Shown here: positions 1-64,000 of the stretch, piece by piece
Layout of the letters: each line of letters starts with the position of its first letter
Numbering within the stretch: position 1 is the first letter of the stretch
Assembly: GCA_947561395.2 (NCBI GenBank)
Contig: OX387184.1
Location: 59,951,197-60,015,196 of the forward strand
Direction: 5' to 3'
Source of the DNA: Buxus sempervirens
Lineage: Eukaryota; Streptophyta; Magnoliopsida; Buxales; Buxaceae
DNA length: 64,000 nt
Notes under the pieces: generated by a model
What the model was told of the DNA's origin: nothing
Databases searched by the model: none
Seen by the model: the letters and a program-made list of their open reading frames with translations, nothing else
Position numbers and translations under genes: made by a program

Positions 1-471
1 TGGAATGCTGATGTAAAGCTCGATCGTGGAATCCAAATAAATGAATGGTACTTCTCTGCCTTGCTGGAGAAGCCTATGACTTGAGTGAGGCAGGCAAGCT
101 CAAACAGCTGAATAGTGATGTCTCTGTTGACTTATGTCTGCACGACAATGTTCTTGAGCTTAGAAAGCTAAAGGGTGATGCCTCTCGACTTATTATCATT
201 CAGTAATTCCATACAATGAACAAAATGAATCCTAGTTTTCCTTGATCAAAACCTGTCTGCTGCAGATGAGTACTTACATCCTAACAATGTCAAGACTAAT
301 AGACAGAAGATCACTTGTTTAGCATAAATTTCTGCAATTTTACTTCAATTCTGATTTTTATAACTCATTATAGACACATCATAGAGTCTCAAGCCAATCG
401 AAAGATGAAAATAATACAACCCTTATGATATAAAATGTATAGATACCATGCAAAAATATAATATTTACTGT
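1..471 (-). other. 3' flank / 3' UTR of receptor kinase A
   Basis: No open gene is seen here. The stretch lies downstream of the stop codon of the minus-strand receptor kinase A. It is clearly homologous to the region below 14,570 next to kinase B: the blocks around 145-240 and 300-450 match about 13,485-13,575 and 14,400-14,540. It therefore belongs to the left end of duplication unit A, which may begin outside the window. Confidence 0.6.
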
Positions 472-3400
472 TCACTGTGGTTCTACACTGGAAGGTGGGT
501 AGCCACCACTGTATTCGACAAAGGCATCTTTGCCATAAGGATGGCGAAGACCGCCCCTATTTGAACCCTCGTAATTTGACGAGATGGATGCAGATGCAGA
601 ATTTGGGTTCGAGTCAGCAAGATGCATGATGCTCTCAATCTCTTTCACCACATCGCCCATCATAGGTCGGTCAGCTCCTGATTCTTGCACACAGCTCATT
701 GTTAGATCCACGAACTTCTCCAGTCCTTTGAGTGAAGTGCCTAATCCTATGGCAGGGTCAAGAAGCTCATGAAGACCATACAAATCCTTTTTAGTGTCCA
801 TCGCCGTCCTCACCTCTCTTACAATGTATTTTCCCCGTTCTATTGGCCTTCTGGCAGTAATCAATTCTAACATAAGGACTCCAAAGCTATAAACGTCACT
901 CTTCTCAGTCAACTGTTGGGTCATGTAGTACTCAGGATCCAAGTAGCCCTGTGCCAAAGGAAACTTTGTTTTTAAGAAAAACTGAGCAATATTGTAAGAT
1001 TGCCAATTGATTCAGACCTCTGTGCCTCAATGCTTCAATGTTTTCAAGCATATTCTGGTACTCTCTTAGGTTGTTAGTATGTACAAAGTCTTTTTTTTTT
1101 CTTTATAAAAATATAAGATATCCTGAAAGGGATGGGGTGGTGGTGCATTGAAGGGTGAGAAGCATACTCCAGCCTTAAAATCATGCATCCAATAGCAGCA
1201 TTGAAAACCTATACTGGTCAGGAGAATAAACATAAACTAGAAACTTCACAAAGAAACCTGTTATGCAGTTTCAAGATCCATGTAAATTGCCTTTGTATGG
1301 GGTCTTGATGGAATTTGTCGACTTGCAAGCATCATACAGACATGACACAAACAGAAAAGGGCTCGCAAAAAATCATTTTTTTCAAAATTTCTTGTCAAAC
1401 ACATTTTTGTGTCTTTATTGGGGTTAAAACAGAACAACCTATGAACAAAATAGACTAGATCTGGTCTATAGTTCATATATTTCTAAAAGAATATTGGGAA
1501 ATCACAATATCTTTAAATCAATACTAAATTAAGTACGTATTTTCTTTTCGTCTTTTGAAAAACTTAACTATATATATTTCTTTCTTCATGTTTTTATTTC
1601 ATCCATATTTTCCTGGGAGAAATAATCTATATAATATTAAAAGAATTCCATTGAAAAAGTCCTCACCATTGTCCCTTTGACTTGCGTTGTAACATGGCCC
1701 TTTCTATCATCACCTGCAAGCTTTGAGAGGCCAAAATCAGAAACTTTGGCATTTAATCGGTCATCTAGGAGGACGTTAGTTGACTTGATGTCTCTGTGTA
1801 TGATAGGTGGATTTGCCAGTTCATGCAAATATGCCAGACCTCTGGCAGAACCTAGGGCTACTCGAAGCCTCCTCATCCAATCCAATCGGACTCCTGACTT
1901 CCCTGCACAAATTATATACATATATGAACAAATAACTCAACATTTGCTTTCATAGTAATCAAATATAACAGAAATTTTCTTTCCGAAGAAAAATATCAAA
2001 CACCGGCTTATTGTACCACACTCGTATTCTTGTCAGATAAGCTAATTGACATCTACTGTTTTGTAATCAGGCTAGGAATTCATTAGATAGTAATTATAGT
2101 CCAGCTTAATTAGAGTGACCATCTTAGGAAAAATCTGACAAAAGGCAATGCAAATCTACGAGTATTCACTCAATAAATATCACAAGCATTTGATATATGA
2201 TCTTAATAATTCATACATAATAACCTCTAACGACTAGGACTAATTTTATCAGGAGTCAACTCATTTTCTTTCAAATATCTACATGGTATGAAACTCAATC
2301 CTCATCGAGGTCATGTACATATGCTTTGTACATTTTATAATACTGTACATATTATACAAATTGTGTCATACATGTACTTTTTTCCTGAAAATAATAGGTA
2401 TATATGCTTGGAAAGATTTATACGAGACATTCTTATATGAAAAATTGTGATGAGGATGTCTCCCTCTGTTAAAAGATAAGATATATATGCTTGAAAAGAT
2501 GTAAACAATAAAATATTTGTATGCATAAATTTAAGGTCGATTTTATTAATAAAAATGCATTAAGAATTAATATGTACCAGAATAACATAAATGAGGATAT
2601 AAGTACATTATAACACATTGAGACGACATGAGAAATACTACTGCTAAGGTTGGGATGAGAATTTATTTCACAAGTACGGAAAAAGTCAAGTACCTGAAAG
2701 ACTGTCCCTTAAAGTACCATTTGGAACGTATTCATAAACCAACATTTGTTCGCCTTTCTCGAAACAAAAGCCCATAAGGCTCACAAGGTTTTTATGATGA
2801 ACTCTAGACAGCAGCTCAATTTCATTTTTGAATTCAACATCACCTTGCAGAGATCCCTTGTGAGCTCTTTTGATGGCAACCAGTTCCCCAGTGGCAAGGG
2901 TTCCTTGGTAAACCTGTAATATTACCATTATTAAAAGCTTAAAAACATTCATATCCAGAGAGGATATTGTAATATAGGAAACATGATTTGACCTTCCCAT
3001 AGCCCCCAGATCCAATGTCATTGAGTTCTGAGAAATTATTGGTGCATTTCTTAAGTTCTTCAAAAGAGAACCATCTAGAACCTTTTAACTGGGGAATGCT
3101 GCCACTACTGGGATCCCATGATGCTATATTGATACAAGGTGGAAGTAGTGATAAGAATAAACATCAGGAAAAAATATAAAAGAAATAAGGAAATGAAAGA
3201 AACAAATCGAAGCATAAAGAGAAGCAAATGATTAGAAGGAAAAACAGAGAATTTTTTTAGGTTGAATCATGGCCTTACTGAAAGCTTTGTTTTCCTTGGT
3301 AGCAGTTTTTGCTATGCTCTTTTGACGAAAAGAATAAATTCCTGCACAAATTAATAATAGTACAAGTACACCTCCACCGGCTGTTGCTCCAATGATAATG

Positions 3401-4646
3401 CCAATACTTGGTGATTTCTTTGATTTCACAGTTGCTTCTAATGATTACAGTATAGAAAATTACACATCAGTAAGACATGATCAATGTTATGAGAAAGTTT
3501 CTGAACTGGTTTGGGCTGAACTCACAATTACCTGCAAAATTCTGATATTCTAAGGCAATGAAAAAAAATGGCCCAAAGTTTTTGGGGGGCTTGAAGGTTT
3601 GGTTACTGAGCATAAATCCAATCCTTGAAACCTCCAAGCGATTGAAAATTTCTTTGCCCAAGGGAAAGACTTGCAGACTCAATTCAAGGTAGTCATCTGA
3701 ATCTTTTGTTGGATTACTCAGAGAAACAGAATCCACAAGAAGTTCATAAGTTTGAAAAGAAAGCATCAGTTTCTTTTCAAAAGCAATATAGTACGATGCG
3801 TTTCCCAAGTCCGAGAAGGAAGGAGCTCTGAAAAATAAGGTGCCCGTGTATGGGTATGAACATTTACAGTTGGGACTGGCCTTCTGATCTGAAAGACATA
3901 GATCAGGGAGGCAATTGTTCACTGCAGTTGAATATGGTGGAGTTGATAGTTGGGAACCCAAGCAGTATTTGTCTCTCCCTTCTTTCTGATCACAAACTGG
4001 ATTACCTGTAAGACTACAGAAATGAGGGGGGAAAGGGTGTGAGATTGTGAAATTCTGAATAGAGGAAAATAAATGATTTCAGCCAATAGAGCTGTAAGGA
4101 CCAGATTTTTAAATTTCTAATTCAATAGAACAACTGGACAGATGATCCTTCACAACATTTATGAATAGCTAGGTGAAAATAACTGAACTGGGCTTACATT
4201 AGCTTCTTAATGTATCCACCTCTTTCCACAAAACCAGAAATGTAATTACTTTGCAAATCAATAAGTTGTAGTTGACTGCTATATTCATTGCCAATGTCCA
4301 AGGTGCCATTAAGCTTGTTGTTCCTTAGATTCCTGTCACCACATTTTCAAACCGTCATGCTCAATTAACCTGTAGTAATTATGAGGATATACAGATATTC
4401 TTCCTAATTTGAAATTTCAGTCTATAAAATGCATATTTCACTTGGCTTATCTGTTACTAGATTTTATATTGAATACAGTAGTACTTCATCTGCAGCTAAT
4501 ACTTACACACTCTGTAATTGCGGGATACTGAAGAGGCTCATTGGAACTGATCCTTGAAGTTCTGTCTTTTCCATCCTCCTTCAAAGACATGTTTAATAAA
4601 ATATAATAAAACTATAGCATCATTTATAAGAATATAACACATGAGC

Positions 4647-4716
<70 letters not shown>

Positions 4717-5006
4717 CATACAATGTGGTCAATGACTGTAGGTTTGAAACCCAAGGAGGAAAATCTGATGCTTCAAAAGTATTATTGCTCAACTCCCTAC
4801 ATGGTACATATCACAATAAGTTATGTAAGACTAAGGACTACAAATTTATATACACAATAACAAACTAATGGGTGTCCCTTCCGGCAAATGTCTAACAACT
4901 GTAATAAGTTTTCTTTTGGAAAAGGTGACTATTAAACACTTTCTTTCAATAAATCTAACTAGAAGTTGTTTTCCTACTTGATAATATTACACAATTATTT
5001 CAGTAG

Positions 5007-5037
<31 letters not shown>

Positions 5038-8000
5038 TTCTCTACTTACAAATAGTTGAGAATGTTCATGCCAGTTAGATTGGGCATAGGACCAGAAAGT
5101 TGATTATTGGATAAAAACCTGGAAATGGGAAATTCAGAAACATCAACTTGTAAGCTATAAACTTCAGTAAACAACAATTCTTCCACAAATCAAGTGCTAA
5201 TGCTTGGTACAGTATTTCTTGTTTTGGTACTTACAACTCAGTAACACTTGTAAGTTTGTCGAAGTTTGAAGGCACTGATCCATTTAACATATTCCGATCA
5301 AGGCGCCTGTTGCAAATTTGAAACCATCAAGTAATAAACTCAAGAGCTTCACAAAAACTCACGGGTGAGAAGTACTCACAGAACCTCCAGAGTTTTTACA
5401 AGTCCCAGAGTAGAAGGGATGTCCCCAGTGAGCTTGTTGCCATCAAAAAGCCTGCATAGTTTTACCAGTTGGCATAATATGGATAAAAGATTGTTTCCAC
5501 TCATACTTATCCGGTCATTATCAGATTCAAAGATGATTTGATATTTTCAGTTTAATGTCATCTAGAAATTACAATACATCACTATCAGATCACTATAAGG
5601 CCCACAAAAATATTTGTACAATACTGTGAACCTGATCCTACAATCCTATAATGTTTTCTATTATTTAATGATAGGATGATTTTCATATTTATTTGGTAAT
5701 CAGAAGACAAAATGCACTAATTGACGAAGCCTTATCGTTCTTCAATTGACAAGTGTAAGCTTTCAACGTTTCAAAAAGTCTAAAACTATAATAGTATTAG
5801 ATGTGCATTTCATAATTTTAGACATAATATACACTTAAGCAAACAAATTACTCATGAAAATAAATGTCATTTTCTTCTTTCATCTTTTCGCCACCCCCAC
5901 CTCCCAATGGCAGAAAATAATTGCACAACCATCTACAACAGACCCAGTCACTAAAATCAAGAAACAACTGAATCAGTAAACAGTAAATTCAAAGGAACTT
6001 ACACATGTATCACAACCATGTTTGCACTGAAAAGTTTAGGTGGGATGCTACCAGAGAGCTGATTTTTCCCGAAATGACTGTAAAACAGAGGAAAATATAT
6101 TATGTTTCTGTAACTGAAAAAAGACAACAATTGATTCCAAAAGCAGAAGATAAAGTGTGAACATACAAGTGTTTGGTATGAATTAGCATATCCAGACCAG
6201 ATTTATCCCCACTAGAGACTGGAATGCTCCCAGAAAGTTTGTTGTCAGCTAAATCTAGCCAGTATAGATTAGATAGATTCCCAATGGAAGGAGGTATCGG
6301 GCCAGAGAAACTGTTTGAGTTAAGAGATCTGCAGGGAATAAAAATTAGAAATTTCAGCAAAATTGGCCAAGATATGAACCAAACTACTTTCCTAGAAATT
6401 AGAGATAATATGTGAAAGAGAATTAAGAAGATAAAACTTTTCAGCAAAAATGGACAAGATATGAAACAAACTACTTTCCTAGAAATTAGAGATAATAGGT
6501 GAAAGAGAATTAAGAAGATAAAACTTTTGACTTCAAACATTGCCATAATTTAAGTGTCATGCAAGGGAAAAATGAGGGAACTTTCAATGGGAAACGTCAG
6601 GAAGCCCAAGATGCAGTTGTGTCTTGACAACTTTCCTCATAATTTTATTCCAAGAGAGATTGAGTTGTTTAAAACCTTCCACATTTGATATTTAAAAAGA
6701 AAAGAAAAAAAGAAAATGTGGCATCTTGCACTTCTACGCAAAAGAATTGTCTCAAAATTCAAATCCTTACAAAGTGTATAGCTGCTTTAGAGATCCTATT
6801 GTGTCCGGAATCGGACCAGAGAAGCTGCACCCAACCAGGATCCTGGAATGTAATAAAAAAAATAAGAAAAAGGTATTAAGTGTGTGTGTGTGAGGGAGGG
6901 AGGGAGCGGGGGGGAGGAGAGAGAGAGAGGAGAAGAAGAAGAAAGAAAGAAAGAAAAGAAACAATTGGTTAGGAATAGTATAGTATTCTAATAAAGTTAA
7001 TTTTTAATCGGCTACCCTTCACTATCCATCAAGATTTTCTTACAGGGTTGTCAGCTTCTGCAAATTCCCTATTGACGGTGGAAGGGGTCCTGTGAGGCCT
7101 TTGTTGAAAGATAAGTCCCTGGAGGGATAAATTAATGATCAGAAATGAAACTGCACAAATAATAATATTGATAATGATGATGAGGATGATGATGATAAAA
7201 ACAATAAGAAGAAGGATAGCAGCAGCAGCTGCTGCTGCAATAGAGATTGCATCCATGTCAATGTTAACAGATTGTATTTCGTAAATGTAATTTTCTTTTA
7301 TGTGTAAATTGTATAATGGAAAGTTGTGAACCACGTCATCCTTCAAAAGAGAAAATATCAAGTGCAACCAGACCACTTACAAAGTCCGTAACTCTGAGAG
7401 GGACTGTATGTCACCAGACAGCTGACCCTTCAGCCCCATTGTCGATAATGTTCTGAAATTGAAATCAGATTGAAATAACTCCCAAAATCTGTCTACATTT
7501 AGAAACTATATATAAGCATAAAAACATTCTTAAGGAAAATTACATGGAGGTCACACGAGAATTAGTGCATTGAATTCCTTGCCAACTGTTCCCACAAGGA
7601 TCCGCACCTTCCCAATCTGGTGGTGTGTTCTGCCAAAGAGTCTTCAAAGAATGCAGAACAGCAACTATACCAAGAAAAGCAATAGTGTTCTCGATAATCT
7701 ATTTTCTTGTCTTCTTTAAATGAAAATTAAATTTTCTGTAAAAAAAAAAAAAATCTTAAATCCATTTCAGGTATATGCAATAATTCAAAACAAAGGAAGG
7801 TAGAAGACGGGAAAAAGAAAAGGAAATTCCGGCAGATAGGTTGGTAGGTTGGTGTTCTTCTTGCCGGGGTGTTTGAGTTTTGTGTGTTGGTGTAGCAGGA
7901 TGAAGAGGGGAGAAGAATTGGCATAGGCAGGTTTTGACTGTGTGAGTAGCCAGTGGAGCTTGCAAAATCCCTTGCCTTAATAGTTTTGGTAAACCTTAAC

Positions 8001-11000
8001 AGTCACTGAAAGAATCCATGTTTGATAGCTGACCATCACTCTCAAAAGTTAACTCATTTTCTCTAGTATTAAGACACCTATTTCAAAGAAAAACCATGTC
8101 ATGGACAAATCGTTACTGTTTTAGCATACCAGGAACTTCTCCTGAGCCAGATTAGTTAAACTCAGAGATCAAACTAATGATTACATGCTATAGGCCACCT
8201 GACAGATGTGATCCTTTCTTACCCGGATGGATTTATGAAAGGATTCTAACATAAACACTAGGATAGTGCAGTTATGATAATTATAAACTACATATATTCA
8301 ATCTATAATTTCAAGATGTATTAGCCATCAATTGTGTACAGAAACACTAGATATTAAAAGTTAAATGATAATTTCTGATAGAATAAATATCAGTGTTTCG
8401 CAGATATGAACTGATACTTATCAACTGGAAATACTATCTTGTTTTGTATTCACAGGAAGGTCAAAAGAAGCTATTTCAGTCAATCAAAGAAGATCACTTG
8501 CAATCTTCTCATCTATCTAGGGAAGGAAAATAATAATGAAAATCGATTTACCAATCCTTGACAAACAAAAAAGATCCAAGACCCATAAAACAGACTTCAA
8601 GAATGTTTGCATAAAATGCAAAGGGAGCACCAGTCAATGCTAATATCACTGAAATTCTGATAAAAATAACTAAACACAGATATGCCTGAATGCTTCAACT
8701 CATTGGTCTAACAAAAACCATATGTCAAACAAATATAATTCCAAACCAAGAGCCTGTGAAACCTTGGGCTATGTTCCTACTCCTGCTCCTCATGAATCCC
8801 TAGTCAAGTGTTCCGCTATATCCAGTTCAGCAAAGATTTGACTCCTTTTATCTTCTAAAATTATAAAATATTGGATGGAAAATTGATCTTCATATATCTT
8901 CTCATCATTCCTTCTAATATTCATGTAATTATAAGGACAAATTCTAGCCGGTATGGGAAAAAATAGTACTCTCTCTCTCTCTCTTTTTATAAATCGTAAA
9001 GAGGAATATATTAATAAAGAAGAAAACTAGTAACGAATGTCAATATGACCACCCATGGGATGTTGATGGTATAAGCAAAAATAAAACAGAAAACCACCAT
9101 TCTTCTGCTTAGATGTCCAACACTACAGCAGACGATGTCCCCATCTTCATTTTAGATGTTAGAAGAAAAATAATTGAAAAATAATTCTCGGATCAAAATC
9201 ACCTTCTTTTGTTGTTTAAGGGGCTGTTTGGAAATGTTTTTTCAAAAAAAAAATTCTAAAAACCAATCTTTTCAAATTGTTATTGTGTTTTTCGAACTAG
9301 TGTTATTTTATTTTTTATCAGTAAATAAGGACTTCTATTAAAAGAGGAAGCAACATTACAGAACATGCTCAAACCAAGCAGAACAATAGAAATTAAAAAA
9401 GAAAAACGGCAAAGGGGGAGAACCCTCCAATCAAAACGGAGCAAACCGGGAACAGAAGGAGAGCAGGCCAAACGTAAGGCGGAAGAGAGAAGGACCAGAA
9501 CAGGGAAAAGACAGCCTTAAACAAGCATATTCTCGTGGGGGACACATACGGATATATCAGTCCCACAAGCCCCGCAGTTGATAGATCTAGGCACTCTTAG
9601 AAACAAGGTGTTCATTTCAACAGCTAAAGACCTGGACTTAAGGATAAATGTGGCAATCACCATGAGCCTTGGACCTCCATAGTCATCTATTGCAAGATTG
9701 AGGTGCGAGCCTTACACTACAAGTCCAAAACACCCTTTATCTTTCACTATCTCCAAAACTTTTAGACGTGCAAGCAGTTCTGTCTTGATAGAACTAATTT
9801 CCCCCATAGGCCTAGAAAACCCTGTAGTAATACAGCCCTTGGCATCTCTAAAAGTCCCTTCCATCCCCATGGGACTGGGTTTTACCGTTGAACTACCATC
9901 AAAATTCAATTTGACGGAACCAATAGGAGTCCATCCAACTGCTACCAAAGATGAAGACTGATTGGGGTATCACACCACCTTCCAGCTTCAAAAAATGTTT
10001 GATATAGATATGCCTCTAAACTTTGTTTATTTGCTATTTGCTATCTGTGGGGTTTTAGACATTTTGTAGGAGGTTCAGCTCTATGAGGATGGGCATGTAG
10101 AGGGAGTTGGGTGGTGACTGTTACCCCTTATAGGGGTGCTACGTTGTACTAATTTCCTCCTCTTTCTATATATATAATCTTCATTATTGATCAAAAAATA
10201 TATATGCCTCTAAACTCTGGTAAACAGGAGGCCCAAGAAGCTACATAGATACTAATGTCTTGAATTATCCTTCCAAAATTAGAGCTTCTTTCCTAAAAAA
10301 ATTCTCTTGTCTCTCTCTAACCAGATGTGCCATACTATGGCATGAAAAAAAGAGGTAAAAAGCGTACAACCTCTCTTTCCCAACCCAAGGAATCTCTACT
10401 GTGAAAACAATAGCAACCACGGGCCTTGCATCACCCAACGAAGGCCAAATCAATAAATGCGCTTAGTAAATCTAAAAATTACAATCTAAAATATGGTGAA
10501 GACATATCCGAACCAGTACTTTGCCCTCATCTCCAACAATCATCATCATTGGGAAAATTGTAACAGAACAAGTATTACATCAACTTATCAATGTATTTAT
10601 AGCGTCTTTGAAATGCTAATAGATGGAATATAGAAGAAAGTCCCATTAGTTCATTACTTTTTATTAATGAAGCAAGCATCTGTTTTTGAATCTTTGAAAC
10701 TCCCCTTATATTCTTTCCATTAATCATTCCTCATATGAGGACAGTTATAATATCACAGTCAAAGAAATTTCATGCTTCCAAACATCTATATGTTGTACTC
10801 TTGAAGAAACTACTGATTTCAGATGGAACAGCCAACTCTGACATGAAAGTGCTCACAGCAGGTGTTCCAAATAGTTAAGTCAACTAATACTTACCAAGTA
10901 CAAATCCCATCCAACATGGTACTCAAAAAAGGTGTTTCAATCAATTAAAAACATGATTTCGAATCAACACATCTAGATAGTAACAAATCAATCTGTTAAT

Positions 11001-11160
11001 CATGCAAAAATAGTGGATAAACAAAAAAACGATTCTTAACGAGGAAAATCATGCTTCAATAGAATGATTGCATACCATCCTGAGGATTCGTAAATGCCAT
11101 TGTAACCGAAATCCTGATGCAAAATAACAGAAGCAAACATGGCTGGATGCTGTGGCCCAT
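472..11160 (-). CDS. LRR receptor-like kinase A (LRR-VIII-1, HPCA1/At5g49760-like)
   Basis: Plasma-membrane receptor kinase of about 950 residues in 19 exons. Exon 1 (11076..11160) starts at ATG 11160 and encodes a hydrophobic signal peptide ([19 protein letters not shown]). Its phase joins the LRR N-cap exon ending near 7543 ([15 protein letters not shown]). One-repeat LRR exons of about 72 bp follow down to 4507. Then come the extracellular Cys-bearing domain (4198..4332, 3532..4013, with the family signature [11 protein letters not shown]), the transmembrane exon (3279..3437) and kinase exons 2993..3123, 2694..2913, 1667..1902 and 472..948. The glycine loop ([11 protein letters not shown]), VAIK lysine, [11 protein letters not shown] and the C-terminal VEPQ are all present, so it should be an active kinase. 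The group includes the Arabidopsis H2O2 sensor HPCA1; that this copy has the same role is inference. Intron 1 (3.4 kb) holds LINE debris. Confidence 0.88.
4649..4714. repeat. (GA)n microsatellite in a kinase A intron
   Basis: About 33 uninterrupted GA units lie 8 bp downstream (minus strand) of the exon ending at 4722. A shorter (GA)n run sits at the same place in the paralogue (about 19023-19057), so the tract predates the duplication. Confidence 0.95.
6355..6528. repeat. Two-copy tandem repeat, period about 87 bp
   Basis: Two near-identical direct copies start at 6355 and 6442 in a kinase A intron. The paralogous intron of kinase B has only one such block, so this is a local duplication after the segmental event. 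Confidence 0.8.
8590..8830 (-). pseudogene. Relic duplicate of the kinase A first exon
   Basis: Read on the minus strand, this stretch of intron 1 resembles the true signal-peptide exon and its upstream region at 11,076-11,290. It shares the RISV stretch, a run of hydrophobic codons, and the same upstream block ending in a CATGAGGAGC motif. Its putative ATG is followed at codon 3 by a stop, and no donor is preserved. An equivalent decayed copy lies in unit B near 23,060-23,210. The first exon was therefore probably duplicated before the whole unit was, and one copy decayed in both lineages. Confidence 0.6.
9290..10490 (-). mobile_element. L1-type LINE 3' part with RNase H domain (kinase A intron 1)
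   Basis: On the minus strand a zf-RVT-like segment (around 10,265-10,450, HAIVWHIW-like) is followed by an RNase H-like segment at 9712..9948 ([20 protein letters not shown]). A 3' tail follows near 9300. This order is typical of plant L1 elements that carry RNase H. The element is broken by stops and 5'-truncated. Unit B lacks it at the matching place, so it inserted after the segmental duplication. Confidence 0.65.
10023..10201 (+). mobile_element. Short retroposed L1 3' end with 15-bp target-site duplication
   Basis: An exact 15-bp direct repeat, ATATGCCTCTAAACT, flanks the segment at 10008..10022 and 10202..10216. The inserted 179 bp ends in ATTGATCAAAAAAT, a typical plant L1 3' terminus on the plus strand. 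It is nested inside the minus-strand L1, so it is younger than that element. Confidence 0.8.
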
Positions 11161-11838
11161 TGTTCAAACACAGTCAAAACATCAACTAGATAACAATTCC
11201 AAACCAAATACTAAGAAAACCGAGCTCTTGCTCTTGCTCTTGTTCTTGCTCCAGCTCCTCATGAATCCTTACCAATCATTTACTTTGACTCAGTCAGTTC
11301 ATCCAAATCTCCCACTCTTCTTCTCATTCACAAATTTCTTCAGCCACTCCTATCCTACTGTGTAAAAAGATCTGGAAGGAAATTGGACTTGTTCGTTCTT
11401 ATTCCTATTGACTAACAAGATAATGATAATGACTCCTTGTTGGAAGTCTTTAATCACTTAATTCTTTTTCTTTTTTTCTTTTTTTTTATTTCTGCTTGCA
11501 ACCAAGTCAATTGTTTGAAAACCCATCTATATTTCTTTGACTTTCCCTTAATCCCAATAAAAAACCAACCATAAGAATAATGATTCTCCAATCAAAACCT
11601 TTAGAGTTTGTTGTTCAGAATACTTTAAATCAAGTGATTATTAAGGAATATTAAAGATAAGATCTGCACAATTCACAGGTCATATTAGGTGAAGAATTGC
11701 TGTCATGCCAATTGGCAATTATCATCAGGAAACATTTATGAGCCTATCAAATACTTGATGAGGAAGATCCAGATAGGATCCTCTGTTAGTTAACTTGAGA
11801 CCAATCATACCTCGCCACGCCAACTGAAGTTCACATCA
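11161..11838. promoter_or_regulatory. Shared upstream region between kinase A and CLD1 fragment A
   Basis: This is the spacer between the divergent start of kinase A (11160) and the CLD1 first-exon remnant. It aligns with 25,109-25,840 in unit B, the space between kinase B and the functional CLD1. It presumably served as a bidirectional promoter. Because the CLD1 side is dead in unit A, only the kinase side can still be under selection here. Confidence 0.5.
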
Positions 11839-11974
11839 TTGCCGCGTTGGATTTCAGATTTAGTCATGTGGGTATATGTAATGTCATTGGTTTCAGGTGA
11901 ATCAAAAGAAAATCATAACCGGAGACGAGAGGGATTGAGGCTGCGATTGCTAATTCTTGATCCTAGACTGTTCT

Positions 11975-12221
11975 ACTCAGTGTCACTGCTTCCATCACGT
12001 CACCTTCATCTGCGTCAGGGCTTCACATGAAGGTCCCACCACAATCATCATCGACGCTTGGAACTGCAATAGATGGCAATGGAGGGGCCACGTGATCAAC
12101 TACTTCGCTATGTATCGTCAGCTTCATGGACGGAGTTCCGGCGACGCTTCTCCTCCAACTCTGCTACTCCTTAACGGATTTGGGGGTTCCATCGCTTGCT
12201 GGCGCACGTTAATGGATAAAA
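11975..12221 (+). pseudogene. CLD1 first-exon fragment (truncated duplicate)
   Basis: The stretch matches exon 1 of the complete gene at 25843..26234. The segments RWQWRGHVINYF, LLLLNGFGGSIACWR and the upstream transit-peptide region are recognisable. The N-terminal part carries deletions and frame changes, and the oxyanion-loop motif HGFG has become NGFG. No further exons follow: homology ends just past the exon 1 donor position. The AAAAACCAAATAATGG block after the break occurs twice, about 51 bp apart. It is a non-functional piece left by the segmental duplication, whose right end falls here. Confidence 0.8.
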
Positions 12222-13480
12222 ACCAAATAATGGATAATTTCTTCATTCATCGGAGTTTAGAGGAAAAAAACCAAATAATGGATAATTTCTATGCCAACCC
12301 CTATGCTTTGCTATTTTATAAATCTTACTCGTCCAGGCATGTGTTTTCTTTTTGAGCCTTTTGCATCAATTTCCCTATATTATTATGTATTTGCATTTTG
12401 TATCCTCTTATTTTAGTATTTATAAAATTTATACTCACCATTTAATATAATCGTCATGGCCGTACCCTTAACATTGAGTTCTGTTAACTTTTGTTATTTG
12501 TTCTTATTAAATTACTAAAATAAACTTCTATAATACAAAAATTTATTAAATAACTAAATGACTATATAATTAGCTAAGTTTCGATGAATAATTATTAATT
12601 GAGCAAATTAATTAATATCAATGACTTATGATTAGATGCATAAAACAAAATACAATAAAAGCACATAAATGAAAATATAAGATAAGATAGGTTGAAAATG
12701 CAAATATTTTTTACTATATAGAAAGTTATTTTAGTCATTTAATAAAAATAAACAATAAAAATTAACTACTTTAGCATTCCAGTGATTATACAAAATGGAG
12801 TTATATAAATATTTAAAATACGAAGATATAGATAAAAATATAGCATAATGTACTGATATGAATGCAAAGCCATTTCAATTTTAAGGAAAAAGACATTTTT
12901 AGACTCCTAAGGCTACAATTTTGGTTTGTTAATTGGTATGGTCTAAACTCTAAAGCTAAAACTAATAGAAAAACAAAACGTAAAAATTAAAAAGAGAGTT
13001 GAACCAAACCATTCAGCCTCTACTTGAACCAAACCAAACCACATGTAGAAATTTGGTTTTGGTCCAATTTAGGGTTAAACCTAAAATTTCATTTTGGTTT
13101 TGTTTTTTGATTTGATTCTTTGCTAGGGGTCGCATGCTCAATGCCACATATGCACACTTAAACCCTTACATAGATTGTTATATGAGTCATGGATGGACAC
13201 TTACTAAAATCACAGTGTTCAAAGGGAGTTGTATGTGTCTAGTTTTTTAGTGCAATGGGAGACTAAAAAATTTTCAAAGAATAATTTATAGGTAAACCCA
13301 GAATCTTTTAGGTTCGTTTTATAGTAATATGAATGAATGATTTAGTTTGATTAAAATTTTCCTGCCAAATTGACCAAATTATACCCCAACTTAATATGAC
13401 TTCAGTGTAACCGTAGGTCAATTTGGAATAGGGAAACAAAGTAAAATCTGGAAGTCAACCACTTAATTGAAACAAAATAA
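12222..13480. other. AT-rich spacer between duplication units
   Basis: No coding region is recognised. The DNA is very AT-rich with many short stop-filled frames, and is unlike either duplication unit. It probably consists of old transposon debris, which I cannot assign. Confidence 0.5.
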
Positions 13481-13637
13481 ATGTTATTGAGCTTAGAAAG
13501 CCGAAGGGTGTTGGCTCTCTTGACTTATTCTTCATTCTCCAATAACTCCACACAATGAATGAAATAAATCCCGGTTTTCCTTGAAAGGTATACATCTGTT
13601 GTTGCTGACAAGATAATATACAGCAGCAATAGATTAT

Positions 13638-14374
13638 AGGGAAAAGTGGTTTTTAGTGATACTTTTTTGATATAATTGAAAATCAGTGTTGTTTACTGTT
13701 TATTAAAAGTTTCTTTGGAAAATTCCAAAAAAAGACTTGCAAACTTCACTTGTAACAAAATGAGTCAAAGTCTTTTGAAGGTATCTTCAAAAGAAACTCT
13801 TAATGAAAAGTAAAATGACACTGATTTTTAATTATGTTAAAAAGTTAAAAGTATCACTAAAAACTAATTACCAAGAATTTGCCGACTGAATCTAAATTAT
13901 TTTAAGGGTAAATTACACTTACCTTCCTTGATGCATGCTATAATTATACTTACCTCCCTTGAGGTTTCTGAAATAACACTTTCCCCCCTTGAGATTTGTG
14001 TATGGGTTAAAATAACAATTTTTCATTGAAGTTTCCGTCAAAACAGTAGTAATAGTTAGTAAAATAATTTTAACTAGACAAGATTACCCCTTCATAAAGA
14101 TGAGAACAAAAATTTTAATGGCCTAAGGCATTACTATCATTTAACTTAAATGGGGGTAATCTTGTCCATCTCAAATTATTTTACTAACTATCACTACTGT
14201 TTTGACGGAAACTTCAATGAAAAGGTGTTATTTTGACCCATACACAAATCTCAAGGGGGGAAAGTATTATTTTAGAAACCTCAAGGGAGGTAAATATAAT
14301 TATAGCATGCATCAAGGAAGGTAAGTGTAATTTACCCTTATTTTAAAAACGCATCACTAAAAACCAATTTCCCC
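13638..14374. mobile_element. hAT-like MITE, outer element of a nested pair
   Basis: The ends form an imperfect terminal inverted repeat of about 22 bp (GTGGTTTTTAGTGAT at the left, ATCACTAAAAACCAAT at the right). An exact 8-bp target-site duplication TAGATTAT lies at 13630..13637 and 14375..14382, as expected for hAT insertions. Without the element nested inside it, its length is about 296 bp. No coding capacity is seen. Confidence 0.75.
13906..14337. mobile_element. Mutator-like MITE with long inverted repeats, nested in the hAT-like MITE
   Basis: The two halves are inverted copies of each other over about 200 bp, beginning GGGTAAATTACACTTACCTT. A 9-bp target-site duplication TTATTTTAA flanks it exactly at 13897..13905 and 14338..14346, the size made by Mutator-superfamily transposases. 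It sits inside the outer MITE and so is younger. Confidence 0.85.
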
Positions 14375-14679
14375 TAGATTATTTCTATAAAGAATACATT
14401 GAAGATCACTTGTTTAACATTAATTTCTGCAATTTCATTCCAAGTCTGGTTCTGTACCACATGATACACACATCATAAAGCCTCAAGCCAATCAAGTAAC
14501 AAAAACAATGCAACCCATAAGATACAATATCTATAGTTATCATGCTAGAAGGAAAATATTTACTGTTCATTGCCGTTCTACCCGGGAAGTTATGAAGCCA
14601 CCACTGTATTCAAAGAAGGCATTGTTGCCGTCAGGATGGTGAGGATTTTAGTCCTCATAGGTTGCCAAGGTAGACAGAT
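14375..14679 (-). other. 3' flank of kinase B with out-of-frame former C-terminus
   Basis: The segment 14,570-14,679 still resembles the DNA that encodes the last 40 or so residues of kinase A, but it lies past the stop of kinase B. The remainder matches the kinase A 3' flank. Confidence 0.7.
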
Positions 14680-17600
14680 TCAGCATTTGGGGTCCAAGCC
14701 AGCAAGAAGCATGATGCTCTCAATCTCTTTTACGACATCACTCATAAAGGGTCGGTCAGCTCTTGATTCTTCCACACAGCTCATTGCTAGATCTACAAAC
14801 TTCTCAAATCCGGCAAGAGCATTGCCTGACACAATGGCCGGATCAAGAAGCTCATGAAGGCCATACAAATCCTTTTTCTTATCCATTGCCATCCTGACAT
14901 CTTGCACAATGTATCTCCCTTGTTCGATTGGCCTTCTAGCAGTTATCAGTTCTAGCATAAGCACTCCAAAGCTGTAAACATCACTCTTGTCTGTCAACCG
15001 CTGGGACACGCAGTATTCAGGATCCAAGTAGCCCTGCACCAACAGAAGCTCTGTTTTTTTAAGAAAACTGAAGAAATATTGTAAGATCTTCAATAAATTC
15101 AAAGCTTTATGACACAAAGCTTCAACAATTTCAAGCATCTTGTGGTACTCTCTTAGGTTGTTAGTAAGCACAAATGTCAGTTTTTCAAAAAAACCTGAGA
15201 TATCCTGCAAGGAGAGAAGCAAAGACTAGAAACAAAGACAGGTTTCAGAGTTTAGACTCAGAAAACAGCCACCATGCAGGTTCAAGATACATGTAAGTTT
15301 CCCTTCATGAGATTTTGACAGAAATTGTGAACATGCATGCATTTCACAGATATGCACAAACAGAAGGTTCTTGAAAAACTTCCCATTAGAACAATAATTT
15401 TTTTTTTCCGACGTTCCTTGTCAAATACATTACTGGGGTTAAAACAGAAACACTTTGAATAAAATAGACTAAAATGTAGCCTATAGTGATTATATTTTTA
15501 AAAGAACATTGAGAAATCTCAATACCTTCAAATCAATACTAGATTGAGTAGAGTATTTCATCTTCATATTCTTTTTCAAGAACCTAACCATATATTTCTT
15601 TATTCATATTTTTATTTCATTAATTCTTTTCCTGGAGAAAAAAGGACTATAGTCAAAAAAAAAAAAACTCCAGTGGAAAAGTCCTCACCGTTGTTCCTTT
15701 GATTTGAGCTGTAACATGGTCCTTTTCCTTGTCATCTCCAAGTTTTGAGAGGCCAAAATCTGAAACTTTTGCATTTAACTGGAAATCTATGAGGATGTTA
15801 GCTGATTTGATATTTCTATGTATTATTGGTGGATTTTTCTGCTCATGCAAATACGCCAGTCCTATGGCAGAACCAAGGGCTACTCGAAGCCTCCTCTTCC
15901 AATCCAACTGGACCCTTGACTTTCCTGCAAAGATCATATACATATATGAACAAAGACTTAACATTTGCTTTACAGAAATCAAATTTATTAGAAATTTACT
16001 TTCAGAAGAAAGATAACAAAAACAGGCATGTTGTCCCATTCTGAATTCTTGTCACATAAGCTAACTGGCATCTATGGTTTCATAATTAGGAAGGAAAGTT
16101 AATCATCAAGTAATTACAATCCAGTATAATAAAAATGATCATATTAGGAAAGACTGATAACAATGCTGACCTAGTTATATTCACTTAATAAACATGACTA
16201 GAATTCTACACACTACCTTAACAATTTGTGTATAATAACCTTTAAGATTTAATTTTATGAGTCAACTAGTTTTCTTTCAAATGCTTGAGTTCACTACATA
16301 GTATAATACTCAGTCCTCATCAGTGTTTACAGTTTTGGCGGCATGAATTTCGCTCCATACAGGCCTTGCAAGACATTTCATGGGGGTATTTTACTCCATT
16401 ATATATTGAGTGCAATTTCAAGCAAAACGGTTGAGACAGAGAAAAATTTCAAGAGAATTTTTTCTTTTTTTGCAATTTAAATAGCCAAAAACACTTGAAA
16501 TTTTGCCTAAATCAAGAGAAATTTTGTTCGAATCCAAATCCAAAAAACCCTGATTTTCACATTCTCAGATTTTATGACGAATCAGGCCGAAATTTTGTTT
16601 CTGTTGCTGGGTGTACCAAAATGTAAAACCTTGGTCCTCATCAAGGTCATGTATTTACGCTTCGTAATTTTTGAGTATCATACTTAGTATATCAATTTTC
16701 ATACATTGGTGAATTTTCCTTTTATGTGAGAAGTTCTTATACCAAAAACTGTGATGAGTGCTTCTCTTTCTGTTGAAAGATTAGATATATATGATTGAAA
16801 AGATGTAGACAAGAAATTATTTTTATGCATAAAATTTCAGAGCCCACAGCCATAATATAAATGCATTTATTATGTATGTATCTGTGTGCATGTGGACACA
16901 TTGAGAAAGAACTACTAGTGCTAAGATTGGGATGAACATTTATCTCACAAGCAAGAAAATAGTTAAATACCTGAAAGACTGTCACTTAAAGGACCATTTG
17001 GAAGGTATTCATAAACCAATGAATGCATTTATTATGTATCTGTGAGTATGTGTATACACTGAGAAAAGAACTACTAGTGCTAAGATCAGGGTGAAAACTT
17101 ATTTCACAATCAAGAGAAGAGATAAATACCTGAAAGACTGTCTCTTAAAGTACCATTTGGAATGTATTCATAAACCAATGTTTGTTCACCTTTCTCAAAA
17201 CAGAAGCCCATGAGGCTGACAAGGTTTTTATGATGAATCCTAGAAAGTAGCTCAATTTCATTTTTGAATTCTGTGTCACCTTGCATAGATTCCTTCTGAG
17301 CTCTTTTGATGGCAACCGGTTCTCCAGTGGCAAGAGTTCCACTATAAACCTGTAAGATTACCATCATTAAAGGCTTAAGAAAAATTCATTCGCAGAAAGG
17401 ATATAGGAAACATTACCAACCTTTCCATAGCTCCCTGATCCAATCTCACAGAATTCTGAGAAATTGTTGGTGCATTTCTCAAGTTCTTCAAAAGAAAAAC
17501 ATCTAGACCCTTTTAATTCAGGGATACTGCCACTACTGGGATCCCATGATGCTACATTGATATGACATGGAAGTAGTGATAAGAACAAACATCAGGGAAA

Positions 17601-19019
17601 AATGTGAAAAGAGATAAGGAAACAAATCAATCCAGAAAGGAATGCAAATTATTAGAAGGAAAACGAATATCCTTATGGTTGAATCATGGCCTTACCAAAA
17701 ACCTGGTTTCTTTCACTATTTATTTTTGTTATTCTCTTTTGATGAAGGGTATAAAATCCTGCACAAATTAATAACAGTACAACCCCACCAGCTGTTGCTC
17801 CGAGAATAATTCCAATACTTGATTTCTTTAGTTCCGTAGTTGCTTCCAGTGAACATAATATATAGAACCCTGCATCAGTAGGGCATAATCAACACTATGA
17901 GAAAGTGCCTTAATTAGTTTGCGTTGAAGTCATAATTACCTACAAAGTTCCGATATTCTGAACCGATAAAAGTGAATGGCCCAAAGGGTTCAGGGGACGT
18001 GAAGGTTTGGTTACTGAATGTAGATCCAATAGCAGAAATGTCAAATCGACTGAAGCGTTCTTTGCCCGAGGGAAAGATTTGGAGACTCAATTCAAGGTAT
18101 TTATCTGAATTTTTCATTGGTTTACTCACAGAAACAGAATCCACAGGAAGGTTATATGTCTGAAAAGTATCCATCAGTGACTTCTCGAGAGTAAAATAGT
18201 ATGATGATTTTCCCAAGTCCGAGAAGGAAGGAGCTCTGAAATATAAGGTGCCCATGTAAGGGTATGAACATCTACAGTTGGGGCTGGATTTCTGATCTGA
18301 AGGACATATAATACGTATGCAATTGTTTGCTGCAGTTGAATATAATGGAGTTGACTGTTGGGAACCCAAGCAGTATTTGCTTTGCCATCCTCTCTTATCA
18401 CAAACTGGATTTCTTGCGAGCCTGCAGAAATGAATAGAGGAAAAAAAAAGTCAGCTGATAAAGCTTTAAAAACCAGAGTTCTAGATATCCAATTTCAATA
18501 TAGTAACTGAACAGAGGATCCTTCACACCATTATGGGGATAGCTAGGTAAAAATATCTGACAAATTAGGCTTACATTATCTTGTTACTGTATCCACCTCT
18601 TTCCACAATACCAGAAATGTAATTACTCTGCAAATCAATTAGTTGCAGATGACGGCTATAGTCAGTGCCAATGTCCAAGGTTCCATTAAGCTCGTTGTTC
18701 CTTAGATTCCTGTCACCAAATTTTTGAACAGTCATGCTTTTATTGCCATCTTAATTATGATGATATATAACTCGTTTTTCTGAATTTAAAATTTCAGGCT
18801 ATAAAATGCATATTTTCACTTGCCACATTTGTTACTGGATTTTCTATTAGATACTGTATTTTTTATATGCAGCTAAAACTTACACACTCTCTAATTGTGG
18901 GGTGCTGAAGAGGCTCACTGGAACTGATCCTTGAAGTTCTGTATTTTCCATCTCCCTGCCAAGACATTATTTAGTAAATTATAATGAAAATATAGCCTCA
19001 TTTTTAAGAGAACTAACAA

Positions 19020-19059
<40 letters not shown>

Positions 19060-22000
19060 CAATGTCATCAATGGCTCTAAGTTTGAAACCCATGGAGGAA
19101 AATCTGATGCTTGGAAGCTATTATTGCTCAAGTCCCTACATGGTACAGATCATATTGGGTTATGCAAGAATAAAGAATACGAAAAAACTAATATATATAT
19201 ATGTAGACACACATAATAACTAACTAAGGAATGTCTCCCGCAGAAACATCTTACAAGAGGAATTAGTTTCCTCTTGGAAAATGTGACTATAAAATACTCT
19301 CTTTTGAAAAATTCAGCTGGAAGCTTATTTCCTACTTGAAAGGATTAAAAAGAATTACTTTGACAGAATTTTATAATTTCTTTTCCACTTACAAATACTT
19401 GAGATTGTTCATGCCAGTCAGATTAGGCATAGGGCCAGAAAGTTGATTATTGCATAAAAACCTGGAAACAGAAAATAAGAAATATCAACCTGAAAAACAA
19501 TGCTTCCATGAATCAAGTGCTAATACCCGAGCTAGTATTTCTTGTTCCAGTGCTTACAACTGACCGACACTTGTAAGGTTGTTGAGGTTTAAAGGCACTG
19601 ATCCATTTAACATATTCTGATCAAGGCGGCTGTTGCAAATTTGAAACCATCAATAATCAACTCAAGAGCTTCACAGAAATTCAAATGTAAGAAAATCTGA
19701 GTATTGTATCAAGTTTCAGGAGGCAGATGTACTGACAGAATCTCCAAAGTTTTTATGAGTCCTAGAGTGGAAGGGATACTCCCAGTGAGCTTGTTGCTAT
19801 TCAAAAGCCTGCATACTTTTATTTGTTAGCATGAGATAGATAAAATATTATTTCCTATCACAGTCAAGATGCCAAATACTTGGACATTCTCAATTGACAG
19901 GTATCTAAAAATCATAATACATTGATATCATTAGGCCATAATGAGTGTAAAACTCCCTGTACAACGCCATACTGAATTCTATTACTCTGACAGGATGATT
20001 TTCATAACTTTTTTTTGCTACTCAGAAAACAGAATGTATTAATTGAAAAGCCTTCCCAAGAGGATGAGAGAACATTTCTTAATTAACAAGATTTCAATGT
20101 TTCCTAAAGTAATAAACTAGAAGACTATCATATGTGCATTTCATAATTTAGGCATAATATACACTTAAACGAACATATTTCACATGAAAGTAATAGTTAT
20201 TTTCTTCTCTATATTTACTCCATCTCCACCTCCCACCCCTTCAACCTATGCTTTGTTTTGATTTGCTTTCAAATAGTTGTTCTTGAAGTAAGGAAGCAAG
20301 AAAACAAGGATGTAGTTTTTTGCATGTACTGGAAGTAATAATTTGTTGCTTCTCCTCAAAAGCAGCCAAAAAGGAGGAAAAAAAAACACTCTTTTTTGCT
20401 TCAGTTAAGAAGCAGAAGGTACTTAATAGATTATTAACCAAAGATTGCTTTTTAGAAGCATTTTTTTGCTTTCAAATGAAAAAAAAGTCGGAAAGCAATG
20501 AAACAAAGCCATAATTGGTCGGCATAATTGTGGTAAAACAAACTTATGCAAATACATACAGCAGAACCATTTGCTCAAAATTAATAAACAACTGAATTAT
20601 TAAACAGCCAAGCCAAAGGAACTTACACATGTATCAAAGCCATGTTTGAACTGAAAAGTTTAGGTGGGATGCTTCCAGAGAGCTGATTATCTCCAAAATG
20701 ACTGTAAACCAGAAAAAAAAAATTCTTTTTTTTTTTTTTTTGGGATCAAAAAATGACTCACCAATCAATTCCAAAAGTAGAAGATAAAAGTTTGAGCATA
20801 CAAGTGTTTGGTATGAATTAGCATATCCAGACCATATGTATTTGCACTAGATACTGGGATGCTCCCAGAGAGTTTATTGTCAGTTAAATCTAGCCAGTAC
20901 AGATTAGATAGATTCCCAATGGAAGCCGGTATTGAGCCAGAAAAGCTGTTTGAATCAAGAGATCTGTGGGGAAATAAAAAATGGAAATTTCAGATAAATT
21001 AGCAAAGATTTGAAATTAAGTTACTTCTCTAGAAATTAGAGAAACTACTTGAAAGAGAACATAGAATATATAAATTTAAATGTTGCCATAATTTAAGCGT
21101 CTTGTAAAAGCAAAACATGAGATGTACTGAAATAAGGGAACTTCCAACAAGAGATAAAAGGAAGTAAAAGATACAGTTGTGTTCTGAAATGCTTCCACAT
21201 CATTTTACTCCAAGAGGGATTGAGCCTTTAAAAAACTTGCATATTTGATATTTCTTTAAAAAGTGGCATATTGCACTTCTACATCAAAGAATTGTTTCAT
21301 AGTTCAAGTCCTTACAAAAAGACTAGCTGCTTTAGATAACCTATTGTATCCGGAATTGGACCAAAGAAACTGCACCCAGCCAGTATCCTGGAATGCAAAA
21401 AAAAAAAAAAGGAAAAGAAAAAAGAAACAACTGGTTAGGAATAGTTTTCTAATCAAATTAGTTTTGAATCAGCTACCCTTTACCATCCATTAGGATTTTC
21501 TTACAGGTTTTTCAGCTTCTGCAAACTCCCTATTGATGGTGGAAGGGGTCCTGTCAGACCCTTGTTGTAAGATAGATCCCTGAAGGGATAAATTAATGAT
21601 TAGAAAGGGAACTCTATGACGAAACAATAACAATAACAAAGATGATGACAACAATGACAATAATAAAAAAAGTAAGAAGAATAATAGGAGCAGCAGCTGA
21701 TGCTGCTGACGTAATAAAGACCGGATTATATAAAGATTATCAGATTATATTTCTTACAACATAATTTTCTTTTCTTTGTGATTTATATAATGGAAAGTTG
21801 TGAACCACATCATCATGCAGAGGAGAAAATGTCAAGTGCAACTAGAAAACTTACAAAGTCTGTAGCTCAGATAGAAATTGGATGTCATCAGACAATTGAC
21901 CCTTCAGCCCCATGCTTGCTAATGTTCTGAAAATGAAATCAGATTGAAAAGAACACCCAAAATTTGCCTAGATTTAGAAATTTTATATAAGAGCATTTCT

Positions 22001-25000
22001 CAATGAAATATACACGGAGGTCACTCGAGAATTATCGCATCCAATTCCTTCCCAACTTTTGCCACAAGGATCCCCACATTTCCAACTTGGTGGTTTAATC
22101 TGCCAAAGATTCATCAAAGAACGAAGAGCTGCAACTGTACCAAGAAAAGCAAAAGAGTTGTTGGTAATTAGATGTGAAAATCACTAGATGCTCATGTTTT
22201 AAATGAAAATTAAATTCTCTATAGAAGAGATCTGGAACTCATTTCAGGTAAATGAAAGAATTCAAAACAAAAGAATGAAAAAGAAGAAAAAGAAAGGGAA
22301 AGAGAAAAAATAATTTGCATAAGCAAAGTTTTGACTAAAAAAAGCAGTTTGTTAGACATGTTACACACCCAAATGTTATGTGAGTAGCCAATGGAGATTG
22401 CAAGACCCCCTACCTTAATGGGCTCGCATTTTAGTAACATTTGACAGTCAATGAGAGAATACATGTTTGACAGATGATCACTGTCCTCTAAATTGACTCA
22501 ATTTCTCTAGTATCAAGACACCTATTTCAAAGAGAACCATGTCATGACGTCATGGAAAAGTCACTGGTGGTTTATCAAAGCAGGAACTTTTTCTGAGCCA
22601 AATTAATTAAAACTCAGAGATCAAATGAGAGATTCCCAAGTGATACCTTAGCACTAGGCTGCCGACCAATATGATCCTTAACCAGATGGATTGGCAAATG
22701 GATTCTAACATTTCTATATAGCCAAGATATGCAATCTATAATTTCAAGATGTATGAGCCTTCAACTGTGTACAGAAACACAAGATATGTGGTAAAATAAC
22801 CTATTGCTATAAAATTAATCAATAATTTCTCATATAATAAGTATTCAAAGATATGAACTACAAACTTATTAGCTGGAAATACTATTTTGTTTTGCATTCA
22901 CAGGAAGGTTAAATGGAGCTACTTCAAATAATCAATAAAGATAACTTTGCAATGTTCTCATTTATATAAGGGAGAAAAATGATAATGGAAATTAAGGTAC
23001 CAATCTTTGACAAATGAACAAGATCATTGAATAAGAAAACAGCCTTCAAGAATGCTTGCATACAGTCCAAAGGGAGCATTAATTAAGGCTGTTGTAACCA
23101 AAAGTAGAGATAGTTCAACTCATTGCACAGAAAGAACCAGATTTCAGATAGATAGAATTCAAACCAAGAGCTTCTACAACCTTGGCCTATGTTCTTGCTC
23201 CTTATGAATCTTTAATAGTCAAGAGTTGTGACATATTAAGTTCATGCAAAAATTTGACTCCTCCGATCTTCCAAAACTATAATATAAAATTTTTGGATGG
23301 AAACCTGAACTTCATTTATCTTCTAGTCATTCCTAATGTTGGAATATTTTTAATAAAACCCCTTTTCTTGTTTGTAGGGTGACTTGAACCATGAGCAGTT
23401 TAGCGTGCTTGTGCATATGGTGGAAGGAAGATAGGCGCACATTGAAATTGAAGTAAATTTTGGAGTTGTTTATATATGATCTCACTCATATGTGTTAGTG
23501 AGCATGTGTGAAAATATGGGATGCCCTCACATGCCCAGGAGGCCAAAGGCCATTCCACTAAGATTTTGGGTCCTAGCACCAAAAACTCTTAATGTGCATG
23601 TGTCATACACACGCATGCTCAGCTCGGTTTGATTCATACTCATGCTAAAACCTACCTTTTTATTGAAAAACTGATTACTTTATCTTGATTTATTTTATTC
23701 TAACCAAATCTACATCTATTATCTCATCAGCTTTATTTTAACCTAAACAATTTTAGTCTGACCGAATTCTAAGTCTTTTATCTTGGCCAGCTTTATTAAC
23801 ATGATCTTTACTTAACATCGTACAACAATCATATTTCTTTCTGTAATTATGTGTAAGTGGTCGATTACAACATTTCAGTTATTGGTGGTTGCTAATGTTT
23901 ATAAATACCCGTCTCCTCTATTTTCAAGAGAGTCAAGAGACATCTGAATGATCTGTATTCTCGTCTTCCTCTGTTTCTCTCTCCTTTCTGCAACTGCTTT
24001 TCTATGTGTCTTTGTGCAAAGCACTGGTGAGTTTTCTGTGCTTGTACTCAACCTGGGTAAAAAAGTATTGAGTAACAATAGTGGTTTATAGGCTGTTGTA
24101 TCCTGAAGGTGACGCGCTGGAGTTTTCATGGCTGCACACAATCTTTCACAAGGTGTTAATCACCTTTAAAAAAGAGCAACCTAGTCCGTGTCTCAACCCT
24201 GGTCATTGCTTTCTCTCAAAGCTCAAGTATTTTTGAAGTTTTCTGCAATAACAGGTACTGTGTTTCTGTATTTACCATTCCAGAAACCAACACCTTCTAA
24301 CAGTTATAACATGAAAATTATAATGATAACTACTAGCTAGTATGAAATAAATAGTCCCCCCCCTTACATTCTCTTGTTCTTCTTGTTTAAAATATTATAA
24401 AGTTAATTACTTGGTTATTATTGTGGAAAGGTGAAGGATGAGATATGCAAGTTTTCCTGATCAGATGCAGTGAAGAGATATCCAAACCAGCACTTAGCTC
24501 TCATCTCAACTGGTCATCATTGTCATTAGAAATTGCATCACAATATGTGTCGTATAAGCCAATCAATGTATCTATAGGTAGTGACTGACAGTTTTATAGA
24601 TGGAATATAGAAGAAAATGCCATTACTTCATAATTTTTAGTTAATGAAGCAAGCTTTGGTTTTTCATCCTTCAGAAACTTCCCTCCTATTTGTTCCAGTA
24701 GTCATTCCTCATATGAGTAACGTTATAGTATCCCAGTCAAAGAAACTCCATACTACCAAACATCTATGTCTTGTACTCTAGAAGAAATAACTAATTTCAG
24801 ATGGAACAGCCAACACTGACATACATAGTGCTCACAGCAGGTGTCCAATCAATTAAGTCAACTACTACTTACAACTTCAAAATCCCATCTAACATAGTGC
24901 TCAAAGCAGGTAATTCAATCAAGTGAAAACATGACTCCGAATCTACAAATCTAGATAGGAACATATCAATAAAAAAAATGACTCTAAAGAAGGAAAACAT

Positions 25001-25108
25001 GCTTCAATAGAATGATTGCATACCATCCTGAGGGTTTGTAAAGGCCACTGTAACTGAAATCCTGATGCAAAATATCAGAAGCAAACATATCAAGATGCTT
25101 TGGTTCAT
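14680..25108 (-). CDS. LRR receptor-like kinase B, probable pseudokinase (paralogue of A)
   Basis: Tandem paralogue of kinase A with the same 19-exon plan. Exon 1 is 25024..25108 (signal peptide [19 protein letters not shown]). The LRR N-cap exon ends near 22012 and LRR exons run down to 18577. Later exons are 17940..18421, 17696..17842, 17421..17551, 17130..17349, 15689..15924 and 14680..15033. The glycine loop ([11 protein letters not shown]), VAIK and DFG are kept, but the catalytic loop reads HRNIKSAN: the proton-accepting Asp is Asn. The reading frame ends at [13 protein letters not shown], about 40 residues before the end of A. The transmembrane exon lacks AG at the ancestral acceptor; the next AG, 3 nt downstream, keeps the frame. 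It is probably expressed as a receptor with little or no kinase activity, or is an early pseudogene. Confidence 0.82.
16323..16633. mobile_element. Small non-autonomous element inserted in a kinase B intron
   Basis: An exact 10-bp direct repeat GTCCTCATCA (16313..16322 and 16634..16643) flanks 311 bp that are absent from the paralogous intron of kinase A near 2298. The ends are weakly inverted (GTTTACAGTTTTGG against TTTTACATTTTGG). A 9-10 bp duplication suggests a Mutator-like element. It inserted after the segmental duplication. Confidence 0.65.
16860..17184 (-). repeat. 163-bp tandem duplication with a partial kinase exon copy
   Basis: Two direct copies of about 163 bp start near 16860 and 17022. 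Each contains intron sequence plus the last 50 or so bases of the kinase exon (coding the [11 protein letters not shown] end) and its donor. The copy at about 16,970-17,020 lacks the rest of the exon and an acceptor, so the working exon is 17130..17349. Kinase A has no such repeat. Confidence 0.8.
19023..19057. repeat. (GA)n microsatellite in a kinase B intron
   Basis: About 17 GA units lie at the position equivalent to the (GA)n tract in kinase A. Confidence 0.95.
20249..20513. mobile_element. MITE with about 20-bp inverted ends in a kinase B intron
   Basis: The left end GCTTTGTTTTGATTTGCTTTC is an imperfect inverted match of the right end GGAAAGCAATGAAACAAAGC. The matching intron of kinase A (around 5,900) lacks the segment. 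A target-site duplication is not clear, so the superfamily is left open. Confidence 0.6.
23060..23210 (-). pseudogene. Relic duplicate of the kinase B first exon
   Basis: This is the unit B counterpart of the decayed exon at about 8,590-8,830. On the minus strand an ATG is followed at codon 3 by a stop, and the hydrophobic stretch is degraded. A GTATGC donor like that of the real exon 1 is still visible near 23,062. Confidence 0.5.
23337..24292 (+). mobile_element. Probable solo LTR, Copia-like (fossil)
   Basis: The segment starts TGTTGG and ends CCAACA. It is absent from the matching place in intron 1 of kinase A. The host sequence on the right resumes where that on the left stops (CCTTCTAA in unit A), as expected for an insertion with a 5-bp duplication. 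No internal retrotransposon region is present. Orientation and family are tentative; it postdates the segmental duplication. Confidence 0.5.
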
Positions 25109-25842
25109 CACTCAGAAAATGGTCAAGACATCAAACAGACCATAATCCCAACCAGAATACTCAGAAACCTCAGCTCTTGCTCCAGCTCCTTATGAATCGT
25201 TACCAGTCATTTTTTTTTTTGGATTCATCCAATGCATCCCAAGCTTCTACTCTTCTTCTTCTTCTTATTCACAAACTTCTTCAGTGGCTCTGGTCCAATA
25301 ACGTAAGAGGACCTGGATTGAAATTGGCTTCTTTCTTCTTCGCATGACTCACAATATAATGATAATGACCCCTTGGAAGTCTTTGATCTTAGAAAATTTT
25401 TAATTCCCTGCTTGAAACCAACTCATTTGTTTGAAAACCCATGTGCCTATTTTCTTTGACTTTCCTTTAGTAACAATCAGAAACCACTGATAACAAGAAT
25501 GATACCCAGATGAAAATCTTCAAGTATTGGTGTTTAGAATACTTCACATTAAGTTATTGCCATGGAAGATGATATGTGTACACCTCAATGGTCAGATTAA
25601 GAGACTAATTGCTGTCATCCCAACTGGCAATTATCATCCCAAGCTAGTATCCCTCTGTTGGCTAACTTATTGCCACATCAGCTGAAATCCCACATGGGAA
25701 GTTATAATTGGTTGGTTCCAAGTGCACCAACAGAAAATCCTAACCAGGGAGGAGGGGACTTAAGGCTGCTTTCAAGAATTTAAAAAGGGGAAAAGGAGAG
25801 CGTTCAATGGGTAATTGTAAAAGTAAAACAAAGTAGAAAGGA
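25109..25842. promoter_or_regulatory. Divergent promoter region of kinase B and CLD1
   Basis: A 734-bp spacer lies between two divergent start codons and is conserved with the corresponding spacer of unit A. No single motif is strong enough to name. Confidence 0.5.
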
Positions 25843-28800
25843 ATGGGCAGCATGGCGATGGCTTCAAACCCTACATTGTTCAGCTCTACGTCACTGCCTC
25901 CATCGTCGTATTCTCGTGTTCCAATCCAGGTCTCATTTGCCGGTGTAGCGCAGCTGCATCAGGGCTTCAGAGGAAGGACCCAACACCGTCGTCATCGTTA
26001 TGACTGGGTCATCAACGACTCCGAATCTTCTTCTTTGTCTTCTGTAGCGAGCAGCAGCAGCAGCTTGGAGCTGCAAGAAATAAGGGAGAAGTGCAGTAGA
26101 TGGCAATGGAAGGGCCACGCCATCAATTACTTCGTTCAGCACCCTAAGATTCATGGACCAAGCTCCGGAAAGCCTTCACCTCCGCCTCTGCTTCTCGTTC
26201 ACGGATTTGGGGCTTCCATTGCTCACTGGCGCAAGTTAGTATCATCCACCGAATTTTTTTTATTACATAAATAAATCGAAATAACACATAATTTACCTGA
26301 TAGCCCCCTGCTTTAGTATTTCTTAAATTTGGAGAGGACAGAAAGAGATAATTATGCTTACAACCCTTTAAGATTAATAAAATTCGTAGATGTGCAAATG
26401 GTCACAAAGCTCCCTTCTCTCCAATAAGAATATTAAAAAGAATAAATTACTCCTTGAAAATAAATTCATTTAAAAGCCAACACAATCTAAAAAATAACAT
26501 ATATCAATTCCAAACTGAAGATCATGATCTATAAAAAAAAAAATAAAGAAATGAAAATCAATTATAGAGATACACAGTAGACTTTGGAGTGAATCTACCG
26601 GTGCCGTTGCATCAATATCACCCTTTTCTTAATACATATCTCTCGTATAATTATGGGAGTTCTCACTTCTTCTAAAAATTATTTTTGACTTCTACAATTT
26701 CTTTCTCATCTAATATATACACTTAACTCCCTCTCTATTTTGCACTATATCACAAATTTACATGCATTTAGACACAATAAAAAAGTTCCATTAACTAAAG
26801 CCATCATTTTTGGTTTGAAATCATCTGCCACCATTAACTGCAGTTGTCCCTGATGCTTGATTTAGATGTTAACACATGGAGCATCCAACGGTTGTAGCTT
26901 TTTTGCTTTTGAGAATGTAAAAAAATTCTTTTTGTCGAAAAGAATCTTGAGATGCTTCGCGTAGTACCATCTCACTTAGGTTGCATGGATCACAGCAATA
27001 AATGGCTGCAAACGATATCATCGGATCTTTTTGCTTCAAAATATTCTTAACAAGCAACGAAGAATCCTATAAAAATGCCATCTAGGTTTATTATTTAAAA
27101 GTTTCTTTTACAACTGTAACCACCATGAATTGGATCAGTTAAATATATCATATATGCCTTCTTAATTGTGTATTCTTAAGGACCAGGAAATTACCAAGAT
27201 TAGTATAGTAATACCAATATACAATAAAAAGGGTGATATATAAGAGCGTGCAAATTATCATGGCATTAAAATTATGAGTCACACTATGAAATTGTGGGAA
27301 AAAGTGATTGAATATAAATTAAGGCTAATAACTAGAGTGACAAAAAACCAATTTGGATTTATGCCTGGAAAATCCACTATCAAAATTATATATTTACTTA
27401 AACAGTTAATAGATAAGTCCAGAGAAAAGAAAAAAGATTTCCACATGGTTTTTATTGATTTAGAAGAAGCATATGATAAGGTTCCAAGAGAATTAATTTG
27501 GTGAACTTTGTATAAAAAAGGTGTACCAATGAAATATATTGATGAACAAAGGATATGTATGAGGCAGCCTTAACTAAAGTGAAAACTGTTGACGGTGAGA
27601 CAACTGACTTCCCGGTTGAGATAGGTTTGCATCAAGGGTCAACTATTAGCCCTTATCTTTTTGCCTTAGTGACGGATGAGTTGACGAGTCATATTCAAGA
27701 TGAGGTGCCTTTATATGGGAGTATACTAGACTGGAAAATGCAATCACCATTGAAGTAGGATCTTGGTAGATGTGGACTACGAATATATCTAACTTTTGGT
27801 GGCTACATCAGACCCTACATTTTCATGCTGCTCACTTGAGGTTTTTACCATCATTTAGTGCTGGTACCTATATCTTCTCTACTCAATGATCCCAAAAATC
27901 CATTTTCCAGTCTAGTAGACACCCAAATAAATGCTCAACAAATAATCTTTGTTTGTGCATTCTAGTTCTATTCTTTAATTAAGCTTATTTCCTTCATTGT
28001 TTGTTTTTATTTTGAGATTTGGTTTGCATACAATTCAAATCAGGTATTTGAAGATTTTGGCCAACCTTTTATGATTTTGCCGGTTTTGAATGTTACCATG
28101 AACACTTGATCCATTGAGATTTAAAATTAACCTGATGAAAATTTTCTATAAATTTGTATCATAGTTTTGATATTTACTTCTCCTTTCTTACATTTTGTCT
28201 AGTTGAATTTTCAGAAATATCGGCGTGCTATCTCAAAGTAACACTGTTTATGCTGTGGACTTGCTTGGTTTTGGTGCTTCGGATAAGCCGGCAGGTTTTG
28301 ATTATACAATGGAACTATGGGCTCAGGTATTTCTTTAACCATTCCGAAGTCTGGCTTGTACTTCATGTTATGGTATTCAATACAATATTTTTGCATTATT
28401 GATCTCTTCTAATGACTCCACTAGTAGCCTTTGAACAGTTGATACTGGATTTCTTAGAACAAATTGTTCAGAAGCCAACTGTACTTGTAGGGAACTCTGT
28501 TGGAAGTCTTGCTTGTGTTATTGCTGCCTCAGGTATGTTCAGGGTTCTTCCTAGGCACTTGGGAATACTTAATTTGGTTGCAGAACACTCACAAACACCT
28601 TGTCACTTTAATATCTACTTCTAATCCTTCATTTTTCTTTTCTAAAACCAGAATCTACAGAGGCACAAGTTCAAGGGCTTGTGCTACTAAACTGTGCGGG
28701 TGGAATGAACAACAAGGCAATTGTTGATGATTGGAGAATCAAGCTGTTGTTGCCTTTGCTTTGGCTAGTTGATTTCTTATTGAAGCAACGGGTAATCGCA

Positions 28801-29389
28801 TCAGGAATCTTTGAGCGTGTTAAAAAGAGGTGTTGTTTGCTCTAATATTTGTGTTTTCTGGGCTACAGATGGACTTTATTAAATCAAAATCTCTAATGCT
28901 TTTGGACTATTGCAGAGAGACACTGAGGAACATATTATTGTCTATCTATGGAAATAAGGAATCAGTGGATGAAGAATTGGTTGAGGTAATTAAACTGATT
29001 CTCCCATGACTGGTGTCTGGCTATCGTACAATTCTTCATAGTCTGATGAAATGGTTTTTCTTTACCTTAAATTGCAGATAATCAAGAGACCTGCTGATGA
29101 TGAAGGGGCTCTTGATGCCTTTGTGTCTATTGTGACAGGTCCACCAGGGCCAAATCCTGTGCAGTTGATGCCTAGACTCTCACTGCCTGTTTTAGTTTTA
29201 TGGGGTGACAGCGATCCATTTACCCCTCTTGATGGACCAGTGGGAAAATACTTCTCTTCCCTGCCATCTAAATTGCCAAATCTAAGCCTGCACATATTGG
29301 AAGGAGTTGGTCACTGTCCCCATGATGATAGGCCTGACTTGGTCCACCAGAAGCTGCTTCCTTGGTTGGCTAAGCTTCCTGCTTCATGA
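25843..29389 (+). CDS. CLD1: Chlorophyll dephytylase-like alpha/beta hydrolase, chloroplastic
   Basis: Six exons: 25843..26234, 28215..28326, 28439..28532, 28652..28829, 28916..28985 and 29078..29389. All junctions are GT-AG and in phase, giving 385 residues. The N-terminus is Ser/Arg-rich and acid-poor, like a chloroplast transit peptide. The alpha/beta-hydrolase core shows the oxyanion loop HGFGAS, the nucleophile elbow GNSVGS (Ser), WGDSDPFTPL (Asp) and GVGHCPHDD (His), a complete catalytic triad. The overall sequence resembles Arabidopsis At5g38520 (CLD1), which removes the phytol chain from chlorophyll during photosystem repair. The 1.98-kb intron 1 carries an RTE-type LINE fragment. Exon 1 exists a second time as a dead fragment near 12 kb. 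The start was chosen as the first ATG with a transit-peptide-like leader. Confidence 0.85.
27180..27720 (+). mobile_element. RTE-type LINE fragment (reverse transcriptase) in CLD1 intron 1
   Basis: Reverse-transcriptase segments are visible: NYHGIKIMSH before 27,290, then TKNQFGFMPGKST, MVFIDLEEAYDKVPRELIW and IGLHQGSTISPYLFALV with frame breaks. This is the RTE-clade pattern common in plants. Both ends are missing. A second copy of the same family lies at about 42,900-44,195. Confidence 0.85.
27724..27917. repeat. Short element with 17-bp perfect inverted ends
   Basis: TACTAGACTGGAAAATG at 27724..27740 is repeated in inverse orientation at 27901..27917, enclosing about 160 bp. It abuts the broken end of the LINE fragment. 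It may be a small MITE that interrupted the LINE. Confidence 0.55.
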
Positions 29390-34401
<5,012 letters not shown>

Positions 34402-34886
34402 TATACTTTTGAAGTGTCTTTTGCTATAATTTTAAGCAGTTCAAAATTGTAGCTACAATTGGAAGCTTTCCATTCCCATCAAGCCCTCCTAATCTGTTGT
34501 AAGTTATTACTTGTAGTCATATTATTGTAGAGATATTGTAGTTAATGGTGTGAAATTTTGTTCATGAGTGTGGTCTTGAGAGAGCTTCCAGTGAATAAAT
34601 ATGTTATGGAAACAAAGCAGACGACTGTCTCGTCTAAGAACTTTTGTTAAGAAGAGTTTCTACTGGAGAATGCCCGGTCTGGCTGTCCTGATCGTAATAT
34701 CTTAAATATGTTCTCCAATTTGCACTATAGAAAATAATCGATACAACTTAGTAGGAAAAATAAAAACAAGTACAGCTATAATTTAAATGAAAACTGTGAT
34801 TCTCAAGTCGAGACCTGCTAATGAGAAAGACGAATATAACAGGTTTTTAAGGCTGATTCGATAAGATATGGTAGAGATTGGTGTTC

Positions 34887-35474
34887 TTAAGCGCCTTGGT
34901 AACGTTGAAAATTATTAATACATTGCAGCCGATGATCCCATCTCTTTGAGACGGTGAACTGCCCAATCTTTTTGAGACGGTGAACCGCTATGGTATCTGG
35001 TATAAAACTCGTGTGAGAACCTTCGTTCCTTATTGCCATCCTCAACCATTTTCCGACCAATTTATCCTCCTGTATGTCAATTGCTGGTATACCAGATTTC
35101 CCAATCCATTTAACGGCTTTCCAAGACATGTACTCCACAAAAGGGTTTTGGCTATTGCAAGAGATGACAAGCCCATAGTACAGGTCTGTACTGGGCAATG
35201 GCCTGAGAGATAAAGCCAACCGAGCACATCTTAAGAAATCATCGTCGTCAGCCTTCATAACATAATTGTAATGGCGTGGGAGCTTCTGTGGGAGGGAAGA
35301 GAAGTATGTGCAGGTTTTGCCGGATTTAATTTTCTCAGTCAAATTGAGAATGATAATGTCATCACAAGGCAGGATCTCAAGGGCTATAAGTGAGGTTGTA
35401 GAAGATAATCTGCAATGGGAGATGACTGGATGCTGTAGCTGGTCAGTTGCGAGTAGGATGGGATTATTCTGCAA
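34887..35474 (-). pseudogene. GT31-family glycosyltransferase fragment
   Basis: An open stretch on the minus strand resembles the C-terminal half of plant GT31 (galactosyltransferase-like) proteins. ILPCDDIIILNLTEKIKSGK is followed by NYVMKADDDDFLR, whose DDD is the metal-binding DxD region, then DLYYGLVISCNSQNPFVEYMS and EDKLVGKWL. Near the end comes PDTIAVHRLKK. Family members normally have a longer stretch between YMS and the following VxWI, and another before IPDTIAVHRLK; both are shortened here. The N-terminal membrane anchor is absent and the last 25 codons look out of register. No introns are seen, so it could be a degraded retrocopy. It is convergent with the coproporphyrinogen oxidase gene. 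It is very unlikely to make an active enzyme. Confidence 0.7.
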
Positions 35475-35723
35475 GATACCAAAGCCTGCATTACCAAGAA
35501 AATACCCTTATATGATTAAAATTTTAGTTCCTTTTTCCTTGTTATAATCCTTTGGCTCTCGGATTGGTCTCTTTCCATACCAGACAAGTCATAAAGTGGT
35601 TTCTTCTCATTTATAATCTATGTACCCATCCATTCTTTCATTTTAATTACAAAAATGTCATACAATTCCAAAGCAGATTTGTGGAAGCAACTACTTGATC
35701 AGATATGCTAGGAGAGGGGATTC

Positions 35724-37662
35724 TCACGCTTTCCCAATGAATTCCACATCAAACAGAAGAACCGAGTCTGGAGGAATGATACAAGAACCTGCACCATTTA
35801 AACCAGTATGTTGTGAGAATTATTTAAGTCCTAGAGTGGATCATACATGCAACTTTTGGTGTCCATATACCCGTCTGCGCACACAAAAATATCCCATAGA
35901 AAGCTTACCTCCTTTACAACCTGCACCTCTCATGCCATAGCCAAGTTCTGGAGGAAGCTTTAGCGTACGTTTACCACCTAAAACATAGAGGTCAGATGAA
36001 TGATGTTAGGCATTTAAATTCAATGAAAAATGCTAGAGCTGGTGTTTATGATCAGAAGGTCCTCTAAATAGCAGTATTTCATGTTAAGAATTACCAGCAA
36101 GCATGGGTGGAATTCCGTCACCACCTAGAATTCCCTGGTCCCAACCCTTAATAACCTGCAACAATGGAGAGAGAATCAGTCCTGGGATAGGCTTACTGAA
36201 AACAATAAACTAGGATGATTGGCCTTATCCATCTCACAAAGAAAATGGACAGCAAGAGGGGTTTGAGAGCAGCCAACAAGCAACAAACTGTTGCCTACCT
36301 GCATCAGTTCATTGATGCTTCATCATCACAAAATATTGTGCCCTGCTCTTCTTTTTTGGTCTAAGAGCAGGTAAGCTGCTTGCTTGTGGGCTTTTGCACC
36401 CAACCAGTGCCGGTCCCATGGCAGCTGGTTTTTGACAACCAGACGGTAGCAGCTGCACGAATACAATTGTTTTATCGTGTCTTATACCCATCTTTCTGGT
36501 AATCATGCAAGTTTTTCAATGTGATATGTGGTCCATAGAACTAAGATCTCCCTTTTTCTATGTTTTCCATTCCTTTGGCTAGCACTGGTCCTTATTTTAG
36601 CAAGGGTTTTTACCATTTGTTTTGTCGATCACTGGTACTCTGAAATTTTTTACGGTTTCGAGATGGTTGAACTCCGAGATGAAACTCTCCATGTAATTGT
36701 GATGTGAAGAAACATTTGGATGTGAAGGGTCTTGATGATTTATTTACTATGTGTCAAAATGGTGCGTCAAGATTTCATCTTGTGTATTAAAACATCAAAA
36801 TTAATGGATGTGAAAAAGGAAAACTGCAAGTTCTTGTCAGGTCTCATCCTGCACATACCTCACCAACGCCTACACGAAATGTAAGAGGCTTCCCACGGTT
36901 GTAGCTGCTGTCAAATATCTTTCCATTCTCCAACTTCCCAGTGTAATGTGCCTATCCATTCATCCACCAAAATACTCAGATTACCAGCCATGAAAACATC
37001 ATAAGATTTTATAATTTTAGTCCCTATATCGTATACCTCCTCCAGTAAGTGCAAATCACCCCAACATAGGTTAGGTTGTTAAATATAAAGTCCGGCAAAA
37101 TAGGCAAGAAAAACATTTGGTAGATTACAGGATTACTCTCACTCTGTTGGCTTGAATTCAGGTGCCCCATATTCAATTATAGTTCCCTCCTCCTTGCCTC
37201 CAATAGGGTGGTTAGTGTTGTAATTTAGCTTGGAACCCTCCAAAAGGAAATGCATAACTTATATTTATTGGTTTAAAGGAGGATAAGATTCTTGATTACC
37301 TTGATAAGCTGACCTTTGGTAGCCTCAGGTCCAGTCCCCATGACACGATCACAGAAGGCGAGGCCCGTAGGAGAGACTGTTAGTGGACATGGCATATCCT
37401 CTGCTATTGCTGGTTGCAGTTGCAGGAGAGAATCAGGGAGACTGAAAAGAAAGCCAAGAGAGATTACATCTCTCCTCTTTAATGAATTTAAGCTTTCTCT
37501 CCGTTGCAGAAGCTCAGGAGAAGGTATCTTATGTTGGCTGTGATTGTTGGCTAAGGTTGAAGATTTTGCTTCTGCTATATTGGGATAACTTCTGGGTGAT
37601 TCAGTCACCCCCCGGAACTTTTTGGGAGTATAAGACCCAAAATAAAATGCCAATGAGTTCAT
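35724..37662 (-). CDS. FKBP13: FKBP13-type peptidyl-prolyl isomerase, thylakoid lumen
   Basis: Five exons on the minus strand: 37300..37662, 36859..36951, 36095..36155, 35909..35977 and 35724..35788. They total 651 bp and 216 residues. The N-terminal 90 or so residues look like a bipartite transit peptide: a basic region with the twin-Arg LKRRD, then a hydrophobic stretch and an A-rich cleavage region before EDMPC. That suggests Tat-dependent import into the thylakoid lumen. The FKBP domain follows: [82 protein letters not shown]. The four Cys that form the redox-active disulfides of Arabidopsis FKBP13 appear to be present (MPC, AFC, AGC, GSC). Intron 1 contains an unexplained coding-like stretch at about 37,146-37,241. 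Confidence 0.92.
37146..37241 (-). other. Coding-like stretch ending in a stop inside FKBP13 intron 1
   Basis: On the same strand as FKBP13 there is a 32-codon open stretch ([14 protein letters not shown] then [18 protein letters not shown], then TGA). It is preceded by an AG (TTTTGGAG) that would put it in phase with exon 1. I do not recognise the protein family. It could be an alternative terminal exon, or the stranded last exon of another gene. Confidence 0.35.
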
Positions 37663-38787
37663 TCTTTTCCAAACTGTAACTTAAAGAAATAGATAAGATA
37701 GGACTCTACAATTATAAGAGTGTGACTGGAGAAAGCTATGTACTCCAACAAAAGGTGCGGGGTATGGTGGACCAGCCCATCTGGAAATGAACCAGAAGAC
37801 TTTTGGATCCAAGCTGGATCACAGTTTTAGGACCACTAACCTAATAGTGATAACCATACATTCCTGACCATTCATTTAATGGGTTTGTGGATGATGGTTA
37901 ATCATACAATACAATGACCATCTTAAGGAATAGACCAGAGGATGAACAAGTGAACTCCGGTAACGACCCAATTCTTATATAAAACTGCATCTACTTATGC
38001 TTTTAGAAGTTTTCCAACTGTGTATTTATACAATCATTACCAAAGACTTAATATAAAAAACGGAGCACCACAATCTTGATTAAATATTTGTAGGTTTTTT
38101 CTAGCTGTTACAATCAGAACAGTTTCTGTTTCAATCTTTAGAACAAGTTTTGGGTCTTCAACCAGCATCGCAAGCAGACTGTTGAAAAAAATACCAGTAC
38201 CATGATTCCTTGAATCTTAGAGATAGCGACAAGGACGAGGCACTTCTTTAATCATCATTTGTGTTCATATAAATTCTAGCAGATGACATTCTAAATGCTA
38301 GTGATCAGCACTAACAGAGTCCAAAGTCAAGTCCCTACAGCTCCATAATGTGATGGCAGTCTCTTCTCAAATATTGCAGCAACTACATAAACATTTCCTT
38401 GAAGATCTTGGATACTTTGCATAGATCTTCATGTTTATTTCAATTTATTCTGTCAATTTGAGAAATAATTATAAGAACAAAAATGGAGAAACTTCCTCAT
38501 TTTGTCATGGGACATCTCTCCACATTTTCGACTGTCAACAAATTCAGCTACATCAAATATTGAACCTTGCAAGACAGAGCACTATCCTTCTGACTATTCA
38601 ACTCTGTGTAATCAACTTAACTCAAATATGTTGTTATTCTACTGACTTGGTGAGGTCAATCAATGCAAGACAAAGCACCATCCAAGCTATTTGCTGAAAC
38701 CCCTAATAGACAATATTATTGACAGCCTCCAACTGATGTTCCATGAAATATCTGAGCACCTATGTAATAGAATGAAGTCAGATCCAT
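37663..38787. other. Spacer between FKBP13 and the PPR gene
   Basis: The spacer contains the FKBP13 upstream region and the 3' flank of the PPR gene. No further gene, RNA or clear element is seen. Confidence 0.5.
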
Positions 38788-40110
38788 TTATGTTGTTCCA
38801 CTTCTAATGAAACTATAACCTCGGGCCTTTTTCACATTTTCAGTAACCATCAATTTCCGCACCCGTTCCGCATCTTCCCACTTCCCATTCAAAACATACA
38901 GATCACATATAAGTGAATAAACCCCTCCATCATTCTCAGGCTTCACCACCTGCAAAACCTGTTTGATAACTCTCTCCGCTATCTCAAACTGCTTATGAAT
39001 TTTACAAGATGACAAAATAGAAGTCCACACAATAACATTAGATTGATGTTTCATTGTTTTAATAGTCTCAAAAGCTTCCTCCAAACGTCCAGCCTTACTC
39101 AACAAATCAACCATGCATCCATAATGATGAATGTTTGGTTCCAGCCTATAATCTTCAGTCATGCTCCAGAAATATTTTTGTCCCTCATCTATCAATCCCA
39201 CACGACTACATGCACTTAAAATCCCTGTGAAGGTGATCTCATTTGGCCTCACTCCTTCATCTTTCATCTTCTCAAAGATAGCCAAAGCCTCTCTACCATA
39301 ACCATGTTGGGCCGACCCACAAATCAATGAGCTCCAAGTCATCACATTCTTCTCCTTCATCCTATCAAAAATCCTGCAGGCACTCTTCAGTAACCCACAT
39401 TTCGCATACATCTCAACCAAAACTGTCCCAAACTCCACATTCAATTCCCACCGGTTCTTCACTGCAAACCCATGCATTGACTTCCCAACTAACAACCCAA
39501 TTGACCCCATGTGAGCACAGCACGATAGGATCGACCCCAATGTTATCTGGTCTGGTTTCAATGCCTCATTCACAATAACTTCTCGAAAGAGAGCTAGTCC
39601 TTGTTCCCAGTTCCCCACACTCATGTACCCTGCCATCATGGCAGACCATGATGTGAGATCCCTCACAGGCATGTTCTCAAAAAGTGTACGAGCTTTGTCA
39701 AGATCACCCAATTTAGAATACCCAGTTATCATTGTGTTCCAGGTGACAACGTTTCGGTTCGGCATTTCATCGAACCACAAACGTGCATCCCCAAACGAGA
39801 CCATTACATACCCGTGCAAAAGAGAAGTGGAAACATATACATTTGAATTGAATCCTAGTTTGAGCAAATGGGCATGGAGATGACGGATGAGGGAGAGGTC
39901 TTGAAGACTGGAACATGACTTTAGTGTGAAGAGAAGGGAGAAGCTATCAAAAGGGATGGATAGGCGCTGCATTTGAGTAAAGAGGCGCAAGGATTTGTGG
40001 GGAGAAGAAGCGTTTCTTATGGAAAAAGCCCATGAATTGAAGCTGTTAACAAAGAAGCCGAGTTGTTGATGGTTTATGAGCTTCACAGGGTTGATGCAAA
40101 TGGCTAGCAT
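38788..40110 (-). CDS. PLS-class pentatricopeptide repeat protein with E domain
   Basis: Intronless 440-residue gene typical of plant organellar RNA-binding PPR proteins. After a short N-terminus the repeats are clear: NVYVSTSLLHGYVMVSFGDA, NVVTWNTMITGYSKLGDLDK, DLTSWSAMMAGYMSVGNWEQ, NVMTWSSLICGSAQHGYGRE and NEITFTGILSACSRVGLIDE. A C-terminal E-type region follows (GGVYSLICDLYVLNGKWEDA, VKKARGYSFI) with no DYW deaminase domain. E-class proteins commonly specify C-to-U editing sites in plastids or mitochondria, recruiting the deaminase from elsewhere; the target here cannot be read. At 440 residues it is on the short side for the class. The start chosen is the first ATG; targeting by the N-terminus is uncertain. 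Confidence 0.88.
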   Translation of the reverse strand: MLAICINPVKLINHQQLGFFVNSFNSWAFSIRNASSPHKSLRLFTQMQRLSIPFDSFSLLFTLKSCSSLQDLSLIRHLHAHLLKLGFNSNVYVSTSLLHGYVMVSFGDARLWFDEMPNRNVVTWNTMITGYSKLGDLDKARTLFENMPVRDLTSWSAMMAGYMSVGNWEQGLALFREVIVNEALKPDQITLGSILSCCAHMGSIGLLVGKSMHGFAVKNRWELNVEFGTVLVEMYAKCGLLKSACRIFDRMKEKNVMTWSSLICGSAQHGYGREALAIFEKMKDEGVRPNEITFTGILSACSRVGLIDEGQKYFWSMTEDYRLEPNIHHYGCMVDLLSKAGRLEEAFETIKTMKHQSNVIVWTSILSSCKIHKQFEIAERVIKQVLQVVKPENDGGVYSLICDLYVLNGKWEDAERVRKLMVTENVKKARGYSFIRSGTT

Positions 40111-40762
40111 GGCGCATTATGCCACCAACACTCTAATATCAACTAAGTAATCCCAAAATTCTTCAGTACTTTCAGGCAGCACAATCACGGGACTGTTGCG
40201 GCGTGTCATTGGAAATCGTCTGCACGAGTGCGCTCCGAGCAATGTTGTCCGGTGTAGACGGCTAATGCAGTAAATGGTAGAGGACAAAGGATTTCATGAG
40301 ATCCAGATAGAATGGCCCTCCAAAGGCCTGGATGTGGTTTAAGAAGACACAGAGATGGGCTAAAGATCGTAAGCCTGGTGCCTGGTGCCTGGTGCCTGCT
40401 TTTCATCGAATTGAAAGAAAACAAAAGAAAAAAGAAAATTTTGGGACAACAAAGCCCAAGTTACTTTATGGGTCAGGAGGGGTTTGGATCCGACCAGATT
40501 CCAAAACTAGATCTAAATTCTGCGCTGCATCCATTCTTAAAATTAAGGAAAGAGACGTTGGAGACTTGTGAGAGGTCAGTCAAGGAAGCAACGGCTGTAT
40601 TCTGACTTTCTGATTGGACTCGGTGTCCCCGGAGAACGAATCTGAGAGTCGGTCGGACTCGTCGGAGTCGAGAAAATCTGTATGATCGTTCAATTTAATG
40701 GACGCAAACAACACTCAACGGCTCACTGTTCCTCACCTTTGAAGCGAGTGGCATAGAATACA
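40111..40762. promoter_or_regulatory. Divergent promoter between PPR and DNA glycosylase genes
   Basis: A 652-bp spacer lies between two divergent start codons. It contains a short triple direct repeat CCTGGTG around 40375-40395. No other gene is supported; several open frames here are incidental. Confidence 0.5.
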
Positions 40763-43700
40763 ATGGAATCTTTGAAGCAGGAGAAGAAGCGAAGCGGAGG
40801 AGAAGAAGAAGAAGAAGAAGACTCTTCCTTCACCTCCTCCTCCACGTCCTGTTTGCTGACTCTGCCTCTTGGAGAGTACAGATCGATGTTCGATCTGGAG
40901 AAGGCAGTTTGCAGCCATGGACTGTTCATGATGGCACCAAACCACTGGGAACCATCGACCAGAACCCTCCAACGCCCCTTGCGCCTCTCCGACGCCACCA
41001 ACTCCGTCACCGTTCGCATTTCCCAGCCCTCCTTATCTTCTCTCCACATCCGTGTCATTGGCGGTTCTTCTCTCTCCCAGGACGATCAACAGGCCTTGCT
41101 TGTATGCTATTGCCAAAACAAAGCTTCCGCCCTTTTTATTTGCATGGGAAACATTTCCAACTTGGAATTTTCTGTTTTGGTTTCAGGCTCAGGTCTCACG
41201 GATGCTGCATTTGTCAGACAGCGACGAAAGGAGTGTAATGGAGTTCCACAAGATCCATCCAGAAGCAAAGGAGAGAGGTTTTGGCCGTGTTTTTAGGTCC
41301 CCAACTCTGTTCGAGGACATGGTCAAGTGCATGCTTCTCTGCAACTGCCAGTGAGACTTTCCATCATCATTATTGTTATTATCTCTCTTCCTCTTCGTTT
41401 GTTTGATAGGTCGGTAATATTCAATTTCTTGTCCTTCTAATCTTGTAATTTAACTTTTGGCTTGCTCAAATTGGAGCACAATTATGGGAAAAAAAAAATA
41501 TTAAGGTGATTGGAACACAATCATGGAAAGGAATGTTAGGGTTCTTTGGTGTCAATTTTGTGTAATTAAGTTCATAATTCCAATCATAGTATGCCTAATG
41601 TGGAGTGCGGATTAGATGCATGTGGATGATGTGTTCCAGTGGATGTGGGTGGCACACTATTGGGCCACCTCATCACACCGCCCATGGATTTAAGAGAAAA
41701 AATGAGAACAGAAAATTTGCCATTTTAATTTCCATTTCATTAGATGGCAAAACTGCCTCTTGAGATAGGCTGGCCCAATAGGTGCCTCCTGCACCCAGCC
41801 GCAGACATCACCCACCTGCATTTGATCCGCTATGGCCTAATGTGTCCCTTTATCGTAGGTGACCTCCTCATGGGGTGTGTTCCATAGGTCTTGAACCACT
41901 GGTCAATCACAAAAAAGGCGTATCAATAGATTTTGAATACTATAAAGACATAGTAGTTGTAATTCATGCAGTTCATAGAATTAACACTTGAAAAAGGGCT
42001 AAGGGCTAAGGGCTAGCCTAGTGTATGAGGTTCCCGCCACTACTTGGGGTCTGGTTTGGGGAGGGTCTAATATACACAACCTTACCCCCGCAAGCAGGGA
42101 GGCTGTTTCCTATGACTTGAAGAAGAAACATATATTAGTTTGCAAGGTCACCCTATGTTTCAAAATTTCTTGATATATGTCTCTTGATATGTCCTGTCCC
42201 CTAGTATCGATATAAATAAAACGGTGAAGATTTGATACTATAAAATATCCCTTGATATATTACTATATGTCAACATATGTCACAATCTATGCTACAGTTC
42301 ATGATATATCCCCTTGTATGGGTTTTTTTTTTTCCTATTACAGAGAAATCAATCAAAATAAGCAAGATTTCCCAATCTAGTAGAGGCATATAATCTCTCA
42401 AAACTCTTCCAATGTTTTTATTTCTTGATTTCCCAATCTAGTAGAGGCATATAATCTCTCAAAATTCTTCCAATGTTTTTATTTCTTTATTTTTTAATTA
42501 TATCACTTCTGAAATCAATTTTAACAACTCAATTGGCAATCTTTCCAAGTTTTTTTTTTTTTGAGATTTATATATTTAATGGATTAAAACTAAGTACAAA
42601 TAAGGTAATTGTATGGTTGATCCTAGTTTTCATATTTATTTTGCACAAGTAGAAGATAACATTCATGCCAAATTACTCATGTGATAGACTTACAAGTTAT
42701 AAGTATATCGTTGATGATTTGATTTGTTTTAAGATTTGAAAATTCAAAAAACTTAGGAAAGCCAAATTTTCAGGTTCTTATACAAGATCTTTATCATTAA
42801 CCACGGATCAATTAATGTGTTAAATGAAAGTCCAATCTACATGTTGGAAAAAAAATGTAATTGAAAAATATCTATTTGAATTTTTTATAGTTAAAGGTAT
42901 AAAATGAGATTGGTATTTGATTGTGGAATTAAACTTATGATTAGTACTATGAAATTGTGGGAAAGAGTGATTGAATATAGATTAAGCATACAACGACGTT
43001 GACAGAAAACCAATTTGGATTTATGCCTAAAAGGTCCATTATAGAAGCTATATTTTTACTTAGTTAATAGAAAAGTCCAGAGAAAAGAAAAAAGATATGC
43101 ATATAGTTTTTACTAGTGCCTTTGAAAAAAGCATATAACAAGGCTCCAAGACAATTATTTTGGTGGACTTTGGATAAAAAAAAAGGTGTACCAATGAAAT
43201 ATATTGATATAATTAAGGGTATGATTGAGGGAGCTTAATTATAGTAAAAACTATTGGAGGTGATACAACTGAGTTTTCAATTAAGATAGGTTTGCAACAA
43301 GGGTCAGCTATTACCCTTAGTGATTCGCTTTAATTATGGATAAGTTGACAAATTATATTCAAGATGAGGTGGCTTGGTATATGTTATTTGCAGATGATGT
43401 AGTCTTGATGGATCATACTAGAGAATAAATGTTAAGTTAAATTTTTGAAGAGATACCTTGGAATCAAAGGGTTTTAAAATAAGTTATGCTAAGACTGAAT
43501 ATATGAAATGTCTTCTTTAATTGAAATAACAATATAACTAATGAAACTATTAGAGTTGACGATCAAGATATCCCTTTTAGCAATAAATTTAGATATCTTG
43601 GATTAGTAGTACAAAAAGATGGAGAAATTGATGAAGATGTAGTATATAGAATTGGAGCTAGTTGGCCTAAGTAGATAAGTGCTTCTATGGTACTATGTGA

Positions 43701-46700
43701 CAAGCGTTTTCCACTTAAATTAAATGGTAAGTTTTATAACATAGCAAGTAGACTAGCTATGCTGCATGGTACAGAATGTTAGGCGGCAAAGAAACAATAT
43801 GTTTAGAAGATGAGTTACCAAGATGAGGATGCTAAGATGGACATGTTGCTAAACTAGAGAAGACAAGGTAAGAAATAAAGATATCTAAAAGTGGCTAGGC
43901 AATGCATACACTAGGGATAAAATTGAGGAGAGTAGGTTAAGGTGGTTTAGACATGTAAAGCTTAGACAAAGAGATGCACCTGTAAGAAGGTGTAAGAGGA
44001 TACATTTTGAAGGGCCTAAGAGATCAGGAAGAAGACCTAAAAAGACATGTAAGGAGTTAATAAAACAAGGTATACATAACTTAACTGAAGATATGATTTT
44101 TGATAGAACAAGATGGAGAGGCAAGATTCGTGTCGCCAACCCCACTTCAGTGGGAATTGGCTTATGTTGATGATTGATGATGATGATGGTTAATGAGAGA
44201 AAATATTAAATAATTAGAAGTACGAGAGTTACAAGGGACCCATGAGCTAGGGTACTAAGAGAGACAAGAATATCTACTCAGCTGAAAAAAAATGCACCTG
44301 TTCCAAGTCAACCAAACTAACCAAATGGTTGCAAAGAAGACTGCATGATACGTCATCTTTTCTCCTCCATAGTATGAATTGGAACGCCATTGTTTTGCAA
44401 AATCAGGTAGGCACCTTGAAAGAGCCCCAGCCCTATCAAACACAATAAAGATGACCACAAAAGGCTCACCAACTCACATGAATGGAAAGAACTGACTGTG
44501 GCTAGGTGAGGGTCATAATGCTGCATGATTGATCCACCGCGAGGAAAAAGTTTTGCAATGTGGCATTACGTTAAAGTTTTACATATTTGGAGATGGATGG
44601 GGAATCCTCTTGGTGGTCTCTTTGCTTGCCAAACCACACGAATGCTCCTGGAGGAGGCTCGCTTATTTTGTTTATTTGCTTGCGCTTTAGCTAAGGATTT
44701 GGCTTTTTCTTTTTATTTTTCTTCTTTCGGTATAAACCTGTTTTTGGACACCGTCAATTTTTTTTTTCCTTGTTGTTAGTATTCTGTAATGTGGGCTTCT
44801 TTTTATTTCAAAAAATACACATTTGAATATATATGATTAGCCTGTGGATTATCCATCAGTTAGAAAATTCAATATAAATGATCTTTCTTGTAACTTGGTG
44901 TAGTATTGATTCTTTATACATTTACACTTGAATTGTGTCTGTAACTAGGTACATGGGTGTCTTTCTACACATGTCTTTTTTCATTTACATGTCATAATTC
45001 TATTCAAAATGGATGGATTCAGTGTATTTTTCTGGTTTCTGAGCATGTTTAGAGGGTTTTTACTAGGAAGCAGCTATTTTTTTAAATCCGTAAGTGTTTA
45101 TATTTTCTGCTGATTTTCTTTTTCTTGACTTCTTCCATTCCTGTTTATTTACTATATGGATGGATTCAGTGTAGTTTTCTGGTTTCTGAGCATGTTTAGA
45201 GGGTTTTACTAGGAAGCAGCTATTTTTTGAAATCCTTAAGTGTTTATATTTTCTGCTGATTTTCTTTTTCTTGACTTCTTCCGTTCCTGTTTATTTACTA
45301 TATGCTTTTTCAGATTAGTATGCACAACGATTCTGATATTGCAAACGATTTATCGTGATGTCCATAAACCCACTGAATGCTTTACATAACATTAGTGTAG
45401 CCAATAGACACATGGCTTTAAACTGTTTGATCAACATGCTTCCCAAATTATATGCCAATCACTTATTTTTCCAGGTGGCCTAGGACTTTAACCATGGCTA
45501 GAGCTCTTTGTGAACTTCAGTCGGATCTTACTTGTCAATCATTTGATGGAACATTTTCTGAAGATAAACTTTCAAAGTCATGGTGTTTGAAAACTGAAAC
45601 TGAACATTTCCTTCCAAAGACCCCTGCAAAGAAAGAGGCAAAGAGAAAGCGGAGGGCCCAAAAAAATATAGCAAGCAAATTTGCTGATACGGAAGTGGAG
45701 CTGGAAGCAGATGTGAACTTGAGGATGAATCGTAATGGGCTGACTAACTCTGTGCAACTAATTGAGGAAAAATACCCAACCATGCTCTCATCCTCAGAAG
45801 GGGACCCTGAGCAAAAAAATTCCAATCAACTTACAAATGACAAAATTAAAGCTGATGGCTCCTCAATTCCAAATCTGGAGTCTTCATATGAGCAAAGAAA
45901 TTCCAACCAACCTACTAATGACATAACTAAAGCAGATAGTTGCCCAATTGGAAAGCTGGAGTTTTCAGAAATGACAGGATCTCTCTCTTCCTGTAGAGTT
46001 GGAAATTTTCCTAGCCCAAAAGAACTGGCAAGTCTTGATGAAGCTTTCCTTGCAAGACACTGCCATCTTGGTTACAGGGCAGCTCGAATACTGAAGCTTG
46101 CACAGAATATTGTTGAAGACAAGATCCAACTAAAAGAATTTGAAGAAATTTGTAATGGAGCAAGCCTATCCCGCTGTAATGAGCTGGCAGAAAAGTTGAA
46201 GCAAATAGATGGATTTGGTCCTTACACTTGTGCAAATGTGCTTCAATGCATGGGATTGTACCATGTGATTCCAGCTGATACTGAAACTATCAGGCATTTA
46301 AAAATGGTTTGTGTTTGGTTCCTCCTTATTACATTATCAACTGTTGGAGTTGGCACCAGAGATCCTGACTAAGGTTTTAAATGCTAAGGTGTTAAGACCA
46401 TTTTGCATGACCTTGGTGTAAGGTGGAAGCCTCACAATCATGCATTTAAATTTAATAAATAAAGACATAAAATATAGAAGAGCCAAAATAACTAAGAAAA
46501 ACACAGAAATGAGCAAAGGATTAATGAAAATTATATGGTATGTTAGTCCTCAAATCTCTTCAATAATAGCTAGAAACCACTTAAAGTGAAAAATAGAAAA
46601 GCCATTACATAAATTCATCTTTACTATAAAGTACCAGTTTAAAAGATAAAGTTTCCCCGTCTTTTTTGTGAAAATCCAAGAGTAAGTAAGGCCTATGCCT

Positions 46701-47209
46701 CATTTAGGTCTCACACTTGGGCCTTGAAGCATTTTTCTTGAGCCTTGCCTTTAGGCAAACCTTGAGGGGTAAGCCTTGTGCATGTCTGAAAAAAGCAACG
46801 GGCTTATCGTTGAAGAAACATGTTTTCCTCGTTAAAAATTTTCCATTGAAGATATTCATCATGCTTTTGTAGTGTGTTGGTACAGGTCCATGGAATAAAT
46901 TCAACCATTAAGAATATTCAAACACATATTGAGAAGATCTATGGAATCTATGCACCATTTCAATTCTTAGCTTACTGGTATGCTCTACAATTCATGTGCT
47001 CTTTATTTGTCATGATTTGAATTCTCGGTCTTCTCAAATGTAAATAGATATCCTTGGTTGTCAATTTGATCAGGTCAGAGATGTGGAACTTCTATGAGGA
47101 AAGGTTTGGAAAGCTAAGTGAAATGCGTCGCTCTGAATATCAACTAATAACTGCCAGTAATCTGAGAACCAAACAAATTGCCACTATAAGGAAGGCTAAG
47201 CTTTCATAA
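40763..47209 (+). CDS. HhH-GPD superfamily DNA glycosylase
   Basis: Five exons: 40763..41101, 41187..41350, 45475..46306, 46886..46977 and 47074..47209. They give 1563 bp and 520 residues, with all junctions in phase. The protein resembles plant base-excision-repair glycosylases. An N-terminal region (LPLGEYRSMFDLEKAVCSHG) is followed by FRSPTLFEDMVKCMLLCNCQ, equivalent to the glycosylase fold before the HhH. The helix-hairpin-helix is LKQIDGFGPYTCANVLQCMG. The following PADTETIRHL carries the conserved catalytic-type Asp. Between them, exon 3 holds about 150 residues of low-complexity charged linker with a basic KKEAKRKRRAQK patch, a likely nuclear localisation signal. No FeS-cluster Cys motif is seen. 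The base it excises cannot be told from sequence. Intron 2 is 4.1 kb and packed with repeats. Confidence 0.85.
41990..42125 (-). mobile_element. Au-like SINE fragment
   Basis: The plus strand shows GGGCTAGCCTAGTG, CACTACTTGGGGTCTGG, ACCTTACCCCCGCAAG and GAGGCTGTTTCC in the order and spacing of the inverted plant Au SINE. The tRNA-derived end is to the right and largely missing. GGGCTAA repeated three times at the left may be the tail. Confidence 0.65.
42366..42487. repeat. Two-copy tandem repeat, period 61 bp
   Basis: Copies begin at 42366 and 42427 and differ at about one position, so it is a recent local duplication in intron 2 of the glycosylase gene. Confidence 0.9.
42900..44195 (+). mobile_element. 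RTE-type LINE remnant with 3' end (glycosylase intron 2)
   Basis: Same family as the copy at about 27.2 kb. Recognisable pieces are ENQFGFMPKRS-like (around 43,005), the catalytic-core stretch YMLFADDVVL (around 43,380), RYLGLVVQKDGEIDEDV (43,595) and the C-terminal RWFRHVKLRQRDAPVRRC (43,950). It runs to the usual RTE end: a tail of TGATGATTGATGATGATGATGG around 44,165-44,195. It has many stops and frame changes and is therefore old. Confidence 0.88.
44255..44460 (-). mobile_element. Possible L1 LINE zf-RVT fragment
   Basis: A minus-strand open stretch contains YHAVFFATIWLVWLTWNRCIF, similar to the zf-RVT segment near the 3' end of plant L1 proteins. It is short and isolated. Confidence 0.4.
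45009..45303. repeat. Two-copy tandem repeat, period about 147 bp
   Basis: Copies begin at 45009 and 45156 with few differences. It lies close upstream of the acceptor of glycosylase exon 3 (45475). Confidence 0.9.
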
Positions 47210-49349
47210 TTGAGATATCTAGCTTCGATTTGAATGACGTTAAGGAGGTTGGTATTCGTTGTCCCTGTGTGGCTTGTCATATATATTAATTATTTATGGA
47301 GCCCGAGGATATGTTCAATATTTTCTCCTTACCCCAGCTAGGGGGTTTTTCTTGTTCTAGCATTCAAGATAACATTCATGACATATTATTCAACTTTGAA
47401 GATGCTATATCTTAATTTTTCTTGCCTTTGATTCCACTTTATTTTAACTTAACATCTCTTTTTCTTGCATTGCATAAACTCTTGCTTCAGAAAATTTGGG
47501 CTTCTGAGTCAGAGGCGCAGCAAGTATGCCGCTTCTTGAACTTGTCTAAATGTTTCCAAACGAGTCTCACATATATTACATTGCTAGCTGTAGGGGTTTC
47601 AAAATCTAACTATTATGGAAGTGTTGAACTCAATAAAATTCAATCACCTAGGATTTGTGGACATGGCAGGATAGTTAAATGATTTAGTAAGCTCATGGCA
47701 TATGTTGGATTGAATGTTATTTCATACTATTCATATGAAAACAGTCTCTTATTTCCTTTTTGGTGAACAGGCTCAATGTGATCAGATATATATACATAAT
47801 ATTTCCCCCTTCTGCCAATGCCACTAGCCATTATTAAGCAAAGACAACCCCTTCTTATTGCTCATCTCTTTGCCAGTGTAGGAGTCGTCAAAATTCCTCT
47901 TGTTTGTTTCTTTTTACAGAAGCTAAAAGCTAACCCATGGTACCATGTAGAACATATATTTTTCACACATCTAATGCTTCAATGATTGTCAGCAATGGAT
48001 GAGATCTAATTTTATTTTAGGCTTGTTAGGTCTTTGTGAAAAAGGGATTTAGGTATTTGTTATTACAGATTAGCTTGGCTTTGGAAAATGGAAGGTACTA
48101 GAGGAGGCACGTGCACTGCAGGTATGCATTGTAGTTAACGTGGGACTCTTTTGGTGGCAGTTTTCTATGAGAAGTACACATTATTAATTACCTTAATAAA
48201 TAGGAGTGTTTACATGGGAGGTTTTATATTGGATATAGCAGTCTTTTAAGGATTTTAAGAGATTTTTGTGATGAAGGAAAAAGGCTGGCCAAAATCTGGG
48301 AAATATTACCAAGAGTTCACTAAAATAATAGTATAGATATATTCTTATTGGTGAGTTGCTTGCACATTACACTGATAGTTACCCTACTCTTTTTAAGTCT
48401 ATTTAACATTACAATGATAGTTACCCTACTTTTTTTAAGTCTATTTAAACGGAATCAATTCATCTACGGCAACCACAGCACATGGCTGCATGGCAGGCAA
48501 GGACCTGAATTGAATCCTATTTAAACCCCATCTCGTCTTTCTCATTCTTAAATTTCTATCCTTGCTCTCAATATCCAGAATTGGGTTACTTCAGATTCTG
48601 ATAGAATAATTGAAATGGTTTTCATTTTTTTTTTCTTTTTAGAGGACTGGAATTCTAAGTGAGATGATGCCAGAGGACGCAAGGGGCATTTTTGGAGGAC
48701 TTAAATCGAGAAAGTTGAATGATGGATAAGAAGCTTCACATGATTGCGTAGGATTCATCCTCTCCTACTATTCTTGGCGTGTTAAGTAAACCTTGTCTCC
48801 TAAAGTAAAAAAGGCGCATCTTTTACTTTACATTTTTTCATGAATTTAAATTCAATGTTATATTATCATTTTGTATAATGTTTTGTAGCTTCTGTTACCT
48901 GCCTGCAGTTATTAGAGACGTAAATAAAGTATTACCTGACTGCAAATGTCATGCTTGAATCAGGCGAGTTTGCTTTATAGATAGTATGGATAATTATCAT
49001 ATGAAAATACTAGAGGAATGGCGCTCAAATGAATGATGCTGATATGTATATAACCTTCACAGTTGTGTCAGAAGATCCTCTAACGTAAAGCTCCAACTAA
49101 TATATAGTCTCCCTTGGGCCTAAGTACGTTGACAAAGAAGATAAGTTGCATTACCTTTTGCTCTTCCTTCACATAAAAGTGAAGGAGGCCAGAATCTAGG
49201 GGTAATATTCCACCTCTTCCCTTTTATTAATAGTATATAGATGTAGAAAAATAGTTACATATACAAAATATTTTGACAAGCATTTCCCCTTTTTTTTTTC
49301 TTTTGCGAAGCATGGTTCGGAAACATTAAGAGAAACTAATCAATACTTA
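47210..49349. other. Spacer downstream of the glycosylase gene
   Basis: This contains the presumed 3' UTR and no recognisable gene. A two-copy tandem repeat with a 42-bp period lies at 48365..48448. Confidence 0.5.
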
Positions 49350-49828
49350 TGAGATCCTGGATCCCACATTGCTCAGGGAGGAGAAGATGAAGGTAAATGT
49401 AAGCTTATGACTTTCTCAAACAACAAGGCCTTTTGAAGTAAAAGTCAAGAATAAAACCGTGAGGCCCAATGGGCCAAAACGGACAATATCGTTGCTTTTT
49501 TGTAGAGTTTGGAGCGTTACAGATTAGTATTAGAAGTGGGACCCGACTAGAAATGGGGGACCTAGACAATTGTTAGTGCATGTGGTGGGCTACCACATTT
49601 TTTTTTTGGGAGGGAGTTGGGGCGCGCAGGTTACTACACAGGGGCGTGTGGTCCTTAAGGGGATGGATTATGAGATCCCGGATCCCACATTGCTCGAGAA
49701 GGTCTATATATGATGGCTTGTCACTCCCTCAAGCAATGTGGGCCTTTTGGGGTAAAACCCAAAACAAAATCGTGAGGCCCAATGGGCCAAAGCGGACAAT
49801 ATTGTAATATAGGGATTGAGGCATTACA
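49350..49828 (+). mobile_element. TRIM-type LTR retrotransposon fossil
   Basis: Two direct repeats, 49350..49521 and 49671..49828, both start TGAGATCC and end near TTACA. They share the GGATCCCACATTGCTC and GTGAGGCCCAATGGGCCAAA blocks. They flank an internal region of only about 150 bp with no protein. This matches the plant TRIM class (terminal-repeat retrotransposons in miniature). CAATAC occurs just outside on both sides and may reflect the target duplication. The repeats have clearly diverged, so the insertion is old. Confidence 0.7.
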
Positions 49829-52636
49829 ATACAACTATAAAAAGCACAAAACATTTAAAGTGTTTTTTATTTTCATCTATTTAAAATATCCTTTTCTAGA
49901 ATCTTTAATCTCAAAAGAACATTATTTTTGCTGTTAATTAATTAGCCATCGTTAGGCTTGTTGACTTCTCCAATACTTATATAACTAAAAGAGTTTTAAT
50001 AATTGAAATTACTAATAAAATCTTTCTAAATTAGACTTCATCTCCAATACTTTAATGGAATTACGAATAAACCCTTTTTATAAAGAATTTGCAATAATAT
50101 GCTTTTCAACCTAATAACTTTAGGAAGATTTGCAATACATAATATGGCTCATATTCTATATTCCAGGCTTCATATAGTTTTCAATCTCAGGGTATGCATA
50201 ATGTGAAATATATTGGCCAGTCTTTCTATTTTCCCTTGTTCTTCAAGATGCAAACTCTCTTGGAAGTCCATTGGATTGATATGCTAGGCTATCAACATCA
50301 TTTCAAAGTCCAAGGGATCATAACACAATAGTAAAAATAACTCAAAAGTAATATATTAATAATTACTCAAATAATAATATATGAATAATTATCAAAAATA
50401 TTATTTAATTAATTAAATATCTTAATTTTTAGATTAATTAATTATAAGTATTATATTAATATATAAATTATTTTGTTAATGATTATCACAAATACTTACT
50501 TTGATTAATAAAATATACTAATTATTAAATTGATTAACATATTTAACATGAGACTTAAGGCCATTAAATGTAATGCGTGAAAAATGGATCTTCGATGCAT
50601 TTTAATAATTTAAAGCAATTATTATATATAATACATTTAGTGAAGTTATTTTCATTCTAAATTTTTTTAAGATTAATTTAATTATATATATTGTATATAT
50701 TAATGAATTCCGATTCTTTCTTAATTATTTTAAATGTGTTATTGTAATTATTTAAATAAAAATATAACGATTTAATTAATTACTTTCTTCAATGCGCATA
50801 GTTGCATAATGCAATTGTTATTGAAAATAGTGAATATTGTTTTCTCATTTTAGAGCATAATGAAATTGTTATGAATAGTTTGGCAAACGTTTTATATTTT
50901 AAATGATTTTAGCAAGTCATGAATGGTCTTAACAAATTATGTACATGATTCAAACTTATAAATATTTGTTTCAAATAATTGCTACCCCTACAACCTTCAT
51001 CATTCCCGTTCCATAGATGGCAATTTCTATACCTTCATGCATTTCCTTAATGAAATAGGTAAATAATTTATCTTAGTAAATAAAATTTCATAAAAGTTAT
51101 ATTTACTATATCTCTCAATTTAAGTCTTATTTAATTTTTGTTTTCCTTTTTACACAATGCATGGTTAATATGTTGGAGTAAACTAATATTAACTAAGCAT
51201 CTTAATTAATAGTTATCTATTTATTGAATGGGTTAAGCATTGTGAAGAGCCAAAATTGAGGTGCGTTTTTACCCATCAAATATACCATACATTTATTTTA
51301 TTGGTCAATATTCATATACTTTGCACATAGTAGTTGTTAATAAAAAAAAATGCCAATAGTATATATTTTTGTATCTCATAATCTATTATATAATTAAATA
51401 ACAAAATTTAATAATAAATTGCTAGAAATAAATGACCGCCTAAGAAAATGTAACTATGGGGAATTGAAACATACTATACATACATACATATATATATATA
51501 TAACAATTTATTATTATTATTATGGAAAAAAAACCTTCTCGTGTGCTTGTCTTAGTACAAAATTTTTGTTGATTTTGAATTAAATATATTTAAGTGTAGA
51601 TATATATTGAAAATTTTAAAATTTTTTCTTAAAATATGTTCAACAAATATTTAAAATTAAAGAAGTGTTAGATTGAGAAATAATGAATATAAAAGATATT
51701 TTACTATAATTTTTATATTGGGAATTTTTCTTAAAAGATATTCTTCTAATATTTGAAGTCAAAAAGATGAAATCCCACACTCACTTATAAAGGATATTCT
51801 CTACCATAATCTAATATTAATGTTATTATCTACCTATAATGTGTTCATGTTATAGAATAGACTATAATATAAGATAAATTTAAAAGAGAGGGTACGTGTG
51901 TTTAAAATAATAATTATTAATAAGAAATATTTTTTATTTTAATAAAAATATGAATTATCGTTAAGAAATTTTATGTACTATAAAAGTAGTTAGAAGATTT
52001 TTGTACTGAAATGATACATAAACAAAAATGTTTTTCATTTAAGATATAAAAATTTTAAAATATAAATTATACGTGTATCATAATTATACTAAAATAAATA
52101 AAAACTGCAAGTCATATTTTAGCAAGGACTTTTCATCAGCCGCCTGTCACCATTATCATCACCAATCTTCTGCTACTTTGGCGATTATAATCATCTTTCA
52201 CCTTCCACGACCACTACTTTTGTCATTGTTTCCTATGGGATTGCACCCTTCGTTTCCCCGCCCAGGTTGAGACTTGAGAATGGGTGTCCGCGGGTACTTG
52301 CTCACAATAATAACCGCGTCCCACTCCTGTGACAATCTTGCTTAATAACCTATCACGAGTCTTGATAATATACAAGGAAAGACAACAAAAAAAACAAACA
52401 AAATTTGACAATCTTACATTGTTATTAAGCAATATAACACAAACTTTTTTTTTTTCCTTTTTTAGGGGGAAAAGAAAAAGAAAAAAGGTGACCGTACAGT
52501 TAATAAACAAAGCTGATTAATAAACCGCACTGTACAATGAAGGAACAATAATTAGAACCATAACCTTCCACAATGGCTAACAGGAGCATTATACAAAAGG
52601 GGAGATAAAAAACAATCGACCAATCATCTAAATATG
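49829..52636. other. AT-rich intergenic stretch
   Basis: Very AT-rich, with simple (AT)n and (TTA)n runs (for example around 51,480-51,525). No gene is recognised. It separates the glycosylase gene from the 3' end of CHIP. Confidence 0.6.
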
Positions 52637-54354
52637 TTAATCCATCTTGTAGGCCCAACCATTCCTGTCTAGAAATGCTTGTACTGCTTCTTTAATAGCT
52701 AGATTAGGAATTAGCTGATGTCTATCAAGTGGCTCGCGTGTAACTGGATCAAAATTGCCAACCTAATTCAAGTGGAGATCAAAGTGGAGATCAGTACACT
52801 ACTGTATTAAACTTACCTGAAATTGATGACAAATCAAAACCAGAAATTAAATCACCCTTTGAAGATGTTCAAGAAGCACTGCTCTCTCATATGTGATCCC
52901 GCTTGGAGTGATGACAGGATCACGTAAAATATCAAGTGTAATTCTACAGCACAGGTAATCTGGCACCTGAATTTCCATTAGTTTCTTAGCAACCATATGT
53001 TTACAAACCTGTGATTACCAAAAAAAAAACCTATGTTAACAGAAATCCTAAATGCTCACCTCGGTTGGTATATCAGCCTCTGCAGCTTTCCTGAATACTT
53101 CTCCTAGACATTCCAATTGTTCCAAATGTGCATTTGCGGCTTCATCCATAAATCCCTCCATTTCAGAAAGATCTATAGCATACTGAGTCTTTATAGCATT
53201 CTCGCATGCTTCTCTAAAGCAGGAGCCAACATGAAACACTTGTAATAATGAATGCAGGAAACAAATGGACATGCGAGCACGTGTGTAGTAAAAATCTCCT
53301 GAGATGCTAATAATCTGGAATAACATAACATTGATCAATATTAAAAGCTGAAACTCACTCAGGATATCACATACTTTAAGCTCTGCAGTCTCCATGACTG
53401 CTGGGTAGACACATGCTCCCACTCCAAGTATTTTGCTCTCGCAAACTCCTGCCAGATTTCCTCGTCCATATAACTCTCCAGCTCCAAGGCCTAAACAAGG
53501 AAGGAATTTGTTAAGACTTCAGCAACAGACCTGTAAAGCTGGTTATATTATGATGATAATTAATAATAATAATAAATAAATAAATAAAAAAGAAGAAGAA
53601 GACGAACAGCTCTACCCAAATGCCAATGTCAATGTTTCTTAGACTGTTTGTTGTTGATTAAATAAGTTCTTTCTATTCTACTTCTGCCTTAAAGAGAAAC
53701 ATATCCAATTGGAAAAGCGGGAAACACAATTGTTTAAGCACACGAAAAAGAAAATTCAACTAGAACAAAATGCCTCATCCCATCTAAATGGAAACAGAGA
53801 CAATCTAGTATGTTTCTTTAAACAATCCTTTTTTGTTGCTCCTTATACTCCTTTGTCTTCATTTTGTTAATGTCCTTGAAACACAATAGCTGCCAGAAGA
53901 TAATACATTTCTCCAATCTTACAAGGCCCAATGGAAAAAAATATCTGACGTGACCAGGAAAACCAAGGAAAAAGAATGTGAAGCATATGAAAACACGGAT
54001 ACAACCACCATGTGGATCAGCAGTAGATGCTTAAACTAAATCATTGCACAATATTCTTTGACCAGTGTAATTGCCAGCACACATTTTGGATGAAGGCTCT
54101 GTTTGTTTCACCGGAAAATGGGGAAAAGAGAATATTTTCCGGAATTTTGAAATTTTCCGAACGTTTGTTTTAGGGGAAAACGAAAACTAACGGAAAACAT
54201 TTTCCAAATTGAAGGAAAATCGGCGGAAAATAACTTCCGCTAAAATTGAGCAGAAGTTATTTTCCTCCGAGGCATTATGAACATAACTCTTGTTTCAATT
54301 TCTTTTCCTCCTCGACTTCGACTCTCTTCCTCCTCCTAGGTCTCAAAATGGATG

Positions 54355-54418
<64 letters not shown>

Positions 54419-57400
54419 TTGCCCTAAACACTCTGGCTCATCATTTCCTACATAAGCCACTCATTCTCAATAGTGTCTGCAGGTCGAGTTTGATGGAGGC
54501 TTCGTCTTGCTCCGTATCTTTATCTTTCCTGGATATCTTTTTGTTGCTTTTGATGTTTGATAACAAAACTCCTCCATTGAAGCGGTAATCTCTGAGAGCC
54601 TCTGTTCTCGCTTTTGATGAGGATTTGTTGACGGTGGAAAGCTTCCTAAGGTCCCACGATGGCAACTAGTTTGGAATGTGCAGCTTTAGGTCTTCAATGT
54701 GCAGAAGACAACAGCAACGCCATGTGCTTTCCAGATGTTGATTATAAGAATGGGAAAAATAATCAAACCCGTTATATAAACCGGGGCTTTAATGAGTGGT
54801 TCCATATAATGGTTGAGAGGGAGCAGGAGTACTTGCCCAGCGATGATTACCTGAAGAGATTGCGGAGTGGGGATATGGATTTGGGGGTTAGAAAGGAGGC
54901 CGTTGATTGGATTTGGAAGGTGGGTCGACAGATCGTGCCATCGCTTCTCTGTCATGCTACCATCGCTCTCTTCTAAGGGTGTGTGCTTGGACGATGTCTC
55001 TCGAAGATGGCCAAAAGCTTCATGCTACTCTTCTGAAGAATGGCTTTGCAGCCTGTGTCGATGCCTTCGTTCGGAATGCTCTCCTTTATATGTACAGTAT
55101 GTGCGGCGTCACGAACTCTGCACGGCAGCTGTTCGATAAAATTACCCACGAGCACAGAGACACCGTTGATTGCACCACCCTGATGGGGTGCTACGCTCGT
55201 AATGGACGACCCGATGAGACACTGCATCTCTTTGCTGCAATGCAACGAGAGGGAATACAGCCCGACGAAGTCACCATGATTTGCCTCTTCAACACCTGCT
55301 CTAGGGCACGACGAACGTATTCGCATGGAAAGTAAGTGCTCAAGCCAGTTTAGTTCCTATGGCAGGTATTTTTAGATGCATTTGTAATCCATATGTTACA
55401 TCCAAACACTTGGAAAAAAGGAAGAAGGAAAATTTTTTTTGGGAAATTTTTCTTCTGGAAAATAAAATATTTTCCGGTGAAACAAACAGAGCCGAAATGT
55501 CTGAGATTTCCCTTGCCAGATATCCACTTTATGTTTTTTTACCTAAAGTTGTTAATGTTTATTTAGGTGGATTCTGTTCCCAGAATGGTGAAAAACAAAC
55601 TTCTTTTGGAGGAAAATGAAAATATGTTAAGAGAACAGTTGCATATGAAAGGGAATATGGAGCACAGCTGGTGCCCCCAAAAAAAATCACAGGATCACAA
55701 AAGAACAAAGGAAAAAATAAAAACAACAACAAAAGACAAAAATAGAGCCTTACATAAAGCTAAAAATCAATCATTCCAACATGCCATATTCCTCAATAGG
55801 GATTCAGAAAAATTGCATATACAAAAGGTGAGGGAGTATAGCTGGTGTCCCAAGAAAATCAGTGAATCACAATGGAACAAACGAAAAAAAACAAAAATAA
55901 AAAAACTAAACAAAAGACAAAAATATAACTTCGACAAAACTACAGGACCCTGATTTAGTGGAATCTTTTGCGAGTGATTAAAATTATGGAATTTCAATTT
56001 GAAACTTTTTCTGGGTTCAAATGCGATTAAAGACACCTAGAACCTCAAATTTTCAAAAGAAATACACATATGTGGGCATTTGCAAATCATAAGCAAGTAA
56101 GATTACAAACTGAATGAGAAATATGAAGATTGCCTATTTGATGCATCTATAGTTGAATTTTTTCCAATGTCCAAGTAAGAGATGATAATCCAAGTAAAAG
56201 AATTTCAAAAGGCAAATGAGAATCTAAATCAAATCTTCAACACATTCGACTAGAAAGCTTGTAGATTCGTAAAACAATAACAAACGAGTGTCATTTAGGA
56301 TCTTCTACAGGTGCAAATTGCAGCCAAAGGGCAACTACATACCTGCCAAAGACAACCATAACCACCCAGAATAATCCCAACAACCCAATTGAAATGCTGA
56401 CTCCATTTCTGTTGAAATCTTGCACATGTTGCTTGATGGTGCAAGATTTTCTGGGATTTCAGCAAAATTTTATTAGCATTCAGATGAATTTTCACCAAAA
56501 ACTATTAATGAATTCATGCCCCTAGGTGGTTATTGGGAAAATTTGGAAGTAGTGTACCATAATTCCAACCATCTGAAAAGGCAGAACCAATCAAGTAAAA
56601 TAAAAGATCTTTCAAGAACATATATAGGGTTTACCATTCAAGAGGTAACCACTTGAGACCTCCAAAGACTCAAAACTTAATGATCTAGCCTCCCTCAAGC
56701 CAACAAGAAGAGCTAAGACCTTGCTTGATGGCATGGCCTTTCCCCAGCAAAGACATGGAATATGCACAGAAATGCCTATCTGATCTTTAAAAAATGATGC
56801 CAATCCCTGAGCAGACCGGATTTCATCAAAAGAAGTCATTAAAGTTCAGCTTCATTACCCCTTCAACAGGGACCCTATAGACTGCTACATGCCAGCTGAC
56901 TGCTCAGGAAGAAAAATCAACTTTACAAAACTCCCTCATGATGTCAGAAACAAAAAGTCCAAATAACTCTAGAAAGAGATCCTCATATAATAACAGAAGA
57001 CATCAACTTTGGATTTTCTGAAACCTTCAAAGATCCTCCCATAGTTCACATTTCATAAAACCAACAAGATCACGTGGAACAAGCAATTATATGCCATTTT
57101 CCCCATTATCCCTAATCTAGAAAACCTCCACAAAGAAATTAACCATTTGGTCCTACATGGAATGAACAATCTCATCCCAAGCATGTCTATGAAGAAACAT
57201 CAAACCTGACAGGCCATCACACAATCAAGAAACAGGTGATTCATCTATTCAATTTGACCTAGATATTAAAATAAAACCCGATGGGGGATAAACCAGATGT
57301 CTCCTTCTCTTTTAAAAGTTATCAAGGGTGTTGAATTTTCAGAGTATCAGAACCCAGACAAATGATTTGACAGTAGAGGAAGCGGAAGGAAGTCAAATGG

Positions 57401-60400
57401 GGGCAATAAGTAAATGGATCAACCTAATCTCCCCATCCCACAGATGGGCAAACAATGACTCAATAGAGAAGGCCCCTCTAGGTGTTGAATTTTCAGAGTA
57501 TCAGAACCCAAACAAATGATTTGACTGTAGAGGAAGCAAAAGGAGATCAAATGGGGGCAATAAGTAAGTGGATCAACCTAATCTCCCCATCCCACAGATG
57601 GGCAAACAATGACTCAATAGAGAAGGCCTCTCTAGGGTCTAAAGTTGGCACTCTAGAATCAGAAATAAAAGGGTCAAATCAAATAATATGTCTTTGAATT
57701 CAAAGGGTATAATTAACTTAATATGATAATCTAGGGCCAAGAGGAAGAGGTAGATTACACCAAGGTTTACAATGTCGTTTTGAACGACACCTGTTGCTGG
57801 CAAAATGTCACCGAAATGAGGGAAAAATACCAGACATTAAAAAAAATCGAAAAAAAAAAGCTAAAAAAAGAGTAAATTAGTGACATTTCGAGAAGACATT
57901 TCGCATCAAGAGAAATAAGCCTTGAATCTATTGAAAGTCTGAGACTTTGAACACTTTTAATTGATGTCGCCGACATTTCGCCGGCATCAGGGGATCTTTA
58001 ACATTTCCTTTTCCAAGGTGGTTTCGTGTCACCACCTTGGAAAATATTGAAAATTTTCGGATTACACAGAAGATAATACCTAATAATATGAGAGCACGGA
58101 GAAAATTAAAGTGCCAACCCCCACCAAATTTCGAAGGTAGTCGAAAACCACGGTCAATATTAGAGGACCGATGATTAAAAAGAAGGCCCTAATGAGGGAA
58201 TAGCCTTCCAAATGCTAGAAATGAACAACCTAGCTGGGGTTTTAATGTCTCCTCCATTACCATAAATTCATATTTGCAATAAGCTCTACCCATAAGCACC
58301 CTTTTATTCGTGCAAAGTGTCAAGATCCATTTGTAAAACAAGCTATAGGAATTGGAAACTGCATTTCCAAAGTTTGAGATACTTTGTTGGAAATGGTGGG
58401 CTCATATTGGAGATTTTGACCAATATACAAGCTAGGGTTATAATGGGAATTTGGGGAGATATGTATTGTAACCTTATTTTTTCTCTTTTGATAGTGAAAA
58501 CTCCTCTCCCGTTGAGATAGGCACCAGCCAAACCACGTAAATCTGTGTGCAATTTCTTCTTGATTTTTATTTTACATTCATAGATTAGTATAATCGCAAC
58601 GGTAATCCCAACATACTCAAAAAGGATTCCTCTTCACAAACTAACTTTAACTTCACTAAATAATTCCCTTTCTGCACCTTGCTGTCCCACAAGAAATCCC
58701 CTTTGGATCTTCAAAATTCACCTGGCCACCTACACAGGTATTTTAAAGAGAGAGAGAGAGAGTCCAGATGGCACTGCTTTAGTAAGGGTAATACAGCCTC
58801 CAAGTGCCGGACATTTTATCTGCCATGTAGCTTTTCTTCTCAATGAATAGGTCCCAAGAATCTAAAGACGGGATGGCTCCCAAAGGGAGGGCTCAATCTA
58901 AGAGGCCACTCCTCGATTCTATACCTGAGGACTGCATCGTAAACTGTCTCTCGATACTTTGTGGATCCCAGCCTCACTGCTCTTCCCTAGGATGACTCTC
59001 AGTTCCGTCATTATTTCACCACACCCCAACCTGTATCTCTAAAGAAGAAAAAATGTCCATGAACACCGCCTCCTGTAACTACCACTCCTAGACAGCATCC
59101 AAAAATTTTCACATCTCTCTGGACCCAATTTGCACACTAGAGCAGGCTCTCCAAACCCAACTATCTCCAGCACACGTTCATGGGCAATAGGTAAGAAACT
59201 GTTAATGCCCCTAGACCTTTTAGGAGACAAGAACCTGTAGTTAACACATAACAACAAATTATAATAAATTAGAATGACATCCAAAAAAAGAATTGCAGGA
59301 AAGTCTAACTTCACATTGGTATTTATTGTTCAAAGACATTAATTGAAATTTTATCCCTTCTATTTAGGAATTTGATTTACAAAGATGCAAACAGCTATGG
59401 TATTTACCACCCTAAATTTGGGCTTCAAGCATTCTATGGAACATAATTAAAGAATAACCTAAAGAAAGCATCTAACATAAATATTTATACTGCATTACTT
59501 GCTTATAATATTGTCCTCTGCTCTTCTCCATTCAAGTGCTCCCTCTCCCTCTTGCGCTCCCCACCGTCTCTGTTTATACACGTATATGTTTGTATCTCTC
59601 TGTGCACCTGCCAGGTGTTAGCATTTTGAACAGACCAAAAGTCCCCAAAGTCTCTTTATATGTCAAAGGGATTTTTAGTCCCCAATTCACATCCTATCAA
59701 ATTCTAGAGAGATTTGAAGATTATGGTACTCCATCTCCCTATAAAGCCCACAAAAATGCGAGCACACACACGAGATAAATCTGAATGGCATAACCCTAAC
59801 AATATCAGAAGGTTCTTCATAGATCCTTCAGTCATTTTTTAGTGAATGGGGAAGGGCTTCCTTCTTTAACAGATTATGTTGAGTATTTATTCTCACACCT
59901 TGATGTTAAACTTCATTTGATCTTGAAAAACAATATGCACTTAATTGGACTCATTTTCCAATAAGAGATCCATTCATGTGTCGATAACTGGGCACTTGGC
60001 ACTCAAACCTCCTTTTTGGGACACAAGAAGATTGATGGGTTACCTCCTCCTTCAGATGTAGCCTCACATGGCACAATAGAATTATCTGCGAATATGGCTG
60101 TAACGTCACAGCCGATACAACCAGGACCATGGCACCGGAGTCTGCCAGTCTATAGCCTCTCCCATGACCTTTTTGTGGGTAAATCCTACGATAAAAATTT
60201 AGAGATAGCCTGTGGCAATTCCTTGGATATATGATCACTTTCCTGCCACCAACAAGATACTCAATCAACCGTCATTAGTATATAAATATTATTGAACTGT
60301 TCGAATCAAACGCTTACCACTAGACCAATAACTTAAGTTATTGGTTAGAGCGCAACTTTATTTCCTTATACCATAGCAGGATGCTGGACCTTGACCCAAC

Positions 60401-61242
60401 ATCCCCAACAATCGCTCCCTCCAGCACCTGCGACCACAAGCCAACACCTGCCAACCAAGGCAAACCGCAAGCCAACACTTGCCAAGCGCAGCATGCTTTC
60501 ATAGGACCCCCGTGAGACTCAAACCCACAACCTTTCCGGGATCCCTCCTTGCACGTGTGAACTATAGGCAAACAGCCAACACCTACAACAACCACAGCGT
60601 GCATTTTGGGGATTGACACTTTTGAGAATGCAGCAGATATGTTGACAAAGTCTATTCCCACAGATAAGTTCAAGCATTGCTTGGACTTGATTAGTGCCTC
60701 AAGGTGTTAAAGACAAGGTGCCCCAAACCCATTGGTTCTAGGTGGAGTTTTGAAGTTGCTGTTGTTCTTTTTTCTAAGGAATGAATATTCACCAAGGTGG
60801 AAGTTGTTGGAAACAATGGTTCATATTCTGGGTCAAAGGGGGGAGGGAATACTGGGTTTAGGGTTGGTATATATACACTGATGTAACCCTAATTGATGTT
60901 TTTTCATAGTGGAAAATTTTTCCATACACAATGGACGTAGACACATTACCAAACCACTTAAATTTGCGTGTTCTTGTTCTTCTCTCTATTTTTTACTATT
61001 CAGATTGCACGATTCTCAACATGAACCTATTAATATTCAATGATATTTCCATGTCCAATTTATAAGTAACTCAAGGAAGAACATAATAATCAAAGAATAC
61101 AACAGATATGAGAAACAAGCATTGATCATATAACTAATAAAAGGAATTTTCGGTGCATATCATCTCTTACCTTTTTCAATTCCTTGACTCCATCAGCATA
61201 TTCTTGCTTTTGTAGTAACGCAAGTCCTAACATATAGTGTGC
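52637..61242 (-). CDS. CHIP: E3 ubiquitin ligase CHIP (C-terminal part; 5' exons outside window)
   Basis: Minus-strand exons: 61171..61242 ([21 protein letters not shown], end of the third TPR), 53375..53490, 53060..53213 (coiled-coil region), 52856..52966 and 52637..52762 (U-box). All phases join. The U-box reads [20 protein letters not shown] then [16 protein letters not shown] and [18 protein letters not shown], ending WAYKMD. CHIP binds Hsp70/Hsp90 tails through its TPRs and ubiquitinates misfolded clients and plastid precursor proteins. The sequence after the TPR exon ([16 protein letters not shown]) is about six residues shorter than in Arabidopsis CHIP. The intron between 53,490 and 61,171 is 7.7 kb and full of transposon remains. 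The start and first TPRs are not in the window, so the right end here is an exon edge, not the gene end. Confidence 0.9.
54356..54416. repeat. (TC)n microsatellite in the captured 5' UTR
   Basis: About 30 TC units lie upstream of the cyclin fragment. CT-rich tracts are common in plant 5' UTRs, so it was probably captured with the cyclin leader or expanded afterwards. Confidence 0.9.
54659..54925 (+). pseudogene. Captured 5' piece of a D-type cyclin gene
   Basis: From ATG 54659 the frame reads [20 protein letters not shown], then [42 protein letters not shown]. This is the N-terminus of plant CYCD2/CYCD4-type cyclins. The usual LxCxE-like RB-binding motif near the N-terminus is altered (LQCAE). 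Similarity stops at WIWK, an exon-end-like position, and the frame then runs a few codons into unrelated DNA. The cyclin box proper is almost entirely missing, so it cannot act as a cyclin. Confidence 0.8.
54960..55335 (+). pseudogene. Captured PPR gene piece
   Basis: In a different frame from the cyclin piece, 54907..55335 is open. It encodes PPR sequence: [77 protein letters not shown]. It is not derived from the PPR gene at 38.8 kb, which differs throughout. The frame remains open for more than 120 codons, so capture may be fairly recent. Confidence 0.78.
55494..56600. other. CHIP intron stretch without a recognised feature
   Basis: An imperfect direct repeat lies around 55,650-55,780 and 55,830-55,945 (AGCTGGTGYCCC then A-rich). 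No gene is supported. Confidence 0.4.
56600..57320 (-). mobile_element. L1-type LINE zf-RVT / 3' fragment (CHIP intron)
   Basis: Read on the minus strand, [12 protein letters not shown] (around 57,230) is followed at the usual spacing by [26 protein letters not shown] and [11 protein letters not shown]. This is the zf-RVT pattern of plant L1 proteins, with frame breaks between blocks. Confidence 0.6.
57328..57635. repeat. Two-copy tandem repeat, period 154 bp
   Basis: Copies begin at 57328 and 57482 and are about 95% identical by eye. They abut the L1 fragment and may be part of it duplicated in place. Confidence 0.9.
58385..58613 (+). mobile_element. Copia-like LTR remnant (fossil)
   Basis: Starts TGTTGGAAATGG and ends CCCAACA. 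The 3' third has the AAACCACGTAAATCTGTG block seen near the end of many Copia LTRs. It is similar in plan, but not closely in sequence, to the LTR at 60805..61021. No flanking coding part is evident. Confidence 0.45.
60324..60345. repeat. 22-bp perfect palindrome
   Basis: The core CCAATAACTTAAGTTATTGG reads the same on both strands; one more pair (A/T) extends it to 22 bp. It has no loop, so it is unlikely to be a terminator. It may be the fused ends of an excised or degraded inverted-repeat element. Confidence 0.7.
60600..61021 (+). mobile_element. Ty1-Copia retrotransposon 3' end: end of pol, polypurine tract and LTR (fossil)
   Basis: The end of the pol region is recognisable by the Copia signature [20 protein letters not shown] (about 60,630-60,692). 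A polypurine-like CACCAAGGTGGAAG sits directly before the LTR at 60805..61021, which starts TGTTGG and ends CAACA. The rest of the element is missing or unrecognisable to the left. It is a broken, old copy in the CHIP intron. Confidence 0.75.
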
Positions 61243-62200
61243 CTGTCCTCATGAAACATGTGCAAACATAGTGAGATATGTGGATCACATCATGCAAACA
61301 GACTACGTCAAGCACATGACAAAACTATAATGCAATAAAGCATCAAATTCAACAGGAGAGAGAGAGTATAGTAAAATATAAGAAAATAAAGAAGAGCATA
61401 TTGCGTATAAAAAAAGATAAATAAACATCAAATGAGCACATGAACACAAAAAAACTGCACCAAGTATCACAAATAGCACGGTACAACAGAAGCTACAATG
61501 TTTCCACAAATTTGCCAGCCAAATGCATAATATGCTATGGGTGATTGATAATGTACTTATCTTATGGAGGATAAGAACCTCACTTGCTGAGTTTTATGCA
61601 CTCCCTTTTATTTTAATAATCATTTCAGGAAATAATCAGGGAGCTCCACAAGGAAGAGACTGATGCAAGAACTAGGAGATAGTTTTCAGTAATTTAGTAG
61701 GGACATATGATAGCCAAACATTTGCAGAACTATTTGTTGTTAGTTGGGTTTTGTGTTACCATTGGATATGTAATTTGAAAATCTTTATAGGTTTATTTAG
61801 TTGAATTTGGGTTTAGGGATTATCGGTGTTTAGTGGCATTTAGTACCATTAATAATATTATGTCTTGGGTATGAATGCGCTTACGAGAAAAGCCATATTC
61901 AAGTTCCTTCTAAACACCATATTTGGGTGTTACGGGATTCAAAGTATGACAAATTGCTGAGCTATGGATCAAATGGAAAAAGATAAGAATTGATAGTAAA
62001 ATAGAACCAATCAATTTGAAGGCATTTGATAATATCCATGATCAATGTGATGCATCTTTTGCGAATGTGGAAACCATTGATGAGTCGCCTTCAACCACTT
62101 GGTCAAACATTTGAAGCTTCACAGACTCCAACAAAGGTAAAACAAAGAGGTATAAAACACTTTTAGATGTGCGGCAAATATTTAACACAATCTATACAAA
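61243..62200. other. Upstream CHIP intron (no exon found)
   Basis: The remaining TPR exons of CHIP were looked for on the minus strand here and were not found. They should lie beyond the right edge. Confidence 0.5.
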
Positions 62201-62600
62201 AGCCTTTTAGAAATTTTTTTTTTCCCTTTCTTTTTAAGTGAATATCACAATATTTTTATTAATTTAAAGAGAATTGCACATAAAAACTATGTAAAACCAG
62301 CTGTCTATGACAATAAGCCACACAACATCATGATACACCAAAAATATGATAAAATAAAACTATTATATAGTTGAATCCAGTCAAACCCTACTTCTGTAAG
62401 GTGATCCACCATCTTGTTGGCTAATCTATGGACCCAACAAAAATAGATACGCATTGGTAGTGGAACTAATCAATTTGAAAGTATTTGATAGCATCTATGA
62501 CACATGTGATGCATCTGTTACTAATGTGGTAACTGTCGATGAATCACCTTCTACGACTAGGTTGAATAATTGAAGCTTTATAGATGCACAATGCATATCC
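62010..62600 (-). mobile_element. LINE 3' ends with RNase H domain
   Basis: On the minus strand VEGDSSTVTTLVTDASHVSW and WVHRLANKMVDHLTEVGFDW (62,400-62,560) match the C-terminal half of the RNase H domain of plant L1 elements. A poly-A-like tail follows at 62,211-62,240. A second related copy of the RNase H block sits at 62,010-62,110. The two blocks are about 455 bp apart, so one copy inserted next to or into another. Confidence 0.55.
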
Positions 62601-63629
62601 CCCCCACAAACAAAAAACGGGCAAAGAATAAAAAATAAAAAATAAAAAAATCCACAAAGGTACAAGAATGACGTAGCAACCTGTTAAGTGCCACCTAGTT
62701 GGATCCCATCTATCAACGTTATATGGTTTATAGACATAACTTATTATCTAAAGAAGCCTTTATATAAAACAGTTTGCTCGATGATAATTATGAGATTCTA
62801 AAAATTCTAGAAGATTCCTTTAGAAGTGTGCATGAAGGGAAAATACTTAGAACTTGTAGAGAAAATTCTAGAAGAGTGTTAATCATTTGATTTGTGAAAA
62901 ATGGCATATTCATAGAAACTATTTGTAATTTAAAGGACTATTAAAAAGGTTTAGAAGGCACTTTAGCATATTTAAGCACTTTAAGTTTCAAATCTATAGA
63001 ATATTCTATTTAAGTTGGCCCTTTCCCTTCTCTTTTGCTCCAAGTCCTCTATGAATTCAATGTTGGGCTAACTTGTCATACACAGTGATTCTGTATACAA
63101 ATTTTGAGGAGGTTCACTTGCGACAAATATAATGGTTGAGATACTTCTAAATACCTTTCTAAATGCTTCTGCATTATCACCTTGTACACACCTTTATAGA
63201 GCAGCCTTCCAGAAAGCTCTTCAAATCTCATTAGAATAATCTAACAACTGACATATATACAATAATCATGGATATTAAACTTAAATATAGAAACACATAT
63301 GGTACATGTAACTCGGCAATGCATAACTCTCTCTCCACATGTTTCAAGAACCCCCTCTTCGTGTCTTTGTCTCAGAACCTTTATTTGTGTTCATTGAATT
63401 GACAAAGTGTTGACGAGCACCCAACCAGCCTCACAATTAGATATGTCTTTCTTTTCACTAGGTACTCTATGCAGGAAGTACAAATGCTTTAACATGTTAA
63501 AGTATATAAGGATGTAATCAAACTCTATATCAAATGAGGTTGTCATGGCAATTGATCCTTCTTGTGAAACACTTCCTCTAAAGTTTTCCACACCTTCATC
63601 CTAGTAATGGATGAAAGAACTTATGCATC

Positions 63630-64000
63630 CTTTCTTTTTTTTTCTTTTTTTGATGAATAATAAGAGATTTCGTTAAAAATAGCAGAAAAAAGTAGTAAAA
63701 GCATACAATAGCCCATGAGACAATGGACTAGAGAAACCAAAAAGATAGACCTACAAAAAAAACCCCATTCCTATAAACCCATGCCCATGCTTCGCTGCCT
63801 TACTTGAATGCAAGAGCCCTCCAATGAATTGAAATTTCGGCTGCCGACATTCCTTGACTTACCTTCCGCACACTAACCCAAGATGAGGCTAGGACAATTA
63901 CCTTGGGAGGAGCATAGATATCCTAAAAAATCCTCTTGTTCCTAGCCTTCCACACAGACCACAATATGGAAAAGAAGACTGCCTTATACATTTCCCGCCC
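63630..64000 (-). mobile_element. L1-type LINE 3' end, continues past the window
   Basis: On the minus strand the zf-RVT segment YKAVFFSILWSVWKARNKRIF (63,905-63,985) runs into a 3' region and a poly-A-like tail at about 63,630-63,650. The rest of the element lies beyond the right edge. Confidence 0.7.

Follow-up and report, generated by a model that had tools for sequence, protein, structure and literature searches.

Pack-MULEs of rice and other plants capture gene fragments, and a single element may combine several donors; elements of the Mutator superfamily produce 9-bp target-site duplications. Gene capture has been described less for PIF/Harbinger than for Mutator elements, and within the literature searched the term Pack-PIF occurs in a single paper. 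Gene-capturing PIF/Harbinger elements are already known, and the closest described system is the Pack-PIF elements of maize (Gisby and Catoni 2022, PMC8903248). These have PIF terminal inverted repeats (TIRs), mostly TTA/TAA duplications, no transposase and captured host gene pieces, and their cluster 18 forms a subgroup with pieces of two genes. The Pifvine-3 transduplications of grapevine are PIF elements with host exon and intron pieces, some of them common to several copies; the host pieces occupy a long 5' stretch that is distinct from the regions of ORF1 and the transposase (PMC2528002). For the multicopy Pack-TIRs of animals, template switching followed by transposition as a unit has been proposed from microhomology at the breakpoints (PMC8277862); the word Harbinger is absent from the main text of that paper.

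The element considered here lies at 54095-55493 of a stretch of 64,000 nucleotides from Buxus sempervirens (the window, meaning the whole DNA analysed), and is an unusually readable example of these gene-capturing elements. It is very probably a non-autonomous Pack-type PIF/Harbinger element that captured pieces of a cyclin gene and a PPR gene by template switching and was then mobilised in trans. Gene-fragment capture is shared with the Pack-MULEs, whereas its duplications are of 3 bp rather than 9 bp. With the maize Pack-PIF elements it has in common the type of TIRs, the duplications prevailing in its family, the missing transposase and the host gene pieces, which derive from two genes as in cluster 18. 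Its pieces exceed those of cluster 18 in length, at roughly 590 and 380 bp versus 163 and 58 bp, and fill nearly the whole interior, and its junction argues for template switching and not for fusion of neighbouring insertions. It resembles the Pifvine-3 elements in its exon and intron content, but neither an ORF1 nor a transposase region was seen in it. The Pack-TIRs are likewise multicopy, with microhomology at breakpoints and movement as a unit, but belong to animals. Because a single assembled genome contains numerous different interiors of the family, donors that can be located and relatives with transposase sequences, the capture mechanism can be read from the junctions.

The element, its donors and its junction

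The element is 1,399 bp long (54095-55493, forward strand). The sequence-only reading had claimed a perfect 25-bp TIR with matching GAA flanks and no transposase, and each of these points was recovered. The left repeat (54095-54119, forward strand; its first 24 bases served as the family search pattern) and the right repeat (55469-55493, reverse strand) are exact inverted copies, flank comparison gave GAA on both sides (54092-54094 and 55494-55496), and no transposase frame is present among the listed open reading frames of the element, where the Pfam run covered the cyclin and PPR frames. A search at up to 6 mismatches found no second family TIR elsewhere in the window. The family left end of about 243 bp (54095-54337, forward strand) is common to other elements and to the transposase-bearing relatives L048 and L049 (80-82% identity), and the family right end of about 175 bp (55319-55493, forward strand) matches L031 and L041 from query position 14 as well as L048 and L049. 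The bases 55306-55318, between the PPR piece and this right end, are assigned to neither. A 25-bp palindrome at 54220-54270, with arms 88% complementary, was noted in the left end and is present in the transposase-bearing relatives too.

The element is antisense to its host gene, within an intron that measures about 7.7 kb provided that all exons were recognised. It is flanked by a U-box exon (52850-53014, reverse strand; PF04564, E=6e-14) and, on its far side, by a TPR-like exon (61150-61248, reverse strand) that combines a motif with a TPR_2 match at E=0.0048, below the curated cut-off. Frames near 53.1-53.5 kb, two of which gave no Pfam match, may belong to CHIP, judging by motif only. The location in a CHIP intron, as proposed earlier, is thus retained, with CHIP being the name that we assume for the gene from the U-box, the weak TPR-like exon and sequence motifs. 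No empty or duplicate CHIP site was found in the genome, where 52500-54094 (1,595 bp) matches only itself.

The interior was said to hold two unrelated host gene pieces side by side, and their sources do lie on different contigs. The cyclin piece (54339-54931, forward strand; start judged by eye in the alignment) matches a cyclin gene at 95% (L011 4453-5003; C4:12294952-12295502), and the PPR piece (54926-55305, forward strand) matches at 90% a PLS/DYW-type PPR gene, or a paralogue of the donor, at an unlinked locus (L012 4784-5166; C6:46719283-46719665). Adjacency of cyclin and PPR sequences in the same order in unrelated plants, without TIRs, had been named as evidence against mobile capture; in this genome the two genes occupy separate contigs. 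The 9.0 and 9.5 kb examined around them contain no match to the family TIR with 5 or fewer errors. The element is therefore of Pack-TYPE: it is bounded by TIRs, its list of frames contains no transposase, and its host gene pieces are found elsewhere in the genome. The cyclin piece comprises about 320 bp of sequence preceding the ATG, including the (TC)n tract of the leader that had been reported as captured, then exon 1, and it extends 12 bases beyond the inferred border of exon 1 and intron 1, which reads AAG on the exon side and GTGGGTCGACAG on the intron side. These captured bases past the inferred border point to DNA rather than cDNA as the source. As for the label cyclin D, the cyclin identity stands, with a Cyclin_N match (E=1.9e-4) that narrowly misses the Pfam cut-off; Pfam gives cyclin alone, and the D subtype is assumed from resemblance. 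In the donor, the exon 1 frame by itself has no Pfam match at E 0.01, and three downstream frames cover consecutive portions of Cyclin_N, with one match exceeding the cut-off.

The PPR locus L012 carries PPR, E and DYW domains. Between L012 4747 and 6674 the PPR/E/E+ part and the DYW part are in overlapping, different frames, and by its frames this locus may be damaged or a pseudogene. Upstream of the PPR gene, a reading frame at L012 3500-3814 looks similar to the terminal zinc-binding part of a LINE reverse transcriptase. For the PPR piece, K2P distances are 0.089-0.107 between L012 and the copies of the element and 0.059-0.095 among the copies; as the distances to L012 are roughly equal to or greater than those among the copies, L012 may represent a paralogue of the actual donor.

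A whole-element search was made in the plant's own genome (676.5 Mb, 247 contigs), with 40 of 811 candidates scored, such that the counts are lower bounds. At least three full chimeras exist, namely the window copy, L009 (C4:8627554-8628931, 86% identical to it) and L010 (C8:3002266-3003597, 84% identical), so that the expected sister elements amount to at least two. All three have the cyclin/PPR junction at an identical position and K2P distances over the full length of 0.062-0.086, and the surroundings of L009 and L010 differ, which shows the captured chimera as a mobile unit at other loci. Apart from the donors, no single-gene intermediate (an element with cyclin or PPR only) was seen among the matches listed, 40 of 811 being scored.

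At the junction, the two pieces share the 6-bp microhomology CGACAG (54926-54931, forward strand), which is present in both donors at the switch point and has one substitution in L009. The chance of at least 6 shared bp at a random join of both donor loci is 0.002 (0.2% of 200,000 draws). Three two-part junctions were read in the family: besides the 6 bp of the window element, L037 shares the 4 bp GATC (chance 0.02, computed with the window's donors), and L032 has a 5-nt filler with zero shared bases. Where cyclin and PPR sequence meet in the window element, no remnant of a TIR was seen, which together with the 6 shared bp favours template switching. By this route, the transposase interior would have been lost from an ancestral copy of the family, and template switching during DNA repair or replication would have put a cyclin stretch (leader, exon 1 and the start of intron 1) in its place, joined at the 6-bp microhomology to a stretch of the unlinked PPR gene. 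The finished chimera would then have been moved in trans by a family transposase from a source copy, which would account for the three or more copies, among them the one that lies antisense in the intron of the CHIP-like U-box gene.

In the co-mobilisation model that Gisby and Catoni (2022; PMC8903248) propose for maize Pack-PIF elements, two neighbouring family insertions move as one together with the DNA between them. Within the present family, L037 has the family element L056 as one of its two sources, and its right half matches L056 through to the TIR, as a fusion of two elements would give. For the window element the model is unlikely because its donors are unlinked, being on different contigs, and its junction has 6 shared bp in place of a TIR remnant.

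Reading frames and coding decay

Both captured frames had been described as long and open, with about 106 cyclin codons and 142 PPR codons, and they are so in the window copy. The cyclin frame (54659-54976, forward strand) encodes 105 amino acids and a stop; 87 cyclin codons are followed by 18 codons outside the cyclin exon, which cross the 12 inferred intron bases into PPR-side DNA in a foreign frame and then reach the stop. The PPR frame (54907-55332; PPR_2, E=8.5e-14) is open in a different register. Because the two pieces are in different frames, the sequence is not expected to encode a cyclin-PPR fusion protein.

The chimera could still be a working gene, transcribed from the cyclin leader, with selection keeping either the product or an RNA directed against the donors. 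Consistent with this, the window copy has both frames open and includes the upstream cyclin stretch as well as an inferred splice donor, divergence among the copies is lowest in the cyclin coding part (2.6-2.9%, against 4.7-6.4% in the leader), and the cyclin dN/dS against the donor is 0.16-0.43. We consider such a gene quite improbable, as the frames are out of register and decay has set in. In both sisters, L009 and L010, the PPR piece is interrupted by a stop and by frame-shifting indels, and a 7-bp insertion breaks the cyclin frame of L010. The dN/dS values against the donors (0.47-1.07 for PPR) partly reflect the donors' own constraint; copy against copy they are 1.0-1.7 for the PPR piece and 0.44-1.59 for the cyclin piece, the latter from 6-8 coding changes only. 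Selection on the captured frames is thus unsupported among the copies by the codon comparison, with the changes in the cyclin piece too few to decide. The open frames pointed out in the sequence-only reading give little indication of function in this comparison, both sisters being broken in PPR and one in cyclin. With stops, indels and dN/dS of 0.44-1.7 among copies, the frames appear to drift, and the captured genes are most likely passengers, that is, neutral cargo. Annotation could take these open cyclin and PPR frames for genes, although they are most likely transposon cargo.

The TIR family and its transposase-bearing relatives

The 24-bp TIR pattern was found at up to 2 mismatches at 512 places in the genome (242 forward and 270 reverse), while the reversed control pattern gave 0; a lack of other copies sharing the TIRs, which had been put forward as evidence against mobility, is therefore not what the genome holds. 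Flanks were surveyed in 42 sequences (39 loci, two relatives and the window stretch), yielding 27 TIR pairs, of which one was dropped as spurious (L036 3023-4725, 6 mismatches at each end). Identical 3-bp flanks are present in 19 of the remaining 26 pairs: 11 are TAA, four TTA, and GAA, TGA, TAT and TGG occur once each. TAA and TTA thus make up 15 of 19, indicating a family that prefers TWA in its 3-bp duplications. The GAA of the window copy has 3 bp yet is not TWA, as in three other elements with identical non-TWA flanks (TGA, TAT, TGG). The flanks disagree in seven of the 26 pairs (L010, L028, L029, L031, L043 and the transposase-bearing L048 and L049). Over all 27 pairs, the 3-mers next out agree in one, and the flanks taken as 4-mers also agree in one.

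The 24-bp TIR is identical in the relatives L048 (5.2 kb) and L049 (6.0 kb), whose ends are homologous. Frames of L048 match DDE_Tnp_4 (6.1e-14, C-terminal half) and Myb_DNA-bind_3 (1.1e-20) in Pfam, which places DDE_Tnp_4 and Myb/SANT-like sequences inside the TIRs of this family; L049 is linked by its ends and by a DDE_Tnp_4 match at its place. These relatives and the mostly TWA duplications bear out the PIF/Harbinger-like origin suggested earlier. The search for an autonomous partner was answered in part: transposase-bearing relatives with the same TIR were found, but the DDE_Tnp_4 matches of L048 and L049 contain stop codons and both copies look defective. Among the first 100 of the 512 TIR places, a further DDE_Tnp_4 match with one stop lies between two exact TIRs (C9:47597292), and another with two stops lies near a single TIR (C4:13474720). 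No intact transposase source within family TIRs was found in L048, L049 and these first 100 places.

A Mutator-like Pack-MULE or a Helitron might be thought of, since Pack-MULEs are the best-known gene-capturing elements. Such an identity is refuted by the 3-bp, mostly TWA flanks, which are not the 9-bp duplications of Mutator, and by the DDE_Tnp_4 and Myb/SANT relatives, and TIRs argue against a Helitron; its probability is very small. That relics of an old gene tandem just happen to be framed by an inverted repeat can be dismissed outright, for nothing was found in its favour and at least two more full copies lie at other loci in different surroundings, within a genome-wide TIR family.

Cargo of other members and divergence of the ends

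Ten interior frames from eight other elements were run against Pfam. Matches with E below 0.001 were obtained for five of the ten, from four elements (L032, L028, L047 and, with two frames, L046). DnaJ (L032), LRR (L028) and an F-box-associated piece (L046) exceed the curated cut-off; a KIB1-4 propeller (L046) and LysM3 (L047) are below it. The L037 frame reached only E=0.025, and frames of L045, L017, L022 and L019 had no Pfam match. Six interiors were traced by genome search, and five of these (window, L032, L037, L018 and L047) match at least two separate places with different parts, the sources being verified as genes by Pfam for the two of the window element only; in the L017 interior, only one short outside stretch was matched. 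Interiors are partly common between subfamilies (L017 with L032; L018/L036 with L028 and L039; L037/L040 with L043; L031 with L041), a pattern that suggests stepwise assembly of the cargo. In L018 1110-2708, three pieces colinear with C22:27015416-27015979 surround a piece matching C8:48636370-48636922. The C22 locus was taken as LRR-like since it is common to L028 and L039, and the C8 locus is a gene-like cluster; the arrangement looks as if a second capture had landed inside the first.

Among the three sister copies, the ends (54095-54337 and 55381-55493 in the window) are about twice as diverged as the interior, differing by 9.4-17% in five of six comparisons and by 6.1% in one, against 4.6-6.6% in the interior. 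The odds ratios for this gap in the window's subfamily are 1.8-2.4, with p of 0.0002-0.015 in three non-independent comparisons. As a control, p fell below 0.05 in one of eight other pairs, so that the subfamily of the window element shows the gap most clearly. Left ends are 87-90% identical among the sisters and that of the window element is 91% identical to L013, meaning that they are no closer within the sisters than to the family; the right end of the window element is 94% identical to L036 versus 77-83% to the sisters. Ends that diverge more than the interior would not be expected if one ancestor had simply been copied. The gap could come from exchange of ends, from methylation-driven mutation of the repeated ends, or from conversion of the captured cyclin sequence by the donor gene.

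Given the shared interiors, the interleaved pieces of L018, the right half of L037 taken from another element and the greater divergence of the ends, the family might be a gene-shuffling platform that repeatedly swaps part of its interior, and perhaps its ends, with cargo built in steps and not caught once. We offer this only tentatively and consider it somewhat doubtful. A separate 1.45-kb subfamily (L017, L020, L021, L023, L027 and L038), whose interior has no clear gene match, contains copies up to 99.5% identical and by this similarity looks like the youngest branch of the family.
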